A DNA stretch of 64,000 nt from Pelagibacteraceae bacterium AG-404-P08 (GTDB lineage: Bacteria; Pseudomonadota; Alphaproteobacteria; HIMB59): positions 62,001-126,000 of the forward strand of contig QCJF01000003.1 of the NCBI GenBank assembly GCA_003216195.1, in the 5' to 3' direction. The translations under genes were made by a program, and so were the position numbers. Of this stretch, positions 1 through 64,000 are shown one piece after another. The notes below the pieces were generated by a model. It was not told where the DNA came from. It saw only the letters and a program-made list of their open reading frames with translations, and did no database searches. Each line of letters begins with the position of its first letter. The stretch's first letter is position 1.

Positions 1-67
1 TTCCAAAAAATACCATTTCTTTTTTAAAAGAGAATAATGAGCTGAGGCAATTTTTAGATTTTTTAAC

Positions 68-523
68 TTAAAAACCAGCTTTAATAGATGAAACTACAAT
101 TGCAACAGAGGTAGCAAGATTTAATGATCTTGTTTTGCTGTTTATCGGTATCGTTATTTTGTTATTGACAGTATTATGAATTGTTTCTGGCACACCTGCT
201 GTTTCTTTTCCAAATAAAATAATATCATTATCTTCAAACTTAAACTCGTAAAGGTTATTGTCGGTTTTAGTAGTGGCTAAGATTACTCTGTTGTTATTTT
301 TTTTTGAATATAAATAAAAATTATCCCAATTTTCGTGATTTACAATTTCACAATGGTCTATGTAATCCATCACAGCGCCTTTGAATCTTTTATCTGTCAT
401 GGAGAAAGGCAAAGGTTTGATTATGTGAAGGGGAAACTCTAAACAAGCAGCAGTTCTGATAATCACGCCAAGATTTTGAGGCATATCGGGCTGATAGAGA
501 CAAATTGCAAATTTATGCGTCAT
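68..523 (-). CDS. trmL: tRNA (cytidine(34)-2'-O)-methyltransferase TrmL
   Basis: SPOUT-class methyltransferase predicted to 2'-O-methylate the wobble nucleotide of leucine tRNAs, using SAM in the cytoplasm. At 151 residues it is the normal length for TrmL. The knotted C-terminal SAM site is visible as LFGKETAGVP (residues 103-112) and IPINSKTRSLNLATS (125-139); the N-terminal part has QPDMPQNLGVIIRTA, typical of the family. It is divergent from petA, the usual alphaproteobacterial neighbourhood. Downstream on the same strand only 67 bases remain in the window, too few to identify the next gene. Family assignment is secure; the tRNA target is inferred from the family. Confidence 0.93.
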   Translation of the reverse strand: MTHKFAICLYQPDMPQNLGVIIRTAACLEFPLHIIKPLPFSMTDKRFKGAVMDYIDHCEIVNHENWDNFYLYSKKNNNRVILATTKTDNNLYEFKFEDNDIILFGKETAGVPETIHNTVNNKITIPINSKTRSLNLATSVAIVVSSIKAGF

Positions 524-580
524 GATGACTACTACTTATGCTACATCTTACCAATAAAATCTACTTAGATTTAAATCCAA

Positions 581-1105
581 ATGTCAGATAATAAAAAACC
601 AAGAAGAGATTTTATTAAATTATCAGCAATGACTCTAGGAGGGGTTGGGGCTGCTAGTTTACTTATTCCTTTTATATCAAGCATGAATCCAGGCAAAGAT
701 ACTCTAGCCTTGGCATCAACTGAAATAGATTTATCTCCCTTGGAAGAGGGCCAGAGTTTGACAGTAATATGGAGAGGTAAACCTGTTTTTATAAAGCATC
801 GAACAAAAAGTGAAATAGACAGTGCTAGAAATATTTCTTTAGAGGATCTACCAGATGCAGAGGAGGACTCTGCTAGAGTTCAAAAAGATAATTGGTTAGT
901 TGTATTAGGTGTTTGTACTCATTTAGGGTGCGTACCTCTTGGACAAAAAGCTTCGGATACAAAAGGAGACTATGGCGGATGGTTTTGCCCTTGTCATGGT
1001 TCACATTATGACACTTCTGGCAGGATAAGAAAAGGACCAGCTCCGACTAACTTACCTGTTCCCCCTTACGTATTTTTAACTGATAACAGAATAAAGATAG
1101 GATAA
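581..1105 (+). CDS. petA: Ubiquinol-cytochrome c reductase, Rieske iron-sulfur subunit
   Basis: Rieske [2Fe-2S] subunit of cytochrome bc1 (complex III), passing electrons from quinol to cytochrome c1 on the periplasmic face. A twin-arginine signal-anchor ([11 protein letters not shown], then a hydrophobic stretch to about residue 32) precedes the soluble domain. Cluster ligands are in CTHLGC (112-117) and CPCHG (136-140), which supply the two Cys, two His and the stabilising disulfide pair. At 174 residues it is of normal length. It is first in a petA-petB-petC operon, with 4 bases before petB. Confidence 0.97.
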
Positions 1106-1109
1106 TTTA

Positions 1110-2354
1110 ATGAGTTCAAACGAATTACAAGGTTATAAAAAAACACTAAATTCACCATACACTGGTATAAAAGGTTGGATTGACTCTAGACTTCCTCTAA
1201 TAAGAATGATGGAAGCAGAATATTTGAAGTTTCCTGTTCCAAAATCACTCAATTACTTTTGGTCATTTGGTGGTATAGCTATGTTCTGTCTTATAGGACT
1301 AATTTTAACTGGAATTTTTTTAGGATTTCATTACAAACCCTCAGCAGATGATGCCTTTGACTCTGTTGAAAGGATCATGAGGGACGTTAGTTTTGGTTGG
1401 TTAATTAGATATTTGCATGCCAACTTAGTGTCCTTTTTCTTTATAGCTACTTTTATTCACATTTTTAGAGCTCTTTATTTTGGATCATACAAGGCACCCA
1501 GAGAGTTAGTCTACATTTTCGGTTTGACCATGTTCATGCTGATGATGGCAACTGCATTTCTAGGATATACACTTCCATGGGGCCAGATGTCTTATTGGGG
1601 AGCAACAGTTATAACTAATCTTTTTTCAGCCATTCCTGTTGTAGGGGATGCTATACTCACATTACTTCTTGGTGACTTCACTGTTGGTGACTCAGCAGTT
1701 AATCGTTTTTATGTTCTTCACTGGTTATTAGCTTTCGCAATTGTCGGTTTAGTTGTCTTTCACGTAATTACGTTGCACATGACTGGTTCTAATAATCCGA
1801 CTGGTACAGAGCCACAAAGCTGGGATGAAACAGTGAGTTTTCATCCATACGTAACTATTAAAGATCTAAATGCCACAATATTTTTCTTTATCATTTTGGC
1901 ATTTATTCTCTTCTATTACCCAAATATTTTAGGTCACTCCGATAATTACATTAAAGCTAACCCTATGGTAACTCCTGCACATATTGTGCCTGAGTGGTAC
2001 TTTCTACCTTTCTATGCAATACTTAGAGCTATTCCAGATAAACTAGGTGGTGTGATAGCTATGTTTAGCTCCATTCTAGCATTAGGCTTATTACCATGGC
2101 TTGACACTTCTAAAGTTAGATCATGTTTATTTAGACCTATCTGGAGATACTGTGTTCTTTTGTTTGCAGTAAACTTTTTGGTTCTTATGTATGTTGGAGG
2201 TAAACCTGCTGAGGGTCTTTATGTACTTATTTCAAGGATTGGAACTGCTTATTGGTTTTTGTTTATATTTGTTTTGGCCCCACTTGTAGGATTTTTAGAA
2301 ACACCACGACAACCTCTAACTATTACAAATTATTTGCAAAGTAAAAAAGCCTAA
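1110..2354 (+). CDS. petB: Cytochrome b subunit of the bc1 complex
   Basis: Membrane core of complex III, carrying two haems b and the Qo and Qi quinone sites. There are about eight hydrophobic helices over 414 residues. Haem-ligand helices show as RYLHANLVSFFFIATFIHI and VLHWLLAFAIVGLVVFHV, each with two histidines 13-14 residues apart. The Qo signature PEWY is present (VPEWYFLPFY). It is an undivided cytochrome b, not the split b6/subunit IV form. The start lies 4 bases after petA and the stop is followed one base later by petC. Confidence 0.97.
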   Translation: MSSNELQGYKKTLNSPYTGIKGWIDSRLPLIRMMEAEYLKFPVPKSLNYFWSFGGIAMFCLIGLILTGIFLGFHYKPSADDAFDSVERIMRDVSFGWLIRYLHANLVSFFFIATFIHIFRALYFGSYKAPRELVYIFGLTMFMLMMATAFLGYTLPWGQMSYWGATVITNLFSAIPVVGDAILTLLLGDFTVGDSAVNRFYVLHWLLAFAIVGLVVFHVITLHMTGSNNPTGTEPQSWDETVSFHPYVTIKDLNATIFFFIILAFILFYYPNILGHSDNYIKANPMVTPAHIVPEWYFLPFYAILRAIPDKLGGVIAMFSSILALGLLPWLDTSKVRSCLFRPIWRYCVLLFAVNFLVLMYVGGKPAEGLYVLISRIGTAYWFLFIFVLAPLVGFLETPRQPLTITNYLQSKKA

Positions 2355-2355
2355 T

Positions 2356-3108
2356 ATGAGAAAAGCTCTACTGGCTATTTTTTTACTTTTTAGTTTCAAT
2401 TTGAATGGTGCTGGAGCAAAAATTGATATTCCAAAATATGATTGGTCTTGGAAAGGATTTTTTGGAACATATGATCGTGCCTCAGCTCAAAGAGGTTTAA
2501 AAGTTTATAGAGAAGTTTGTGCGGGATGCCATTCTATGAATTATCTATCTTATAGAAATTTAGCAGATCTTGGTTTTAGTCAAGATCACATTAAAGCCAT
2601 TGCAGCCGAACATTTAGTGTTAGATGGGCCAAATGACGAAGGAGAAATGTTTGAAAGAGACGGTATTCCTTCAGATCAGTTTGTTAATCCATATTTAAAT
2701 GAAAAGGCTGCTAGAGCAGCGAATAACGGCGCTTACCCGCCTGATTTGTCTTTAATAGTTAAAGCAAGACCTAAGGGTGCTGATTATATAAAAGCATTAT
2801 TGCTTGGTTATGTTGATCCACCAGAAGATATGAAAGTTCCAAAAGGTCAACATTACAATAAATATATGGCAGGTAATTTAATTGCCATGACATCGCCATT
2901 ATCAGATGGTCTTGTTGATTACGATGATGGAACTGAAAGCACAATGGATCAAATGACAACAGATGTTACAACTTTTTTAGCTTGGGCTGCTGAGCCTAGT
3001 TTAGAGGACCGAAAGAGAATGGGTTTAAAAGTAATACTATTTTTATTGGTATTGTTCGTCTTAGCTTATATTTCTAAACAACAAATTTGGAGAGATATTA
3101 AATATTAA
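2356..3108 (+). CDS. petC: Cytochrome c1
   Basis: Membrane-anchored c-type cytochrome of complex III that receives electrons from the Rieske protein and reduces soluble cytochrome c. A signal peptide covers about residues 1-20, the haem c motif CAGCH is at 55-59, and a probable axial Met lies in NLIAMTSPL near residue 175. A C-terminal membrane anchor (about 225-244) ends in a basic tail. It is a separate 250-residue gene, not fused to cytochrome b. Its 3' end overlaps the convergent ychF by 11 bases. Confidence 0.96.
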   Translation: MRKALLAIFLLFSFNLNGAGAKIDIPKYDWSWKGFFGTYDRASAQRGLKVYREVCAGCHSMNYLSYRNLADLGFSQDHIKAIAAEHLVLDGPNDEGEMFERDGIPSDQFVNPYLNEKAARAANNGAYPPDLSLIVKARPKGADYIKALLLGYVDPPEDMKVPKGQHYNKYMAGNLIAMTSPLSDGLVDYDDGTESTMDQMTTDVTTFLAWAAEPSLEDRKRMGLKVILFLLVLFVLAYISKQQIWRDIKY

Positions 3109-4183
3109 ATAAGAAGTGGATGATATCGCCATCTTTGACTACATATTCTTTTCCCTCTAACCTTAACTTTCCCTTTTCTTTCGCGCCACTTTCTCCTTTG
3201 AATTGAATATAATCTTCATATGAAATCGTTTCAGCTCTTATGAAACCTTTTTCCATATCACTATGAATTTCTCCAGCAGCATTGGGTGCTAACGTACCTC
3301 TAATAATCGTCCATGCTCTTAGCTCTCTCTCGCCAGCAGTAAAAAAATTTATATAATTTAAAAGTTCATAACCTTTTTTAATAACTCTTTTAAGACCAGT
3401 TTCTTTAAGGCCTATACTATCAAGAAACATTTTTTTTTCTTCATGATCGTTGATTTGTGAAATTTCAGACTCGATTTTAGCACTTACAAGCAGTGTCTCT
3501 GAATTATTCAATTTAGAATATTCTTCAATAGACTTTGTGTATGCGTTTCCATTTACAGATGAATTTTCATCAACATTGCAAACATATACAACAGGTTTAA
3601 TAGATATAAGTTGAAAGATATTCAAATATTCAATCTCATCTTTATTTAAGTTGTTCAAAATTCCTTTTTCTTTAGAAATAAGATCTATTGCTTTTTCAAT
3701 TATCAATATCTTTTTTTTATCATCATCTGTTTTTTGAGTTTTTTTTTGTTTCTGATAATTTTTTTCCAAAATCTCTAGATCAGATAATGCCAATTCTGCA
3801 TTAATAATTTTGATATCCTCGAGAGGATTAATTCTATTTTCAACGTGTTGTATATCATCATCTTCAAAACATCTTACAATATGAAATAACGCATTTACTG
3901 AGCGTATATGAGATAAAAAAGCATTACCCAGACCCTCTCCTTTAGAGGCTCCTTTTACTAGACCTGCAATATCAACTATTTCAAAAGCTGCAGGAATTAT
4001 TTTTTGTGGATTGCATATTTCAGCTAGTTTTTTAATTCTATCATCTGGCACTCTTACTAAAGAACTATTTGGGTCAATTGTTGCAAAAGGATAATTGGCT
4101 GCTAATGCTTGCTCATTTTCACATAAAGCATTAAATAAAGTTGACTTGCCAACATTTGGTAGGCCTATAATTCCACACTTCAT
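3098..4183 (-). CDS. ychF: Redox-regulated ATPase/GTPase YchF (OLA1 family)
   Basis: TRAFAC-class P-loop NTPase that binds ribosomes; the family prefers ATP. Walker [10 protein letters not shown] is at residues 7-15, switch [12 protein letters not shown] follows, and the usual NKxD is replaced by NVDE, the YchF hallmark. A coiled-coil insert lies in the middle and a C-terminal TGS domain ends at residue 361. The start codon directly abuts the pth stop, so pth-ychF is probably co-transcribed. The C-terminus overlaps petC by 11 bases on the other strand. Confidence 0.96.
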
Positions 4184-4732
4184 TTATATGCCTAGATTAG
4201 ATAAATGTTTTGATACAAATATCTGTGATAGGTTTAAGTATATAACTTCAAATAATAAAACGAGCTGTTTCTTCTCTTCTGTATTAAAGTTACCCAGTAC
4301 ATGTTTTGTCACCTTATCTTTAACACCAGGATGACCAATTCCAATTCTGAGCTTCCAATAGTTATCTCCAATTTTACTACTGATACTTCTTAGCCCATTA
4401 TGGCCAGCGTTTCCGCCAGCATATTTAATTTTTATTTCCCCTAAGTCCAAATCTAGTTCGTCATATAGAACAAATATTTCATCTGACTTACTGAGTTTAT
4501 TTGTTTTGAGGCTCAGTACACCGTCTCCGGATTCATTCATATAATTTTTAGATAAAACGATTTGACATTTTTGGCCATCAAGAAGGAAAGAATTAGAAAG
4601 TTTAAAGTTCTTAAATTTTTTTAGTTTAAGTTCTAATTTATCGACTAGAAATTCTCCAAGTAATAGACCAGCGTTATGCCTATTATTTTTATGTTTAACT
4701 GTTGGATTGCCTAAGCAATATAAAGTAAGCAT
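4184..4732 (-). CDS. pth: Peptidyl-tRNA hydrolase
   Basis: Cleaves peptidyl-tRNA released by ribosome drop-off, recycling tRNA. The N-terminal CLGNP with Asn9 and RHNAG with catalytic His19 are present, as are KNYMNESGDGV (conserved Asn) and the Asp in YDELDLDLG. At 182 residues it is close to the bacterial norm. It sits between rplY (14 bases upstream) and ychF (0 bases), the widespread rplY-pth-ychF order. Confidence 0.95.
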   Translation of the reverse strand: MLTLYCLGNPTVKHKNNRHNAGLLLGEFLVDKLELKLKKFKNFKLSNSFLLDGQKCQIVLSKNYMNESGDGVLSLKTNKLSKSDEIFVLYDELDLDLGEIKIKYAGGNAGHNGLRSISSKIGDNYWKLRIGIGHPGVKDKVTKHVLGNFNTEEKKQLVLLFEVIYLNLSQIFVSKHLSNLGI

Positions 4733-4746
4733 ATAGATAGACTATA

Positions 4747-5400
4747 TTATTCGGCTGCTTTTTCTTCTTCTTTCTTATCTTCGGTTTTTTCTGTTGTTTC
4801 TTCTGTTGTCTCTTCGGTTTCTTCTGGTTCTGGTTCTTTTTCAACCTTTGGAGCCTGAACTGTAGCTAACATAAAATCTCTACCCTGAATAGTGGGCTTC
4901 ATTCCCTCACCCAAAGTCACAGAACTTAATCTGATATCGTCACCAATTTCTTTACCCTCAAGAGAGATAACAAATTTTTCTGGTATATTATTAGCAAGGC
5001 AAGATAACTCTATTTCTCTTCGAACGACGTTTAAGATACCGCCTTGTTTTAGTCCAGGTGACAATTCTTGATTTGTAAATTCAACAGGAACAGAAATTAC
5101 TATTCTTGTTTTTTCGTCCACTCTTTGAAAATCTACATGTATAGGGTTGTGTTTAACTTTATGTCTTTGAATACTTTTGACAATGACTGCTTCTTTTTTA
5201 TGGCCAAATTCGACTTCAAATATTTTTGAGTAGAAGCCACCCTCATCAAATCTTTTTTTTAGCTGAATAGTGTCGACAGCGACCATTACAGGGTCAGTGT
5301 TACCACCATAAATAATAGAGGGTATCAAACCTTCTTTTAAATATGGGTTAGTATTTCCTTTTTTTCTCTCTTTAGCTGGGATATTTCCACTGATTTTCAT
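4747..5400 (-). CDS. rplY: 50S ribosomal protein L25/CTC
   Basis: 5S-rRNA-binding ribosomal protein of the long CTC type: an N-terminal L25 domain (about 1-90), a second beta domain (about 95-185), then an acidic Glu/Thr/Lys-rich tail of about 30 residues. Length is 217. The tail is low-complexity and probably disordered, as is common in alphaproteobacterial CTC proteins. It is the middle gene of prs-rplY-pth-ychF; the gap to prs is 29 bases. Confidence 0.95.
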   Translation of the reverse strand: MKISGNIPAKERKKGNTNPYLKEGLIPSIIYGGNTDPVMVAVDTIQLKKRFDEGGFYSKIFEVEFGHKKEAVIVKSIQRHKVKHNPIHVDFQRVDEKTRIVISVPVEFTNQELSPGLKQGGILNVVRREIELSCLANNIPEKFVISLEGKEIGDDIRLSSVTLGEGMKPTIQGRDFMLATVQAPKVEKEPEPEETEETTEETTEKTEDKKEEEKAAE

Positions 5401-5429
5401 AGGCTGAGTTTATACAACAAAATCCCAGA

Positions 5430-6356
5430 TTAATCAAACAGAGAAGATATAGATGTTTCGTTATTAATACGCTTTATAGCCTCACCAAAAAGTGGAGCCA
5501 CAGATAAATACCTCATTGATGAGGGTACTTCAAAAGTGGGTTTGATTGTATTGGTACAAACCATTTCCTCTAAAACTGAGTTATTTATGTTGTCTAAAGC
5601 CTTTCCAGAGTAAACACCATGAGAACAGTATCCATAAACCTCTGTCGCACCGTTCTCTTTAAGAGCTTTAGCCGCATTGCAAATTGTTCCTCCTGAGTCA
5701 ACCAAATCGTCAACAATTATACATTTTTTTCCATTAACCGAGCCTATGACATTCATGGCATTAGATACACCTGGAGCGTCTCTACGTTTATCAATTATAG
5801 CTAAATCAGCGTCGAGTTTCTTTGCAAATGCTCTAGCTCTTAAAACACCTCCGACGTCTGGAGAAACAAATACAAGATTCTCATCTCTTTTATTTGATTT
5901 AATGTCGTTAATGAACATATTAGTTGCATATAGGTTGTCTAAGGGGATATCAAAAAAACCTTGAATTTGACCTGCGTGAAGATCCATTGTTAAAACTCTA
6001 TTTGCACCAGCTGTGGTAATTAGATTGGCTACTAATTTTGCCGATATAGGAGTTCTTGGTCCAGTTTTTCTATCCTGTCTTGCATAACCAAAATATGGCA
6101 AAACAGCAGTGATTCTTTTTGCAGATCCACGTTTTAGAGCATCAATTGCTACCAACAATTCCATTAAATTGTCATTAGCAGGGAAAGAAGTTGATTGAAC
6201 TAAAAAAACATCTTCTCCTCGAACATTTTCACCAATTTCAACAAATATCTCTTTATCAGAAAACCTTGTCATAGTTGCTTTAGATAATTGAATTTTTAGA
6301 TATTCTGAAATCTCTCTAGATAACTCAATGTTACTATTTCCAGAAATAATTTTCAT
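5430..6356 (-). CDS. prs: Ribose-phosphate pyrophosphokinase (PRPP synthetase)
   Basis: Makes PRPP from ribose-5-phosphate and ATP for purine, pyrimidine, histidine, tryptophan and NAD synthesis. Family motifs are intact: KTGPRTP (97-103), [11 protein letters not shown] (125-135) and the PRPP loop [10 protein letters not shown] (215-224). At 308 residues it is a standard class I enzyme. It heads the prs-rplY-pth-ychF run; pgeF lies 42 bases upstream on the same strand. Confidence 0.97.
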
Positions 6357-6398
6357 TAATTAGCTTGGTTATATAGTAAAATGTATATCCATACAAAG

Positions 6399-7112
6399 TT
6401 AAATTATAGATACCAAGCTTAAATTTCTCCCATAATCTTTATATTTGAGATGAATACTTCTTCGATAGCTAAAATATTTTATGTTTTTAAAAGTATCCAT
6501 TTTGGAGTCTACAATTTCAGAAATACCTAAACCATTCAATTTACCTTTAGCAAGTTTAGGAAGGTCAAAATAATATTTATCATCTTTTTTAGTCCATAAA
6601 CCTTTAAAGTTAAATTTCATATCATTTATGAATTCTCGAGATACCTCGTAAGAGTTCTTTCTTATACAAGGCCCAATAAAGGCCCTTATATTTGATTTTT
6701 TGGAGCCAATTTGAAGCATTTTTTTTATGGTATTTTCTATAATATTTCTTTTTAAACCCCTCCATCCTGCATGGCAAATTCCTATGATTTTATTTTGGTA
6801 ATCAATAAATATTATTGGCAAACAATCAGCTGTCGTAATACCAAGAATAAATTTATCATCTCGTGTTACTACACCATCACAATTGTAAATAGATTTATTT
6901 TTTCTTACTATAAGACATTTGCTTGAATGTGATTGGTTAGGAATAATTAATACTTTTTTTTCTTTAGATATGAGATTTTTAGCAATTTCAATATTTTCTT
7001 TTACATTAATTTTATTATCTCTAGACTTTAATCCGCAATTAAGAGAATAATAAATTCCCTTTGATCTTCCATTTTTATTATTAAAAAACTTAAATTTAAC
7101 TGATTGTTTCAT
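6399..7112 (-). CDS. pgeF: Peptidoglycan editing factor PgeF (YfiH/LACC1 family)
   Basis: Multi-copper-oxidase-unrelated YfiH-family enzyme. Family members act as purine nucleoside phosphorylases/adenosine deaminases and, in E. coli, remove mis-incorporated amino acids from peptidoglycan precursors. The metal-binding set is visible: His62 (QSHSSK), Cys97 (TADCLP) and His114 (CHAGWRG). Length is 237. Its 5' end overlaps the upstream midA-like gene by 17 bases, in the conserved lgt-midA-pgeF order. Confidence 0.93.
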   Translation of the reverse strand: MKQSVKFKFFNNKNGRSKGIYYSLNCGLKSRDNKINVKENIEIAKNLISKEKKVLIIPNQSHSSKCLIVRKNKSIYNCDGVVTRDDKFILGITTADCLPIIFIDYQNKIIGICHAGWRGLKRNIIENTIKKMLQIGSKKSNIRAFIGPCIRKNSYEVSREFINDMKFNFKGLWTKKDDKYYFDLPKLAKGKLNGLGISEIVDSKMDTFKNIKYFSYRRSIHLKYKDYGRNLSLVSII

Positions 7113-8121
7113 CTTTTTTAAAAGAGAGATTCAAAAATACTTGACCCATATCATTAAATTTTTCTCCACTAATTAACTCAATAATTTCTCTAATATTCTT
7201 GTTACTTGATTTTAGGTATTCGTTTGGGAGATTATTACAAATTAAATCTTTTTGGTTTGTGATTTGTGGATTTTTACTAATAAAAAAATCCTTTAATAAT
7301 TCGAAATTAACCCCGAAAGAATAATCTACGTTTTCAAATTTATCAAATAAGTCTAATTTTTTATGGCTCGATAATAATCTAAGAGTACTTTTTAATGGCA
7401 ATTTCGTGTAGCCATAATCAGTTGTAGTAAAAAAATAATTTTTGCAATTTAAGTTTTGAATATCACTTAGTATATTCAAAATTAAATTTGAATGCTCAAG
7501 TATATCATTATTTTTAAATTTGTATTTTGAATAGTGATCTATTAATTCTCCAGATATCGCCACATTATCTTGAATTAAAAAATATTTATTATTTTTTTTT
7601 GATATTTTTATTTCATTAAAGTTACCGTTATTAAATATAAATTGCTTAGACCCAAAGGTGTCAAAAAATTCGTTAGAGTAAATAAAAACAGTATCTTCGT
7701 TATCTATTTTATAATCATAGATATTTTCTATAAAATTAACTTTTACATCTGATCTTTCAAAAATTTTTCCTTTAAAATAATCACTTCTTTCTAATAAAGT
7801 AATGTTATTAACATTGATATTCTTTGATTTAAGATAATGATAAATATCTAATGTAAGTATCCCATTACCAGGTCCTAACTCCAATAAATTTACATTTTTT
7901 ACCTTTGGAAATTCTTTTAAAAACTGATTAGAAAGGGCTATGCTAAATAAAGAGGATATCTCAGGAGATGTTATAAACTGACCATCTTTGCCAATCTTTT
8001 CGATATTTGGTTTATTATAGAAGCCTGAGTCTTTATCAAAATTTGATATTTCTATAAAATCTTGAATGTTGATTGAACCAACTGATTTGATGATGGTATC
8101 TATCTTTGTTTGTATTGACAT
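7096..8121 (-). CDS. Class I SAM-dependent methyltransferase, MidA/NDUFAF7 family
   Basis: Homologue of NDUFAF7/MidA, which in mitochondria dimethylates an arginine of complex I subunit NDUFS2; the bacterial role is inferred. Visible motifs are QFITSPEISSLFS (the family FxTxPEIS block, from residue 49) and the SAM loop ELGPGNG (81-87). It is 341 residues, slightly short. The start overlaps lgt by 22 bases and the end overlaps pgeF by 17, so the three genes are probably translated from one message. Confidence 0.88.
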   Translation of the reverse strand: MSIQTKIDTIIKSVGSINIQDFIEISNFDKDSGFYNKPNIEKIGKDGQFITSPEISSLFSIALSNQFLKEFPKVKNVNLLELGPGNGILTLDIYHYLKSKNINVNNITLLERSDYFKGKIFERSDVKVNFIENIYDYKIDNEDTVFIYSNEFFDTFGSKQFIFNNGNFNEIKISKKNNKYFLIQDNVAISGELIDHYSKYKFKNNDILEHSNLILNILSDIQNLNCKNYFFTTTDYGYTKLPLKSTLRLLSSHKKLDLFDKFENVDYSFGVNFELLKDFFISKNPQITNQKDLICNNLPNEYLKSSNKNIREIIELISGEKFNDMGQVFLNLSFKKDETIS

Positions 8122-8876
8122 AAATATAGAAAATAAAAACCAAGTATTACAATTGGGATTGATAATAGTTGACCCTGAGATAATAAATTAAACTTTAAGC
8201 CTACTTGAATGTCCGGCATTCTAAAATTTTCAATTATAATTCTAGATATTCCATAATTAATTAAAAAGAAAGATGTTATAATCCCATTTTTTACTTTAAA
8301 TTTATAATAGAATAATAGTAGTAAAATAGCTGGTATTAATCCTTCAAATACTGATTCATATATTTGGGATATATGTCTATAAAAATCCTCATTTGGGTAA
8401 CGAACGCTTAAAAAAAATTCTGTCGGCTTTCCTATTAATTCTTTATTTAGAAAATTAGAAATTCTACCTAAAAAAATTCCAAATGGAGCAGTTATACTTA
8501 AAAGATCAGAAAGTTTAAAAATAGAAATATTTTTTTTAATTGAAAATATTATAATTGTTAAGATAATACCAATTAAAGCTCCGTGAAATGACATCCCCCC
8601 CTGCCAAACCTTAAATATTTCAAAAGGGTTTTGAATATAAAAATTCAAATTATAAAAAATTACATAGCCTAATCTCCCACCAATTATTACAGAAATAAAT
8701 AAATAAAAAAATAAGTCTTCAAGTTTTTTTTTATCCAAACTAAATTGCTTTAAATTGTTATATGCAAAAAAATAAAAGTAAATAAATCCAATAATATAAG
8801 ATATGCTGTACCATCTTATGGTTAAACCGAATAGCTCAAAAGCTACTGGCGATAGAAAACTAGGATATTCAAACAC
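8100..8876 (-). CDS. lgt: Phosphatidylglycerol-prolipoprotein diacylglyceryl transferase
   Basis: Inner-membrane enzyme adding diacylglycerol to the lipobox cysteine, the first step of lipoprotein maturation. About seven hydrophobic segments are present. Motifs are IRWYSISYIIGF (N-terminal), GGRLGYVIFYN, WQGGMSFHG and GRISNFLNKELIGKP, the Lgt signature. At 258 residues it is near the norm. The start is supported because the family N-terminus aligns with residues 2-25. A possible small plus-strand gene overlaps its 5' end. Confidence 0.96.
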   Translation of the reverse strand: MFEYPSFLSPVAFELFGLTIRWYSISYIIGFIYFYFFAYNNLKQFSLDKKKLEDLFFYLFISVIIGGRLGYVIFYNLNFYIQNPFEIFKVWQGGMSFHGALIGIILTIIIFSIKKNISIFKLSDLLSITAPFGIFLGRISNFLNKELIGKPTEFFLSVRYPNEDFYRHISQIYESVFEGLIPAILLLLFYYKFKVKNGIITSFFLINYGISRIIIENFRMPDIQVGLKFNLLSQGQLLSIPIVILGFYFLYLCQYKQR

Positions 8877-9036
8877 TGTAAAAACTAATAATACAACTTA
8901 CGTTTCACACAAAGATAAACTTTATCTTAAGTTATCAAAAATACTTTATAATTCAGTTGAAGTTGCCCAAATTTTTAACGATTTCAAATCAGATTTTAAA
9001 AAATTAAAGAAATATTTAATCAACAGAAAAGATTAA
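8803..9036 (+). CDS. Possible small coding sequence, UbiK-like position (uncertain)
   Basis: A 77-codon frame. The credible part is the C-terminal 45 residues (about 8900-9036), Lys-rich and amphipathic, starting around DKLYLKLSKILY. In many alphaproteobacteria the ubiquinone-biosynthesis accessory factor UbiK (BMFP family) lies exactly here, divergent from lgt and beside ybjN and proC. The pattern of small and charged residues is compatible with a UbiK N-terminal helix, but the usual C-terminal coiled coil is missing. No ATG, GTG or TTG occurs in frame after lgt's start, so a real gene would have to begin inside lgt (8803 or 8818) or use an unusual start. It may be a decayed remnant. Confidence 0.35.
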   Translation: MLYHLMVKPNSSKATGDRKLGYSNTVKTNNTTYVSHKDKLYLKLSKILYNSVEVAQIFNDFKSDFKKLKKYLINRKD

Positions 9037-9059
9037 ATTTATCCGATATTAAGCAATTT

Positions 9060-9077
9060 AATACTATATATAGTATT
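9060..9077. repeat. 18-bp perfect palindrome upstream of ybjN-like gene
   Basis: The bases aatactatatatagtatt read the same on both strands. The site lies 32 bases before the ATG of the YbjN-domain gene and 23 bases after the preceding reading frame. It is too AT-rich for an intrinsic terminator. An operator or an overlapping promoter element is possible; chance in an AT-rich gap is also possible. Confidence 0.4.
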
Positions 9078-9109
9078 TACTAAGATAAGTAATGTGATAC
9101 ATATTGTGT

Positions 9110-9565
9110 ATGTCACAAAAAAACATTGATTCTGGCCCCATTTCTATTCTCGAAGATATTTTCAATGTTAAACAGTTATCTAAAAACAACGTAAACAACG
9201 ATATTTCTCTTTTAACGGAGATCCATGAACAAAAAGTAATAATGGATTTTCAATGGATTGATGATTTAAAAGTTCTTATATCATCATTTAGCATTGATAA
9301 TTATGAATATAGTTTTCTTACCAATCATATTAATAAAATTAACAATAATCTGGTTATTGGTACACTTAAACAAAATAATAATAATAAAATTGTTTATAGA
9401 CATAGTCTGCCAATTTCAGGAAAAGTAACAACAGAAGATATTAGAAGTTATTTAGAAAATATATTATCTGAATTTAATCACCTTGTTTCAGTGTTACTAA
9501 AAGGCGATAAAGTTGTTGAGACTACTCAAATTTTAATTAATCAAAAAATTGTCGGCCACGCTTAA
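9110..9565 (+). CDS. YbjN domain-containing protein
   Basis: Cytoplasmic YbjN-family protein of about 150 residues, with the type III secretion chaperone-like alpha/beta fold. The function is not settled in the family. Visible features are the FQWIDDLKVLISSFSIDN segment, a NNKIVYRHSLPISG strand pair and a helical C-terminus. ATG at 9110 is preferred over the in-frame TTG six bases upstream. Upstream of proC is the usual alphaproteobacterial place for this gene; its 3' end overlaps proC by 17 bases. Confidence 0.75.
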   Translation: MSQKNIDSGPISILEDIFNVKQLSKNNVNNDISLLTEIHEQKVIMDFQWIDDLKVLISSFSIDNYEYSFLTNHINKINNNLVIGTLKQNNNNKIVYRHSLPISGKVTTEDIRSYLENILSEFNHLVSVLLKGDKVVETTQILINQKIVGHA

Positions 9566-10346
9566 GCCAAAAATACTTTTTATAGGTTTTGGACACTTAG
9601 CCAAATCCTTAATATCAAAAAGATTACTGAATCATGCAAATATCCATGCTTTAAATTCAAAGGGTTTGATTAAAAATATTAATTTGAAAAAAAAAATATC
9701 AAGATTCAATAATGACTATAATTACATCTTTCTTCTTATTCGACCAAATACCTTCATATCTTTTGGTAGTCAATTCCAAAAATATCTTTCAAAAAACACA
9801 TGTGTAATTTCATGTATAGCTGGTGTTAAATTATCAACAATTGAAAAAACCCTAAAAACAAAAAAAGTTGTAAGAATAATGCCAAACGTAATGGCATCAA
9901 ATGCTAAATCTCATACTCATATTTATATGAAAAATAAAAATTTATTTGATAGTAAGCTTAAAAAAACATTATCCTCATTTGGTACTACTATTAATGTAAG
10001 AAATGAAGATCAAATTAATTTTGCCACATCAGTTTTTGGCAGTGGACCAGCATTTATAGCATACTTAGTGAATATCTTTGTAAAAGCTTCAAAAAAACTT
10101 TCTGAGCCCTACAATATGAATGAAAAAAATATAATTGAATTATTTAAAAATGTTTTGGAAAATAATAGTTCATCAAAAATGTTGGACTCTTTTGTAAGTT
10201 CTATTTCTAGTAAAAAAGGTACAACTCAGGCAGGAGTAAATTATTTAATGTCGCAAAAAATTGATAAAATAATATACACTACACTATATAAGGCTTATAA
10301 ACGAGCTAAGGAAATTGATAGTGAACAAAAAAAAACAAAAACTTAA
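9549..10346 (+). CDS. proC: Pyrroline-5-carboxylate reductase
   Basis: Last step of proline synthesis, reducing 1-pyrroline-5-carboxylate with NAD(P)H. An N-terminal Rossmann motif FIGFGHLAKS, VVRIMPNVMA and the C-terminal signature around FGSGPAFIAY and SSKKGTTQAGVN are all present. Length is 265. The only start compatible with the Rossmann fold is TTG at 9549, inside the upstream gene, implying coupled translation. The NAD(P) region is more Lys/Ile-rich than usual but no key motif is missing. Confidence 0.93.
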   Translation: MSATLKPKILFIGFGHLAKSLISKRLLNHANIHALNSKGLIKNINLKKKISRFNNDYNYIFLLIRPNTFISFGSQFQKYLSKNTCVISCIAGVKLSTIEKTLKTKKVVRIMPNVMASNAKSHTHIYMKNKNLFDSKLKKTLSSFGTTINVRNEDQINFATSVFGSGPAFIAYLVNIFVKASKKLSEPYNMNEKNIIELFKNVLENNSSSKMLDSFVSSISSKKGTTQAGVNYLMSQKIDKIIYTTLYKAYKRAKEIDSEQKKTKT

Positions 10347-10818
10347 TAAAACGAATTTAAAAAAACTTGACTCTTTTGCTCATTTAAAAAGCTTTTATAT
10401 AAAAATCAAATCAGTTAACTCAGAATATCAAGACTTCAATATTTTTATAAAAGATTTTGAACATTTTATTTCCACAGAGTTAAAAACTCCCTCTAATGAT
10501 CTTTCATTACAAGACAAGATTTTTGAAGGTATAGTCAATAGATTAGACCTCCTAAATAATTATAAAAACATAACATTAAGAATTTATTTGGAGTCCCAAA
10601 AAAAACCAAAATACTTTTTAAATTTATCTAAAAATATTCATAATTATTTTGACTTATTCTTAAATAATCAACTTGAAAAAATAATAAGTCAAATAATTTA
10701 TATTTATACTTTTAATGTTTGGATAGAAGATAATAATAGTATGGATAAAACTATGGCGGCGATAGGTCATGCATTTGAAAACATAAACAGAATAAAGTCA
10801 TTTGTTAGATATTCATGA
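10321..10818 (+). CDS. TetR/COQ9-like helical protein lacking a clear DNA-binding domain
   Basis: The C-terminal half looks like the ligand/dimer domain of TetR-type proteins and COQ9: DKIFEGIVNRLDLLNNYK and the terminal WIEDNNSMDKTMAAIGHAF. Alphaproteobacterial proC neighbours often include such a gene. No convincing helix-turn-helix is visible in the first 60 residues, which are lysine-rich. GTG at 10321 is chosen; a TTG six bases earlier is possible. It overlaps proC by 26 bases and the next gene by ATGA. The function is unknown: it may be a degenerate regulator or a lipid-binding helical protein. Confidence 0.6.
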   Translation: MNKKKQKLNKTNLKKLDSFAHLKSFYIKIKSVNSEYQDFNIFIKDFEHFISTELKTPSNDLSLQDKIFEGIVNRLDLLNNYKNITLRIYLESQKKPKYFLNLSKNIHNYFDLFLNNQLEKIISQIIYIYTFNVWIEDNNSMDKTMAAIGHAFENINRIKSFVRYS

Positions 10819-11147
10819 TTGATTATTCTGAATTCGAAAAAGTTGACATCAGAGTTGGTACAATATTAGAGGCTAAACTAAACGATAAATCTAATAAACC
10901 CAGTATATATCTAGTCATTGACTTTGGTAATGTAATTGGTAAAAAAAAAACATCAGCTCAGCTTACAAAAAATTATTTACCAAATGAATTAATTGGTTAT
11001 CAAGTAGCTGCAGTTATTAATTTTCAACCTAAACAAATTGGTAAAATGATTTCCGAGGTATTAGTATTGGGTTTTCCTGATGATGATAATAATCCTGTGT
11101 TAGTAACTCCATCATTTAAAATATCAAATGGAGGAAAACTTTTTTAG
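10815..11147 (+). CDS. csaA: tRNA-binding domain protein, CsaA-like
   Basis: A single OB-fold tRNA-binding (EMAP/Trbp111-type) domain of 110 residues. Family members bind tRNA or act as export chaperones (CsaA); which role applies here is unclear. Characteristic segments are FEKVDIRVGTILEA, IDFGNVIGKKKTSAQLT and SEVLVLGFPD. Its ATG overlaps the preceding stop (ATGA). It ends 2 bases before the convergent histidine kinase stop. Confidence 0.88.
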   Translation: MIDYSEFEKVDIRVGTILEAKLNDKSNKPSIYLVIDFGNVIGKKKTSAQLTKNYLPNELIGYQVAAVINFQPKQIGKMISEVLVLGFPDDDNNPVLVTPSFKISNGGKLF

Positions 11148-11149
11148 GT

Positions 11150-12391
11150 CTAAACCTTTAAAATTATTGATACTTTTAAACCACCATATGACGATTTTTG
11201 GAAATTCAATTCCCCGTTATTTAGCTTAATTAATTTTTGAACTATTGATAATCCTAGTCCAGTACCCTGATTCAGTTGTTCAGAGCCCTTTACAAAAGGT
11301 CTAATAAGCTGTTCTTGAGATAATGTTGTTCCTGGACCATCATCTTCTACCTCTAATATCCATCTGTTGTTTACAAAATAAGATCTCAAATAAACTTTTT
11401 TGGCAAATTTATCGGCATTATCTAATATATTCATTACAGCTCTTGTAATTTGATTTTTTCTAATAAATATTTCATTCTCATGATTACTTAAAACTTCAAG
11501 TTTTTCATAATTTTGAGATATTTTAGATATAAAACTTTCAGTATTTATTTCATCTAAATTTTCATTCTTTTCATTTTTAATAAAGTCTAAATAATGATTT
11601 AACATTATATTCATCTCAGAAATATTTTGAGAAATTGAGTCTTTTAAAACTTCATTGTTAATTTCTTCAATCATTAAATTGATTCTTGTTAGGGGAGTTT
11701 TCAAATCATGACTAATTCCTGCTAGCATATTTCTCTGGTTATCTAAAGTGCTATTAATATTATTATGCATGTTATTAAAATCTTTAATTAATCCTCGTAC
11801 TTCAGAGGAACCTGTTGGTTTTAAATTTGGTGTTTCAATACCTCTACCAAAACTTCTTGTTATAATACCTAGTCTTTTAAGAGGCTGTATCTGCTTTTTA
11901 ATAAATAAATATGAAATTATTGATAAAATTATGCTTACAGCAATTGTCCATAAGAAAAATCCACTAACAGTCTTGGTTTCAACTCTTTTTCTTGGGATTA
12001 GATAGAAGTATTCAGAATTTTTTTTATCAAAAAATATAAAGTAATTTTTATCTTGTAAGACCTCATAATTTTTAGATATTTGTCTTAGTGAATTTCTCAT
12101 TCTTTTTTTAAATATCCAATTCGACACTTCCTTTGCTTTAGCAATATCTACATTATCAGTTCTTATGATTTGTAAAGTATTTGCATAATTATTTAAAGAA
12201 GGTGAATCCTTCTGCATTTCAAGAATTTTAATCTCGTTAGATATGGATTGGGCACTTCTTTTTAAAACTAAATCCCAATGTAATTCAAAAAATATTATTA
12301 TTCCAATAATTTGAACTAATACTATTGGTATTGTTATTAAATAAACAGACCTGACTAAGAGACTTTCTGAGAAATTACTCCACTTTATCAT
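11150..12391 (-). CDS. EnvZ-like sensor histidine kinase
   Basis: Inner-membrane two-component kinase of 413 residues: TM1 (about 13-34), a periplasmic domain of about 105 residues, TM2 (about 145-163), HAMP, then HisKA with phospho-acceptor His228 in GISHDLKTPLTRI, and a HATPase_c domain with NILDNADKFA (N box) and TGLGLSIVQKL (G box). It overlaps the response regulator by one base, so the pair is one unit. The signal sensed cannot be read from sequence; EnvZ/OmpR pairs often respond to osmotic or envelope stress. Confidence 0.92.
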   Translation of the reverse strand: MIKWSNFSESLLVRSVYLITIPIVLVQIIGIIIFFELHWDLVLKRSAQSISNEIKILEMQKDSPSLNNYANTLQIIRTDNVDIAKAKEVSNWIFKKRMRNSLRQISKNYEVLQDKNYFIFFDKKNSEYFYLIPRKRVETKTVSGFFLWTIAVSIILSIISYLFIKKQIQPLKRLGIITRSFGRGIETPNLKPTGSSEVRGLIKDFNNMHNNINSTLDNQRNMLAGISHDLKTPLTRINLMIEEINNEVLKDSISQNISEMNIMLNHYLDFIKNEKNENLDEINTESFISKISQNYEKLEVLSNHENEIFIRKNQITRAVMNILDNADKFAKKVYLRSYFVNNRWILEVEDDGPGTTLSQEQLIRPFVKGSEQLNQGTGLGLSIVQKLIKLNNGELNFQKSSYGGLKVSIILKV

Positions 12392-13059
12392 TAAATAAAA
12401 ATTTTATATCCTTTACCATGCACTGATCTAATAACATCTTTCAAATCACATTCTTTTTTAAGTTTTAAACGTAATCTAGATATTTGCATATCGCCACTTC
12501 TTGACAAATAGTCTAAACCTAACTCTGTATTCAATAAATCTCTTGTTAAATATTGGTCAGAGTTATTAATAAGTAATTTAAGTATTTTAATTTCATTACT
12601 AGAGAGATTAATGACTTGTTTTTTATATTGAAGTTTTTCGTTTTTTAAATCAAATTCTGTTTCATTACCAAAGTTAATGACGTCACGAGATAGTTTTTTT
12701 GATATATTTTTTTTTATTTTTAGTAATAATTCTCTTGTATCGAATGGTTTACCTATGTAATCGTCTGCGCCAAGCTCGAGTCCAGTTACTCTGTCATCAA
12801 CATTACTCAATGCAGACAGAAATATAACAGGTGTATTCACCCTATTTTTAATTGTTTTTTCATAAAAATTTAAACCTGTGCTATCAGGTAACATTACATC
12901 TAAAATTATTAGATCAAATAAAAATAAGTTTACTAATTTTTTGGCCTCATCAATATTTATTGCTTTTGAAACAACATAGTTATTATTAATAAGTAATTTT
13001 TCTATGAGTGATTGGAGAGTTTCATCATCCTCAACTAACAGTATGTGCTTATTATTCAT
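12391..13059 (-). CDS. OmpR-family response regulator
   Basis: Receiver domain (about 1-120) with acidic pocket LVEDDE and phospho-acceptor Asp54 in LIILDVMLPDSTG, followed by a winged-helix DNA-binding domain (about 130-222). Length is 222. It is the partner of the adjacent kinase, and the stop/start overlap with both neighbours is a single base. Order MarR-regulator-kinase is conserved in many alphaproteobacteria. Confidence 0.93.
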   Translation of the reverse strand: MNNKHILLVEDDETLQSLIEKLLINNNYVVSKAINIDEAKKLVNLFLFDLIILDVMLPDSTGLNFYEKTIKNRVNTPVIFLSALSNVDDRVTGLELGADDYIGKPFDTRELLLKIKKNISKKLSRDVINFGNETEFDLKNEKLQYKKQVINLSSNEIKILKLLINNSDQYLTRDLLNTELGLDYLSRSGDMQISRLRLKLKKECDLKDVIRSVHGKGYKIFI

Positions 13060-13475
13060 TACAATGACTCAATTATATTAATAAAACCAGACATATTTTT
13101 GGGATCGATTTTTTTAAAAATCTTTATAATTTTTTCATTTATTCTATTAGTTGTCTTTTCGATTAATTCTTCGCCATTTTTTGTTATTGAAATATTCTTA
13201 TTATCTAGATTTAGTATTTTTTTTTCTCGTAAGTTACTAAGAATTAAATTTAAATTTTGTTTTTTTATAAAAACTTTATTTGCTATGTCTATTTTTTTTT
13301 TGAATCCCTTTTTTATTTCTAAAATCACAATCAACTCATTAAAAGTCAAATCATACAATTCACAGCAAATTTGGATTTCTCTTTGAAGAGATTTGTATGA
13401 CCTATGTAAACCTAAAATTAATTCTAGGGTATTTTCTTTTTTAAAGTATAAAGTATCTGCAAAACTTAAGTTCAT
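13059..13475 (-). CDS. MarR-family transcriptional regulator
   Basis: Small winged-helix regulator of 138 residues with a recognisable MarR layout: an N-terminal dimer helix, LTFNELIVILEIKKGF, then the recognition region IDIANKVFIKKQNLNLILSNLREKKIL and the wing with ITKNGEELIEKT. It is first gene of the MarR-regulator-kinase operon, transcribed away from ilvE with a 59-base divergent gap. Ligand and target genes are unknown. Confidence 0.8.
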   Translation of the reverse strand: MNLSFADTLYFKKENTLELILGLHRSYKSLQREIQICCELYDLTFNELIVILEIKKGFKKKIDIANKVFIKKQNLNLILSNLREKKILNLDNKNISITKNGEELIEKTTNRINEKIIKIFKKIDPKNMSGFINIIESL

Positions 13476-13534
13476 AAGAAATAAAGATAATTATATTGTG
13501 AATTTTAACAAATAATATTACATTATTTTCGATT

Positions 13535-14422
13535 ATGGAAATTATTCCCTTTGATAAAAGAATTGGATTTATTTGGTATAACGGAGAATTCGTTGAATGG
13601 CAAAATGCTACCACCCATGTATTAAATCATGGACTCCATTATGGTAGTTGTGTATTCGAGGGCTTAAGAGTTTACGGCGAAAAAATATATAAATTAGAGC
13701 AACATACAGATAGACTTTTCTTCTCTGCTCAAAGAATGGGTATAGACGTACCTTATTCCAAAGATGAATTAAATGATGCTCAAGAGAAAACTATTAAAAA
13801 AATGAATATTAAATATGGTTATGTTCGTCCTGTTATTTGGAGGGGTAGTGAAATGATGGCTATCTCTGCACAAAAAAATAAAATAAATGTTGCTGTAGCT
13901 ACCTGGGAATGGCCAAGTTATTTCTCTAAAGAAGATCGATTGAAAGGCATTTCTCTTCAAACTGCTGTATGGAAAAGACCTCCTCCAGACTGTATACCTA
14001 CTGACACCAAAGCAGCAGGTCTTTATATGATTTGTACTCTAAGTAAACATGAAGCAGAAAAAAATGGCTATACTGATGCTTTGATGTTGGATTATAAAGG
14101 CAGAATAAGCGAGTCTACTGGTTCAAATATTTTTTTAGTAATTAATGGAGAAATTCATACTCCAACTCCAGACTGTTTTTTAAATGGTATTACACGACAG
14201 GCTGTTATAAAAATTGCAAAAAAAGAAGGAATTAAAGTCATTGAAAGAGATATATACCCTAATGAAATTGCAAAAGCTGAGGAAATTTTTTTAACAGGTT
14301 CTGCGGTTGAAGTAACTCCTGTTGGTAAAATAGACGATCAAACTTTTAAGGTTGGTGATATAACTACAAAAATTTCAAGTTTATATATGAAAGAGGTAGA
14401 CCCAAATTATAAAGATAGCTAA
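13535..14422 (+). CDS. ilvE: Branched-chain amino acid aminotransferase
   Basis: Fold-type IV PLP enzyme interconverting Leu/Ile/Val and their 2-oxo acids. LNHGLHYGSCVFEGLR (30-45), the probable PLP Lys159 in TDTKAAGLYM, and SESTGSNIFLV with FLNGITRQAVI are present. Length is 295. It is a single gene between divergent and convergent neighbours; its TAA interlocks with the moaE stop in a 4-base overlap. Confidence 0.95.
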   Translation: MEIIPFDKRIGFIWYNGEFVEWQNATTHVLNHGLHYGSCVFEGLRVYGEKIYKLEQHTDRLFFSAQRMGIDVPYSKDELNDAQEKTIKKMNIKYGYVRPVIWRGSEMMAISAQKNKINVAVATWEWPSYFSKEDRLKGISLQTAVWKRPPPDCIPTDTKAAGLYMICTLSKHEAEKNGYTDALMLDYKGRISESTGSNIFLVINGEIHTPTPDCFLNGITRQAVIKIAKKEGIKVIERDIYPNEIAKAEEIFLTGSAVEVTPVGKIDDQTFKVGDITTKISSLYMKEVDPNYKDS

Positions 14423-14880
14423 TTTATAATCTCTCTCCATTTTAAAATTTTCTCTTTGTCTTTTTTTTTTTGAGGAACTATTTCTTTTTCCCCATTATCT
14501 AATAAATGAAATTTCCAAAATGCTACATCTATTTTCAGACTATCAATTACAAATTCACATGCTTCAATAGAGTCTGTCCGATGAGACGAGGAGGTAATAA
14601 TCAATACTATTTTTTCTCCTAAATTTAATTTACCTATTCTGTGAATTATCAAGCATTCACTTAGTTTCCATTTTTTTAAAGCTATATTTCTTATTTTATC
14701 AAGCTGAGTATAAGCTAATTCCTCGTAGCACTCTAAAAATATTCCCTTGATATTCTTATTTAAAGATCTTATTTCAGATCTAACAGTTCCCAAAAAGAAA
14801 CTATATGCACCGTTCTCACTTGAGTTTAATCTTTTGAATTCATTTTCTAAATCAAAACTCTCATTAATAATTTTTATCAT
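14419..14880 (-). CDS. moaE: Molybdopterin synthase catalytic subunit
   Basis: Large subunit of molybdopterin synthase, which puts two sulfurs into precursor Z with MoaD as sulfur carrier. Family blocks NGAYSFFLGTVR, CLIIHRIGKLNLGE, HRTDSIEACEFVID and the lysine-containing AFWKFHLLDNGEKEIVPQ are visible. Length is 153. It overlaps moaD by one base. No molybdoenzyme or other cofactor gene is in this window. Confidence 0.93.
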   Translation of the reverse strand: MIKIINESFDLENEFKRLNSSENGAYSFFLGTVRSEIRSLNKNIKGIFLECYEELAYTQLDKIRNIALKKWKLSECLIIHRIGKLNLGEKIVLIITSSSHRTDSIEACEFVIDSLKIDVAFWKFHLLDNGEKEIVPQKKKDKEKILKWREIIN

Positions 14881-15134
14881 TATCCACCTGTTACGGGAGG
14901 TAAAAAAGCTAATACATCGCCATTATTTAAAATTTTATTTTCGTCTTCTAATTCATTCAAGTTTAGAAAATATTTTACACTTTTGTCACTAAAAATTTCT
15001 TGAAAAATTGGATCTTTAGAGATGAGATTGCTTTTCAGTTTTTTAAAACTTGTTGTCTGATTTAATTCAATAAAATCATGACTTTTTTTTAGTTTCACTC
15101 TTATCCAAGAAAAATATTTGAGAGTAATATTCAA
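14880..15134 (-). CDS. moaD: Molybdopterin synthase sulfur carrier subunit
   Basis: Ubiquitin-like beta-grasp protein of 84 residues ending in the required Gly-Gly (FLPPVTGG), which is activated and thiocarboxylated before giving sulfur to MoaE's substrate. The start NITLKYFSWIRVKLKK resembles the family first strand. It overlaps pgsA by 4 bases and moaE by 1. The uvrC-pgsA-moaD-moaE order is a known alphaproteobacterial arrangement. Confidence 0.92.
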   Translation of the reverse strand: MNITLKYFSWIRVKLKKSHDFIELNQTTSFKKLKSNLISKDPIFQEIFSDKSVKYFLNLNELEDENKILNNGDVLAFLPPVTGG

Positions 15135-15685
15135 ATATATTTTAAACCTTTTGCAACATAATTATATCCAGATAACAAGGTAATAATAGCAGCTAGCCAT
15201 AGAGTAACTAGCCCTAAATTCCATAGGAAATCATTTAATTCAAAACCTAAACTTATTATAAGAATAGATAAGCTAACCATTTGAAATGTTGTTTTATATT
15301 TAGCAAGTTTGCTAACTGGCATATCAGTATTCAATTTAGCTAAAAATTCTCTTAAACCTGATATGGCTATTTCTCTTAATAAAATAATTATAGCTGGAAT
15401 GACATGAACGTCAGCAATTACTCTTGTGTCTATTAAAACTATAATGACTGCAGCAATTAAAAGTTTATCTGCGATAGGATCAAGTAAAGTACCAAGTTTA
15501 GAGGATTGATTTAAAGTTCTTGCTAAGTACCCATCAAAATAATCAGAAATAGAAGATATTACAAAAAGTAAGCCTGCAATAAGAACTACTTTAGAATTAT
15601 CAGAGAACAGTAAATATAAAATTATGGGAATTAAAATAATTCTTACAAAGGTAATAATATTTGGAATAGTATAAATTTTAGCCAT
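15131..15685 (-). CDS. pgsA: CDP-diacylglycerol-glycerol-3-phosphate 3-phosphatidyltransferase
   Basis: Membrane enzyme making phosphatidylglycerophosphate, precursor of phosphatidylglycerol. The CDP-alcohol phosphotransferase motif D-x2-DG-x2-AR-x8-G-x3-D-x3-D is complete in the stretch from SDYFDGYLAR to LLDPIADK. Several hydrophobic helices occur over 184 residues. It overlaps uvrC by 8 bases at its start and moaD by 4 at its end. Confidence 0.94.
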   Translation of the reverse strand: MAKIYTIPNIITFVRIILIPIILYLLFSDNSKVVLIAGLLFVISSISDYFDGYLARTLNQSSKLGTLLDPIADKLLIAAVIIVLIDTRVIADVHVIPAIIILLREIAISGLREFLAKLNTDMPVSKLAKYKTTFQMVSLSILIISLGFELNDFLWNLGLVTLWLAAIITLLSGYNYVAKGLKYI

Positions 15686-17480
15686 TTATCTTATCCAATA
15701 TAGCCTTAATATTTTTCGAATTTAATCCTTTTATTTGAGTTAACTCATCTCTGTTAGCTTTCTTAAGATTTTGAACACTTCCAAAAAAATTAATGACCCT
15801 CATCTTTTTTATTTTCCCAATGCCTGATATATCATCTAAAAAACTTGTTTTAAGTGAGTCTGACATCCTTTTCATACTATTTTTTTTTGATAATTTATGA
15901 GCCTGATCTCTCATTTTTTGGATAAAACCCTCTATTTGAGGGCTATCCTTCAAAGATAGATTTTTTTCACTTAAAGTGTGATATTTGTCGAATCTAAAAT
16001 CTCGTTTAAAACCTTTAGATACTCCAATTAACTTTATGCTTTCACTAATACCGCTTTCATCAATAATTTCTTGGCAAATCTTTAAATAAGGTTGACCACC
16101 ATCAATTATTATTAAATCTGGTAAAATTTTATCATCTTTGGAGAAACGGGATTTAAATACCTTTCGCATTAAATCTGCATCACCAAATTTTTTTAAATCA
16201 TAATCTTTAAATTTATATGTTCTAGAGTCTTTAATACTGAAACCCTCTTCATTAAATACTACATAGGATGCCACAGCATAATTGTTACCAAAAAAACTAT
16301 TATCGTAAGCTTCAATACGTTCAATTTTATTATTAATATTAAACCTATTTTTCATTAAAGTTAAAATTTCTTGATTATTAATAAACTTTTGTTTTTGAAG
16401 ATTTACTTCTTTATCATTTTTTTTTGCAGTAAGTTTCGAAATTTTCTGAACACCATTTATTTTGCTACTTTTTAGAAATACATCTATCGTATAATTATCT
16501 CTCATAATTGACTTTAATTCATTATATCCGTGAATTTTTTTTGAAATTATTATTTTACTAGGTCTGAAATTTTTTAAATAAAATTGTATTATTAAAGAGG
16601 TAAGGTCTATGTCATCTTCAAACTTTTCAGAATAGTAAATTAAATTTCCGCCAAGATATCGCCCATACCTAATGAAACCAATGTAAATTGAGAAATGTTT
16701 TTTATCATCAATGTGGATATAGTCATAATTTGTATCTTGAGTACTGATTTTCACTTCCTCTCTGATGATAAAATTTAAAGATTGTATACTATCTCTTAAC
16801 TCTGCTGCCTTTTCATAGTTTTGACTTTCACTAAAATAAACCATTTGTTTTTCTAATTTATCAAATATTTTTTTTTGGCCTCCTTGAAAGAATTTAACTG
16901 TATCATCAACTTGATTTTTGTATTCATTTTGACTAACTTTATTTACGCATGGAGCGGAGCATTGTTTTAAGTCATAAAGTAGGCATGCCCGTTTTCTATT
17001 TTTAAACTCTAAGTCACTACAACTCCTTAACTTAAAAGATTTCTGCAAGATTTTTATGACTTTGTCTGTTTTTAACGCAGAGGTAAATGGACCAAATACT
17101 TTATCTTCATTAGAAAATTCATTTCTAAATCTTGTCAGTCTTGGAAAGTCACCTTTAGTAATTTTAATTAATGGAAAGCTCTTATCATCTTTTAAACGAA
17201 TATTATATCTAGGTGAAAATTTCTTGATAAGTAAAGCTTCTAATAATAATGCATTTCTCTCAGACTCTGTTAGCTCAAAATCAATATTTACTGTTTGTGA
17301 AACCATTTTTTGAAGTCTTCTTGGAAGTTTTGGTAGATTACCGTAATTAGATAATCTCCTTTTGATATTAATAGCTTTTCCTATATAAATTGGGTTATCT
17401 TTTTTATTTTTAAAAAGGTAAACCCCTGAACTTTGAGGTGCGTTTTTTATTCTGTTTTTTAGAATTTCAAGTCCAATCAT
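15678..17480 (-). CDS. uvrC: UvrABC system protein C
   Basis: Dual-incision nuclease of nucleotide excision repair. An N-terminal GIY-YIG domain (SGVYLFKNKKDNPIYIGKA, about 18-36), a zinc-like CLLYDLKQCSAPC segment near 176, a UVR motif (about 215-245), the RNase H-like C-terminal endonuclease with IEAYDNSFFGNN and LIIDGGQPYL, and terminal helix-hairpin-helix pairs are visible. Length 600 is typical. It is the first gene of uvrC-pgsA-moaD-moaE. uvrB occurs separately at 27.9-29.8 kb. Confidence 0.96.
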   Translation of the reverse strand: MIGLEILKNRIKNAPQSSGVYLFKNKKDNPIYIGKAINIKRRLSNYGNLPKLPRRLQKMVSQTVNIDFELTESERNALLLEALLIKKFSPRYNIRLKDDKSFPLIKITKGDFPRLTRFRNEFSNEDKVFGPFTSALKTDKVIKILQKSFKLRSCSDLEFKNRKRACLLYDLKQCSAPCVNKVSQNEYKNQVDDTVKFFQGGQKKIFDKLEKQMVYFSESQNYEKAAELRDSIQSLNFIIREEVKISTQDTNYDYIHIDDKKHFSIYIGFIRYGRYLGGNLIYYSEKFEDDIDLTSLIIQFYLKNFRPSKIIISKKIHGYNELKSIMRDNYTIDVFLKSSKINGVQKISKLTAKKNDKEVNLQKQKFINNQEILTLMKNRFNINNKIERIEAYDNSFFGNNYAVASYVVFNEEGFSIKDSRTYKFKDYDLKKFGDADLMRKVFKSRFSKDDKILPDLIIIDGGQPYLKICQEIIDESGISESIKLIGVSKGFKRDFRFDKYHTLSEKNLSLKDSPQIEGFIQKMRDQAHKLSKKNSMKRMSDSLKTSFLDDISGIGKIKKMRVINFFGSVQNLKKANRDELTQIKGLNSKNIKAILDKING

Positions 17481-17578
17481 AAGTCTATATTACAGACATT
17501 TTATGAATCACAAAAAAAATTAATGAGTATATAATCAAAAAATAGATAGTATAAATAACTAAATTATCAAATTAAAAC

Positions 17579-18466
17579 ATGGACTGGGATAAACTTAAAA
17601 TTTTTCATAATGTTGCGCTAGATCTTAATATCTCAGAAGCAGCTAATAAAATGAATATAAGCCATTCATCCATCAGTAGACAGATAAGCTCACTAGAGAG
17701 AGATTTGAAAGTATCACTATTTAAAAGACATGCCAGAGGACTAACATTGACTGAACAAGGTAAAATTTTATTCAAAACAGCACATGATATATTTGGAAAG
17801 ATAGCTCTAACTGAGTCTCAATTAACTTCTTCTAAGGAAAAACCTACAGGCTCACTACACATAGCTGCCACTGTTGCCTTTGGTACCACATGGCTTGCAC
17901 CAAGAATAGCAAAGTTTTCAAACTCATATCCTGATATTGATATTTCCATAAGAATTGAAAATAAATATACAGATCTCTCCTTAGGTGAGGCTGATGTAGC
18001 TTTAAGATTAAAAGAGCCCACACAAATGGATTTAATTCGTTTTCCTTTGTATGAGTTTCAATTTAAAATTTACTCCTCACCAGAGTACATTGAAAAATTT
18101 GGTATACCAAAAAGTGTGAGTGATTTATCAAAACATACAATAATTGCTTTTGGGCATGATGTTGAGCCATCTATACCCGATGTAAACTGTATTTTGGATT
18201 TAATTCACAAATCAAAAAAACCTAAGACTATTTATATATCTAATATGTATGGAGTTATGCGAGCTATTGGAGGAGGAGCGGGCATTGGTGCCTTACCAGA
18301 ATATATGAAAATATCTAATAACAATCTTGTTCCTATTTTACCTAATGCAAATACTCCAAAGACAATCATTTATTTTACTTATCCTCCTGAATTGAAGGGA
18401 TCAAAAAAAATTGAAGCCCTCAGGGATTTTTTAGTGAGAGAAGTAAATAAAGAAAAAAAAGTTTAG
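17579..18466 (+). CDS. LysR-family transcriptional regulator
   Basis: A 295-residue LysR-type regulator: N-terminal winged helix (about 1-60, with LNISEAANKMNISHSSISRQ) and a periplasmic-binding-like effector domain from about 90. It resembles the GcvA-like subgroup. It is divergent from uvrC across a 98-base gap. No adjacent catabolic operon identifies its target. Its TAG interlocks with the stop of the convergent zinc-finger gene (4-base overlap). Confidence 0.9.
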   Translation: MDWDKLKIFHNVALDLNISEAANKMNISHSSISRQISSLERDLKVSLFKRHARGLTLTEQGKILFKTAHDIFGKIALTESQLTSSKEKPTGSLHIAATVAFGTTWLAPRIAKFSNSYPDIDISIRIENKYTDLSLGEADVALRLKEPTQMDLIRFPLYEFQFKIYSSPEYIEKFGIPKSVSDLSKHTIIAFGHDVEPSIPDVNCILDLIHKSKKPKTIYISNMYGVMRAIGGGAGIGALPEYMKISNNNLVPILPNANTPKTIIYFTYPPELKGSKKIEALRDFLVREVNKEKKV

Positions 18467-18639
18467 TCTTTTTTTATAAATTTTTTATTACAATAGTTAC
18501 ACACAATTTCTTTTTTTTTACCAAATTTAAAATAAACAGCTGGATGACCTAAATCACCGCTTCCACCATCGCACATTACTATATCAGTATTTTTTGAAAC
18601 ATATTCGATGGATTCTGCTATTTTGTTTTGATCGCTCAT
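18463..18639 (-). CDS. zf-CHCC zinc-finger protein (NDUFS6-like), 58 residues
   Basis: Very short gene: from ATG at 18639 it encodes 58 residues with C23DGG, GHPAVYF (His32) and C47NYC50NKKF. This is the Cys-His-Cys-Cys pattern of the zf-CHCC family, related to the complex I accessory subunit NDUFS6. It probably binds one zinc. Its ATG overlaps the htpG TGA (ATGA), indicating coupled translation, and its stop interlocks with the convergent LysR gene. The family assignment rests on the spaced ligands and GHPxVY; the function in this cell is inferred. Confidence 0.88.
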   Translation of the reverse strand: MSDQNKIAESIEYVSKNTDIVMCDGGSGDLGHPAVYFKFGKKKEIVCNYCNKKFIKKD

Positions 18640-20498
18640 AAGGAAACAAGTTCTGAGACTAAATTCGTATATTTTTTTGGGTCGTCAAGGCTTTCACCTT
18701 CCATAAGCTTTGCATGATCATAAAGAATTTCACAGAATTTGTCTTTTTGATTTTTATCTAAAGATTTTAATTTATTAACTAATTCATGATTAATATTTAT
18801 TTCTAAAATTCTTTTTTCATCAGAAATATTTTGATTGTTAGCGGCCATCAGTTTTTTTAAATGCATATCCATATCATTCTCATCAGCTACTAAACATGAA
18901 GCACTTGTAGTTAATCTTTTCGAAATTTTTACATCTTTAACTTTATCTTTCAGATTGTCTTTTAAAAATCCAACAAAATCTTTGTCTTCCTTTGGATCTT
19001 CTTTGTCTTTTTTTGACTCTTTTTTATCTTCAATATCAATTTCACCTTTAGTGATAGATGTAAATTCATAATCTTTGAATTTCATTTTCATTGGCATCCA
19101 GAATTCGTCAACTGGATCCGTAATTAACAAAACATTTATTTTTTTATTCTTAAATAGTTCCATTTGAGGACTATTAATGAGGTTTTCCTTGTTTTCACCT
19201 GATATATAATAGATTTTCTTTTTATCATTTGAAAAATCAGTTACGTATTGATCTAAAGTTATCATTTCCTCTTTCTCAGAGCAGTTAAATGTTGAAAACT
19301 CAAATATTTGATCATGAAAGTCATTAAATTCATAAAGTCCCTCTTTTACAACAGGTCCAAAATTCTTCCAAAAATCTTTAAATTCATCTGGTTTCTTTTT
19401 TTGTAATTCTAGAATTTCTTTGAGAACTCTTTTTGTAATAGCATTAGATATTTTATTAATTACGGCATTATTTTGTAAAATTTCTCTTGAGATATTTAAA
19501 CTAAGATCTTCTGTGTCTACCACACCTGGCACAAATCTAAGCCAAGCTGGAATTAATGCATCTAACTTATCAGAAATAAATACTTTATTCACATATAGCT
19601 TTAACTTGTTTTTGCGATCTGGATGGTAAAGATCTTGAGGCTGCGATTTTGGTAAATATAAAAGGGCAGTATAATTTACAACTCCCTCAGCTTTAAAGTG
19701 AATAGTTGTTAAAGGCTCATCATAATAGTTTGAAACTTGATTATAAAAAGATTTGTAGTCATCTTTTTTAATTTTTGATTTATCTTTTAGCCAAATGGCT
19801 TCAGCAGAATTTACTTGTTCTTCAGTTTTATCATCTTTTTTCTTTTCATTTTTATCTTCTTCGGATGTTACAAAAATGGGGAAAGGAACAAAATCAGAAT
19901 ACTTTTTTATTATTTCCTCTATTTTATATTTATTTAAAAACTCTTTCTCATCCTTCTTAATTGATAACGTAATTTCAGTTCCAATTTCATTGTATTCCAT
20001 TTCCTCAATTGAAAATGTACCTTTACCATCTGAAGTCCAAAGGTAACCACTGGATGAGTCATATTTTTTTGATCTAACTACTACTTGATCGGAGACCATA
20101 AATGATGAATAGAAACCAACTCCAAATTTACCAATTTGATTTATATCTCCCTTTTTATCACCCATCTTTTTAATAAACTCTTCCGTGCCAGATTTAGCTA
20201 TTGTGCCTAAATTTGATTGCATATCTTTATCATCCATGCCAATCCCATTATCTTTAATTGAGATAGTTTTATTTTTTTCATTAAGATGAATTCGAATTTG
20301 GAATTTATTTGTTTTAGGAGCTTTGGAGTCAGTCTGACTAACATATCTAAGCTTTTCGCAAGCATCTGATGAATTTGATATTAATTCACGTAAAAATATT
20401 TCCTTTTCGGTATAGAGTGAATTAGCAACTATATCTAGGAGCTTCGATACTTCAGTTTCAAATTTTACAGTTTTCTTTTCCGCTTGTTGTTTAGTCAT
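18636..20498 (-). CDS. htpG: Molecular chaperone HtpG (Hsp90)
   Basis: GHKL-ATPase chaperone of 620 residues. N-terminal ATPase motifs ELISNSSDACEKLRY, IKDNGIGMD and GKFGVGFYSSFMV are present, followed by middle and C-terminal dimer domains. The charged linker around residues 213-230 is Lys/Glu/Asp-rich. A 27-base gap separates it from the divergent aminopeptidase gene. It is translationally coupled to the zf-CHCC gene. Confidence 0.97.
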   Translation of the reverse strand: MTKQQAEKKTVKFETEVSKLLDIVANSLYTEKEIFLRELISNSSDACEKLRYVSQTDSKAPKTNKFQIRIHLNEKNKTISIKDNGIGMDDKDMQSNLGTIAKSGTEEFIKKMGDKKGDINQIGKFGVGFYSSFMVSDQVVVRSKKYDSSSGYLWTSDGKGTFSIEEMEYNEIGTEITLSIKKDEKEFLNKYKIEEIIKKYSDFVPFPIFVTSEEDKNEKKKDDKTEEQVNSAEAIWLKDKSKIKKDDYKSFYNQVSNYYDEPLTTIHFKAEGVVNYTALLYLPKSQPQDLYHPDRKNKLKLYVNKVFISDKLDALIPAWLRFVPGVVDTEDLSLNISREILQNNAVINKISNAITKRVLKEILELQKKKPDEFKDFWKNFGPVVKEGLYEFNDFHDQIFEFSTFNCSEKEEMITLDQYVTDFSNDKKKIYYISGENKENLINSPQMELFKNKKINVLLITDPVDEFWMPMKMKFKDYEFTSITKGEIDIEDKKESKKDKEDPKEDKDFVGFLKDNLKDKVKDVKISKRLTTSASCLVADENDMDMHLKKLMAANNQNISDEKRILEININHELVNKLKSLDKNQKDKFCEILYDHAKLMEGESLDDPKKYTNLVSELVSL

Positions 20499-20525
20499 TT
20501 TTTTTTAATATCCTTATTATAAGTA

Positions 20526-21866
20526 ATGTTTACCAATGATAATACTGAGTGTTCTACAAAAATTTCTGTCATTTCACAAAGTAAATTTGATAAATGGTTG
20601 TTAACACAATCATCTTTTACTAAAAATTGGGCTTTATCTAATAATTTCAAGGCAGAATCAGGAAAAATTCTCAAAATTCCCTATGAAGACGGAAGATTGA
20701 AAGAGGTCATATTAGGAGAGGGCGCAGATAAAAACTTAGAAGCAATTAGTGCTTTTTCTGCGTCTAACATCGGTAACTATTATATTTCTACTAAATTTGC
20801 CAAATCAAAGGAGTCTGAAATATACAAAGCATGGGCTTGGGGCAACTATAAGTATCAGTCTAAATCCAAAAAAAATTTATTATACGTAAAGGAACAGAAG
20901 GTATTAGAGTTTTTAACTTTTTACTCAGATTGTATTAATTTTTCAAGAGACTTGATAAATAGCCCTGCAAATAAATTAAACCCATCAACTTATTACTCAA
21001 AAATTAAAAATAATAATTTGTTTAAAAGTTTTAATTTTATCGATTACACTGAAAAAGAAATAAATTCGAATTTTCCTTTGACATGTGCTGTTGGTAAATC
21101 TTCCTCTTCAAAACCAAAAGTGATTGAAATAACAAATCGAAAACTTTCAAAAAAAGATAAACCATTGGTTATTATTGGAAAAGGCGTTACATTTGACACA
21201 GGTGGTGTAAACATAAAACCAGGTACCTCAATGAGAAATATGAAAAAAGACATGGGAGGATCTGCTATAGCTATATCATTATTTTTGTTAGCAAATTATT
21301 TTTTAAAAAAAACTAAAATTGTTTTAATTGCCCCAATCGCTGAAAATGCAATATCATCAAAATCAATGAGACCTGGTGATGTATATTCATCTGTATCAGG
21401 GAAGTCTGTGGAAATTGCCCATACAGATGCTGAGGGAAGACTTTTGTTAGCAGATGCAATAGAAAAAGCTTCTTCTTATAACCCATGTATGATTATTGAT
21501 TTTGCAACACTTACTGGAGCAGCAAGAGTAGCTCTGGGTGAAGACCTTCCTGCTTATTTTTGTAATAATGAAACATTTGCAAAAAAAATCGATAATTTAA
21601 ATAAAGAAAAATTGAGATGTTGGAGATTACCCTTGTACTCTCCTTACTTGTTTAAAATCAAATCTCAAGTAGCAGATCTTAGTAATGCATCTTTAGATGG
21701 TATGGCTGGTTCTATTACGGCAGCACTTTTTCTTCAAGAATTTTTAAAATCGCCCAATATACCTTGGTTTCACTTTGACACCTTTGCTTGGTCTCAAGAC
21801 TCCAAAGGAGCTGCATTACAGGGATTAGATATAATGAGTGATTTTTTAAGGAAAAATTTTAATTAG
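20526..21866 (+). CDS. Leucyl aminopeptidase, M17 family
   Basis: Cytosolic dizinc aminopeptidase of 446 residues. Metal and catalytic segments are intact: GKGVTFDTGG near residue 220 and HTDAEGRLLLADA near 300, with the catalytic Lys and Arg. The shorter N-terminal domain resembles the PepB-like alphaproteobacterial form rather than full-length PepA. Its stop shares one base with the GTG of the next gene, so the run from here to gshB is probably one operon. Confidence 0.93.
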   Translation: MFTNDNTECSTKISVISQSKFDKWLLTQSSFTKNWALSNNFKAESGKILKIPYEDGRLKEVILGEGADKNLEAISAFSASNIGNYYISTKFAKSKESEIYKAWAWGNYKYQSKSKKNLLYVKEQKVLEFLTFYSDCINFSRDLINSPANKLNPSTYYSKIKNNNLFKSFNFIDYTEKEINSNFPLTCAVGKSSSSKPKVIEITNRKLSKKDKPLVIIGKGVTFDTGGVNIKPGTSMRNMKKDMGGSAIAISLFLLANYFLKKTKIVLIAPIAENAISSKSMRPGDVYSSVSGKSVEIAHTDAEGRLLLADAIEKASSYNPCMIIDFATLTGAARVALGEDLPAYFCNNETFAKKIDNLNKEKLRCWRLPLYSPYLFKIKSQVADLSNASLDGMAGSITAALFLQEFLKSPNIPWFHFDTFAWSQDSKGAALQGLDIMSDFLRKNFN

Positions 21867-22450
21867 TGAAGTACTTACTGATATTTTTTCTATTATTATC
21901 AGGTTGTATTACAACCGATAGGTCTTTTAACACAGCAAACATTTGCGATATTTTCAAAACAAATCCTAAATGGAAATCATATGCAGAAAAAACAAAAGAA
22001 AAATGGGGAGTTCCAGTTAGTTTGCAATTAAGCTTTATTAAACAAGAGTCCTCTTTTGAAAGAACTGCAAGGCCTCCGAGGAAAAAGGTATTGGGTTTTA
22101 TACCTGGTTTAAGGCCTTCAAGCGCTTATGGTTACAGTCAGGCCTTAGATGGAACATGGGAGGAGTATAAAGTTTCAACAAAAAACTTTAGTGCCGATAG
22201 AAAAAATTTTAGAGATGCTAGTGATTTTATAGGTTGGTATGTTGATGGAAGTTACCGTCTGTTGAAAATTGATAAAAGTGATGTTTACAATCATTACCTT
22301 GCTTATCATGAGGGTATGGGTGGGTATCAAAAAAAATCTTATAACAAAAAAAAATGGCTTTTAGAGGTGGCAAAAAAAGTAGAACGTCAAGCTAAAGATT
22401 ATTCTAATCAAATAACAAAATGTAATTTTCATAAAAATAGTGTGTTTTAA
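21866..22450 (+). CDS. Lipoprotein with lytic transglycosylase (SLT-like) domain
   Basis: Predicted outer-membrane-directed lipoprotein: signal peptide with lipobox LLSGC (Cys14). The catalytic domain has a probable acid Glu61 in FIKQESSFE, then SSAYGYSQALDGTW and YNHYLAYHEGMGGYQ, matching the goose-lysozyme-like transglycosylase fold. Likely cleaves peptidoglycan glycan strands. Length is 194. The start is GTG, overlapping the previous stop by one base. Confidence 0.85.
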   Translation: MKYLLIFFLLLSGCITTDRSFNTANICDIFKTNPKWKSYAEKTKEKWGVPVSLQLSFIKQESSFERTARPPRKKVLGFIPGLRPSSAYGYSQALDGTWEEYKVSTKNFSADRKNFRDASDFIGWYVDGSYRLLKIDKSDVYNHYLAYHEGMGGYQKKSYNKKKWLLEVAKKVERQAKDYSNQITKCNFHKNSVF

Positions 22451-23785
22451 TTGTTACAAAAATCAGATCTTATAAATTATTTCTACTCCAATTTTACTGA
22501 TCCTGAGTATAAAGGCATTGGAACTGAACATGAGAAATTTATCTTTTATAAAGATAATAAAAGATTTCAATTTGATGGAGAGGTAAGTATACAAAATTTA
22601 TTTCAATTTTTCTTATCAAAGGGTTGGCAAAAAAAAGAATACAATAGTTTCAATCAATTAATATCTTTGTCTAAAAATGGTGCTAGCATTACTTTAGAGC
22701 CAGGGTGTCAGCTAGAATTATCTGGTAAAATTTTAAAGAATGTTCATCAAACATGTACGGAGTCTTATGAACATTTAGGAGAATTAAAAGAATATGCCGA
22801 ATTGAATGAATTATGCATTTTAGGACTGGGATTTGATCCAATAAGTAAATTAGAGGATTTAACTTTTATTCCAAAAGAGCGTTATAAAATTATGAGTGAA
22901 TATATGCCTAAAGTTGGCTCAAGAGGCTTAGATATGATGACTCGAACATGTACTGTTCAAGCAAATTTAGATTATTTTAATGAAACAGATCTAATTAAAA
23001 AATTTGTTGTATCTAATAGAATTCAACCAATAGTTATGGGTATATTTTGTAATTCGCCCTTTCGTGAGTCGAAATATAATAATTTACTGAGTAATCGAAT
23101 TTATACATGGCAAGACACTGATGATCAAAGATGTGGAATAAAAAGATCATTTCTGAACAAGAATTTTTCTATTGAGGAATATGTTGACTTTGTTTTGGAA
23201 GTAAAAAATTATTTTTTAAAGATAAATGGAAAACAATTTGACACAACAGATTATACTTTTAATGAATTGTTAACTAAAAACACCGCAAATAAAGACCTTT
23301 CAAATTACAACATATCAATTCAAGATTGGATAAATCATCTCTCCACAATTTTTACAGAGGTAAGATTAAAGTCATATATAGAACTTAGAGGTGCAGACGC
23401 TGGGAAATGGGAAATGATTTGCGCTCTTCCAGCATTTTGGGTTGGAATACTTTATGATGATGAAAATCTTGAACATCTTTGGAAAGAAACTAGTTCGTGG
23501 CAAGAGAATGATATTTTAAATTTATATCTAGAGGTTCCTTATAAAGGACTTAACAGTAACTTTATTAATTCGCCCTTATATGAGCATGGTAAAAACCTTC
23601 TTAACCTCGCTAACAAGGGATTAGAAAAAAGAGGTTATCTAAATTCTGAAGGAAGAGATGAAAGTATTCATCTTGAAAAATTATATAATATTATTGAAAA
23701 ACAAAAAAATCCTGCAGATTTGTTAATTGAAGAGTTTAAGGCTAAAAAAGGTATATTATCATTATTAAATAATACTTATTATTAA
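22451..23785 (+). CDS. gshA: Glutamate-cysteine ligase (plant/alphaproteobacterial type)
   Basis: First step of glutathione synthesis, joining Glu and Cys with ATP. It belongs to the class found in plants and alphaproteobacteria (GIGTEHEKFIF near residue 22, LEPGCQLELSGK, GLDMMTRTCTVQANLDY, ELRGADAG). Length 444 is normal. The start is TTG, directly after the preceding stop. It is followed 7 bases later by gshB, giving a glutathione operon. Confidence 0.94.
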   Translation: MLQKSDLINYFYSNFTDPEYKGIGTEHEKFIFYKDNKRFQFDGEVSIQNLFQFFLSKGWQKKEYNSFNQLISLSKNGASITLEPGCQLELSGKILKNVHQTCTESYEHLGELKEYAELNELCILGLGFDPISKLEDLTFIPKERYKIMSEYMPKVGSRGLDMMTRTCTVQANLDYFNETDLIKKFVVSNRIQPIVMGIFCNSPFRESKYNNLLSNRIYTWQDTDDQRCGIKRSFLNKNFSIEEYVDFVLEVKNYFLKINGKQFDTTDYTFNELLTKNTANKDLSNYNISIQDWINHLSTIFTEVRLKSYIELRGADAGKWEMICALPAFWVGILYDDENLEHLWKETSSWQENDILNLYLEVPYKGLNSNFINSPLYEHGKNLLNLANKGLEKRGYLNSEGRDESIHLEKLYNIIEKQKNPADLLIEEFKAKKGILSLLNNTYY

Positions 23786-23792
23786 ATTTGCA

Positions 23793-24738
23793 ATGAAATT
23801 TCTTTTTCAAATGGATGATCCCAAAAAAATAAATATTAACGAAGACTCTACTTATATGTTAATCAAGGAGTCTTTAAATAGAGGTATAGATTGTTATTAC
23901 AATGATCCAAGATGGGTATTTAGTGAGATTAATAAATTTAATAAAATTAAATCTCACGTTTCTAGATTAAGTTTAAAAAAAAATAATCAGCTTTCCTATC
24001 AAAGAAAGATCCTAAAAGAAATTGATTTAGAACATATGAATGCCATTTTTATTCGACAAGATCCACCCTTCGATTTAAATTATATTTCTAATACCTATTT
24101 ATTAGATCACTTAAAAAAAACCTTTAATTTTAAATAATTCAAAGGCGATTAGGAACTTCCCAGAAAAACATATTATGATGAACTTCCCAGAATTAACTCC
24201 CCCGACGTTAATATCATCAAATATAGAAGCCATCATAAAGTTTATAAAGAAGAATAAAGAGGTTATTATAAAACCTGCTTATGGAAATGGAGGATTAGGA
24301 ATTCAAAAAATTAGCCATAATAAGATTAATCTCAGTACGTTCTTAAAAAATTACATAAAAAAATTTTCGAATTGCCCAGTAATTATTCAAAGATTCCTTA
24401 AAAATTTCAAAAAAGGAGACAAAAGAATTATTCTCATAAACGGGGACATTGCTGGAGCTGTATTAAGAGTGCCTAGAACTAATAGCATAAAGGCAAATTT
24501 TCATGCAGGTGGAAGGGCAGTAAAAACCAATATCACTGACAAAGATAAGTACATTTGTAAAAAAATAAAATCATTTTTGGTGAAAAAAAAATTATTTTTT
24601 GTTGGTATTGATGTGATAGATGGCTATTTAACAGAGATAAATATTACATCTCCTACTGGAATTCAAGAAATCAACAGATTAAATAAAAGTAAGATTGAAA
24701 AAGATATTATTGATTTTGTTTTAAGATCACTGAAATAA
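23793..24738 (+). pseudogene. gshB: Glutathione synthetase, interrupted by a one-base frameshift
   Basis: Second step of glutathione synthesis. Frame 1 (23793-24137) gives the N-terminal domain, then hits TAA. The rest lies one frame over from 24133 to 24738: a linker reading NNSKAIRNFPEKH, then NFPELTPPTL, the ATP-grasp lysine in VIIKPAYGNGGLGI and TEINITSPTGIQEI. Removing one A from the run at 24132-24134 joins them into 314 residues, the normal GshB length. All catalytic segments survive, so a sequencing or assembly indel, or a very recent mutation, is likelier than an old pseudogene. The 3' end overlaps the convergent AsmA-like gene by 12 bases. Confidence 0.9.
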
Positions 24739-26919
24739 ATTTTCAAAAAGCTTATTTATATTTTTTTGAATTAAATCTTCTATAGGTTTTTTTACAGTCC
24801 CATCAGGTATGACTCTTTCATAGGAATAATTTCCATTTTGATATTTTATAACAAAATCCTCATTGTCAATAATATCAAAAATTTTAATTTTAAAATTATT
24901 CAAAGCTAATTCTAATTCTGCCTCTAAAGTCTCTCCGTCTGGTGATATTAAAATTAAGTTTTTAATTTTCAATTCATTCAATTTATTATTGGAAATTTGT
25001 CCAGAAATAGAACTACTTTGATTAATAAAAGAATTTGCTAATGTGTTTAATAATTCATTAATTTGTTCAAAATCCTCAATGTCTTGAGATAGAGATTGAA
25101 TAAATAAAACTAGTGCAAATTCCTCTTCAGTAATATTAACATTAATATCACCATCTATGTTTCCAGATATATTTTTAATATTTTTAAGATTAACAGGTTC
25201 AGAAACATCTAAAGATAGATTAATTTTTCCTTTAATACGAGATGTATTTAAAAATAAACGATCAAAATTAGATAAATTTAAATCATTTAATTTGACTGTA
25301 CCAGTAAACATCTGATTTTTAATTGATCCAGAAATATTTGAAATTTTATCTTTATTTATTAGATCTAAATTTTCTATCAAAAATAGATCACTGACTGGAT
25401 CAACGTATAAGTTTGACTCTAAATAATCAAAGTCAACAAGATCCACAATATTCGCAAAATCTTCATCAGTTAATTCAGAGATGATATTTAATAGTTCTGT
25501 TTTATTTAAATTTTCAATTCCAATATTCAAAGAGGAATTATTAAAATTATTAAGATCTAAATTACCGTCAATTAATAAATTCGAACCTTCCAAATTAATA
25601 AATTGAAGATCTTCAATAGCTAAATTTGAGCCATTTATAAGGCCTCTCGCGTTGATATGTTCCGTATTTAATGTTTTTAATAATCTAATTAATGAGTTAG
25701 ATGGAATTAACTCAAATTGTCTAAACCGGTTTAATTGAATATCTAATTGTAGACTATTGATATCATCAAGCCCATAAGAGCCGCTAATTTGAATAATATT
25801 TTCATCATTATTAGTTATATTTATTTGATCAATTGTAAAAATATTATTTGCGAAATTGCTGGATAATTCAATTTCATCAAATTCAAATTGCTTTACTAAT
25901 TCCGAATGAGGTAAAAATTCTAATAATACTGATAAGTCATCTTTGGAACTAGAGTTAATATTAGCATTAAAGTTAGCATTATAAAAATCAAGATTTTCAA
26001 TAGTTCCGTTTAAATCTAAGTTTGTTCCTTGATCAGAGACATACAAGATTTTATTTATAGTTAAATTATTTGAATTGTAGTTTAAATCAAAAGTTTCAAT
26101 TATTCCTTTAGGAATGTCTATAATTTCATTGAAAATATTTATATTACTAATCATTTGAAATAAATTATCTGAAGAGATATTTTGACCACTAATTGATAAA
26201 TCAGAACTAATGAAATTGCTTAAATTGATATTCCCCTCAATATTAATTTGTGATTTGTCAGCTAATGTAATAACTAGGTCTTCAATATTTAAATTTTCTT
26301 TTAAATATTCACCTTTTATGTCAAGACTTTGAAAATTTATTTTTTTTAAAACCTCCTGGTAATTTTCCCCTAAAAGTAATACTAGTTCATCTATTTCCAG
26401 ATTTTCTATGGAAAAATCAATTTTATTTATTTCTGAGTCAGTTGTATAAATATCAAAATATAAATCAGAGCCTTTATATTTAAATTTATTTGATATTATT
26501 CTTGTTTTATTGCCCTCATTAGAGATCTTTAATTTTAAATTATCGATATCACCCTCTAGTAAAATCGCATTATTAACAAAATTTGAATTTATATTTTCTA
26601 TTCTTGCTTGGTTGAGTGTAATTGAAATATCATCTGCGTTAAAAATAGATCTAGAAATTTTAATATTAGAAGCTGCAAAATCAGTTTGGATTAAATAATG
26701 ATTAATTTTGAAATTTGAATTATCTATAGAGAGAATTGGTTTAGGCATAATTTTTAAAGTTTGATTTGATAAACTGTTTAATGTAACAAAACCTTTAGTT
26801 TCTCTTTCGACCATTTCTTGAGATAAAATATTAATAGGCAATCTTAGAAAACTAAGTCCAAATAAAATCACTAAAATTAAAAGTATTGCTATGGGTATTA
26901 GGACTTTTAATTTTTTCAT
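24727..26919 (-). CDS. AsmA-family protein
   Basis: Large envelope protein (730 residues) with one N-terminal membrane anchor (about 6-25) and a long repetitive beta-rich periplasmic part of the AsmA type, full of short strands separated by Asn/Leu-rich turns. AsmA-like proteins are thought to help lipid transport between the two membranes. The domain call rests on N-terminal layout (RLPINILSQEM) and overall composition, not a catalytic motif. It lies 9 bases downstream of the exchanger gene. Confidence 0.75.
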   Translation of the reverse strand: MKKLKVLIPIAILLILVILFGLSFLRLPINILSQEMVERETKGFVTLNSLSNQTLKIMPKPILSIDNSNFKINHYLIQTDFAASNIKISRSIFNADDISITLNQARIENINSNFVNNAILLEGDIDNLKLKISNEGNKTRIISNKFKYKGSDLYFDIYTTDSEINKIDFSIENLEIDELVLLLGENYQEVLKKINFQSLDIKGEYLKENLNIEDLVITLADKSQINIEGNINLSNFISSDLSISGQNISSDNLFQMISNINIFNEIIDIPKGIIETFDLNYNSNNLTINKILYVSDQGTNLDLNGTIENLDFYNANFNANINSSSKDDLSVLLEFLPHSELVKQFEFDEIELSSNFANNIFTIDQINITNNDENIIQISGSYGLDDINSLQLDIQLNRFRQFELIPSNSLIRLLKTLNTEHINARGLINGSNLAIEDLQFINLEGSNLLIDGNLDLNNFNNSSLNIGIENLNKTELLNIISELTDEDFANIVDLVDFDYLESNLYVDPVSDLFLIENLDLINKDKISNISGSIKNQMFTGTVKLNDLNLSNFDRLFLNTSRIKGKINLSLDVSEPVNLKNIKNISGNIDGDINVNITEEEFALVLFIQSLSQDIEDFEQINELLNTLANSFINQSSSISGQISNNKLNELKIKNLILISPDGETLEAELELALNNFKIKIFDIIDNEDFVIKYQNGNYSYERVIPDGTVKKPIEDLIQKNINKLFENLFQ

Positions 26920-26928
26920 TTATTCATT

Positions 26929-27855
26929 CTACAAGTATAGGAACACAAAATAGATCATATAGGCTAATATAAAGCCAAGAGAAATTAATTTTCCAGCTAA
27001 TTTTAATGAAATAATTATAAAAAATAATAAAGAAGTTACTAAAAATAGCCATTTATCAATTTGACTAAGTAATTCATAAAAATTTATACTTCCATTGATT
27101 AGCACAGCAATAATCGTTATTCCAAATATGTTGGCTATATTTGATCCGAGAATATTGCCAATTGCCAAATTATTTTGTTTTTTCACAATTGATAAAATTG
27201 TTGCAATTACCTCAGGTAAAGAAGTACCAAAAGCAACAATTGTTATTCCAATCGTAGTTTCTGCAACACCAAATATGCTAGTTAAATCTTTTGCATAAAT
27301 AATAAAATACTTAGAACTAAAAAATAAAGCTATAAATGCTAATATTATTTTTAAAATAATAAAAAAAGATGAAGAATGTGTTATCTCGGATATTGTGTTA
27401 GTTTCATCAATTGGTTTTTTTAATTCAAAATAAATAAAAAAACAAAGTAATCCAAAAAGTAAAGCGCCGTACATGTAGCCAATATTAAAATTAAATATTA
27501 TGAAAATAAAAAAAACGATTGAAAAAATTAAAAAAAATAAAAAAGTACTTTTATCCATTTTATCAGTTACTAACCTAGTAATGGGATATAACATGATACC
27601 CCCTACCAATAAAATATTTGCAATATTACTTCCAACAAGATTACCTGCTACTATCCCCACAGAATTTAACTTTAATGCTTGAAAAGTTGCTGCAAACTCA
27701 GGGAGGGAAGTGCCAATAGCTATAATAAATATTCCAACAAGGATTGGCCTAATTTTATAAACGTGTGAAACTAATATTGAATTTTTTATTGCAAAATCGC
27801 ATGACCATATTAATAGAGAAAGACTTATTAATACTCCTAATAAACTCTCAATCAA
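26929..27855 (-). CDS. Calcium/sodium antiporter (CaCA family, YrbG-like)
   Basis: Inner-membrane cation exchanger with two homologous halves, each of about five helices. The two alpha-repeat ion-binding motifs are clear: [13 protein letters not shown] in the first half and [13 protein letters not shown] in the second, each with the ion-coordinating Glu. Length 308. It overlaps uvrB by 4 bases. Whether it moves Ca2+ or another cation in exchange for Na+ or H+ cannot be read from the sequence. Confidence 0.9.
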
Positions 27856-29834
27856 TTCACACCCATTTGATCTTTTTTAAGTTTCCTTATCTCATCTCTG
27901 AACATTGCAGCTTTTTCAAAATCTAAATTTTCAGCTGCAGATAACATTTTTTTCTCTAATTTTTGAACATGTTTTTCAAATTTATTAGGACTCAATTTAT
28001 CAATTTCAGATGTACCCACAGTATAGCTATCTTTTTCATAGATGCTCTCGATAATTTCACCAATATTTCTTTTCACTGATTGAGGGGTAATGTTATTTTT
28101 CTTATTAAATTCAATTTGTTTATTTTTTCTGTATTTTGTTTCCTCAAGAGCTGCTTTAATACTTTTAGTTAATACATCTGCATATAAAATCACCTTTCCA
28201 TCTATATTTCTGGCTGCACGACCTATAGTTTGGACCAAACTAGTTTTTGACCTTAAATAACCCTCTTTGTCAGCGTCAAGAATGGCGACTAAACCACACT
28301 CAGGAATATCTAGTCCTTCTCTGAGTAAATTAATACCAATTAAAATATCAATCTCCCCAATTCTTAAAGAGCGAATAAGTTTTATTCTATCAATAGTCTC
28401 AACATCAGAGTGCATATATTCAGCCTTTAAATTATGTTCTTTTAAGTAATTGGTTAAGTCCTCGGCATTTTTTTTTGTAAGAGTTGTAATCAATACTCTA
28501 TTTTTATTATTGAGTGTTATTTTAATTTCACCCATCAAATCTTCCACTTGATTAACAGTTGTTTTGATCACACACTCAGGATCAATTAGACCTGTGGGTC
28601 GTATGATTTGTTCAACATACTTATTTTCGACTTCATTCAATTCCCATGGGCCAGGAGTTGCAGATAAAAAAATAGTGGGGGGGCGCATCATATTCCATTC
28701 TTCAAAAGTTAAAGGTCGATTATCCAATGCAGATGGAAGTCTAAATCCATAATCTGATAAAGTTTTTTTTCTAGATCGGTCACCTTTATACATTCCATTG
28801 ATTTGAGGCACGGATACATGAGACTCATCAATTATAAGAAGTGAGTTTTCTGGAATAAACTCGTATAGAGTAGGTGGTGCTTCACCAGGTTGTCTTCCAC
28901 TTAAATATCTCGAATAATTCTCAATTCCTGAACATGTTCCCGTTGCCTGTATCATTTCCAAATCAAAATTAGTTCTCTCTTTTAATCTTTGAAATTCAAG
29001 CAACTTTTTTTCCTTATCAAACTCTTCTAGTCTTATTTTTAAATCTTTCTTAATTTCTTTAATAGCATTCTCTAATCGAGGTTTTGGAGTAATGTAATGA
29101 CTATTTGCAAAGATTTTTACTTCTTCGAAGCTTTGAATGAATTCACCTGTGAGAGGATCAAACTCTTTAATATCTTCCACCTCGTCTCCAAAAAAACTTA
29201 TCCTCCAAGCTATATCCTCTAAATGCGCAGGAAAAACATCAACCCGATCTCCAGTTACTCGAAACATACCTCTTCTAAAATCAATATTATTTCTTTTATA
29301 CTGTAACTCTACTAATTCTCTCAGGAACTCCATTAAATTAATGTTCTGTCCTTTTTTTATTTCTAAAGTCATTTTAGAATAAGAGTCAACAGACCCGATG
29401 CCGTATATACATGAAACACTTGCTACAATAATTACATCTTCTCTTTCTACTAATGATCTAGTTGCTGAGTGTCTAAAACGATCTATTTGCTCATTTATAG
29501 AGGACTCTTTCTCTATGAATGTATCTGATCGAGGTACATAAGCTTCTGGTTGATAATAATCATAATAACTCACAAAATACTCAACTGCATTTTTAGGAAA
29601 CAATACTTTTAACTCTTCATACAATTGCGCAGCTAAGGTCTTATTTGGAGCCATAATCAATGTTGGTCTGTTATATTTTTCAATAACATTTGCAATTGTA
29701 AATGTTTTTCCAGAGCCGGTTACACCCAATAATACTTGGCTTTGTTTCCTTTTTTCTAAACCATCAATCAATTTTTTAATTGCTTGAGGCTGGTCTCCTT
29801 TAGGTTTATTTTCACTTACTATTTTAAATGGCAT
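27852..29834 (-). CDS. uvrB: UvrABC system protein B
   Basis: Damage-verification helicase subunit of nucleotide excision repair. Walker A GVTGSGKT (37-44), the beta-hairpin [24 protein letters not shown] box, helicase motif [11 protein letters not shown] and the C-terminal UVR domain (about 620-655) that contacts UvrC are all visible. At 660 residues it is full-length. Its end overlaps the exchanger gene by 4 bases. Confidence 0.97.
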
Positions 29835-29881
29835 ACTTGTAGAAATTTATAAATAAGTTTATAGATAACTAAATAAAAAAA

Positions 29882-31078
29882 ATGATTTCAAATAGAGTAA
29901 ATAACATAAAACCATCATTAACAATAGCCACCAATATGAAGGCCCAGGAACTGAAAAGAGCTGGTAAGGATGTGATTGTTTTAGCAGCTGGAGAACCAGA
30001 TTTTGATACACCTGATCACATTAAAAGCGCAGCTATTGAGGCCATAAATAAGGGTTTTACAAAGTATGTACCAGGTAAAGGAACACCAGACTTGCAGGTC
30101 GCAATTCAAAAAAAATTTCAAAGAGATAATAACTTAGATTATGATCTTGGTAATATTACAGTTGGAGTTGGTGGAAAGCATATAATTTATAATGCTTTCT
30201 CAGCAACAATTAATCAAGGTGATGAAGTTATAATCCCTGCTCCATATTGGGTGAGTTACCCCGATATTGTAATTTTAAATGATGGAAAACCTATCATAGT
30301 TCAGTGTGGTGAGCAAAATGGTTTTAAAATCACACCTGAGGATTTGGAGAAAAATATATCTTCAAAAACAAAATGGTTGATGCTAAACAGCCCAAGTAAT
30401 CCGACTGGATCTATGTATACCAAAGAGGAATTGGTAGCTATAGGAGATGTTCTTAAAAGTTACGAAAATATTTATATTTTATCAGATGATATTTATGAAA
30501 AGATCGTTTACGACACCAATGAGTTCAAAACAATAGCTGAAGTTTGCCCATTTTTAAAAGAAAGAACGTTAACGATGAATGGATTATCCAAGTCTTATTG
30601 TATGACAGGCTGGAGAGTAGGCTACGCAGCAGGTCCAGTCAGTCTCATCAATGCAATGAACAAAGTTCAATCACAAAACGTATCTTCTACAGCATCAATA
30701 TCAATGGCAGCTTCTGTTGAGGCATTAAATGGTGATCAAAGTTTTATCATATCAAACAATGAATCTTTTCTTAGAAGGCGTAATTTAGTTGTAAAACATT
30801 TAAATGAAACACCTGGATTGTCTTGCAGAAATCCAGAGGGTGCTTTTTATGTTTTTGCTTCATGTAAAGGAGTTTTAGGTAAGACAACGGAGTCTGGTAA
30901 AAAACTCTTAACTGATGGTGACTTTATGGATTATCTTCTTGAAGAGGTTGGTGTTGCAGGTGTACAAGGTTCTGCATTTGGATTAGAGGGTTTCTTTAGA
31001 ATTTCTTATGCAACTTCTGACTCAATATTAGAGGATGCCTGCCAAAGAATTAAAACTGCTTGTTCTAAATTAAGTTAA
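29882..31078 (+). CDS. aspC: Aspartate aminotransferase, class I (Ib)
   Basis: PLP-dependent aminotransferase (398 residues) exchanging amino groups between aspartate and 2-oxoglutarate. NSPSNPTGS (169-177), SDDIYEKIVYD, PLP Lys237 in NGLSKSYCMTGWRVGY and the terminal FFRISYATS with the substrate-binding Arg are present. Divergent from uvrB across 47 bases and overlapping the convergent pyk by 9. Some relatives also use prephenate or other acids. Confidence 0.93.
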   Translation: MISNRVNNIKPSLTIATNMKAQELKRAGKDVIVLAAGEPDFDTPDHIKSAAIEAINKGFTKYVPGKGTPDLQVAIQKKFQRDNNLDYDLGNITVGVGGKHIIYNAFSATINQGDEVIIPAPYWVSYPDIVILNDGKPIIVQCGEQNGFKITPEDLEKNISSKTKWLMLNSPSNPTGSMYTKEELVAIGDVLKSYENIYILSDDIYEKIVYDTNEFKTIAEVCPFLKERTLTMNGLSKSYCMTGWRVGYAAGPVSLINAMNKVQSQNVSSTASISMAASVEALNGDQSFIISNNESFLRRRNLVVKHLNETPGLSCRNPEGAFYVFASCKGVLGKTTESGKKLLTDGDFMDYLLEEVGVAGVQGSAFGLEGFFRISYATSDSILEDACQRIKTACSKLS

Positions 31079-32506
31079 TTTACTATTAGAAATAATTTTA
31101 GCTATTCGAAGAATATTTGTATTTCCAACTTTTCCAAAAGGTACTCCAGCTGTGATTATTATTTTTTCACCATGTTTTAAAATTTTTCTTACCTTTGCTA
31201 TTTTACAGGCACGGTCAACCATCTCAGTTGACGATGAAATTTCATCCACAACATCCATAAAAGTACCCCAAGTTAAAGCATTTTGACGAGCAACTTTTTT
31301 ATTTGTTGTTAATCCTATTAATGTCACATCAGGCCTCATCCTTGCAACTCTTAAAACAGATCTTCCTGATTGAGAAAATGTTGCGATACAATTGCATTCA
31401 GCAATGGTAGCTACTTCAAGTGCTGCGGTAGCAATAGCCTCTGTAGATGTTTTTACAATATTTAAATTGTAATTTTGAATATTTGCTAAATATTTAGGAT
31501 CACTTTCAACACGTTTAATTATTTTATCCATCATTTCTACAGACTCTTTTGGATAATTACCAGCAGCTGACTCTGCAGATAACATTACAGCGTCTACCCC
31601 TTGAAATACTGCTGTAGCAACATCAGAGGCCTCTGCTCTTGTTGGAGTAGGTGAGTCAATCATACTCTCAAGCATTTGGGTTGCAACAATACAAGGCTTT
31701 CCATATTTTCTACATGCAGCTACCATTGTTCTTTGATGAATTGGCACATCTTCTGGATTTGTTTCTACACCTAGATCTCCTCTAGCAACCATAATTCCAT
31801 CAGAATTTTCAGTTATCGAATCAATTTCTTCCATTGCAGACGGTTTTTCTACTTTAACCATTACTTTAAATTTCGCAGGAATAAGTTTTTTTGCTGTTAA
31901 TAAATCTTTTGTAGTTTGAATAAATGAAAGAGCAATCCAATCAACATCAAGTTTAATAGCTAGCTCTAAATCTTTTTTATCTTTTGGAGTAATTATTTTT
32001 AAATCAAGCTTTGTATCTGGAATATTTAATCCTTTGTTATTAGAAATTTCTCCACCATCTGTTACAACGCATTTAATTGCAGAAGCAGATTTTGATTTTA
32101 CTTTTAACCTTACCTTACCATCATTAATTAACAGCCTTTGCCCTATTGCTATAGATTTGAAAATTTCTTTATGTGGTAAGTAGACCCTGGAACTATCACC
32201 ATCTTTTTTATTTTGATCAAAAGTAAATATTTGGTTTTTTTTTAGTTGTTCTTTAACATTTATAAATCTACCAACTCTGAATTTTGGACCCTGCAAGTCA
32301 CCTAAAATACAAATATAACGATTATGTTTTTTTTCTAAATTTCGAATAATTTTAACTTTTTTTTTGTGATCCTCATGGTCACCATGACTAAAATTTAGAC
32401 GAAATACGTCAGCACCAGATAAAAATAATTTCTCAATAGCTTTTTCAGTCTCACAGGCTGGTCCTAAAGTTGCAACAATTTTGGCTTTACGGTTTCTAAG
32501 TTTCAT
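31070..32506 (-). CDS. pyk: Pyruvate kinase
   Basis: Final glycolytic step, phosphoenolpyruvate plus ADP to pyruvate and ATP. The N-terminal KIVATLGPA with RLNFSHGDHEDH, the active-site block VMVKVEKPSAMEEI, MVARGDLGVE and ATQMLESM are intact; the C-terminal allosteric-type domain follows. Length 478. It is a single gene, divergent from the DUF1244 gene. Confidence 0.96.
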   Translation of the reverse strand: MKLRNRKAKIVATLGPACETEKAIEKLFLSGADVFRLNFSHGDHEDHKKKVKIIRNLEKKHNRYICILGDLQGPKFRVGRFINVKEQLKKNQIFTFDQNKKDGDSSRVYLPHKEIFKSIAIGQRLLINDGKVRLKVKSKSASAIKCVVTDGGEISNNKGLNIPDTKLDLKIITPKDKKDLELAIKLDVDWIALSFIQTTKDLLTAKKLIPAKFKVMVKVEKPSAMEEIDSITENSDGIMVARGDLGVETNPEDVPIHQRTMVAACRKYGKPCIVATQMLESMIDSPTPTRAEASDVATAVFQGVDAVMLSAESAAGNYPKESVEMMDKIIKRVESDPKYLANIQNYNLNIVKTSTEAIATAALEVATIAECNCIATFSQSGRSVLRVARMRPDVTLIGLTTNKKVARQNALTWGTFMDVVDEISSSTEMVDRACKIAKVRKILKHGEKIIITAGVPFGKVGNTNILRIAKIISNSKLT

Positions 32507-32553
32507 TTGATTTGTTTAGAAATTAATAAATAACATGATATTAGTAAATTACC

Positions 32554-32847
32554 ATGAGTAAAATATCAAAAGAGCAAGAGTACAAAATTAAAGCTAACGT
32601 GCTTGATCATTTAATTAATCATTTAAGAGAAAGGACTGATGTACAAAATATTGACCTGATGAATCTGAGTGGATTTTGCAGAAATTGTTTATCAAAATGG
32701 TATGTAAAATATGCAAAAGAGGAAAACTATGATCTAGACTATGAGGAATCAAGAAAGATTATTTATGGAATGGCTTACTCTGAATGGAAAAGTAAATATC
32801 AATCAGAGGCAACAAAAGAACAAGTAGAACAATTTAAAAAAAAATAG
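32554..32847 (+). CDS. DUF1244 family protein
   Basis: Small conserved proteobacterial protein of 97 residues whose biochemical role is not known. The DUF1244 core is visible: HLRERTDVQNIDLMNLSGFCRNCLSKWY with the CxxC pair, followed by EESRKIIYGMAYSEWKSKYQ. Probably cytoplasmic and helical. Two bases separate it from the pepF gene, so the two are likely co-transcribed. Confidence 0.88.
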   Translation: MSKISKEQEYKIKANVLDHLINHLRERTDVQNIDLMNLSGFCRNCLSKWYVKYAKEENYDLDYEESRKIIYGMAYSEWKSKYQSEATKEQVEQFKKK

Positions 32848-32849
32848 TT

Positions 32850-34604
32850 TTGATGACCGAGAAATTGCCGAACTGGAATTTAGGAGATTTTTACTCCTCT
32901 ATCAAAGATAAAGGAATAGATCTTGATCTCGAAAAATATACAAATTTTTCTAAATCTTTTAACAAAAAATATAAAGGTCAATTAGTTAATCAAGTTCAAA
33001 ACCTCGAAAGTATCATAAAAGAGTATGAAGACGGTAATGAACTTGGTGACAAGCTTGGCAATTTTGCTTTTTTGATATACGCAACAAATATGAACGACCA
33101 AGAGACGGTTCAATTTTATCAAGGTATAAATGAAAAACTTACAGAGATATCATCAAACTTGATTTTTTTTACAAACGAAATAAACGCTACAAATGACCAT
33201 GAATTTGAAAAATTTTTATTAAATGCTGGCAAATATAAAAATTGGTTAACTAACATTCGTCGATATAAACAACATCAACTTGATGAAAAGAGTGAGATGA
33301 TTTTCCTTGATAAGAATTTAACCTCTAACTCTTCATGGGTGAGATTTTTTGAAGAACAAATAAATGATTTAAAATTTAAAATCGATAATAAAGATTTAAA
33401 TAGTTCAGAAGCTTTAAATTTATTATCTGATCATAAAGCAACAACCAGAAAAAAAGCAGCAAATAGTATTGAAGATGTTTTTAAATCGAATGTAAAAACT
33501 TTTTCTTTTATTACAAACACTCTCGCAAAAGATAAAATTACAAATGATAAGTGGAGAAAATACAAATTTCCAACAGACGCAAGAAATTTAGCAAACAATG
33601 TTGAAAATGAGGTTGTCGAGGCACTAACTGAGAGTGTTACTTCTAATTACAAGAATATTTCACATCGATACTATAAAATTAAGGCCAAACTTTTTAATCA
33701 AGAAAAACTTAATTATTGGGATAGAAATGCGCCTTATCCTGACTCACCTAATAAAAAGATAAATTGGTCTGAGGCAAAAGATATTGTAATACGCTCATAT
33801 GCTAACTTTGATAAAAGTTTTAAAGATATTGTATTATTATTTTTTAATAACAGTTGGATTGATGCAGAATTAAAATCAGGTAAATCTCCAGGAGCATTTG
33901 CAGCTTCTACAATTCCCTCAATACACCCTTACATTTTGACAAACTTCCACGGTAAAACCAGAGATGTAATGACATTAGCTCATGAACTTGGACATGGATG
34001 TCACCAATATTTGTCTGCTAAACAAGGTTTGCTGTTATCCAGTACTCCACTTACTCTAGCAGAGACTGCAAGTGTCTTTGGAGAGATGATGACTTTTCGA
34101 ACATTACTTGAAGACAGTGATAAGAGTGCCAGAAAATATCTTTTAGCATCAAAAATAGAAGACATGATTAACACTGTTGTCAGGCAAATATCATTTTTTG
34201 AATTTGAAAAGTTAGTTCACAATGAGAGAAAAAATGGAGAGTTATCATCTGATCAACTTTGTAATTTTTGGATGAAAACACAATCTGAAAGTCTTGGGCC
34301 TAATATTGAATTAACAGATGGATATAGATATTTTTGGACATACATACCTCATTTTATTCATACTCCCTTTTATGTATATGCTTATGCTTTTGGAGATTGT
34401 TTAGTAAACATTTTGATTCAACTTTATGATGAGGACCTTCCTAATTTTAAGGAAAGTTATATTAATCTTTTAAAAAGTGGTGGATCGAAACACTACAGTG
34501 AAGTTTTAAAACCATTTAATGTGGATCTAAAACAAAAAAATAGTTGGGAAAAAGGCCTCTCAATGATTTCAGGTCTAATAGATGAGTTTGAAAAAAGTCT
34601 TTAG
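32850..34604 (+). CDS. pepF: Oligoendopeptidase F-type M3 metallopeptidase
   Basis: Cytosolic zinc peptidase cutting short peptides. The gluzincin motif HELGHGCHQ is at about residue 378, with the downstream Glu in LAETASVFGEMM as third ligand. An N-terminal helical domain precedes the catalytic half. Length is 584. ATG at 32853, one codon later, is an equally good start (MTEKLPNW). Six bases separate it from the aarF-like gene. Confidence 0.93.
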   Translation: MMTEKLPNWNLGDFYSSIKDKGIDLDLEKYTNFSKSFNKKYKGQLVNQVQNLESIIKEYEDGNELGDKLGNFAFLIYATNMNDQETVQFYQGINEKLTEISSNLIFFTNEINATNDHEFEKFLLNAGKYKNWLTNIRRYKQHQLDEKSEMIFLDKNLTSNSSWVRFFEEQINDLKFKIDNKDLNSSEALNLLSDHKATTRKKAANSIEDVFKSNVKTFSFITNTLAKDKITNDKWRKYKFPTDARNLANNVENEVVEALTESVTSNYKNISHRYYKIKAKLFNQEKLNYWDRNAPYPDSPNKKINWSEAKDIVIRSYANFDKSFKDIVLLFFNNSWIDAELKSGKSPGAFAASTIPSIHPYILTNFHGKTRDVMTLAHELGHGCHQYLSAKQGLLLSSTPLTLAETASVFGEMMTFRTLLEDSDKSARKYLLASKIEDMINTVVRQISFFEFEKLVHNERKNGELSSDQLCNFWMKTQSESLGPNIELTDGYRYFWTYIPHFIHTPFYVYAYAFGDCLVNILIQLYDEDLPNFKESYINLLKSGGSKHYSEVLKPFNVDLKQKNSWEKGLSMISGLIDEFEKSL

Positions 34605-34610
34605 TTTAAA

Positions 34611-35939
34611 ATGAAAGAAGAAAATAATTTAGTATCAAGAGTAAAAAGGTACTCAAAAGTCACAACTTCCATGACTTCTTTAGCTACGAAATTTGCAGGT
34701 AAAAAATATTTAAATTTTGATTTAAGTGATCAAAAGTATGCGGCTCAAATTACAGAGATTTTAGGTAATTTAAAAGGACCTTTGATGAAGGTGGCACAAC
34801 TAAGCGCTACTATTCCTGATTTACTGCCTGAAGAGTATGCTAGAAAATTAGCTGAATTACAGTCAAATGCACCTCCAATGTCTTGGGTGTTTGTAAAAAG
34901 AAGAATGAAAGCTGAATTAGGTGAAAATTGGCAAAATAACTTCAAAGAATTCAATCAAGAGGCAAGTTTTGCTGCCTCTTTAGGTCAGGTTCACAAGGCC
35001 AAATTGAAAACCAATGATTATGTTGCGTGTAAGCTCCAATATCCTGATATGTCCTCAGCAGTAGAGGCTGACTTAAACCAATTAAAAATAATATTTAAAA
35101 TTTACTCTAGTTATAATAAATCAATACAAATTAGAGAGATCTATAAAGAAATAGAAGCAAGACTAAAAGAAGAATTAAATTATAGTTTAGAAAACAAACA
35201 TTTAAAAATTTTTAAATTTATTCATAAAAATAACTCTTATATCAAAATTCCAAATGTTTACGAAAAAATATCTACAAACAGGCTTTTAGTGATGGAATTT
35301 CTTAACGGTAAAAAATTAATCGAATATAAAAATGCACCACAAAAAACTAGAAATGAATTAGCAAAAAAACTATTCATGGCATGGTACTTACCCTTTTATA
35401 AATACGGTATAATTCATGGAGATCCACACTTAGGTAATTACTCAGTAGATAATAAAAATAATATTAATCTATTTGATTATGGCTGTGTAAGAATATTTCC
35501 ACCTAAGTTTGTAAAGGGCGTAATTGACCTTTATTTTGCTCTGAAAGAAAAAGACAACAAAAAGATAAAAACTGCTTATCAAGTATGGGGGTTTAAAGAC
35601 ATTGATGATAAATTAATGAATGTTTTAAATAAATGGGCTTTATTCTTGTATGATCCAATCTTAAAAAATGAGGTTCGAAAAATACAAGACTCAGATAGTG
35701 GTATTTATGGAGCTAAAATAGCTAGCGAAGTCCATAAAGAGCTCAAAAAATATGGAGGAGTTAAACCTCCAAGAGAGTTTGTATTTATGGATCGAGCAGC
35801 TGTTGGTTTGGGGTCAATCTTTATTCATTTGAAAGCTGAAATAAATTGGTACAAGCTTTTTCATGACTTAATTAAAGATTTTTCAGTTAAAAATGTTGAG
35901 TCCAATCAAAAAAAAGCATTCAAATTTGCCGGTTTATAA
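34611..35939 (+). CDS. ABC1/AarF-family atypical kinase (UbiB/COQ8-like)
   Basis: Member of the UbiB/COQ8 family, involved in ubiquinone biosynthesis and lipid-coenzyme handling. The KxGQ-like helix appears as GPLMKVAQLSATIPDLLPEE (near residue 54), the Ala-rich loop as SFAASLGQVHKAKLK, and the catalytic segment as GIIHGDPHLGNYSV with DYGCVR. No C-terminal membrane helices like those of E. coli UbiB are obvious, so it is closer to the shorter ADCK-type. It is the third gene of DUF1244-pepF-aarF. Confidence 0.88.
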   Translation: MKEENNLVSRVKRYSKVTTSMTSLATKFAGKKYLNFDLSDQKYAAQITEILGNLKGPLMKVAQLSATIPDLLPEEYARKLAELQSNAPPMSWVFVKRRMKAELGENWQNNFKEFNQEASFAASLGQVHKAKLKTNDYVACKLQYPDMSSAVEADLNQLKIIFKIYSSYNKSIQIREIYKEIEARLKEELNYSLENKHLKIFKFIHKNNSYIKIPNVYEKISTNRLLVMEFLNGKKLIEYKNAPQKTRNELAKKLFMAWYLPFYKYGIIHGDPHLGNYSVDNKNNINLFDYGCVRIFPPKFVKGVIDLYFALKEKDNKKIKTAYQVWGFKDIDDKLMNVLNKWALFLYDPILKNEVRKIQDSDSGIYGAKIASEVHKELKKYGGVKPPREFVFMDRAAVGLGSIFIHLKAEINWYKLFHDLIKDFSVKNVESNQKKAFKFAGL

Positions 35940-36035
35940 TGACTTTCAACATATGTTTAATAAATTTTATAAATCTTAGACTTAACAAATTAGATTTATC
36001 TGATATACAACATATCTTCTAAAAGGAACAAGTTA

Positions 36036-37151
36036 ATGATAATAGGCGCAGTTAAAGAAAAAAAAAAGTTTGAGAATAGAGTTTCTATTTCTCCTGATGA
36101 TGTAAAAAACTATGTAAAAGCTGGTCATCAAGTATTTATTGAAAAGGGAGCAGGTTCACTTTCAGGTTTTAATGATAAATCGTATAAAGAGTCTGGAGCG
36201 ACTCTATCTACTTCAAAAGAAGTTTTTAAGAATTCTGATATTATTTTAAAAATAAATTGCCCAACCCCAGATGAATCTAAATTAATAAAAAATAATTCTA
36301 TGGTTATTTCTCAAATCAGTATACAGAACAACCAAGACAGTATTAAAATTTTAAATTCTAAAAAAATATCAGCGTTTGCTTTAGAACTAGTCCCTAGAAT
36401 TACTCGAGCTCAAGATATGGATATTTTGTCCTCTCAAGCAAATTTAGCAGGATATCATGCGGTTATAGATGCTGCTCAAGAATTTAACAGAGTATTACCA
36501 TTATTTATGACTGCTGCTGGTAAAGTTACTCCGGCAAATGTTTTAGTCATAGGTGCAGGTGTTGCAGGTTTACAAGCTATAGCAACTGCTAAACGATTAG
36601 GTGCTATTGTTTTTGCTACAGACGTAAGAATAGCCTCAAAAGAGCAAGTTGAGAGTCTTGGTGGTAAATTTGTTATGGTCGAGGATGATGAGTCTAAGAA
36701 CGCTGAAACGAAGGGTGGTTATGCAAAAGAAATGAGTGCAGAGTACCAAAAAAAACAAGAGGCTTTGTTGGCAGAAACTTTAAAGACAATGGATATTGTA
36801 ATATGTACTGCTCAAATACCAGGAAGAAAAGCACCTTTAATTTTGAAAAAAGAAATGTTGGAGAACATGCAAAATGGTTCAGTTATTGTTGATCTAGCTG
36901 TAGAGTCAGGAGGGAACTGCGAATTTAGCCAAGTTGGAAAAGTCGTTTCAAAAAATGGTCTTAAGATTGTAGGTCATGCCAACGTTCCTGGTAGAGTAGC
37001 AAATAATGCCTCAAGCCTTTTTTCAAAAAATATTTCTAACTTTTTAAAATTAATGAACTTTGAAGATAAGAAAAAATCTATGATTAATAAAAGTGATGAA
37101 ATTATTAAAGCTACAATGATTTGCTCAGCTGGAAAGATTTTAATAAAATAA
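36036..37151 (+). CDS. pntAA: NAD(P) transhydrogenase subunit alpha part 1
   Basis: NAD(H)-binding soluble domain I of proton-translocating transhydrogenase, which makes NADPH from NADH using the proton gradient. EKGAGSLSGFND, the Rossmann loop VIGAGVAGLQAIATAKRLGA, and the RQD-type loop around RITRAQDMDILSSQAN are visible. At 371 residues it corresponds to the split-alpha arrangement of alphaproteobacteria. An AAGGA ribosome site precedes the ATG. Upstream is a 96-base gap that probably carries the operon promoter. Confidence 0.95.
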   Translation: MIIGAVKEKKKFENRVSISPDDVKNYVKAGHQVFIEKGAGSLSGFNDKSYKESGATLSTSKEVFKNSDIILKINCPTPDESKLIKNNSMVISQISIQNNQDSIKILNSKKISAFALELVPRITRAQDMDILSSQANLAGYHAVIDAAQEFNRVLPLFMTAAGKVTPANVLVIGAGVAGLQAIATAKRLGAIVFATDVRIASKEQVESLGGKFVMVEDDESKNAETKGGYAKEMSAEYQKKQEALLAETLKTMDIVICTAQIPGRKAPLILKKEMLENMQNGSVIVDLAVESGGNCEFSQVGKVVSKNGLKIVGHANVPGRVANNASSLFSKNISNFLKLMNFEDKKKSMINKSDEIIKATMICSAGKILIK

Positions 37152-37163
37152 AAAGGAGTTACT

Positions 37164-37553
37164 ATGTCAGAAATTTCAAATCAATTAGAAAGTTTATCAT
37201 ACAAAGCACAACAAATTGCAAATGAAGCAAGCCAGTTAGCATCTAGTGTGGCCGAAACATCTGGAGGCCATAGTGACTTTATTATTTTTGGTATAACTGT
37301 TTTGGTATTGGCTTGTTTTGTAGGTTATTATGTAGTTTGGTCGGTTACCCCAGCTTTACATAGTCCTTTAATGGGTGTCACAAACGCTATTTCGTCCGTA
37401 ATTATTGTTGGAGCTTTATTGGCCGCAGGTCCTGTTGATAGTAACATTTCTAAATATTTTGGTTTAGTTGCTGTAACTCTTGCTGCTGTTAATATATTTG
37501 GGGGGTTCGTTGTAACAAATCGAATGCTCTCTATGTTTAAAAAGAAACAATAG
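37164..37553 (+). CDS. pntAB: NAD(P) transhydrogenase subunit alpha part 2
   Basis: Membrane portion contributed by the alpha side: about three hydrophobic helices between residues 40 and 120, with a polar helical N-terminus of about 35 residues rich in Ser, Ala and Gln. The family block [20 protein letters not shown] is clear. A strong ribosome site (aaggag) lies 5 bases before the ATG. It is between pntAA and pntB in the usual order. Confidence 0.94.
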
Positions 37554-37560
37554 GTAAAAA

Positions 37561-38952
37561 ATGTCAACTTTAACAACTGCAGCATATTTAGTTTCATCGG
37601 TTTTATTTATACTTTCTCTTAGAGGGTTATCACATCCCTCAACTGCAAGGAGAGGAAATTTTTTAGGAATTTTAGGAATGACTATAGCCATAGTCACAAC
37701 ACTGTCCAATCCTGGTGTACTTAGCTATAAAGAAATTGGAATAGCTTTTTTAATAGGTGGTTTGATTGGAACATCAATCGCAGTTAAAATTCAAATGACT
37801 GCACTACCACAATTAGTTGCTGCTTTCCATAGCTTGGTAGGATTAGCTGCTGTGTTTGTTGCTGCCTCTGCTTATTACAATCCTAGTGCCTTTAATATAG
37901 GTACTGTTGGATCTATTCCGATAGGAAGTTTAATAGAAATGTCAATTGGAACTGCAATAGGTGCTGTGACTTTTACAGGATCTATTATAGCTTTTGGAAA
38001 ACTCCAAGGTTTTGTCTCAGGAAATCCTTTAGTTTTCAAAGGTCAACATTTTATTAATTTACTTTTGGGTTTAGGAATTATTGCTTTAATTGTTAAGTTT
38101 TGCATCGATCAAAACCAAGAATTATTTTGGCTTATCGTTTTTGCCTCATTTGTTATCGGGGTACTTTTAATTGTTCCAATTGGAGGAGCAGATATGCCAG
38201 TTATTGTCTCAATGTTAAATTCATATTCCGGATGGGCCGCTGCTGGAATTGGTTTCACTCTATCTAATAACTTATTGATTATTACTGGCGCACTGGTTGG
38301 TTCCTCAGGAGCTATCTTGAGTTACATAATGTGCAAGGGAATGAATAGATCTTTCTTAAACGTTTTACTTGGAGGATTTGGTGGTGAACAAGCAGCTAGT
38401 GCTGGCGGGGTAAAAGATGATCGTCAAGCAAAACAAGGTAACGCTGCTGATGCTGCTTTTATGATGAAAAATAGCAAAACAATAATCATTGTTCCTGGTT
38501 ACGGAATGGCTGTTGCTCAAGCACAACACGCGCTTAGAGAGATGGGTGATTTACTTAAAGCAGCAGGTGCAGAAGTGAGATATGCAATCCATCCTGTAGC
38601 TGGAAGAATGCCGGGACACATGAACGTGTTACTTGCAGAAGCAAATGTTCCTTATGATGAAGTCCTAGAACTTGATGAAATTAACAGAGATTTCTCTGAG
38701 ACTGATGTTGCATTTGTGATTGGTGCTAATGATGTAACAAACCCAGCTGCAAAAACTGATAAGACTAGTGCAATTTATGGTATGCCTATTTTAGATGTGG
38801 AAAATGCTGGTCAAGTATTTTTCGTTAAAAGAGGTATGGCTAGTGGATATGCAGGTGTTCAAAATGAACTATTTTTCAGAGACAATACCTTAATGCTATT
38901 TGGAGATGCTAAGAAAGTTTGTGAAGATATAATTAAAGGACTTGAGAACTAG
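37561..38952 (+). CDS. pntB: NAD(P) transhydrogenase subunit beta
   Basis: Membrane domain (about 1-260, eight or more helices forming the proton path) plus the NADP(H)-binding domain III, with [15 protein letters not shown] and [15 protein letters not shown] and the terminal [13 protein letters not shown]. Length 463. It completes the pntAA-pntAB-pntB operon. Its TAG and the TAG of convergent rpsU interlock in the palindrome CTAG. Confidence 0.96.
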
Positions 38953-39149
38953 TCGAATTTCTTCTTACGCATAAGTTTTTTAAATCTTTTAATTGATTCG
39001 GCTTTTTCGCGAAGCTTTCTTTCTGATGGTTTTTCATAATTTTTTCTTAACTTTAATTCTTTGAAAATACCCTCTCTTAAAAGCTTTTTTTTGAGTACGC
39101 GTATAGCAGCCTCAACATTATTATCTCTGACTTGAACTTCTATTGCCAA
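38949..39149 (-). CDS. rpsU: 30S ribosomal protein S21
   Basis: Small basic ribosomal protein of 66 residues beginning (M)[10 protein letters not shown] and ending [12 protein letters not shown]; all S21 landmarks are present. The family N-terminus fixes the start at TTG 39149. A longer in-frame extension to 39350 exists but is antisense to coq9 and not part of S21. The start lies 37 bases from the divergent COQ9-family gene, the classic rpsU / 'rpsU-divergently transcribed' arrangement. Confidence 0.95.
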
Positions 39150-39186
39150 TCTAGTAACCTCATAAAGGCGTAATTTATATATAAAT

Positions 39187-39816
39187 ATGAAGTCAAAGCA
39201 AGAAAAATTAGCTAACTTATTTATTAACGAAGTACCCAAATTTGGTTGGTCTAGAGAAACTCTGTTACAATGTGCAAAAAAGCAAAGAATTTCAACATCT
39301 GTTCTAGCAAAATTATTTCCATCTTTTGAATATGATGTCTTAAAATTCATAATTGCTCAGAATAACATTCAAGTTGAGAAGAATTACAACTCCTTCAACA
39401 ACTCACGATTGAAAACTAGAGATAAAATTAAAACAATCATGGAGTTGAAATTTGAAAATAACAGTCATCTAAAAAAAGCATTGCCTGAAATGCTAAAATT
39501 TCTTTTAAGACCTGGTAACATATTAATGTCTATTAAAATGCTTCATGAAAATAGTGACTTTATATGGAGTTTATCAGGTGATAAATCAAATGATTTTAGT
39601 TACTACTCAAAGCGAGGTTTGCTTTCAATGATTTATCTTGCCACATTAATTTATTGGCTTAACGATAAGTCAGAAAAAGACATTGCTACCAAAAACTTTA
39701 TCAGCAAATCAGTTGATGGAATAGTTGATGGGGTTTCAAGACTCAAACAATTAAGCATACTAAAGAATTTAGCTGAAAACTTCATGTCAAGATACGCATC
39801 AAAAAGAACGTCTTAA
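39187..39816 (+). CDS. COQ9 family protein (rpsU-divergently transcribed)
   Basis: Helical TetR-like lipid-binding protein of 209 residues; mitochondrial COQ9 assists COQ7 in ubiquinone hydroxylation. The N-terminal helix-turn-helix-like segment [17 protein letters not shown] and the C-terminal block [24 protein letters not shown] are typical. Its divergence from rpsU is the hallmark of the bacterial family. A role in ubiquinone synthesis is inferred from the family and fits aarF-like and bc1 genes nearby. Confidence 0.9.
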
Positions 39817-39852
39817 ACTAATAAATTTTCTTCATCTAATATATTAATTCAT

Positions 39853-39858
39853 TATAAT
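39853..39858 (+). promoter_or_regulatory. Possible -10 element and strong ribosome site for the aldehyde dehydrogenase operon
   Basis: TATAAT occurs in the 65-base gap before the aldehyde dehydrogenase gene; a -35 match at the right distance is weak (ttcatc). A perfect aggagg at 39872-39877 precedes ATG 39882. The ribosome site decides the start in favour of ATG 39882 over the TTG three bases earlier. Confidence 0.4.
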
Positions 39859-39881
39859 AGTTTCACAACTTAGGAGGATTG

Positions 39882-41270
39882 ATGAATTTGCAAAAAACTA
39901 TAACGCCTATTGATAATTCTATCTACCTAGAGAGAGAATTAGCCTCAGATAGTAAAATTAATTCAGTCATAGATAAAGCCTCAACAAGTTTTGAAATTTG
40001 GAAAAACACATCTCTCGGTGACCGAATTAATATTGTCAATAAATTTATTGATAACTTAATCGATCTCAAAGATGAAATATCAAAGGAAATTTGTTGGCAA
40101 ATTGGAAGGCCCATATCTCAATGTGCAGGAGAATTAAGAGGCTTTGAAGAGCGCTCAAGACACATGGTAGATATTGCGAAAGACTCATTACAAAATCTTC
40201 CAGCCACTCAAAACGAAGAATTTGACAACTATATATACAAAACACCTCTTGGGGTGATTTTTGTAATGGCCCCATGGAATTATCCGATTATTACTGCAAC
40301 TAACACAATTGTTCCTGCTATAATTTCAGGTAATAGTTTAATTTTAAAACATTCATCTCAAACACCAAGATGTGCAGAACTAATTTTTCAAGCTTTTGAA
40401 AATACGGGGATACCTGAAGGTGTTTTCCAATTTATTCATACTGATCATAAAGCTTGTGAAAAAATAATCTCTGACTCAAGAATAGCTCACGTTGTTTTTA
40501 CTGGCTCTGTAAGAGGTGGTCAGGAGGTAAAAAAATATATAGGAACACGATTTATTAATGCTGGTCTAGAATTAGGAGGGAAAGATCCTGCCTACGTTAG
40601 AGCAGATGCTGATTTAAAACACGCAATTGAAAACCTTGCAGACGGTGCACTATTTAATTCTGGTCAATCTTGTTGTGGTATTGAAAGAATTTATGTAGAT
40701 AAAAAAATTTATAAAGAATTTATAGATGGCTTCAAAAGCATTACTGAAAATTATAATTTAAACGATCCCTCAAAACCTGACACAAATTTAGGCCCTGTAG
40801 TAAGACAATCAGCAGCTAATTTTATTAGAGCTCAAATATATGAAGCGGAGAGCAGCGGAGCAAAACGTCTTATTGATGAGAGTAAATTTACAATATCAAG
40901 AGAAGATAATTGTTATGTTAGCCCTCAAGTAATGGTTGATGTCAATCATGATATGAGATTCATGATGGAGGAAACTTTTGGTCCTGCTGTTGGTATTATG
41001 CCCGTAGATGATGATAAAGAAGCAAAAAAATTGATGAATGATAGCCCTTATGGACTAACTGCATCCATTTGGACAAAAGATTTGGAGTTTGCTAAAGAAT
41101 TTGGAAAAAATGTTCAAACAGGAACTTTCTTCATGAATAGATGTGATTACTTAGATCCGGCACTTGCATGGACTGGCGTAAAAGACACTGGTATCGGTTG
41201 CTCACTTTCAGTATTAGCATTTGATCAATTTACAAGACCACAGAGTTTTCATATGCGCAAAGTAGTTTAG
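39882..41270 (+). CDS. NAD(P)-dependent aldehyde dehydrogenase
   Basis: Oxidises an aldehyde to its carboxylic acid. VMAPWNYPIITATNTIVPAI, VVFTGSVRGGQEVKKYI, the catalytic Glu in GLELGGKDPAYV and catalytic Cys in NSGQSCCGIERIYV are intact, ending near residue 462. It is first in an operon with a glutamine-synthetase-like ligase and an iron alcohol dehydrogenase. That setting suggests gamma-glutamylated amine or amino-alcohol catabolism, resembling PuuC of the Puu pathway. The exact aldehyde is not readable from sequence. Confidence 0.9.
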   Translation: MNLQKTITPIDNSIYLERELASDSKINSVIDKASTSFEIWKNTSLGDRINIVNKFIDNLIDLKDEISKEICWQIGRPISQCAGELRGFEERSRHMVDIAKDSLQNLPATQNEEFDNYIYKTPLGVIFVMAPWNYPIITATNTIVPAIISGNSLILKHSSQTPRCAELIFQAFENTGIPEGVFQFIHTDHKACEKIISDSRIAHVVFTGSVRGGQEVKKYIGTRFINAGLELGGKDPAYVRADADLKHAIENLADGALFNSGQSCCGIERIYVDKKIYKEFIDGFKSITENYNLNDPSKPDTNLGPVVRQSAANFIRAQIYEAESSGAKRLIDESKFTISREDNCYVSPQVMVDVNHDMRFMMEETFGPAVGIMPVDDDKEAKKLMNDSPYGLTASIWTKDLEFAKEFGKNVQTGTFFMNRCDYLDPALAWTGVKDTGIGCSLSVLAFDQFTRPQSFHMRKVV

Positions 41271-41327
41271 AGCATTGGTCTACATAGTTATTCAATGTTA
41301 AAATATTTCATTATTTAGTTTTCGATT

Positions 41328-42689
41328 ATGAGCATTACTTTTAAAGAATTAGAAAAAAAAATAAAATCAAAAGAGATTGATACTGTTTTAGTATCTCTAT
41401 CCGATATGCAAGGTCGACTAGTGGGAAAAAGAGTAACAGGTAGAGCTTTTTTAGACTACGTTCACAAAGAAACTCATTTTTGTGATTATCTTTATACGGT
41501 TGATATGGATATGTATACAGTTCCAGGATTTAAATCATCCTCTTGGGAGACTGGGTACGGAGATATGACTGTTAAGCCTGACCAAAGAACCATCAAAGTT
41601 TTACCATGGTTAGAGAAAACAGCTTTAGTTCTCGGCGATGCTTTTCAACATGATGGAAAGACACCTGTTTCGCATTCCACAAGACAAGTCTTAAGAGAGG
41701 CAATTATAAAAGCAAATAAAATGGGATTTGAGCCGATGTTAGGTTCAGAATTAGAATTCTTTCTTTTCAAACAAACTTATGAAGATATACATTCTAGTAA
41801 TTATAAAAATTTAAAAGAAACATCATGGTACATAGAGGATTATATGATATTTCAAACTTCAAAAGAGGAGCCTTTTAATCAAGAGTTAAGAAATAGTTTA
41901 TTAGACTCTGGTATATATGTTGAGTGCACTAAAGGGGAAGCCTCACCTGGCCAACAAGAAATTAATGTAGTTTTTACTGATGCTCTTAGTATGGCAGATA
42001 ATCATATATTAATTAAAAATGCTGCAAAAGAGATTGCTTTTAAACATAATCGTGCTGTTAGTTTTATGGCAAAATACAAACAAGATTTCTGTGGAAGCTC
42101 CTGCCATATTCATAATTCTTTATTCGATAAAAAAACAAAAAAAAATATTTTCTCTGATACCAAAGACAAATATGGAATGTCTAAAATTTTTAAAAGCTAT
42201 GTAGCTGGACAAATTTTATTTTTGAGGGATCTATCAATTTTTTTAGCTCCAAACGTAAATTCTTATAAAAGATTTCAAGAGTCCTCTTTTGCTCCTACTT
42301 CTGCAGCCTGGGGAATTGATAATAGGACTGCTGGATTTAGATTAGCAGGACATGGAAATTCAATAAGAATTGAATGCAGAGTTCCTGGGGCAGATGTTAA
42401 TCCCTACCTTGCTTTTGCTGGATTGATTCAAGCAGGTCTGTATGGAATTGAGAATAAAATAGAACTTGAAGAGCCATTATCTGGAAATATATATCAAAAT
42501 AGAAAGGCAAAAAATGTTCCAGGTACACTTTATGAAGCAATTGAACTTGCTAAGAAATCAAAATTATTACCAAAGATTTTCCATTCAGATGTTTTAGACC
42601 ACTATATTCATGCTGCAAAATGGGAGCAGAGTGAATATGATAAGTCTGTAAATGATTGGGAACACCGTCGTTATTTTGAGAGAGGATAA
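41328..42689 (+). CDS. Glutamine synthetase family protein (gamma-glutamyl-amine ligase type)
   Basis: ATP-dependent ligase related to glutamine synthetase type I but of the PuuA/GlnT-like subgroup, joining glutamate to an amine. GSELEFFLF, SPGQQEINVVF, GSSCHIHNSLFD and the NRTAGFRLAGHG / RIECRVPGADVNPYLAFAG blocks carry the metal and ATP ligands. Length 453. No adenylylation Tyr region typical of GlnA is evident. It lies between aldehyde and alcohol dehydrogenases. Substrate could be a polyamine, ethanolamine or another small amine. Confidence 0.88.
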   Translation: MSITFKELEKKIKSKEIDTVLVSLSDMQGRLVGKRVTGRAFLDYVHKETHFCDYLYTVDMDMYTVPGFKSSSWETGYGDMTVKPDQRTIKVLPWLEKTALVLGDAFQHDGKTPVSHSTRQVLREAIIKANKMGFEPMLGSELEFFLFKQTYEDIHSSNYKNLKETSWYIEDYMIFQTSKEEPFNQELRNSLLDSGIYVECTKGEASPGQQEINVVFTDALSMADNHILIKNAAKEIAFKHNRAVSFMAKYKQDFCGSSCHIHNSLFDKKTKKNIFSDTKDKYGMSKIFKSYVAGQILFLRDLSIFLAPNVNSYKRFQESSFAPTSAAWGIDNRTAGFRLAGHGNSIRIECRVPGADVNPYLAFAGLIQAGLYGIENKIELEEPLSGNIYQNRKAKNVPGTLYEAIELAKKSKLLPKIFHSDVLDHYIHAAKWEQSEYDKSVNDWEHRRYFERG

Positions 42690-42701
42690 ATAGGGTTATA
42701 A

Positions 42702-43847
42702 ATGCAAAATATGAATTGGAATTATCCAACAAATGTTTGGTTTGGAGTTGATAGATCAAAAGAAATACAAAAAGCTTGTAATACTTTAGGTATTAAAAAC
42801 CCTTTAATTGTTACAGATCCTGGATTATTACAAACATCAATTATTGATGAAATCAATAGTAGTCTGTCATCAAATACACAAATTTACAGTGATGTTCAAG
42901 GAAACCCAACTGGTTCAAATGTAACTAATGGTGTAAAAGCTTTTTTAGAGGGTGATCACGATGGTGTCATAGCCATAGGTGGCGGATCTGCAATGGATGC
43001 TGGCAAAGGGATAGCATTCTTAGCTCATCAATCTAAACCACTCTGGGATTTTGAAGATATTGGAGATTGGTGGACAAGAGCAGACTCAAGTGTAATCAAA
43101 CCTATAATAGCTATACCTACGACTGCAGGAACAGGTTCCGAAGTGGGTAGAGCAGCTGTTTTTTTAAATGAAGAAAATTATAAAAAGAAAATAATTTTTC
43201 ACCCAAAAATGTTACCACAGATTGCCATACTAGACCCATCTTTGACATTAAATTTACCAAAAAGCATTACTGCTGGAACAGGAATGGATGCATTGGCACA
43301 CTGTATTGAAGCCTATTCATCTCCTTTTTATCATCCAATGGCAGAGGGCACAGCTTTAGAGGGTTTAAGACTGGTCAAAGAAAATATTCAAGAGGTTTAT
43401 CATAATGGAAATAATGTTGAGGCAAGATCGCATATGCTAGTTGCATCTATGATGGGTGCGGCTGCATTTCAAAAGGGTCTAGGAGCTATTCACTCTGTTA
43501 CACACCCAGTAAATTCCTTATACAAGACTCATCATGGAACAACAAATGGTACAGTTATGCCATTTGTTTTGAATTATAACCGTAGCACTATTGAAGAAAA
43601 ATTTACTAGATTGGCAAATTTTCTAGATATTAAAAATGGCTTCGAGGGCATCGTTGATTGGATTATTGAATTAAAAAAAGATATGGAGATACCTGAAACA
43701 CTTAAAGATATGGGAGTTAATGAGGGAGATGAGATTAAATTGGCGCCATTAGCGCAAGAGGATCCAAGCACTGGTGCAAACCCACTAGAGATGACAGTAG
43801 AAAGATTTCAAGAATTAATATTAAATTGTATTTCCGGAAAATATTAA
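42702..43847 (+). CDS. Iron-containing alcohol dehydrogenase
   Basis: Group III (Fe-type) NAD(P)-dependent alcohol dehydrogenase, 381 residues. GVIAIGGGSAMDAGKGIAFL, IPTTAGTGSEVGRAAVF and the metal-binding GMDALAHCIEAY with HSVTHPVNSLYKTHHG carrying the His ligands are present. It is third in the operon; it probably interconverts an alcohol and the aldehyde handled by the first gene. The stop interlocks with hisN's stop (TTAA). Confidence 0.92.
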   Translation: MQNMNWNYPTNVWFGVDRSKEIQKACNTLGIKNPLIVTDPGLLQTSIIDEINSSLSSNTQIYSDVQGNPTGSNVTNGVKAFLEGDHDGVIAIGGGSAMDAGKGIAFLAHQSKPLWDFEDIGDWWTRADSSVIKPIIAIPTTAGTGSEVGRAAVFLNEENYKKKIIFHPKMLPQIAILDPSLTLNLPKSITAGTGMDALAHCIEAYSSPFYHPMAEGTALEGLRLVKENIQEVYHNGNNVEARSHMLVASMMGAAAFQKGLGAIHSVTHPVNSLYKTHHGTTNGTVMPFVLNYNRSTIEEKFTRLANFLDIKNGFEGIVDWIIELKKDMEIPETLKDMGVNEGDEIKLAPLAQEDPSTGANPLEMTVERFQELILNCISGKY

Positions 43848-44626
43848 ATTTTTAAAAATTGTTGGTGCGCTTTTTTTGAAATTGATGCAACAACATCACC
43901 ATTTGATTGAAAATTTAGAGGATTTCCTCTCCAATCACTTATTATACCACCGCTCTCTTCTACAATATTAACTAAAGGGATATAATCATAAGGTTTTAAG
44001 AAAGACTCTACTACTAAGGGTATTCTTTTTTCAGCCAAAAGTCCGTATTGCACACAATCACCACCAAAGGTTGCATATTTAGTTTTTTTAATCAGAGCAT
44101 TATATTTTTTATTCTTATTATTTGATTTGAAAGCTGTCATTCCAGAGGTACTAAAATATAATTTAGATAAGTTTAAATTATTTTGAGATTTCTTAATTTT
44201 TTTTCCATTACAATAAGCACCATTGTCTCTAATTCCAATCCATGTTTTGTTTATATCAGGACAGTTAATAATTCCAATCACGGGTATTTTATCAATACAC
44301 AAAGAAATTAATGTGCCAAAATTACCATTTCCATTAATAAAATTTTTTGTTCCATCTATTGGATCGATTACCCATACAAATGGAGAGTTATTTGATTTAT
44401 TTTGGTATTCCTCTCCGTATATATCGTGACTAGGATATTTTTTAATGATCATTGATCGCAATTCTTTTTCAATTTTCATGTCTATTTTAGTTACGGGTGA
44501 TTTATCTGATTTGAAATCTATTTTTAGTCGATGAGATGGTGTTTTCTTTATTATTCTTTCTGATGCATTAACAAGTTTTTTAGCAAAGTTTAAATATTGA
44601 GATAAATCTTTAAGTTTTAAAGGCAT
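43844..44626 (-). CDS. hisN: Inositol-monophosphatase family phosphatase, probably histidinol-phosphatase
   Basis: Mg-dependent phosphatase, 260 residues, with motifs YGEEYQ, the metal site WVIDPIDGTKNFINGNGNFG and FGGDCVQYGLLAEKRI. The alphaproteobacterial HisN branch is the best guess; myo-inositol-1-phosphatase or CysQ-like activity is possible. The last motif has GGDCVQY where many relatives have GGDAYGY. It is convergent with the alcohol dehydrogenase and has a free upstream gap of 41 bases. Confidence 0.85.
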   Translation of the reverse strand: MPLKLKDLSQYLNFAKKLVNASERIIKKTPSHRLKIDFKSDKSPVTKIDMKIEKELRSMIIKKYPSHDIYGEEYQNKSNNSPFVWVIDPIDGTKNFINGNGNFGTLISLCIDKIPVIGIINCPDINKTWIGIRDNGAYCNGKKIKKSQNNLNLSKLYFSTSGMTAFKSNNKNKKYNALIKKTKYATFGGDCVQYGLLAEKRIPLVVESFLKPYDYIPLVNIVEESGGIISDWRGNPLNFQSNGDVVASISKKAHQQFLKI

Positions 44627-44667
44627 TTACAAAATATATAGAAAAAAAGCATTACTACTAATTATTT

Positions 44668-45303
44668 TTAATTTAAGCTATTTTTAAGCTTCTGAAAAAT
44701 AATCTCAAAATTTTCTGAAGTCTGAGCGCCATTTATAACAATTTGTTTATTTATTATAAATGTAGGAACACTATTTATACCCATCTTTCTAGCTTGAATT
44801 TCTTCATTAGCGAGTGGCTCAATATTTCCTTGATCTGACAAATAACTTTTAAAATCTTCAGCGTCAATTTTATGTTTTATAGCTATATCCAACAATACAT
44901 TGGGGTCACCTATGTCTTCACCATTTAAGAAATAAGACTCAAACAAACTATCTAAAACATTTTCCTGCACACCCTGTTTATATGCTAAAGCTAAAAGTCT
45001 ATGCGAATTAAAGGAATTAGGGGTTGTCATAATAGAGTCAAAGTTAAAATTAATTCCTTCTATAAGTCCTTCATCATAAATATTATCATAAATAGTCTTT
45101 GCTGCATCAGAACTTCCAAATTTAGAAATTAAATATTCTTGCCTATCCATACCATCAGGTGGCATTCCAGGATTTAATTGAAAAGGCCTCCATGTTTGTT
45201 TGAATTTTGTATCTTTGTGATTACTAATAGCTTTTACTAATCTTTTTTTACCAATATAGCACCACGGGCAAACAGTATCTGAAAATATATCAAGTTCGAT
45301 CAT
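44668..45303 (-). CDS. DsbA-family oxidoreductase (FrnE-like)
   Basis: Thioredoxin-fold protein of 211 residues with the redox pair C12PWC15 at the end of the first strand and the cis-Pro loop GINSVPTFIINKQIVINGA. The helical insert and lack of signal peptide match cytoplasmic FrnE-type 2-hydroxychromene isomerase-like proteins. Function is probably thiol-disulfide exchange; the substrate is unknown. A 91-base gap separates it from the next divergent gene. Confidence 0.88.
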   Translation of the reverse strand: MIELDIFSDTVCPWCYIGKKRLVKAISNHKDTKFKQTWRPFQLNPGMPPDGMDRQEYLISKFGSSDAAKTIYDNIYDEGLIEGINFNFDSIMTTPNSFNSHRLLALAYKQGVQENVLDSLFESYFLNGEDIGDPNVLLDIAIKHKIDAEDFKSYLSDQGNIEPLANEEIQARKMGINSVPTFIINKQIVINGAQTSENFEIIFQKLKNSLN

Positions 45304-45394
45304 AAATTTATTTCAATATTCATGACATAAAAAAATAATAATTCATAGTCATTAAAATTAAAAAATCTGATAGGATCTAATATGGGAGATTCAT

Positions 45395-45802
45395 ATGATA
45401 GGAAATTTTAACGGAATATTTTATTTTGTAATTTTTTTAATTATTTTAGTGATGAATGCTTTTTATGGTTATAACTGTTTGTTTAATACCAAAAACTTCA
45501 TAAGCAAATATGGAGTTGATGTGACAGCTGCATTTTTTGCTAGGTTTGCTGGAGCTGTAATTGTAGGTGCTGTTTTAATGCAGTTATATATTTTATTTAG
45601 GGGCACAGAGGCTACATGGGCATTCTTTAATTTTATGTTTATAATAATGACCATTATAGCAATATCTGCTTTTTACACTGGTGAGATAGACAAATTAGGA
45701 AGAACTGACCAGTATTCAAGAGAGGGATGGCTATCAACAGGAGGTCTAGCAATAGGTTGGGCTATTCTTTGTTTTGGATTAGCAGATAAAATTTACATTT
45801 AA
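45395..45802 (+). CDS. Small four-helix membrane protein, unknown function
   Basis: 135 residues with four hydrophobic segments (about 8-27, 44-66, 75-93, 112-131). No recognised family motif. Charged residues cluster in the loop at 94-110 (TGEIDKLGRTDQYSREG). A good ribosome site (gggag) sits 7 bases before the ATG. It is alone between a divergent DsbA-like gene and the convergent BASS transporter, whose stop interlocks with its own (TTAA). Confidence 0.8.
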   Translation: MIGNFNGIFYFVIFLIILVMNAFYGYNCLFNTKNFISKYGVDVTAAFFARFAGAVIVGAVLMQLYILFRGTEATWAFFNFMFIIMTIIAISAFYTGEIDKLGRTDQYSREGWLSTGGLAIGWAILCFGLADKIYI

Positions 45803-46644
45803 CGATTTCTTATAAAATAAATAAAAATTAAAGACGTTAAATACATTATGACGCTGTATGTGGCAGCTGGTATGATATACAGCCCACCACCAAAAACACT
45901 TGTGCCTACAAAAATAGCTAAAGTTCCGTTTTGAAGACCACACTCTATTGAAATAGCTTTTTGTTGTGAGGTTCCTGTTCCAAAAAACTTTGCCCAATAA
46001 AAAGCAATTATCATCATTAAAAGATTGAGAGAAAAGACTACCAATCCAGTTTGAGCAAAATACTCAATTAAATTTTCCCTCTCAGCTAAAATAGCTCCAA
46101 TCAATACTAAAACAAATAAAGCAGTTGAAAGTATTTTAGCAAACTTCTCAATTCTCTTCGTAAAAAAGGACAAGCTAGCTCTGAAAGTCATTCCAATTAA
46201 AACAGGCAATGTCACTATTAAAAACATACTTATAGCTATTCCTGTAAGTGAGATTGAGCCTAAAGAATTGTCAGAAATTAATCCCATTGATATACCCAAA
46301 ACTATTGGCACAGAAATTACACTTAAAAGGCTCATCACTGCAGTTAAAGATATTGATAAAGCAACATCCCCTTTAGCAAAAGATGTAAGAATATTTGAAG
46401 TTACTCCACCTGGAGCAGCAGCGATTAATATTAAACCTATAGCTAATTCAGGTTGAAGTGGCCAAACCCAAACAATTATTAAAGCAACTATTGGAAGAAA
46501 AATTAATTGACTAATTAAACCTATAATAAAATTTTTAGGTGCCTTTACTACTCTAGCAAAATCTGAAAACGTCAAACCTAAGCCTAAAGTGAACATAATA
46601 AAAGCTAAGGCTAAAGGTAGAATTACATCAGTTATGAAATTCAT
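45799..46644 (-). CDS. Bile acid:sodium symporter family transporter
   Basis: Sodium-coupled transporter of the BASS family (281 residues, about nine helices). LILIAAAPGGVTSNILTSFAKGDVALSISLTA contains the conserved unwound-helix region with AAPGG and the sodium-site Thr/Ser, and a second crossover appears around ECGLQNGTLA. BASS proteins carry organic anions such as pyruvate, ketopantoate or sulfonates; the substrate here is unknown. It is 29 bases downstream of the 3-hydroxyisobutyrate-dehydrogenase-like gene and likely in one operon with it. Confidence 0.92.
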   Translation of the reverse strand: MNFITDVILPLALAFIMFTLGLGLTFSDFARVVKAPKNFIIGLISQLIFLPIVALIIVWVWPLQPELAIGLILIAAAPGGVTSNILTSFAKGDVALSISLTAVMSLLSVISVPIVLGISMGLISDNSLGSISLTGIAISMFLIVTLPVLIGMTFRASLSFFTKRIEKFAKILSTALFVLVLIGAILAERENLIEYFAQTGLVVFSLNLLMMIIAFYWAKFFGTGTSQQKAISIECGLQNGTLAIFVGTSVFGGGLYIIPAATYSVIMYLTSLIFIYFIRNR

Positions 46645-46673
46645 AGATAGATATTAACAAAAACTCAAAATAA

Positions 46674-47615
46674 TCATATCTCATAACCAAGTTGTTTTTC
46701 CTCTAAGTCTAACAATTCTTCAGGATATCCCTTAGCTCTGAATGCAGTATTGTATTTATTTTCAAGCCTTTTAACTACCATTGAGGACCATGCACGATCA
46801 CCAAAAGTTTTTTTTGCATCTTTGATAATATCAAGAACTAAAGGTGAAATTTCTAATTCGACCCCAAGTTTTAAGGCGAGATCCTGAAAAAGCCCTACAT
46901 CTTTCTCAACTAAGTCCATCGTAAAATTTATATTATATGAACCGTTCAATATTACTTGACTCTCAGTCTCATGGACAAATGAGTTACCTGAGGAAGCGGC
47001 AATACCTTTAAATGTTTTGTTCAAATCAAGATTTGATTTACTCGCAATAGTCCAAGCTTCTCCTAATGCAACTAAGTGAACAGTAGCTAAATAATTTGTA
47101 ATAACTTTAAGAATAGATGCACTTCCAAAGTCTCCCGTATACAAAATTTTTCTACCAAGACATTTTAATACTGGCATTGCTTTATCAAATCCCTCTCTAC
47201 TTCCTCCAACAAAGATAGAAATGTTACCAGTTGCTGCCCTATGACAACCCCCACTTACTGGAGCTTCTAAAGCTATTGCATTTTTTTGCTGAATTAATGA
47301 TGCATGTTTTTTTAGTTGTTCATCTTCAGTTGTGCTCATCTCAATCCAAATTTGATCTTTTTGTATAGTATCAATAATACCATCTTTGGACTCTAAAACT
47401 TCTGCACATATCTTGGGAGAGGGAAGACAAGTAATTAAAATATCAGAATTCATCACAAGATCTTTTATTGATTTAGCTGTCTTAGCACCTTTTGATTTAA
47501 ACTTATCCATTAATATGTGATTTTTATCTAAAACTGATATTTGAAAATTATTTTCAAGAAGATTATTTGCCAGTTTTCCACCTACATTACCTAGTCCAAC
47601 AAAACCTATTTTCAT
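46674..47615 (-). CDS. NAD(P)-dependent 3-hydroxyisobutyrate dehydrogenase-family oxidoreductase
   Basis: Beta-hydroxyacid dehydrogenase of 313 residues: Rossmann GFVGLGNVGGKLANNL, substrate loop EAPVSGGCHRAATGNISIFVGG, the catalytic Lys in KVITNYLATVHL (Lys-x3-Asn), and the C-terminal helical domain. It oxidises a 3-hydroxy acid or reduces the semialdehyde; candidates are 3-hydroxyisobutyrate, tartronate semialdehyde and similar. It shares a unit with the BASS transporter and is divergent from the thioesterase. Confidence 0.9.
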   Translation of the reverse strand: MKIGFVGLGNVGGKLANNLLENNFQISVLDKNHILMDKFKSKGAKTAKSIKDLVMNSDILITCLPSPKICAEVLESKDGIIDTIQKDQIWIEMSTTEDEQLKKHASLIQQKNAIALEAPVSGGCHRAATGNISIFVGGSREGFDKAMPVLKCLGRKILYTGDFGSASILKVITNYLATVHLVALGEAWTIASKSNLDLNKTFKGIAASSGNSFVHETESQVILNGSYNINFTMDLVEKDVGLFQDLALKLGVELEISPLVLDIIKDAKKTFGDRAWSSMVVKRLENKYNTAFRAKGYPEELLDLEEKQLGYEI

Positions 47616-47697
47616 TACAACCCCCTATGTGTTTAATAAAAATACTATTAATTTATTTTTCAATGTTAATATTAAATAATTCTTATAAAATTAGATA

Positions 47698-48165
47698 ATG
47701 TCAATTTACCTTAGAACAGAAAAAATTATTCCAGATTGGACAGATTATAATGGTCATATGAATTTAGCATTTTATATCCACTTATTCGATCAAGGGTGGG
47801 ATGTGCTTCTTGATAGATTTCAAATGGGAGGAGAGTCAGCTAAAAATGAAAAAAGATCAACATTTGCTGTGGAGTCCCACACTAAATATATTCAAGAGGT
47901 TAAAGAGGGAGATGAAGTCGATATAAACTTACTATTCTTGGACCGTGATAAAAAAAGATTTGTATATCAATTGGAAATTGTTAGTAAAAGTGGGAATTTT
48001 AGAGCTGCCACATCCGAAGTTTGCTCTCTTTATGTTGACTTGAGTATTCGCAAAGTTATTGAAATGGAAGACTATAAATTAAAGCTAGTAGACGATTTCA
48101 TCGTTGAAAATAAAAATCAATTTTCACCTATAGAATTTTACCTTTTAGATAAATTAAAAAAGTAA
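47698..48165 (+). CDS. Thioesterase, hotdog fold (betainyl-CoA thioesterase-like)
   Basis: 155-residue hotdog-fold acyl-CoA thioesterase. WTDYNGHMNLAFYIHLFDQG carries the conserved Asp/Asn-Gly-His-Met segment of the 4-hydroxybenzoyl-CoA thioesterase superfamily, and the spacing resembles betainyl-CoA thioesterases of carnitine breakdown. That substrate is a guess from resemblance. Its stop is directly followed by the lhgO start, so the two are likely co-transcribed. Confidence 0.8.
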   Translation: MSIYLRTEKIIPDWTDYNGHMNLAFYIHLFDQGWDVLLDRFQMGGESAKNEKRSTFAVESHTKYIQEVKEGDEVDINLLFLDRDKKRFVYQLEIVSKSGNFRAATSEVCSLYVDLSIRKVIEMEDYKLKLVDDFIVENKNQFSPIEFYLLDKLKK

Positions 48166-49362
48166 ATGAAAGTTGCTATCATTGGGTCGGGCATTGTTGG
48201 TCTTACAATTGCATATAACTTAAGTAAAGAAAATATCGATATAACTATTTTTGAGAAAGAGAGAAACTCACTATCACATGGAACTGGAAGAAATAGTGGA
48301 GTCATTCACTCTGGAATTTACTATCAACCTAAAACTTTAAGGTCAACTCTCTGCATTAGAGGTTCAAAGCTAATGAAAAAATTTATTAGTGAGAACAATC
48401 TTTATATCAATAATTGTGGCAAGTTATTACTTCCAAAAACAAAAAAAGATATCGAAACACTTAATTTATTATATGAGAGATCAAAGGAGGTGGGAGTCGA
48501 AACAATCAAGTTAAATAATTTCGATGAGATTTTAAAAATAGAGCCAAACTGCAATCCCTTATTTAATGAAGCTCTTTTTATCAAGGAAACAGGCATTGCT
48601 GACCCAAGAGAGGTATCAAACAAATTGATTGAAATTTTAAAAAAAAGAGGCGTGATAATTAAATACAATACAAAAGTGGACTCAATTTCATCTGACAATA
48701 CAACTATTATATCAAATAATAAAATTCATAATTTCGATCTTATTATTAACTCTGCAGGTTTACATGCAGACTATTTGGCAGATAAATCAAATTTAAAAAC
48801 TAGATACACATCTTTACCTTTTAAAGGTAAATATTGGAAAATTAGTTTTGGAGATAAAAATGAAATTCCAAATAGATTAATTTATCCAGTGCCAAATTTA
48901 GACCAACCTTTTTTAGGAGTCCACACTGTATACGATAAAGATGGAAACTTTTATTTAGGACCTAGTAGTACCCCTGTGTTTGGAAGAGAAGCCTATAGGC
49001 CTTTTAGAAAATTTAATTTTTTAGAGTTTTGTTCATTAAGTTATAAATTCATTTTGAAAATAATTTTTAATGAGAATAACCTTAGAAATTTAGCTATTAG
49101 TGAGTTTAAAAATCTATTTTTGTCTAGTGTGATGAAATCATCTAATGTTTACTTTAAGCATAAACCAGTAAAAATTGAATTAAGTAGTAAAGTGGGCATT
49201 AGATCTCAAATGTTTGATAAAAATAGTAAAAAACTATTTAATGATTTTGTAGTTATTAAGCAAAATAACATTATACATATTCTTAATGCTATATCTCCAG
49301 CATGGACATCTTCTTTTGCTATGGCCGAATTTATATGTGAAAAATATACTAAAAAAAAATAG
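48166..49362 (+). CDS. lhgO: L-2-hydroxyglutarate oxidase-like FAD enzyme
   Basis: FAD-dependent oxidoreductase of the DAO family, 398 residues. The FAD loop VAIIGSGIVGLTIAYNLSK and HGTGRNSGVIHSGIYYQP, then FKGKYWKI and the C-terminal INAISPAWTSSFAMAEFI match LhgO/YgaF. It would feed electrons from L-2-hydroxyglutarate into the quinone pool. It abuts the thioesterase and is followed 8 bases later by the peroxiredoxin. Confidence 0.88.
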   Translation: MKVAIIGSGIVGLTIAYNLSKENIDITIFEKERNSLSHGTGRNSGVIHSGIYYQPKTLRSTLCIRGSKLMKKFISENNLYINNCGKLLLPKTKKDIETLNLLYERSKEVGVETIKLNNFDEILKIEPNCNPLFNEALFIKETGIADPREVSNKLIEILKKRGVIIKYNTKVDSISSDNTTIISNNKIHNFDLIINSAGLHADYLADKSNLKTRYTSLPFKGKYWKISFGDKNEIPNRLIYPVPNLDQPFLGVHTVYDKDGNFYLGPSSTPVFGREAYRPFRKFNFLEFCSLSYKFILKIIFNENNLRNLAISEFKNLFLSSVMKSSNVYFKHKPVKIELSSKVGIRSQMFDKNSKKLFNDFVVIKQNNIIHILNAISPAWTSSFAMAEFICEKYTKKK

Positions 49363-49370
49363 GAATAATA

Positions 49371-49814
49371 ATGAAAGCGCCTAATTTTAAGTTGCCAAGC
49401 ACATCTGGAATATTTCAATTAAGTGATTATTTAGGGAAAAACATAATTTTGTATTTTTACCCAAGAGATAATACAAAAGGATGTTCTTTAGAGGCAATTG
49501 ATTTTAATAATTCTCTTAAAACTATAAATAAATATAATTGTATTGTAGTAGGTGTTTCAAAAGACTCAATTGAAAGTCATCAAAAATTTAAAAAAAAAAA
49601 TAAATTAAAATTTGATTTATTATTTGATGAAAAAATAAAGGTTTTAAAAAAGTACAAAGCTTGGGGACTTAAGAAATTTTTAGGAAAAGAATATTATGGT
49701 ATAATTAGGACTACAGTACTTATTAATAAAAAAGGCAAAATTGTAAAAATTTGGAGTAATGTTAGAGTGAAAGATCATGTTAAAAATGTAATTAGCGAAC
49801 TATCTAATATTTAA
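49371..49814 (+). CDS. bcp: Peroxiredoxin, BCP/PrxQ family
   Basis: Thiol peroxidase reducing hydrogen and organic peroxides. The active-site segment YFYPRDNTKGCSLEA has peroxidatic Cys38 and the conserved Thr. The resolving Cys five residues on, found in the two-Cys BCP form, is replaced by Ile43, so this is a one-Cys type or uses an external thiol such as glutathione. Length is 147. It may share a message with thioesterase-lhgO. Confidence 0.9.
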   Translation: MKAPNFKLPSTSGIFQLSDYLGKNIILYFYPRDNTKGCSLEAIDFNNSLKTINKYNCIVVGVSKDSIESHQKFKKKNKLKFDLLFDEKIKVLKKYKAWGLKKFLGKEYYGIIRTTVLINKKGKIVKIWSNVRVKDHVKNVISELSNI

Positions 49815-49913
49815 TTTAATCCAAAATACTTATTCACAAATTATAAACAGAAAAATTTATTTTTTTATCTTTTGTAATTGTAAAAAAAAATAATTTATTT
49901 TAAATTAATAAAT

Positions 49914-50035
49914 GTAGAGGGTAGGAAACTTCCCAAAACAAAGAAAAGGACCAAAGTAGTAGAGGCTACGAAGAGGGAAACCAAATCGCAGTCGAGACAA
50001 CAGAGGTCCTTTTCTACTTATAATTTTTTTTTATA
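49914..50035 (+). ncRNA. Candidate structured RNA of unknown class
   Basis: In the 241-base gap between convergent genes sits an island much richer in G and C than its surroundings. A perfect 11-base-pair helix (49942-49952 with 50005-50015, agaaaaggacc with its complement) encloses 52 bases with small hairpins: GTAG/CTAC, a GG-GAAA-CC tetraloop-like turn, and TCG/CGA. A stretch at 49914-49928 is repeated with three changes at 49959-49973. A T-run follows at 50024-50031, so the plus strand is preferred, but the minus strand cannot be excluded. No tRNA, SRP, 6S, tmRNA or riboswitch signature was recognised. No open frame explains it. Confidence 0.55.
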
Positions 50036-50055
50036 ATCAATATCATCAAATTAAC

Positions 50056-51246
50056 TTAATGTTTATCAAGCAATGAAGGGTTATAAACAGCATTGTAAAT
50101 TAATATTTTTTTTTTGAGAATTGGATCTTTTTGAATAAATTTTCTAAACAATTTCCAAAAACTTTTTTGTTTGTGATATTTATCCTCCAATTTAAGATTG
50201 TTTTGAACATATTTAAGCATATCACTAACAAACATTTTAATTTCTAAACTTGATAAATCCATAAGAGTAATTTTTTTTTCATTAAATTCACTTGTCTTAA
50301 ATAAATCGTGACACTCAATGTTAAATATTTCAGAAATAGGTAAAATTTTCTCATTTTTTAGATGATGTTTTGTTGTTAACATAAATCTCTTACTACTTGT
50401 TTGAAAAACTGAAATTGGTACAGCTAAATAAGCTATAGGTTTTCTAAAAACATAAGGTATAGCATCAAATCCTGATTGGGTTGATATACAAAAATAGCAA
50501 TGTGACCCAACATAAACATCAAATAAATCTGGAAGTGTATTATTTGTCACATCAATATAATACTTACTTTTAATATTTAATTTTTTATTTGATCTTTTTC
50601 CTACTCTTATCACATATATTTTTTCATGAATTAAATATTTAATTGCTTCTTCAAAATTACTTATATTCCAATTTCGATATTTATGATAACTAAAATCTTT
50701 ATTTGGAAAATTTTCTCTTAAATAAGCATCATCTCTAATATTTAGACAAACAAATTTAGAATTTTTAGGTATACCTATTTTAGATAAAATTTCTTCACCT
50801 TTATTTTTTTCTTCCTCATTAATGTATAACTGTGGAGGATACATATCATATAATCCCATTGGATCTGTTCCCGGTGATATAATCTTAGCTATAAATTTAT
50901 CTTTATCTGGGAATAAATTATTAAAATAATATAAAGGGTATACCAAAAAGTTGGGCATTATAAAAATTACTCTTCTAATCATATTATCAACTTGGTGATT
51001 GCATATATGTTGAGTTGAATTAGGATCAGAAAGATAAAAGTGAATAAATATATTTATTTTCTTTACTCTTTTTTTTTTTGAGTTGTGTTTTTGCTCTAAT
51101 AAAAAAGACTCAACATCAGCCAAAAAATGACCTAATCTCTGTGAATTAATTGGGTGTAGCTTAATTGAAACTAGAGGGTTAATTAACCTCATTAAAATTA
51201 ATATCGGCGAATAAAGAAAAAAAATAAATATTTTTATAATTATCAT
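50056..51246 (-). CDS. TIGR04372-like glycosyltransferase, surface polysaccharide type
   Basis: 396-residue protein with an N-terminal hydrophobic segment (about 1-24), then a two-lobed fold. KFVCLNIRDDAYLRENFP, KYRNWNISNFEEAIKYL, VIRVGKRSNKK and CISTQSGFDAIPYVFRKPIAYL resemble the TIGR04372 glycosyltransferase family seen in cell-surface glycan clusters. It stands alone here with no sugar-nucleotide genes, so the substrate is unknown. Very AT-rich. It is near the accessory boundary described below. Confidence 0.72.
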   Translation of the reverse strand: MIIIKIFIFFLYSPILILMRLINPLVSIKLHPINSQRLGHFLADVESFLLEQKHNSKKKRVKKINIFIHFYLSDPNSTQHICNHQVDNMIRRVIFIMPNFLVYPLYYFNNLFPDKDKFIAKIISPGTDPMGLYDMYPPQLYINEEEKNKGEEILSKIGIPKNSKFVCLNIRDDAYLRENFPNKDFSYHKYRNWNISNFEEAIKYLIHEKIYVIRVGKRSNKKLNIKSKYYIDVTNNTLPDLFDVYVGSHCYFCISTQSGFDAIPYVFRKPIAYLAVPISVFQTSSKRFMLTTKHHLKNEKILPISEIFNIECHDLFKTSEFNEKKITLMDLSSLEIKMFVSDMLKYVQNNLKLEDKYHKQKSFWKLFRKFIQKDPILKKKILIYNAVYNPSLLDKH

Positions 51247-51546
51247 TTGAGTATTACTTTAATAAAAATAAAATTTTTAAGAATGGTAGTGTAATATATT
51301 TTTAAATTATTTAAAGAATTGGTGCCGCCCCATGCATGTGCCATAGGGCTTAGTGCTGCAAGTGAATTATTTATTGATTATATAGATGTTTCAATTTTTG
51401 AGGAAATATTGAGCTATTAAACTTATCAGTATTTTTATAAATAATTTAATGCTGATAGCTATCTAATTAAACTTCTAAATCCATATTACAAATCATAGGT
51501 AATACTTTATTTTGTAAAGATAATTGAAAAGTATAATAATTAATTA
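51247..51546. other. 300-base gap holding a GC-rich islet
   Basis: Between the divergent glycosyltransferase and TPR-methyltransferase genes. Most of it is plain AT-rich spacer. Bases 51319-51365 form an islet much richer in G and C that begins with tggtgccgcc, the same ten bases as the 3' end (CCA plus acceptor) of tRNA-Thr at 53655-53664, in the same orientation. A 33-codon frame (TTG 51319 to TAA 51420) and, on the other strand, a frame whose TGA overlaps the ATG at 51246 cross the islet; neither resembles a known protein. A decayed gene or recombination site is possible. Confidence 0.5.
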
Positions 51547-53619
51547 ATGAAAAATAAACCATCTAAAGAACAAGTAGATAATTTAATATACTTACTTAAA
51601 CAAAACTCTTTTGATCTTTTAGTATCAAAAACAGCAGATTTAATAAATCAATTCCCTGACTCAATCTTATTATTAAATCTTAGTGGTATAGCAAATGCAA
51701 ATTTAGAAAATTACAAAAAATCTATAGAATGTTTCGAGAAAATATTGTCCATAGATAACAACTCGACAGATGCATATTATAATTTAGGTAATTTAAAACA
51801 AAAAACTGGTGATATGAAGTCAGCTAAGTTTTTTTTTAATAAGACAATTGAATTAAATAAAAATTTTTATCAAGCATACAATAGTTTAGGAATAATATAC
51901 AAATTCGAAAAAAATTTTAAACAAGCAAAATACTTTTTTAAATACGCACATAATATAAATCAAAAACATTATCAATCATTAATAAATTTAGGTTTATTAT
52001 CACAACTTCAAAATAATAATTTAGAGGCTATTAATTATTTTGTTCAATCATATATGATAAAATCAAATAAATTTTCTTTAATCTATTTAGGGAATTCTCT
52101 TGCGCAATATAGATTTATCGAGCGTAGACCTGATCTTTATCTAATTATTTATGATTTAATAACTACAAATAATCTTGTTTCTCCAACTAGTATTATCAAA
52201 TCAGTAATTAGCCTTATTGTTCAAGAGGATGAAATTAACAAAATTCTTAACACAAATATAAATTTAACTTCAGTCGATGACTTTAACCATATCATTAATG
52301 AAATTTCAAAGTATCCTTTTTTTATTGAAATTATAAAGTTATGTCCTTTAACAGATTTTAAATTTGAAAAACTATTTATAAAAATTAGATACTATTTATT
52401 ATTAAATATTTCAAAGATAAAACTTTCAGAACAGAGTCAAAAATTTCTTTATGCATTGGCATTGCAGTGTTTTGTCAACGAATTTGTTTACAATGAGACT
52501 GAAATAGAAACTGAAAAAATAGAAGAATACGAGGAATTAATAAATAAAAATCTTTCGTTACAAATTCAACCAAATACCATTACATTGCTTTGTTTTTGTT
52601 TATATAGAAATTTAAATAATTACAAGTGGTCTGCCAAATTAAAATTCTCAGATAATTTAATTTATTTAAAAAAAACATTAATTGTTGATGATATTATCGA
52701 AAAAGAAAATATATCAAATATTGAAAAATTTAAAAAAGTTACTGACCACATATCTCTAAAAGTACAAAATCAGTATGAAGAAAATCCTTATCCTAGATGG
52801 ATTAAAATGAGAACTGAGTTCGATGATTTATCAATCAAAGATTTAATAGAAAATAATGAATTAAAAATTATTAAATCCGATATTAGAGAGGTATTAAAGC
52901 CAGATATTTTGATTGCTGGGTGTGGTACTGGACAACATGCTATATATACAGCACTAAATTATAAAAATTCAAACGTTTTAGCACTAGATTTAAGTCTTTC
53001 AAGTCTAGCTTATGCTAAAAGAAAAGTTGATGAGTATGAAATCAAAAATATAAATTTTATTCATTCTGATCTCTCAGATATTAAAAACTTTAATAAAAAA
53101 TTTGACATAATTGAGAGCGTTGGTGTTTTGCATCATATGAACAATCCCTATGAAGGTATGAGATGTTTAGTGGATGTTTTAAAAGATTTTGGCCTAATTA
53201 ACTTAGGCCTTTATAGTAAGTATGCCAGGAAACACATATCTAAAATAAGGCAAGATATACAATCAAAAAACATCGTTCCTTCAAACATTGAGATAAAAAA
53301 GTATAGAAACTATATTTTTAATTCTAATAATAATGAAAATATAATGATCAAAAATTCAAAGGATTTTTACACTACGAGTTCAGCTAGAGACTTATTATTT
53401 CATGTTCAGGAGCATCAATTCGATTTAATAGAAATAAAAAATTATTTAAAAAAATTAAATTTATTTTTTTGTGGATTTGATAATGTAAATTTAAAAACAA
53501 AGTTTAAATCAATCTATAATTTTGATGATATATACGATTTAGAAAAATGGGATGAATTTGAAAGGAAAAATCCCAATTCTTTTGATGGGATGTATCAGTT
53601 TTATTGCCAAAAGATATAA
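51547..53619 (+). CDS. TPR-repeat protein fused to class I SAM-dependent methyltransferase
   Basis: 690-residue, two-part protein. The first about 190 residues are tetratricopeptide repeats (for example DAYYNLGNLKQKTGDMKSAK and YNSLGIIYKFEKNFKQAK). A middle helical part follows. A methyltransferase begins near residue 452 with the SAM loop DILIAGCGTGQHAIYTA, acidic strand end LALDLSLSSL and SVGVLHHMNNPYEGMRCL. Related TPR-methyltransferases occur in marine alphaproteobacteria; the substrate is unknown, perhaps a glycan or protein. It lies between the islet and tRNA-Thr. No signal peptide. Confidence 0.82.
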   Translation: MKNKPSKEQVDNLIYLLKQNSFDLLVSKTADLINQFPDSILLLNLSGIANANLENYKKSIECFEKILSIDNNSTDAYYNLGNLKQKTGDMKSAKFFFNKTIELNKNFYQAYNSLGIIYKFEKNFKQAKYFFKYAHNINQKHYQSLINLGLLSQLQNNNLEAINYFVQSYMIKSNKFSLIYLGNSLAQYRFIERRPDLYLIIYDLITTNNLVSPTSIIKSVISLIVQEDEINKILNTNINLTSVDDFNHIINEISKYPFFIEIIKLCPLTDFKFEKLFIKIRYYLLLNISKIKLSEQSQKFLYALALQCFVNEFVYNETEIETEKIEEYEELINKNLSLQIQPNTITLLCFCLYRNLNNYKWSAKLKFSDNLIYLKKTLIVDDIIEKENISNIEKFKKVTDHISLKVQNQYEENPYPRWIKMRTEFDDLSIKDLIENNELKIIKSDIREVLKPDILIAGCGTGQHAIYTALNYKNSNVLALDLSLSSLAYAKRKVDEYEIKNINFIHSDLSDIKNFNKKFDIIESVGVLHHMNNPYEGMRCLVDVLKDFGLINLGLYSKYARKHISKIRQDIQSKNIVPSNIEIKKYRNYIFNSNNNENIMIKNSKDFYTTSSARDLLFHVQEHQFDLIEIKNYLKKLNLFFCGFDNVNLKTKFKSIYNFDDIYDLEKWDEFERKNPNSFDGMYQFYCQKI

Positions 53620-53654
53620 TCCTCTTATGTTTTTTATTTTGGAGACTGTAATAA

Positions 53655-53729
53655 TGGTGCCGCCGAGAAGAATTGAACTTCCGACCCCACCCTTACCAAG
53701 GGTGTGCTCTACCACTGAGCTACGGCGGC
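53655..53729 (-). tRNA. tRNA-Thr(GGT)
   Basis: Read on the minus strand from 53729: acceptor GCCGCCG pairs with CGGCGGC; D arm GCTC/GAGC; anticodon arm CACCC-TTGGTAA-GGGTG with anticodon GGT; variable loop GGGTC; T arm GGAAG-TTCAATT-CTTCT; discriminator A and encoded CCA. Total 75 bases. GGT reads ACC and ACT. The T arm has one G-T wobble and the loop TTCAATT, unremarkable. Neighbouring genes are a TPR-methyltransferase (plus strand) and small membrane proteins (minus strand). Confidence 0.97.
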
Positions 53730-53738
53730 ATTTTTAAA

Positions 53739-53744
53739 ATTATA
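53739..53744 (-). promoter_or_regulatory. Possible -10 box for tRNA-Thr
   Basis: TATAAT on the minus strand, ten bases upstream of the mature tRNA 5' end, would place the transcription start a few bases before the tRNA. The -35 position is only a run of A/T. The tRNA may instead be co-transcribed from the small membrane-protein genes upstream. Confidence 0.4.
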
Positions 53745-53749
53745 GACTA

Positions 53750-53935
53750 TTAATACATATTAAAAAACATTATCAAAAGACACCCAGCTGTCAGGTATTT
53801 AGAGATTTCATAAATAATTTTCCATTTATTATTATTTTGACTCACACGCCATGTAGTAAATGTAATTGCCAAAAAAACAAATGATACAAACCACATTAAA
53901 TTGGGGTTTTTTGTTAATTCAATAATAACTGACAT
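53750..53935 (-). CDS. Small membrane protein, 61 residues, unknown function
   Basis: Starts at ATG 53935 (MSVIIELTKNPNLMW). A longer frame to 54007 overlaps the upstream gene and is unlikely. Two hydrophobic segments (about 13-28 and 43-60) flank a basic loop with WRVSQNNNKWK. The start is two bases after the stop of the 62-residue gene upstream, suggesting co-expression. Unrecognised family. Confidence 0.6.
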   Translation of the reverse strand: MSVIIELTKNPNLMWFVSFVFLAITFTTWRVSQNNNKWKIIYEISKYLTAGCLLIMFFNMY

Positions 53936-53937
53936 GA

Positions 53938-54126
53938 TTAATTCACAAGGTAAAATGTATCTACTAGGTAGTTTATTAACAAGACTAATACAATCATAAA
54001 TGCCCAATATAGTTTTTTGTTGTTTCTAATAAAGGGTATCCCTAAAGCACTGTATCTAAATAATTTATGAAGTCCCCATATAATTAAGGGGATTAAAAAC
54101 AACCAAAAAATAATCTCCCAAATCAT
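53938..54126 (-). CDS. Small membrane protein, 62 residues, unknown function
   Basis: Two hydrophobic helices (about 3-20 and 41-57) around a basic loop (FRYSALGIPFIRNNKKLYW). It lies 13 bases downstream of the methyltransferase gene and two bases upstream of the 61-residue membrane-protein gene, so the three could form a unit. No known family recognised. Confidence 0.6.
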   Translation of the reverse strand: MIWEIIFWLFLIPLIIWGLHKLFRYSALGIPFIRNNKKLYWAFMIVLVLLINYLVDTFYLVN

Positions 54127-54139
54127 TTTCTAACTTTAA

Positions 54140-54751
54140 TTATTTCTTTTTTAATAAGACTATCCTAATTTTAATATTTGAACCAAAATCTTTATTGTTT
54201 GGAAGATAATTTAAAGGTCTTGATATATAGATTGAGTTAAAATCAGTTAATTTTTCTAAGATTTTATCAAATTTTAATTCTTTCCATAAATCTACTCTAT
54301 GTGTAAATATAAAATAACCATTTTTTGCAAGATAATAATAAACCAATTTAAAAAGAGATTGATGATTTTTACAATATGTCATTGCACCAATAAGACTTAC
54401 CACACTGTACTTATTTACTATTTGAATTTTATTCTCAAAACTCTTTTTATAAAGATATCTATATTTTCCATTTCTTTTAGATATATCTAATATTTTTTTA
54501 GAAATATCAGATCCATCACAAATACAGTCAGGGTAAACTCGTAAAAATTCATCAACAAAAAGTCCTGTGCCACATGCTAAATCTAAAATAAATTTTGGTT
54601 TTGATTTGATATATTTCTTTAAAATTTTAACTGATTGTAATGGCGCTTTGTAGTTCCATTTATACAATGTCTCATCATATGAACTAGACCAATTATCATA
54701 ATAATTTTCAACGTCTTTTTTGTTACCAATACCTTTACGAAGAGATTTCAT
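54140..54751 (-). CDS. Class I SAM-dependent methyltransferase
   Basis: 203-residue methyltransferase with the SAM loop FILDLACGTGLFVDEFL (near residue 55), acidic DGSDISKKIL and a YFIFTHRVDLW strand. The layout (N-terminal YYDNWSSSYDET) resembles Williams-Beuren/UbiE-like small-molecule methyltransferases. The target cannot be assigned. Upstream 89 bases separate it from the cysteine-rich micro-peptide gene; it is transcribed in the opposite direction. Confidence 0.82.
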   Translation of the reverse strand: MKSLRKGIGNKKDVENYYDNWSSSYDETLYKWNYKAPLQSVKILKKYIKSKPKFILDLACGTGLFVDEFLRVYPDCICDGSDISKKILDISKRNGKYRYLYKKSFENKIQIVNKYSVVSLIGAMTYCKNHQSLFKLVYYYLAKNGYFIFTHRVDLWKELKFDKILEKLTDFNSIYISRPLNYLPNNKDFGSNIKIRIVLLKKK

Positions 54752-54840
54752 TTATATTTAAAAACTCGCTAATTTAATATTATTTAACAATTAATCTTCA
54801 TCATATTGTAATTTTTGTAAAATGATGATATTTAAATTTT

Positions 54841-54921
54841 ATGGATAATAATAAACCAAAACCTGATTGTGGTTGTTCTTGCTCATGCTGTTGCACTTGT
54901 GGTGACGGTTGTTGTCAGTAA
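54841..54921 (+). CDS. Cysteine-rich micro-peptide, 26 residues (nine Cys)
   Basis: ATG at 54841, TAA at 54919-54921. After MDNNKPKPD the peptide is almost only Cys, Gly, Ser, Thr and Asp, with clustered CC and CxC pairs (DCGCSCSCCC, TCGDGCCQ). Nine cysteines in 26 residues is far from random for an AT-rich genome, where TGT/TGC codons are scarce. A tiny metal-binding (metallothionein-like) peptide or a processed secreted peptide are both possible. No Shine-Dalgarno site is visible and no export signal exists. Its end overlaps the convergent 52-residue gene by 7 bases. Confidence 0.6.
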   Translation: MDNNKPKPDCGCSCSCCCTCGDGCCQ

Positions 54922-55073
54922 ATAATTTTAATAAGAACAATTATTCCTAAAATAAAACCGAATATTACGTCTACGTATTTTCCTTTTTTTCTGGCCATTA
55001 GATAAAAAGAGATTAAAGCTAGAGTAATTACTACGATACTCGATAAGTTTGTTACAAAAGAAGATGGTTCCAT
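54915..55073 (-). CDS. Small membrane protein, 52 residues, downstream of Anbu
   Basis: ATG at 55073, three bases after the Anbu stop; 52 residues with two hydrophobic segments (about 8-26 and 36-52) and a basic turn ARKKGKYVD. The tight spacing suggests an operon with the protease. No family recognised. Its TGA overlaps the end of the Cys-rich micro-peptide gene on the other strand. Confidence 0.55.
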   Translation of the reverse strand: MEPSSFVTNLSSIVVITLALISFYLMARKKGKYVDVIFGFILGIIVLIKIIY

Positions 55074-55076
55074 TTA

Positions 55077-55802
55077 TTATTCTTCCCATTTAAAACGATC
55101 GAAAGATTTAAAAATTTCAAATATTCCTTTTTCCCATTGTTTAGATATGTATTGATAATCATCATCATTAATTTCAAGAGATTGTTGGTAAACTATTTTT
55201 GATAAGTTATTTTTATATACAACTAAGTCGATTGGCGGACCAACAGATAAATCTGCTTTCATTGTACTGTCCATGCTTATTAATGCACATCTTGCTGCAT
55301 CCCCAAGATAAGTATCTGACTTTACAACCCTATCTAATATAGGCTTACCATACTTTATTTCTCCAATGACAAGGTAAGGTTTGAATTCACTTGATTTGAT
55401 AAAGTTTCCTTGTGGATACACTAAATACAAATCTGACTCTTGATCTTTTATATGCCCGCCAACTATAAAAGTTGAACCTAATTCAATAGTCTCTTGATTA
55501 ATACCATCTGGTGAGGAATGTTTAACCGTCAACCTTCCAATGTACTTAGCAATTTCATTTAAATTATATAAGTTATTTAAATTATTTCCGTTTTTATCAT
55601 CCTCTAGATCTTTTCCAATTGAATTAAATACTGCTTGAGAAGTAGCTAAATTACCTGATGTTAAAATTATAATATTTCTATCAATGCCGTTATGAACATA
55701 CATTTTTGAGTAAGAATTAAAGTTATCTAAGCCCGCATTTGTTCTCCTATCTGATGCAAAAACCATCCCTTCATTTACTTTTATTCCTACACAATAAGTC
55801 AT
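55077..55802 (-). CDS. Anbu, proteasome-type protease
   Basis: Ntn-hydrolase of the Anbu (ancestral beta subunit) family, 241 residues. The catalytic Thr2 follows the initiator Met (MTYCVGI), with Asp18 and Arg19 in FASDRRTNAG and Lys33 in YSKMYVH. LTSGNLATSQAVFNSI is also typical of Anbu. It is usually found beside a circularly permuted ATP-grasp protein, an alpha-E protein and a transglutaminase-like peptidase. Here only the ATP-grasp partner is adjacent (divergent, 105 bases away). Substrate unknown; the set has been proposed to make or degrade a peptide-like product. Confidence 0.92.
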   Translation of the reverse strand: MTYCVGIKVNEGMVFASDRRTNAGLDNFNSYSKMYVHNGIDRNIIILTSGNLATSQAVFNSIGKDLEDDKNGNNLNNLYNLNEIAKYIGRLTVKHSSPDGINQETIELGSTFIVGGHIKDQESDLYLVYPQGNFIKSSEFKPYLVIGEIKYGKPILDRVVKSDTYLGDAARCALISMDSTMKADLSVGPPIDLVVYKNNLSKIVYQQSLEINDDDYQYISKQWEKGIFEIFKSFDRFKWEE

Positions 55803-55907
55803 ATTTTAATTAAATAGCTAATTTTTTAAAAATACAAACGAATATTTACATACCTTCAATCTAAACTATGCATAACTACTAATAGGCATTTATAGTATTT
55901 TTAAAAA

Positions 55908-57353
55908 GTGAGTATAAATTGGAAAAATTACAATTCAGATAATAGCTATGATGAATATTTAACTACTGCAAAAAGTCTCAGAAAAGAAGCTAAAGTAATT
56001 TCTAAAATATTAAACAGCTACTCAATCAAAGATTTAGAAAAAATTGAACAAAATTGTCAAAGCACAATAAGTTCAAGAGGTATTAATTTTAAAGTTTACT
56101 CAGCAGATAAAAAAGCTGCAGAGGAAAAAAAATGGCCATTAGATATTATTCCAAGAATCATATTGAAATCTCAATGGTTGAGGGTAAGAAAAGGGCTAAT
56201 ACAAAGGTGTAAAGCACTTAATTTATTTATAAACGATGTCTATAACCAAAAAAGAATATTTAAAGACAACATTGTTCCAAAAGATTTAGTATTTAAATCT
56301 CAAAATTATTTAAAACAATGCGAAGAATTTCAGCCTAAAAGAAAAATTTGGTCTCATATTTCTGGAATAGATTTAATAAGAAATATTGATGGAAAATTTT
56401 TGGTATTGGAAGATAATCTTCGAGTCCCTTCAGGTGTTTCATACATGCTTGAAAATAGAATGGTAATGGGGGAGGTGTTCCCTGAATTATTTACACGTTA
56501 TAGAGTTTCACCAATAAATCATTATTGCAATAGACTTTATCATTGTATGTTAGATGCAATACCTTATAAAAAAAACAATCCAACTATGGTTGTTTTGACA
56601 CCGGGGATTTATAATTCTGCTTACTTTGAGCATTCATTTTTAGCACAGCAAATGGGAATTGCTCTTGTTGAGGGAAAAGATCTTTATGTTGAGAATGATA
56701 AAGTTTATGTAAAGACGGTTAAAGGGGGTTTAAGAGTTGATTGTATATATAGAAGGATTGATGATACTTTTTTAGATCCCAAAACTTTTTTTAAAGGATC
56801 TTTGTTGGGTGTTGCAGGTTTATACAAATCTTACAGAAAAGGTAATGTTGGACTTTTAAATGCCCCTGGTAGTGGTGTAGCTGACGACAAAGTCATTTAC
56901 TCATATGTTCCTAAAATAATTAAATATTATTTAGATGAAGAGCCTAAACTGGACCAAGTAAAGACATATTTATGTCACAATAAATCCGAGAGAGATCACG
57001 TAATATCAAATATTTCAAAAATGATAGTAAAACCAGCCGATGGATCTGGTGGTTATGGAATTATAGTAGGACCTAAATCCTCTAAATCTGAGAGAGAGGC
57101 TTATATTAGGAAAATTTTACACAACCCAAGAAACTTTATAGCTCAACCTTTAGAAATATTATCAACCACACCGACTTTGCAGGGGAATTTAATTGAACCT
57201 CGACATCAAGATTTACGACCATTTATTCTTTCTGGAAGGGAGACATATGTAACTATGGGTGGTTTGACTAGAGTTGCTCTTAAAAAAGGAAGTACGATAG
57301 TTAATAGTTCACAGGGTGGAGGTTCAAAAGATACTATGATTGTAGAAGATTAA
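55908..57353 (+). CDS. Circularly permuted ATP-grasp protein (type 2)
   Basis: 481-residue protein of the circularly permuted ATP-grasp family that accompanies Anbu. KPADGSGGYGIIVGP (ATP-binding lysine and glycine loop), GIDLIRNIDGKFLVLEDNLRVPSG and LGVAGLYKSYRKGNVGLLNAPGSGVADDK are characteristic; it ends VNSSQGGGSKDT, the usual C-terminus, so it is complete. GTG at 55908 is the start. Predicted peptide-bond-forming ligase. The alpha-E and transglutaminase genes that often follow are absent; the next gene is convergent. Confidence 0.9.
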   Translation: MSINWKNYNSDNSYDEYLTTAKSLRKEAKVISKILNSYSIKDLEKIEQNCQSTISSRGINFKVYSADKKAAEEKKWPLDIIPRIILKSQWLRVRKGLIQRCKALNLFINDVYNQKRIFKDNIVPKDLVFKSQNYLKQCEEFQPKRKIWSHISGIDLIRNIDGKFLVLEDNLRVPSGVSYMLENRMVMGEVFPELFTRYRVSPINHYCNRLYHCMLDAIPYKKNNPTMVVLTPGIYNSAYFEHSFLAQQMGIALVEGKDLYVENDKVYVKTVKGGLRVDCIYRRIDDTFLDPKTFFKGSLLGVAGLYKSYRKGNVGLLNAPGSGVADDKVIYSYVPKIIKYYLDEEPKLDQVKTYLCHNKSERDHVISNISKMIVKPADGSGGYGIIVGPKSSKSEREAYIRKILHNPRNFIAQPLEILSTTPTLQGNLIEPRHQDLRPFILSGRETYVTMGGLTRVALKKGSTIVNSSQGGGSKDTMIVED

Positions 57354-57356
57354 ATT

Positions 57357-58793
57357 TTATATCTTCTGCTTCAAAACTATAGTCTGATTTAAATTTTCAA
57401 CCTCTAATAATTCCTCATCCCCATTAGTCCATTTAATTTTAATCTTAAACTCATTTTCATTATCTCTAATTCCATAGTGAGCAACAGGCTCCATTTGACA
57501 TAGATAACCTGATCCTGCATCGATTGTTTTAGAATGTGTTCTTTCATTTGTGTATAAAGTTACAGTTGCACCCCTTGCAGGTGCCCCATGTATATTTAAT
57601 GGCCTAACTCTTAAAAAAGATCTTTTTTCATCACTGTTATATTTAAATAATGTGAGTGGTTGTAATCCTGACTCGCCATGAGAAATCAGGAGTTCAAGTA
57701 TTCCATCATTATCTATATCTGCTACTGCCGCTCCTGTTCCAAGACCATTTGGCTCTAGAGCCTGCTCTAGTTTAATTTCTTTAAAAACACCATTTTCAAC
57801 TATTTTATAAAGTCTATTTGGTTCACCAATGTTATTTAAAAAAACTTCATCGTAACCATCATTATCAAAGTCTGCTGAGATAACTGTCCTAATTTTGGAC
57901 GGCTCGTCAAAAGAGGAAACAGCTATATTTCTAAATTTAATGTCTTCATAAACATAAGCTCTGTGATAGCCTCCCCAATTTCCATTAAGTATGTCAAGTC
58001 TTCCTCTATAGAGTATGTCGGATAAAGCAGTACCCCTTCCATTTTGATAAATATCTCTGACATTCATTTGTCCTGCAACATCTAAAAATTTTCCATTTTT
58101 ATTAAAATATAAGAAATTTGGACCTCTCTCATTTGCTGCGAATATATCCATTTGATCTGTCAATATGTGCCCAGCAACTACAGCTCTTCCACCAGTTATT
58201 TCATCTAAGTTAAGACTTACAGCTAAGTCTACAACTCTATCATCAATATATTCGTAAAATCTAGTAGGACCTCCATAGTTAGCAACATATACCCCATAAT
58301 TGCCTTTACCTTCTCTATCGACACATACGACTGATCTTCCCGCAGTTAAATTTAACTCGTCTTGGTTAATATCTTTTTCAAACAAATCGACTATTTTTTT
58401 ATTTTCAATGTTTAATAATCTATCAGAGTACATTTTTTGACCACTGTATGTATCCGTGTTTAAAAAATAAATTTCTTCATGACCGTCTTTGTCTATATCA
58501 CATGCAGCTACACCTATTGTGGATCTATTAAAATCACTAAAAATGTTTTCTTTGATTTTATTTTTGAGACTTTTGCCATCAAAACCTAAAGCAAGATTTT
58601 CATAACCAAAACCTGTGACTATAAACTCATCTAAACCATCCTTATCAAAATCAGTAACTGCAACACCATAGCTCAGTCTTGGTTTTTGATCTGGTAGAAG
58701 GTTACTAATATCTTTAAAAAAGCTTTTATCAGCAAATGAAGTCATAGAATAAAAAACAAAAAATATTAGACATGAAAAATTGATAAGTTTCAT
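57357..58793 (-). CDS. Exported FG-GAP repeat / ASPIC-UnbV protein (CRTAC1-like)
   Basis: 478 residues with an N-terminal signal peptide (about 1-21). At least four calcium-loop repeats are visible: DFDKDGLDEF, DIDKDGHEEI, DFDNDGYDEV and DIDNDGILEL, each from an FG-GAP beta-propeller blade. The C-terminal ASPIC/UnbV domain includes RVRPLNIHGAPARGATVTLY and GYLCQMEPVAHYGI. Such proteins are extracellular or periplasmic binding scaffolds. It lies 4 bases from the convergent ATP-grasp gene. Confidence 0.9.
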   Translation of the reverse strand: MKLINFSCLIFFVFYSMTSFADKSFFKDISNLLPDQKPRLSYGVAVTDFDKDGLDEFIVTGFGYENLALGFDGKSLKNKIKENIFSDFNRSTIGVAACDIDKDGHEEIYFLNTDTYSGQKMYSDRLLNIENKKIVDLFEKDINQDELNLTAGRSVVCVDREGKGNYGVYVANYGGPTRFYEYIDDRVVDLAVSLNLDEITGGRAVVAGHILTDQMDIFAANERGPNFLYFNKNGKFLDVAGQMNVRDIYQNGRGTALSDILYRGRLDILNGNWGGYHRAYVYEDIKFRNIAVSSFDEPSKIRTVISADFDNDGYDEVFLNNIGEPNRLYKIVENGVFKEIKLEQALEPNGLGTGAAVADIDNDGILELLISHGESGLQPLTLFKYNSDEKRSFLRVRPLNIHGAPARGATVTLYTNERTHSKTIDAGSGYLCQMEPVAHYGIRDNENEFKIKIKWTNGDEELLEVENLNQTIVLKQKI

Positions 58794-58851
58794 ACAATTA
58801 TTACTTATTATTCAATGATCTAGATTTCTATGAGCTGTGTAATTAAGAGAA

Positions 58852-59589
58852 ATGTATTTGAAACAGCTCTCATTTAGAATCAATAAATATCTAGTAATTT
58901 TTCTTATCCTGTTATTATTTTTGTTTTTACATAAAACATTAAATTCATCAGAAAATACTATAAAAAATGAAGAATATTATTATGAAACTTTGCGAGTTAA
59001 TTGGAGTGATATATTCCCTGATGGAAATAGAAATGCAGCAGGGCCAAAATTTTTTAAGTATTTAATTGATCAAGATCTCAGTTTTGATGATTTTGTTGAA
59101 TTCAACAAAAGATATTGTCCTGTATCTGGATCTCTTATTCGACCAGGATCCGTGCCTGATTTTATCAGTATGACTGAAGATACTACTAATAATAAAACTT
59201 GTGGTTATATGTATCGTTGTTGTTGGCCGTGTACATGTGACTCAATGAAATATGCTAAGACTATGAATATTTCACATAAATTTAAGGGGATTGAAGAGCA
59301 ATTTACTGCTATGACTATTGATAATCCCTGTGGTAAAGAGGAATTTCCGCTAGAGGTAAATCGAGATTATTTTTGTGATGGTAATGAAATGAATTTAGAT
59401 CAGGTTTTTGCAGTTGACCAAAAAATGATAATTGGCTTTTTGCATAATCCAACTACTTGTAATGGTAACGACCTTTTAGCTATTAATAGCCATCCTGTCG
59501 TCGGAGAACAATGTAAGATAAGGAATTCTACCAAAGAAGAGGAACTAATATCAGGTATGGGAGATATTTTTATAAAATTATCAAATTAA
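58852..59589 (+). CDS. Cysteine-rich membrane-anchored or exported protein, unknown function
   Basis: 245 residues: a hydrophobic N-terminal segment (about 13-28) then a soluble domain with ten Cys (89, 117, 123, 124, 127, 129, 160, 175, 203, 221). The core is RYCPVSGSLIRPG and CGYMYRCCWPCTCD, a dense metal-site-like or disulfide-rich pattern. I do not recognise the family. It is divergent from the FG-GAP gene (58-base gap), so shared regulation is possible. Periplasmic location with disulfides, or bound metal, are both plausible. Confidence 0.8.
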   Translation: MYLKQLSFRINKYLVIFLILLLFLFLHKTLNSSENTIKNEEYYYETLRVNWSDIFPDGNRNAAGPKFFKYLIDQDLSFDDFVEFNKRYCPVSGSLIRPGSVPDFISMTEDTTNNKTCGYMYRCCWPCTCDSMKYAKTMNISHKFKGIEEQFTAMTIDNPCGKEEFPLEVNRDYFCDGNEMNLDQVFAVDQKMIIGFLHNPTTCNGNDLLAINSHPVVGEQCKIRNSTKEEELISGMGDIFIKLSN

Positions 59590-59592
59590 TAT

Positions 59593-59775
59593 TTATTTCA
59601 TAATTTTGTAGTCAGCATAAATAATAGTATTCGCCTCTTGAGCTCTGTATTTTTTCAAGAATTTTATTCTTTTATATTTTAATCTTAACTCCCTCAATTC
59701 CTTAGCTGCTTCTCTTCTATATTTTCTATTTTTCCACCATGATGTATTTCCTACTTCTAAGGTAACAGTTTTCAT
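59593..59775 (-). CDS. Small basic protein, 60 residues, unknown function
   Basis: Strongly basic, helical 60-residue protein (SWWKNRKYRREAAKELRELR) with no membrane segment. Its ATG directly abuts the stop of the 137-residue membrane protein upstream, so they are likely co-translated. It could bind nucleic acid or a membrane surface; there is no family match I can name. Confidence 0.6.
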   Translation of the reverse strand: MKTVTLEVGNTSWWKNRKYRREAAKELRELRLKYKRIKFLKKYRAQEANTIIYADYKIMK

Positions 59776-60189
59776 TTAAATGACAGTTTCTGCCTTCAGG
59801 ATATCTAGAATTAACATAAAGGTAAAATAACCAGCATTTATAAAAACAATAAAACTGAACATATAAATAATTTCTTTTGATATATTTTCGCCAACAAAAT
59901 TTGGAAAAAAGTATTTACCTAAAAGAAAGCTAATCTCAGAATAAATTACTGTAATTGTAGCAGCAATAAACAATACATAAGTAAATTTTCCAAAAAAATT
60001 TACAACTAATAAACTTGCAATAGTAATCAATAATAAGAAAAGTGATGAATAAATCGATAAATTTGAAATAGTTAATTTTTTCTTATAAATTTTTCTTGTT
60101 AATAGAAGTAAAAAGAAGATTGTAGTTAAAATAGAAGAAACTAAAATAATTTTAGTATTATATAGAGAGTCTGAAAAAAAAATGTCCAA
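59776..60189 (-). CDS. Four-helix membrane protein, 137 residues, unknown function
   Basis: Hydrophobic helices at about 13-31, 41-63, 66-90 and 106-130. The frame opens at TTG 60189 (MDIFFSD); no earlier ATG fits. It is second of three small genes on this strand (30, 137 and 60 residues) with gaps of 3 and 0 bases. No recognised domain. Confidence 0.65.
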   Translation of the reverse strand: MDIFFSDSLYNTKIILVSSILTTIFFLLLLTRKIYKKKLTISNLSIYSSLFLLLITIASLLVVNFFGKFTYVLFIAATITVIYSEISFLLGKYFFPNFVGENISKEIIYMFSFIVFINAGYFTFMLILDILKAETVI

Positions 60190-60192
60190 AAA

Positions 60193-60285
60193 CTATTTTT
60201 TTCTAATTTTTCTGATAGTCATCACTGAAAGGAACAATACAAAGAATATTAAAGCAAACGCCCCAATTAAAAATATCCATTTCAT
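60193..60285 (-). CDS. Single-helix membrane micro-protein, 30 residues
   Basis: ATG 60285 to TAG 60193: MKWIFLIGAFALIFF, continuing hydrophobic to residue 22, then a basic tail TIRKIRKK. One membrane helix with positive-inside topology. Its stop is three bases before the TTG start of the 137-residue gene, which suggests translational coupling and argues for being real. No Shine-Dalgarno site visible. Confidence 0.45.
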   Translation of the reverse strand: MKWIFLIGAFALIFFVLFLSVMTIRKIRKK

Positions 60286-60320
60286 AAGTTAATTATACAA
60301 ATTTTGCTTTAAGTTGGAAG

Positions 60321-62900
60321 TTATGATCTCAAAACCCTAAGGTTTTTATTAGCAATTTTTAATCCGTACTTATCTTTGGTAAAAATTAATTTATCTTCAA
60401 TATTTTCACCGATATCTAATATTACCTCTGATAAGGGGTTTAAAACTTCATCTTGCAATAATCTTTTCAAAGGTCTGGCCCCAAATAAAGGATCAAAACC
60501 TTTTTCTTTCAAATAGTTAAAGGCTTCATCAGTAAAGCCAATTGAAATACCTTTTGAGGAGATTCTTTGTTCAATTAATTGAATTTGATTATTTAAAATC
60601 ACACTAATATTTTCTTTTGATAATTTGTTAAAGAGTATTATGTCATCAATTCTATTTAAAAACTCCAGTCGAAAATGATTTTTTAATTCTTCAAGAGCTA
60701 GGTTCTTTTTTGTTGTATAGTCAAAATTATCATCAATTGGGATTTGTGAGCCAATGTTTGAAGTCATAATGATAAGGGTATTTTTAAAATTAACTATTTT
60801 TCCTTTTGAATCTGTCAACCTACCATCATCTAAAATTTGTAGTAGAATATTAAATACGTCAGGGTGTGCTTTTTCAATTTCATCAAACAAAATTACTTGG
60901 TAGGGGCGTCTGCGAACAGAGTCAGTTAACTTCCCACCATCATCGTAACCAACATAACCTGGAGGAGATCCTATAAGCTTACTAACTGAGTGTTTTTCCA
61001 TATACTCGGACATGTCAAGTCTTAGCATTTGCTTTTCGTTATCAAAAACATACTCTGCTAGTGCTTTTGATAATTCAGTTTTTCCTACACCAGTTGGGCC
61101 TAAAAAAAGGAAGGACCCCAGAGGTTTATCAGGATCTTGAAGACCTGCTTTTGAAATCTTAATTGCCTTAGATACTTTCTCAATAGCATCTTGTTGGCCA
61201 ATAACTCTTTTTTCTAACAGTTTTTCTATGTTTATTAACTTATCTTTTTCGCCTCCGATAAGTTTTTCTAAAGGTATACCCGTCCACTTTGATACCACAC
61301 TTGCGATATCTTCAGCATTAATCACTTCATTTATTATTGTAGCCTGCTCTTTTCTATTCAATTCTTCATACTCTTTTTGAAGACTAGGGAGCAAGCCATA
61401 CATGATTTCACTTGCTTTTGTTAAATCACCACTTCTTTGAGCACCCTCGAGGTCTTCTTTTGCTTGATCAATTCGTTCATTTAAATTTCTTTTTGTATCT
61501 AGTATCTTTTTTTCTGACTCCCAAGTGCTATTGAGTATATTTAGTTTTTCTTGAATATCTGATATTTGACTTTCAATTTTTTCATTTTTTTTCTCATCTT
61601 TTTCATTATCTTTTAAAAGAACGTTTTTTTCCATCTGTAGTTTAATAAGATCTCTGTCAAGCTGGTCTATTTCTTCAGGTTTACTGTCAATTTCCATTTT
61701 AACTTTACTCGCAGCCTCATCCATTAAATCAATCGCTTTATCAGGCAAAAAACGATCAGTTATATATCGATCTGATAATTGAACTGATGATAAAATAGCC
61801 TCATCGCTAATTCTTATTCCGTGATGAATTTCGTATTTTTCTTTTAGACCTCTTAAAATAGCAACAGCATCCGTTGAAGAGGGCTCATTAACAAAAACTG
61901 GTTGAAAACGTCTTGTTAAGGCTGCATCTTTCTCAAAATATTTTTTATATTCATCTAAAGTGGTTGCACCAACGCAATGTAATTCACCTCTAGCTAATGC
62001 TGGTTTTAGCATGTTAGATGCATCCATCGCTCCATCTGTTTTTCCAGCACCAACAAGAGTATGTATCTCATCTATAAATAAAATTATTGAACCGTTTTGT
62101 TTGTGAATTTCTTTTAAAACATTTTGAAGTCTTTCTTCAAATTCTCCACGATACTTGGCACCGGCTAGCAATAATCCCAGATCAAGTATTCGAATAACTT
62201 TATTTTCTAATGAGCGTGGAACATCTTTATTTACGATTCTTTGCGCTAAACCTTCTATCAATGCAGTTTTTCCAACACCAGGGTCTCCAATTAATATTGG
62301 ATTATTTTTAGTTCTCCTTGATAAAACTTGAATAGTTCTTCTAATTTCCTCATCTCTTCCAATAACCGGATCTAACTCTCTTTTTTGTGCCTTTTGAGTA
62401 ACATTGATTGTATACTTTTCTAAAGCGTTAAAATTATCATCAGAATTTTCGCTTTCAGATTTTCCGTCTTTTCTAAACTCTTGGATTTTTGTTTTAACTA
62501 ATCCAAGACTTAGCTCATTTTTTTTTAATATTTTTTCAATTTGTTCATCTGATTTTATGCAACTTAAAAATAAAGAGTCGATCGATACAAAACTATCTTG
62601 ATTAGACTTAGCAATTTTTTCTGCATTTTCAAAAAGACTCAATAATTTAGGATCAGCATAAATTTGACTACTGTTTGAGTTATTTACTTGTTCTTTAGAT
62701 AATATTTCAGAAACAGTTGTTTTAATTATACCGGTGTTAATTTTCTCAAAAATTTTATTAATCAATTCATGATTGGAATTTAATAATTCATTAAAAATAT
62801 GAATAGGGGCAATTTTTTGATGTTTTTTACTTAATGCTAAATTTTGTGCAGAATTAATAATTTTTTTTGAACTATTAGTATATTTTTCAAAATTCATCAT
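60321..62900 (-). CDS. clpB: ATP-dependent disaggregase ClpB
   Basis: Hsp100 chaperone that rescues aggregated protein with DnaK. Start at ATG 62900 (or the next codon) giving about 859 residues, the normal ClpB length; a further 74 in-frame codons upstream are antisense to the next gene and not ClpB-like. N domain, first Walker [16 protein letters not shown], the long coiled-coil M domain, second Walker [16 protein letters not shown] and [16 protein letters not shown] are all present. Divergent from a 35-residue gene across 22 bases, so its promoter must lie within or near that gene. Confidence 0.96.
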
Positions 62901-62922
62901 ATAATTTATTTGGTAATAATTT

Positions 62923-63030
62923 ATGAAGAAACAAGACCTAAAAAAAAAATTTTTTGAACAACAAAAAAAAGATAAATTAGCCCAAAAGTTAAGAGAAAAT
63001 CTAAAAAAAAGAAAAAAAATTAAGAAATAA
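62923..63030 (+). CDS. Small Lys-rich protein, 35 residues, upstream of murA
   Basis: ATG 62923 to TAA 63030. Lysine-rich and helical, ending in AQKLRENLKKRKKIKK. Short proteins with a LRxNLKRRK-like end are frequent in alphaproteobacteria; their function is not known to me. It is three bases upstream of murA, suggesting a shared message. Confidence 0.6.
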   Translation: MKKQDLKKKFFEQQKKDKLAQKLRENLKKRKKIKK

Positions 63031-63033
63031 ATA

Positions 63034-64000
63034 ATGCAAACGGTAGTTATAAAAGGTCCTTCAACCTTGAAAGGGCAAATAAAAATCTCTGGTTCAAAAA
63101 ATGCTTCTTTGCCAATTATCATTTCGACTCTGTTGGCAAAAGGTGAGTGTCTTATTCATAACGTACCTAACCTTAGAGATACAAGATTTTTAATCTCAAT
63201 TTTAAAAGATTTAGGTTGTGATGTTGATTTTCAAAAAAATACTCTATTTGTTAGAAGTTCTGCTATTACAAAAAAATCAGCTGATTACGAATATGTTCGT
63301 CAAATGAGAGCATCTATTGTTATTTTAGGTCCTGCGATTTCAAGATATAAAAAATTTAAAATAGCTCTTCCTGGTGGTTGCTCAATTGGCACTAGAGGAA
63401 TTGATTTGCACTTAAATGCTCTAAAGTTAATGGGTGTAAAAATCTCAATAAAAAATGGTTATGTAATAGCTGAGAGAAAAAAAAATAATTTAAATGCAAT
63501 TGACCATAAATTTCCAAAAATTAGTGTAGGTGCAACACAAAATATTTTAATGGCAGCTAGTCTTGCAAGTGGAAAAAGTACATTAAAAAATTGTGCTATC
63601 GAGCCCGAAGTCATGGATTTAATTAATTTTTTAAATAAATGTGGTGCACTTATAAAAGTAAAAAACAGGACAATTACAGTTAGAGGAGTAGAAGATCTAA
63701 AACTTCAAGATTACAAAGTAATACCTGACAGGATAGAAGCTGGTTCGTATATTTTAGCAACTATGGCAACAAAAGGTAGACTCAAATTGAATAACTTCAA
63801 TCCAAAAGACCTAGCTCTTCCTTTGAAACTTTTCAAAGGAATGGGTCTAAAAATAAAAAAGCTATCTAATTCCTCTTATGAAATTTATTGCAAAACACTT
63901 AAACCAATAAAAAAAATTTCTACTAAAGAATTTCCAGGATACCCTACAGATTTGCAGGCTCAGCTAATAGCAACACAACTTAAGTCTGGTTTAAAGTCGA
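63034..64000 (+). CDS. murA: UDP-N-acetylglucosamine 1-carboxyvinyltransferase (partial)
   Basis: First committed step of peptidoglycan synthesis: transfers enolpyruvate from PEP to UDP-GlcNAc. 322 codons are present and the gene runs off the window end. The N-terminal GQIKISGSKNASLPI, YVRQMRASIVILGP and the fosfomycin-target Cys in LPGGCSIGTRGIDLHLNAL are intact, as are IPDRIEAGSYI and FPGYPTDLQAQ. Three bases after the 35-residue gene. Confidence 0.96.
   Translation, partial: MQTVVIKGPSTLKGQIKISGSKNASLPIIISTLLAKGECLIHNVPNLRDTRFLISILKDLGCDVDFQKNTLFVRSSAITKKSADYEYVRQMRASIVILGPAISRYKKFKIALPGGCSIGTRGIDLHLNALKLMGVKISIKNGYVIAERKKNNLNAIDHKFPKISVGATQNILMAASLASGKSTLKNCAIEPEVMDLINFLNKCGALIKVKNRTITVRGVEDLKLQDYKVIPDRIEAGSYILATMATKGRLKLNNFNPKDLALPLKLFKGMGLKIKKLSNSSYEIYCKTLKPIKKISTKEFPGYPTDLQAQLIATQLKSGLKS

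Follow-up and report, generated by a model that had tools for sequence, protein, structure and literature searches.

For the fourth of their 'other potential motifs' in 'Cand. Pelagibacter ubique', Meyer et al. (2009; PMC2704228) argued that it is a noncoding RNA transcribed on its own. Like that motif, the element analyzed here is a candidate structured RNA from a marine alphaproteobacterium of very high AT content, lies in a spacer rich in GC and has synteny upstream and variation downstream. Compared by description only, the two differ: the Meyer motif forms a three-stem junction, shows no covariation and lies in another organism, among other genes. The element also resembles trans-encoded bacterial small RNAs in its size, predicted promoter, terminator-like end, intergenic location and restriction to one lineage. 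In contrast to their simple terminator loop, its terminal helix encloses a structured domain of 52 nt, and neither Hfq nor a target signal was found for it. Like 6S RNA (RF00013) it is a single-copy structured RNA of a similar size order, and by analogy only it may bind a large protein. However, it is shorter, does not match the RF00013 model and contains small symmetric loops only, whereas 6S RNA has a large central bubble. Its length of about 100 nt, long irregular hairpin and tetraloop cap recall the bacterial small SRP RNA (RF00169), but the element fails that model and the true SRP RNA lies elsewhere in the genome (G000:C4:7068-7162, 50.4 bits). In the literature searched, no earlier description was found in HIMB59, AEGEAN-169 or SAR11. 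The RNA family is new but belongs to a familiar type, the intergenic small RNA gene.

Extent and fold of the element

The window, the whole stretch of 64,000 nt that was analyzed, comes from a source genome of 1.24 Mb in 27 contigs that is 82% complete. On comparison of the sequences, the element is best accounted for as a small noncoding RNA of ~105–112 nt, probably with its own transcription, on the + strand at ~49914–50024 (Table 1). That it is an independent RNA acting in trans we hold with good confidence. The unit is larger than originally outlined, as the predicted promoter and a conserved 24-nt box carry it to 49830.

Table 1. Features of the RNA locus and of the adjoining downstream region in the window.
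Feature	Position	Strand	Remarks
Upstream box TTATTCACAAATTATAAACAGAAA	49830–49853 (−84 to −61)	+	Probable regulator-binding site, from conservation; contains DnaA-box-like TTATTCACA
Predicted sigma-70-type promoter: −35 TTGTAA, 17-nt spacer, −10 TAAATT	49877–49906	+	RNA begins ~7 nt after
5′ module: GUAGA, hairpin GGGUAG-GAAA-CUUCCC, A-rich linker	49914–49941	+	Near-invariant in 34 homologs
Long irregular hairpin: 11-bp P1, short helices, symmetric purine-rich internal loops, GAAA tetraloop at 49977–49980	49942–50015	+	Covariation, folds
U-rich tail, terminator-like 3′ end	50016–50032	+	Main T run in the window copy at 50024–50032
Glycosyltransferase gene (NCBIfam TIGR04372, no Pfam match)	50056–51246	−	Convergent with the RNA
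24-codon C-terminal remnant of the gene for a small secreted-looking protein	51346–51417	+	Behind the glycosyltransferase gene; intact in 20 relatives

The original prediction described a perfect 11-bp helix, and it is found exactly there: AGAAAAGGACC at 49942–49952 pairs with GGTCCTTTTCT at 50005–50015. The small internal hairpins are also present where they had been placed. A perfect inverted repeat of at least 11 bp arose in 6 of 2000 dinucleotide shuffles of 49914–50035. The same segment has a folding energy of −34.8 kcal/mol (z = −4.6), equalled by none of 200 shuffles, and seven relatives fold with z between −3.2 and −6.2; the most distant copy, in G014, reaches −48.0 kcal/mol (z = −6.2). 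The described contrast in base composition is borne out: GC content is 45% in 49914–50016, whereas the two flanks have 10% and 13% and the window as a whole 29%. A GAAA turn is present as described, but there are two of them (49925–49928 and 49977–49980) instead of one. The 15-base near-repeat also exists, with 12 of 15 bases identical; it counts for little as a repeat, because 11 of 100 shuffles contain one as good and the two copies in the relatives have only GTAGAGG in common. As a duplicated domain, the near-repeat was rejected, being by itself not above chance in the shuffles.

Compensatory changes, which had been suggested as a check, were found in the relatives: 11 of the 27 pairs are changed on both sides. 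In 26 representative sequences, 97.9% of the cells pair across the 5′ hairpin, P1 and three inner helices, compared with only 39–54% in slid versions of the fold. The covariation score is 0.231; shuffles give 0.127 ± 0.009, and the slid controls do not exceed 0.107. None of 500 shuffles reached the observed value for cells paired, doubly changed pairs or covariation score. On a tree of the thioesterase gene, which neighbors the element, the pairs 49949/50008 and 49950/50007 have each changed at least 6 times, 49969/49988 at least 7 times and 49957/50000 at least 9 times, mostly from pair to pair. A G-U pair at 49965/49992 is retained in 28 of 29 copies. Since conserved G-U pairs would read A-C on the opposite strand, they mark the + strand as the folding strand. 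The fold of the 5′ hairpin is without covariation support because its sequence hardly varies.

Mean pairwise identity is 0.97 in the box, 0.985 in the 5′ module, 0.80 in the hairpin and 0.72 in the remaining upstream region; the comparison value, from third codon positions of the thioesterase gene, is 0.71. In the three most distant pairs the box retains 0.92 and the 5′ module 0.92–0.96 (92–96% over the first 26 nt of the RNA), with 0.62–0.74 in the hairpin, 0.53–0.65 in the other upstream sequence and 0.50–0.54 at the thioesterase third codon positions. By these values, constraint is strongest in the box and the 5′ module. A promoter pattern TTG-N16/17-TAnnnT ending 6–7 nt before GTAGAGGG is available in all 34 homologs, with the remaining −10 bases varying and, in some AT-rich copies, other spacings scoring equally. 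Immediately 3′ of P1, most homologs have a tail of the type [A/G][T/C]TTTT.

Known RNA classes and distribution

At gathering scores, comparison of the window with 4227 Rfam families matched tRNA alone; with relaxed thresholds, the element and two relatives gave only weak matches, far below the gathering scores. The Rfam search proposed with the original prediction thus found no family that fits. The failure to recognize an SRP RNA, 6S RNA, tmRNA or riboswitch in the letters was justified as well: beside the SRP and 6S comparisons above, ARAGORN reports tRNA-Thr alone in the window and Rfam gives no match to tmRNA, the two-piece alphaproteobacterial form included, or to a riboswitch. The suggestion of a stable noncoding RNA is backed by the covariation, the conserved promoter, the terminator-like end and the lack of an Rfam match. 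In 14 genomes of the genus, the 6S model found no match at E values up to 1, a missing match not being proof of absence. Hfq (PF17209) was found in none of 14 genus genomes (G000, G001 and G005 among them), 10 of them more than 90% complete; all five controls of this search, Caulobacter included, were positive.

By nucleotide search, 34 of the 52 genus genomes carry the element, each in a single copy. When 162 genomes of the order were searched with a covariance model made from 30 copies, only these 34 were recovered, and no match was found in the 110 genomes of other genera. A second covariance model found no member outside the genus among 385 genomes drawn from the class. A relaxed covariance search of the genus genomes that do not carry the element gave no match, and neither did phages, plasmids and viral contigs. 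The box follows the RNA closely: its pattern TTATNCACANNTTATAAACAGAAA occurs once per genome in exactly the 34 RNA-carrying genomes and is absent from the remaining 128 genomes of the order, with no occurrence of a control pattern.

On the thioesterase-gene tree the carriers make up one part of the genus, and G002, G007 and G008, which do not carry the element, fall outside it. G001, the only complete genome of the genus, is without the element though placed among the carriers, which makes at least one loss or replacement in the genus likely. The element is missing from at least four genomes in which the locus is readable (G001, G002, G007 and G008); in G005, G019, G048 and G049 a contig ends near its expected place. 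Being limited to a single genus and lacking at these readable loci, the element is not essential for the group.

Genomic setting

The upstream gene encodes a peroxiredoxin in 31 genomes, a FAD oxidoreductase in G014 and, judged by eye, a class II aldolase-like protein in G006 and G024. For all three different genes, it ends 94–108 nt before the start of the RNA. Downstream, gene content is variable. In 20 of the 33 loci examined, the RNA is followed by a co-oriented gene for a protein of 114–160 aa that matches nothing in Pfam or NCBIfam, and a glycosyltransferase gene was found beside the RNA in this window only. There, the glycosyltransferase gene seems to have replaced the rest of the small-protein gene. 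The original prediction had offered, as its second option, a regulatory element at the 3′ end of the peroxiredoxin or glycosyltransferase mRNA. This did not hold up: the upstream gene differs among genomes, the glycosyltransferase is a neighbor only here and the RNA has its own predicted promoter. Because it persists whatever the neighbors, the RNA is neither a peroxiredoxin 3′ UTR nor tied to the gene that follows.

The small downstream proteins, at locus L080 and other loci, are signal-peptide-like and look secreted. In the loci L064–L092, gene turnover is concentrated in the stretch that separates the RNA from a group of small conserved genes (clusters 7, 8 and 9).

Mode of action and competing accounts

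A cis-acting leader or riboswitch is expected to precede a constant co-oriented gene, and the recurrent gene is found here in 20 of 33 loci. An attenuator of the small secreted-looking protein, in which the RNA senses something and the P1 terminator gates the downstream gene, would explain this recurrence and the remnant in the window. However, 12 of the 33 loci show no trace of the small-protein gene, and in the window only the remnant survives, behind an inserted gene; conservation of the box, the promoter and the RNA is nonetheless just as strong in all of these. Several of the loci without the small-protein gene have a convergent gene about 20 nt past the RNA. All folded copies close the same P1, with no obvious alternative pairing, and we regard a leader as very unlikely. 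Convergent neighbors, in the window and several relatives, would fit a bidirectional terminator whose RNA product has no function, and the A-rich and U-rich arms of P1 put a U-rich tract after it on either strand. A terminator between convergent genes has no need of conserved internal loops, a near-invariant 26-nt 5′ module outside the helix, a promoter or a box, and 20 loci have a co-oriented gene downstream; such an explanation is extremely improbable. Equally improbable is a DNA element, either a replication origin or a recombination or attachment site, that folds as a single strand and borders a block of variable gene content. The DnaA-like TTATTCACA and TTATAAACA in the box and the highly variable gene content past the element speak for it; the conserved G-U pairs and the promoter anatomy suggest an RNA instead, and 4 of the 34 copies depart from the DnaA consensus in the box.

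By sequence comparison, the element has the features expected of a trans-encoded small RNA: a predicted promoter of its own, a terminator-like end, a conserved fold and independence of its neighbors. An Hfq-independent antisense RNA, whose invariant 5′ module would pair with mRNAs, has the usual anatomy of this class on its side, including an invariant 5′ region and a partly single-stranded linker. When the 5′ module was compared with mRNA start regions from sets of 323 and 115 ortholog pairs, in parts of the genomes G006, G018 and G040 and with accessibility ignored, duplex energies were no better than those of shuffled queries. Together with the negative Hfq search and the equal conservation of paired and unpaired bases, this leaves antisense action rather unlikely. 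Recognition of the nearly invariant 5′ module by a protein, suggested by that invariance and by the negative results, is a tentative proposal of ours that has a reasonable chance of holding. We favor it over antisense pairing because no Hfq and no target enrichment were found and the bases of the 5′ module are fixed whether or not they pair; the choice between the two is a matter of judgement.

For the protein-recognized RNA, we propose the following sequence of events. A DNA-binding regulator would act at the 24-nt box, and RNA polymerase would initiate near 49914. The folded transcript would have a GAAA hairpin at its 5′ end, then an A-rich linker and a long hairpin containing purine loops; P1 and its U tract would end transcription. 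The RNA would work in trans, with the 5′ module, bound by a protein, as its most likely functional part rather than a short antisense seed. As a whole, the explanation as a regulated, separately transcribed RNA that acts in trans and has a protein-recognized 5′ module appears probable to us. A further step is speculative and we consider it doubtful: a genus-specific, regulated protein-binding RNA may have taken over a global regulatory job, its 5′ module capturing a regulatory protein and a dedicated factor at the box setting its synthesis. The setting for this idea is a group of ocean bacteria with streamlined genomes, in which no Hfq and no 6S RNA were detected.

The hosts are marine bacteria whose streamlined genomes have short spacers, and little is known of their regulation. 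What distinguishes the RNA is the box exclusive to its carriers and its fixed place amid changing genes, in a lineage without detectable Hfq. A single-copy RNA that keeps its promoter and private box while its flanks are swapped points to RNA-based control in this Hfq-undetected lineage. The family is well defined and can be searched for at once in existing stranded ocean metatranscriptomes.

Within the box, the DnaA-box-like TTATTCACA and TTATAAACA form a direct repeat, 11 bp apart. In 4 of the 34 copies TTATTCACA is replaced by TTACTCACA, which is off the DnaA consensus, and the DnaA-like match is a possible lead only. A replication origin was tried as a candidate and rejected, with no GC-skew switch or DnaA-box cluster at the element in the 758-kb G006 contig or in the window. 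At the start of the RNA, positions 49912–49917 read NTG-TAG in the copies listed for the promoter comparison (N = A, G or T; ATG-TAG in the window), a start codon immediately followed by a stop codon, possibly by chance.
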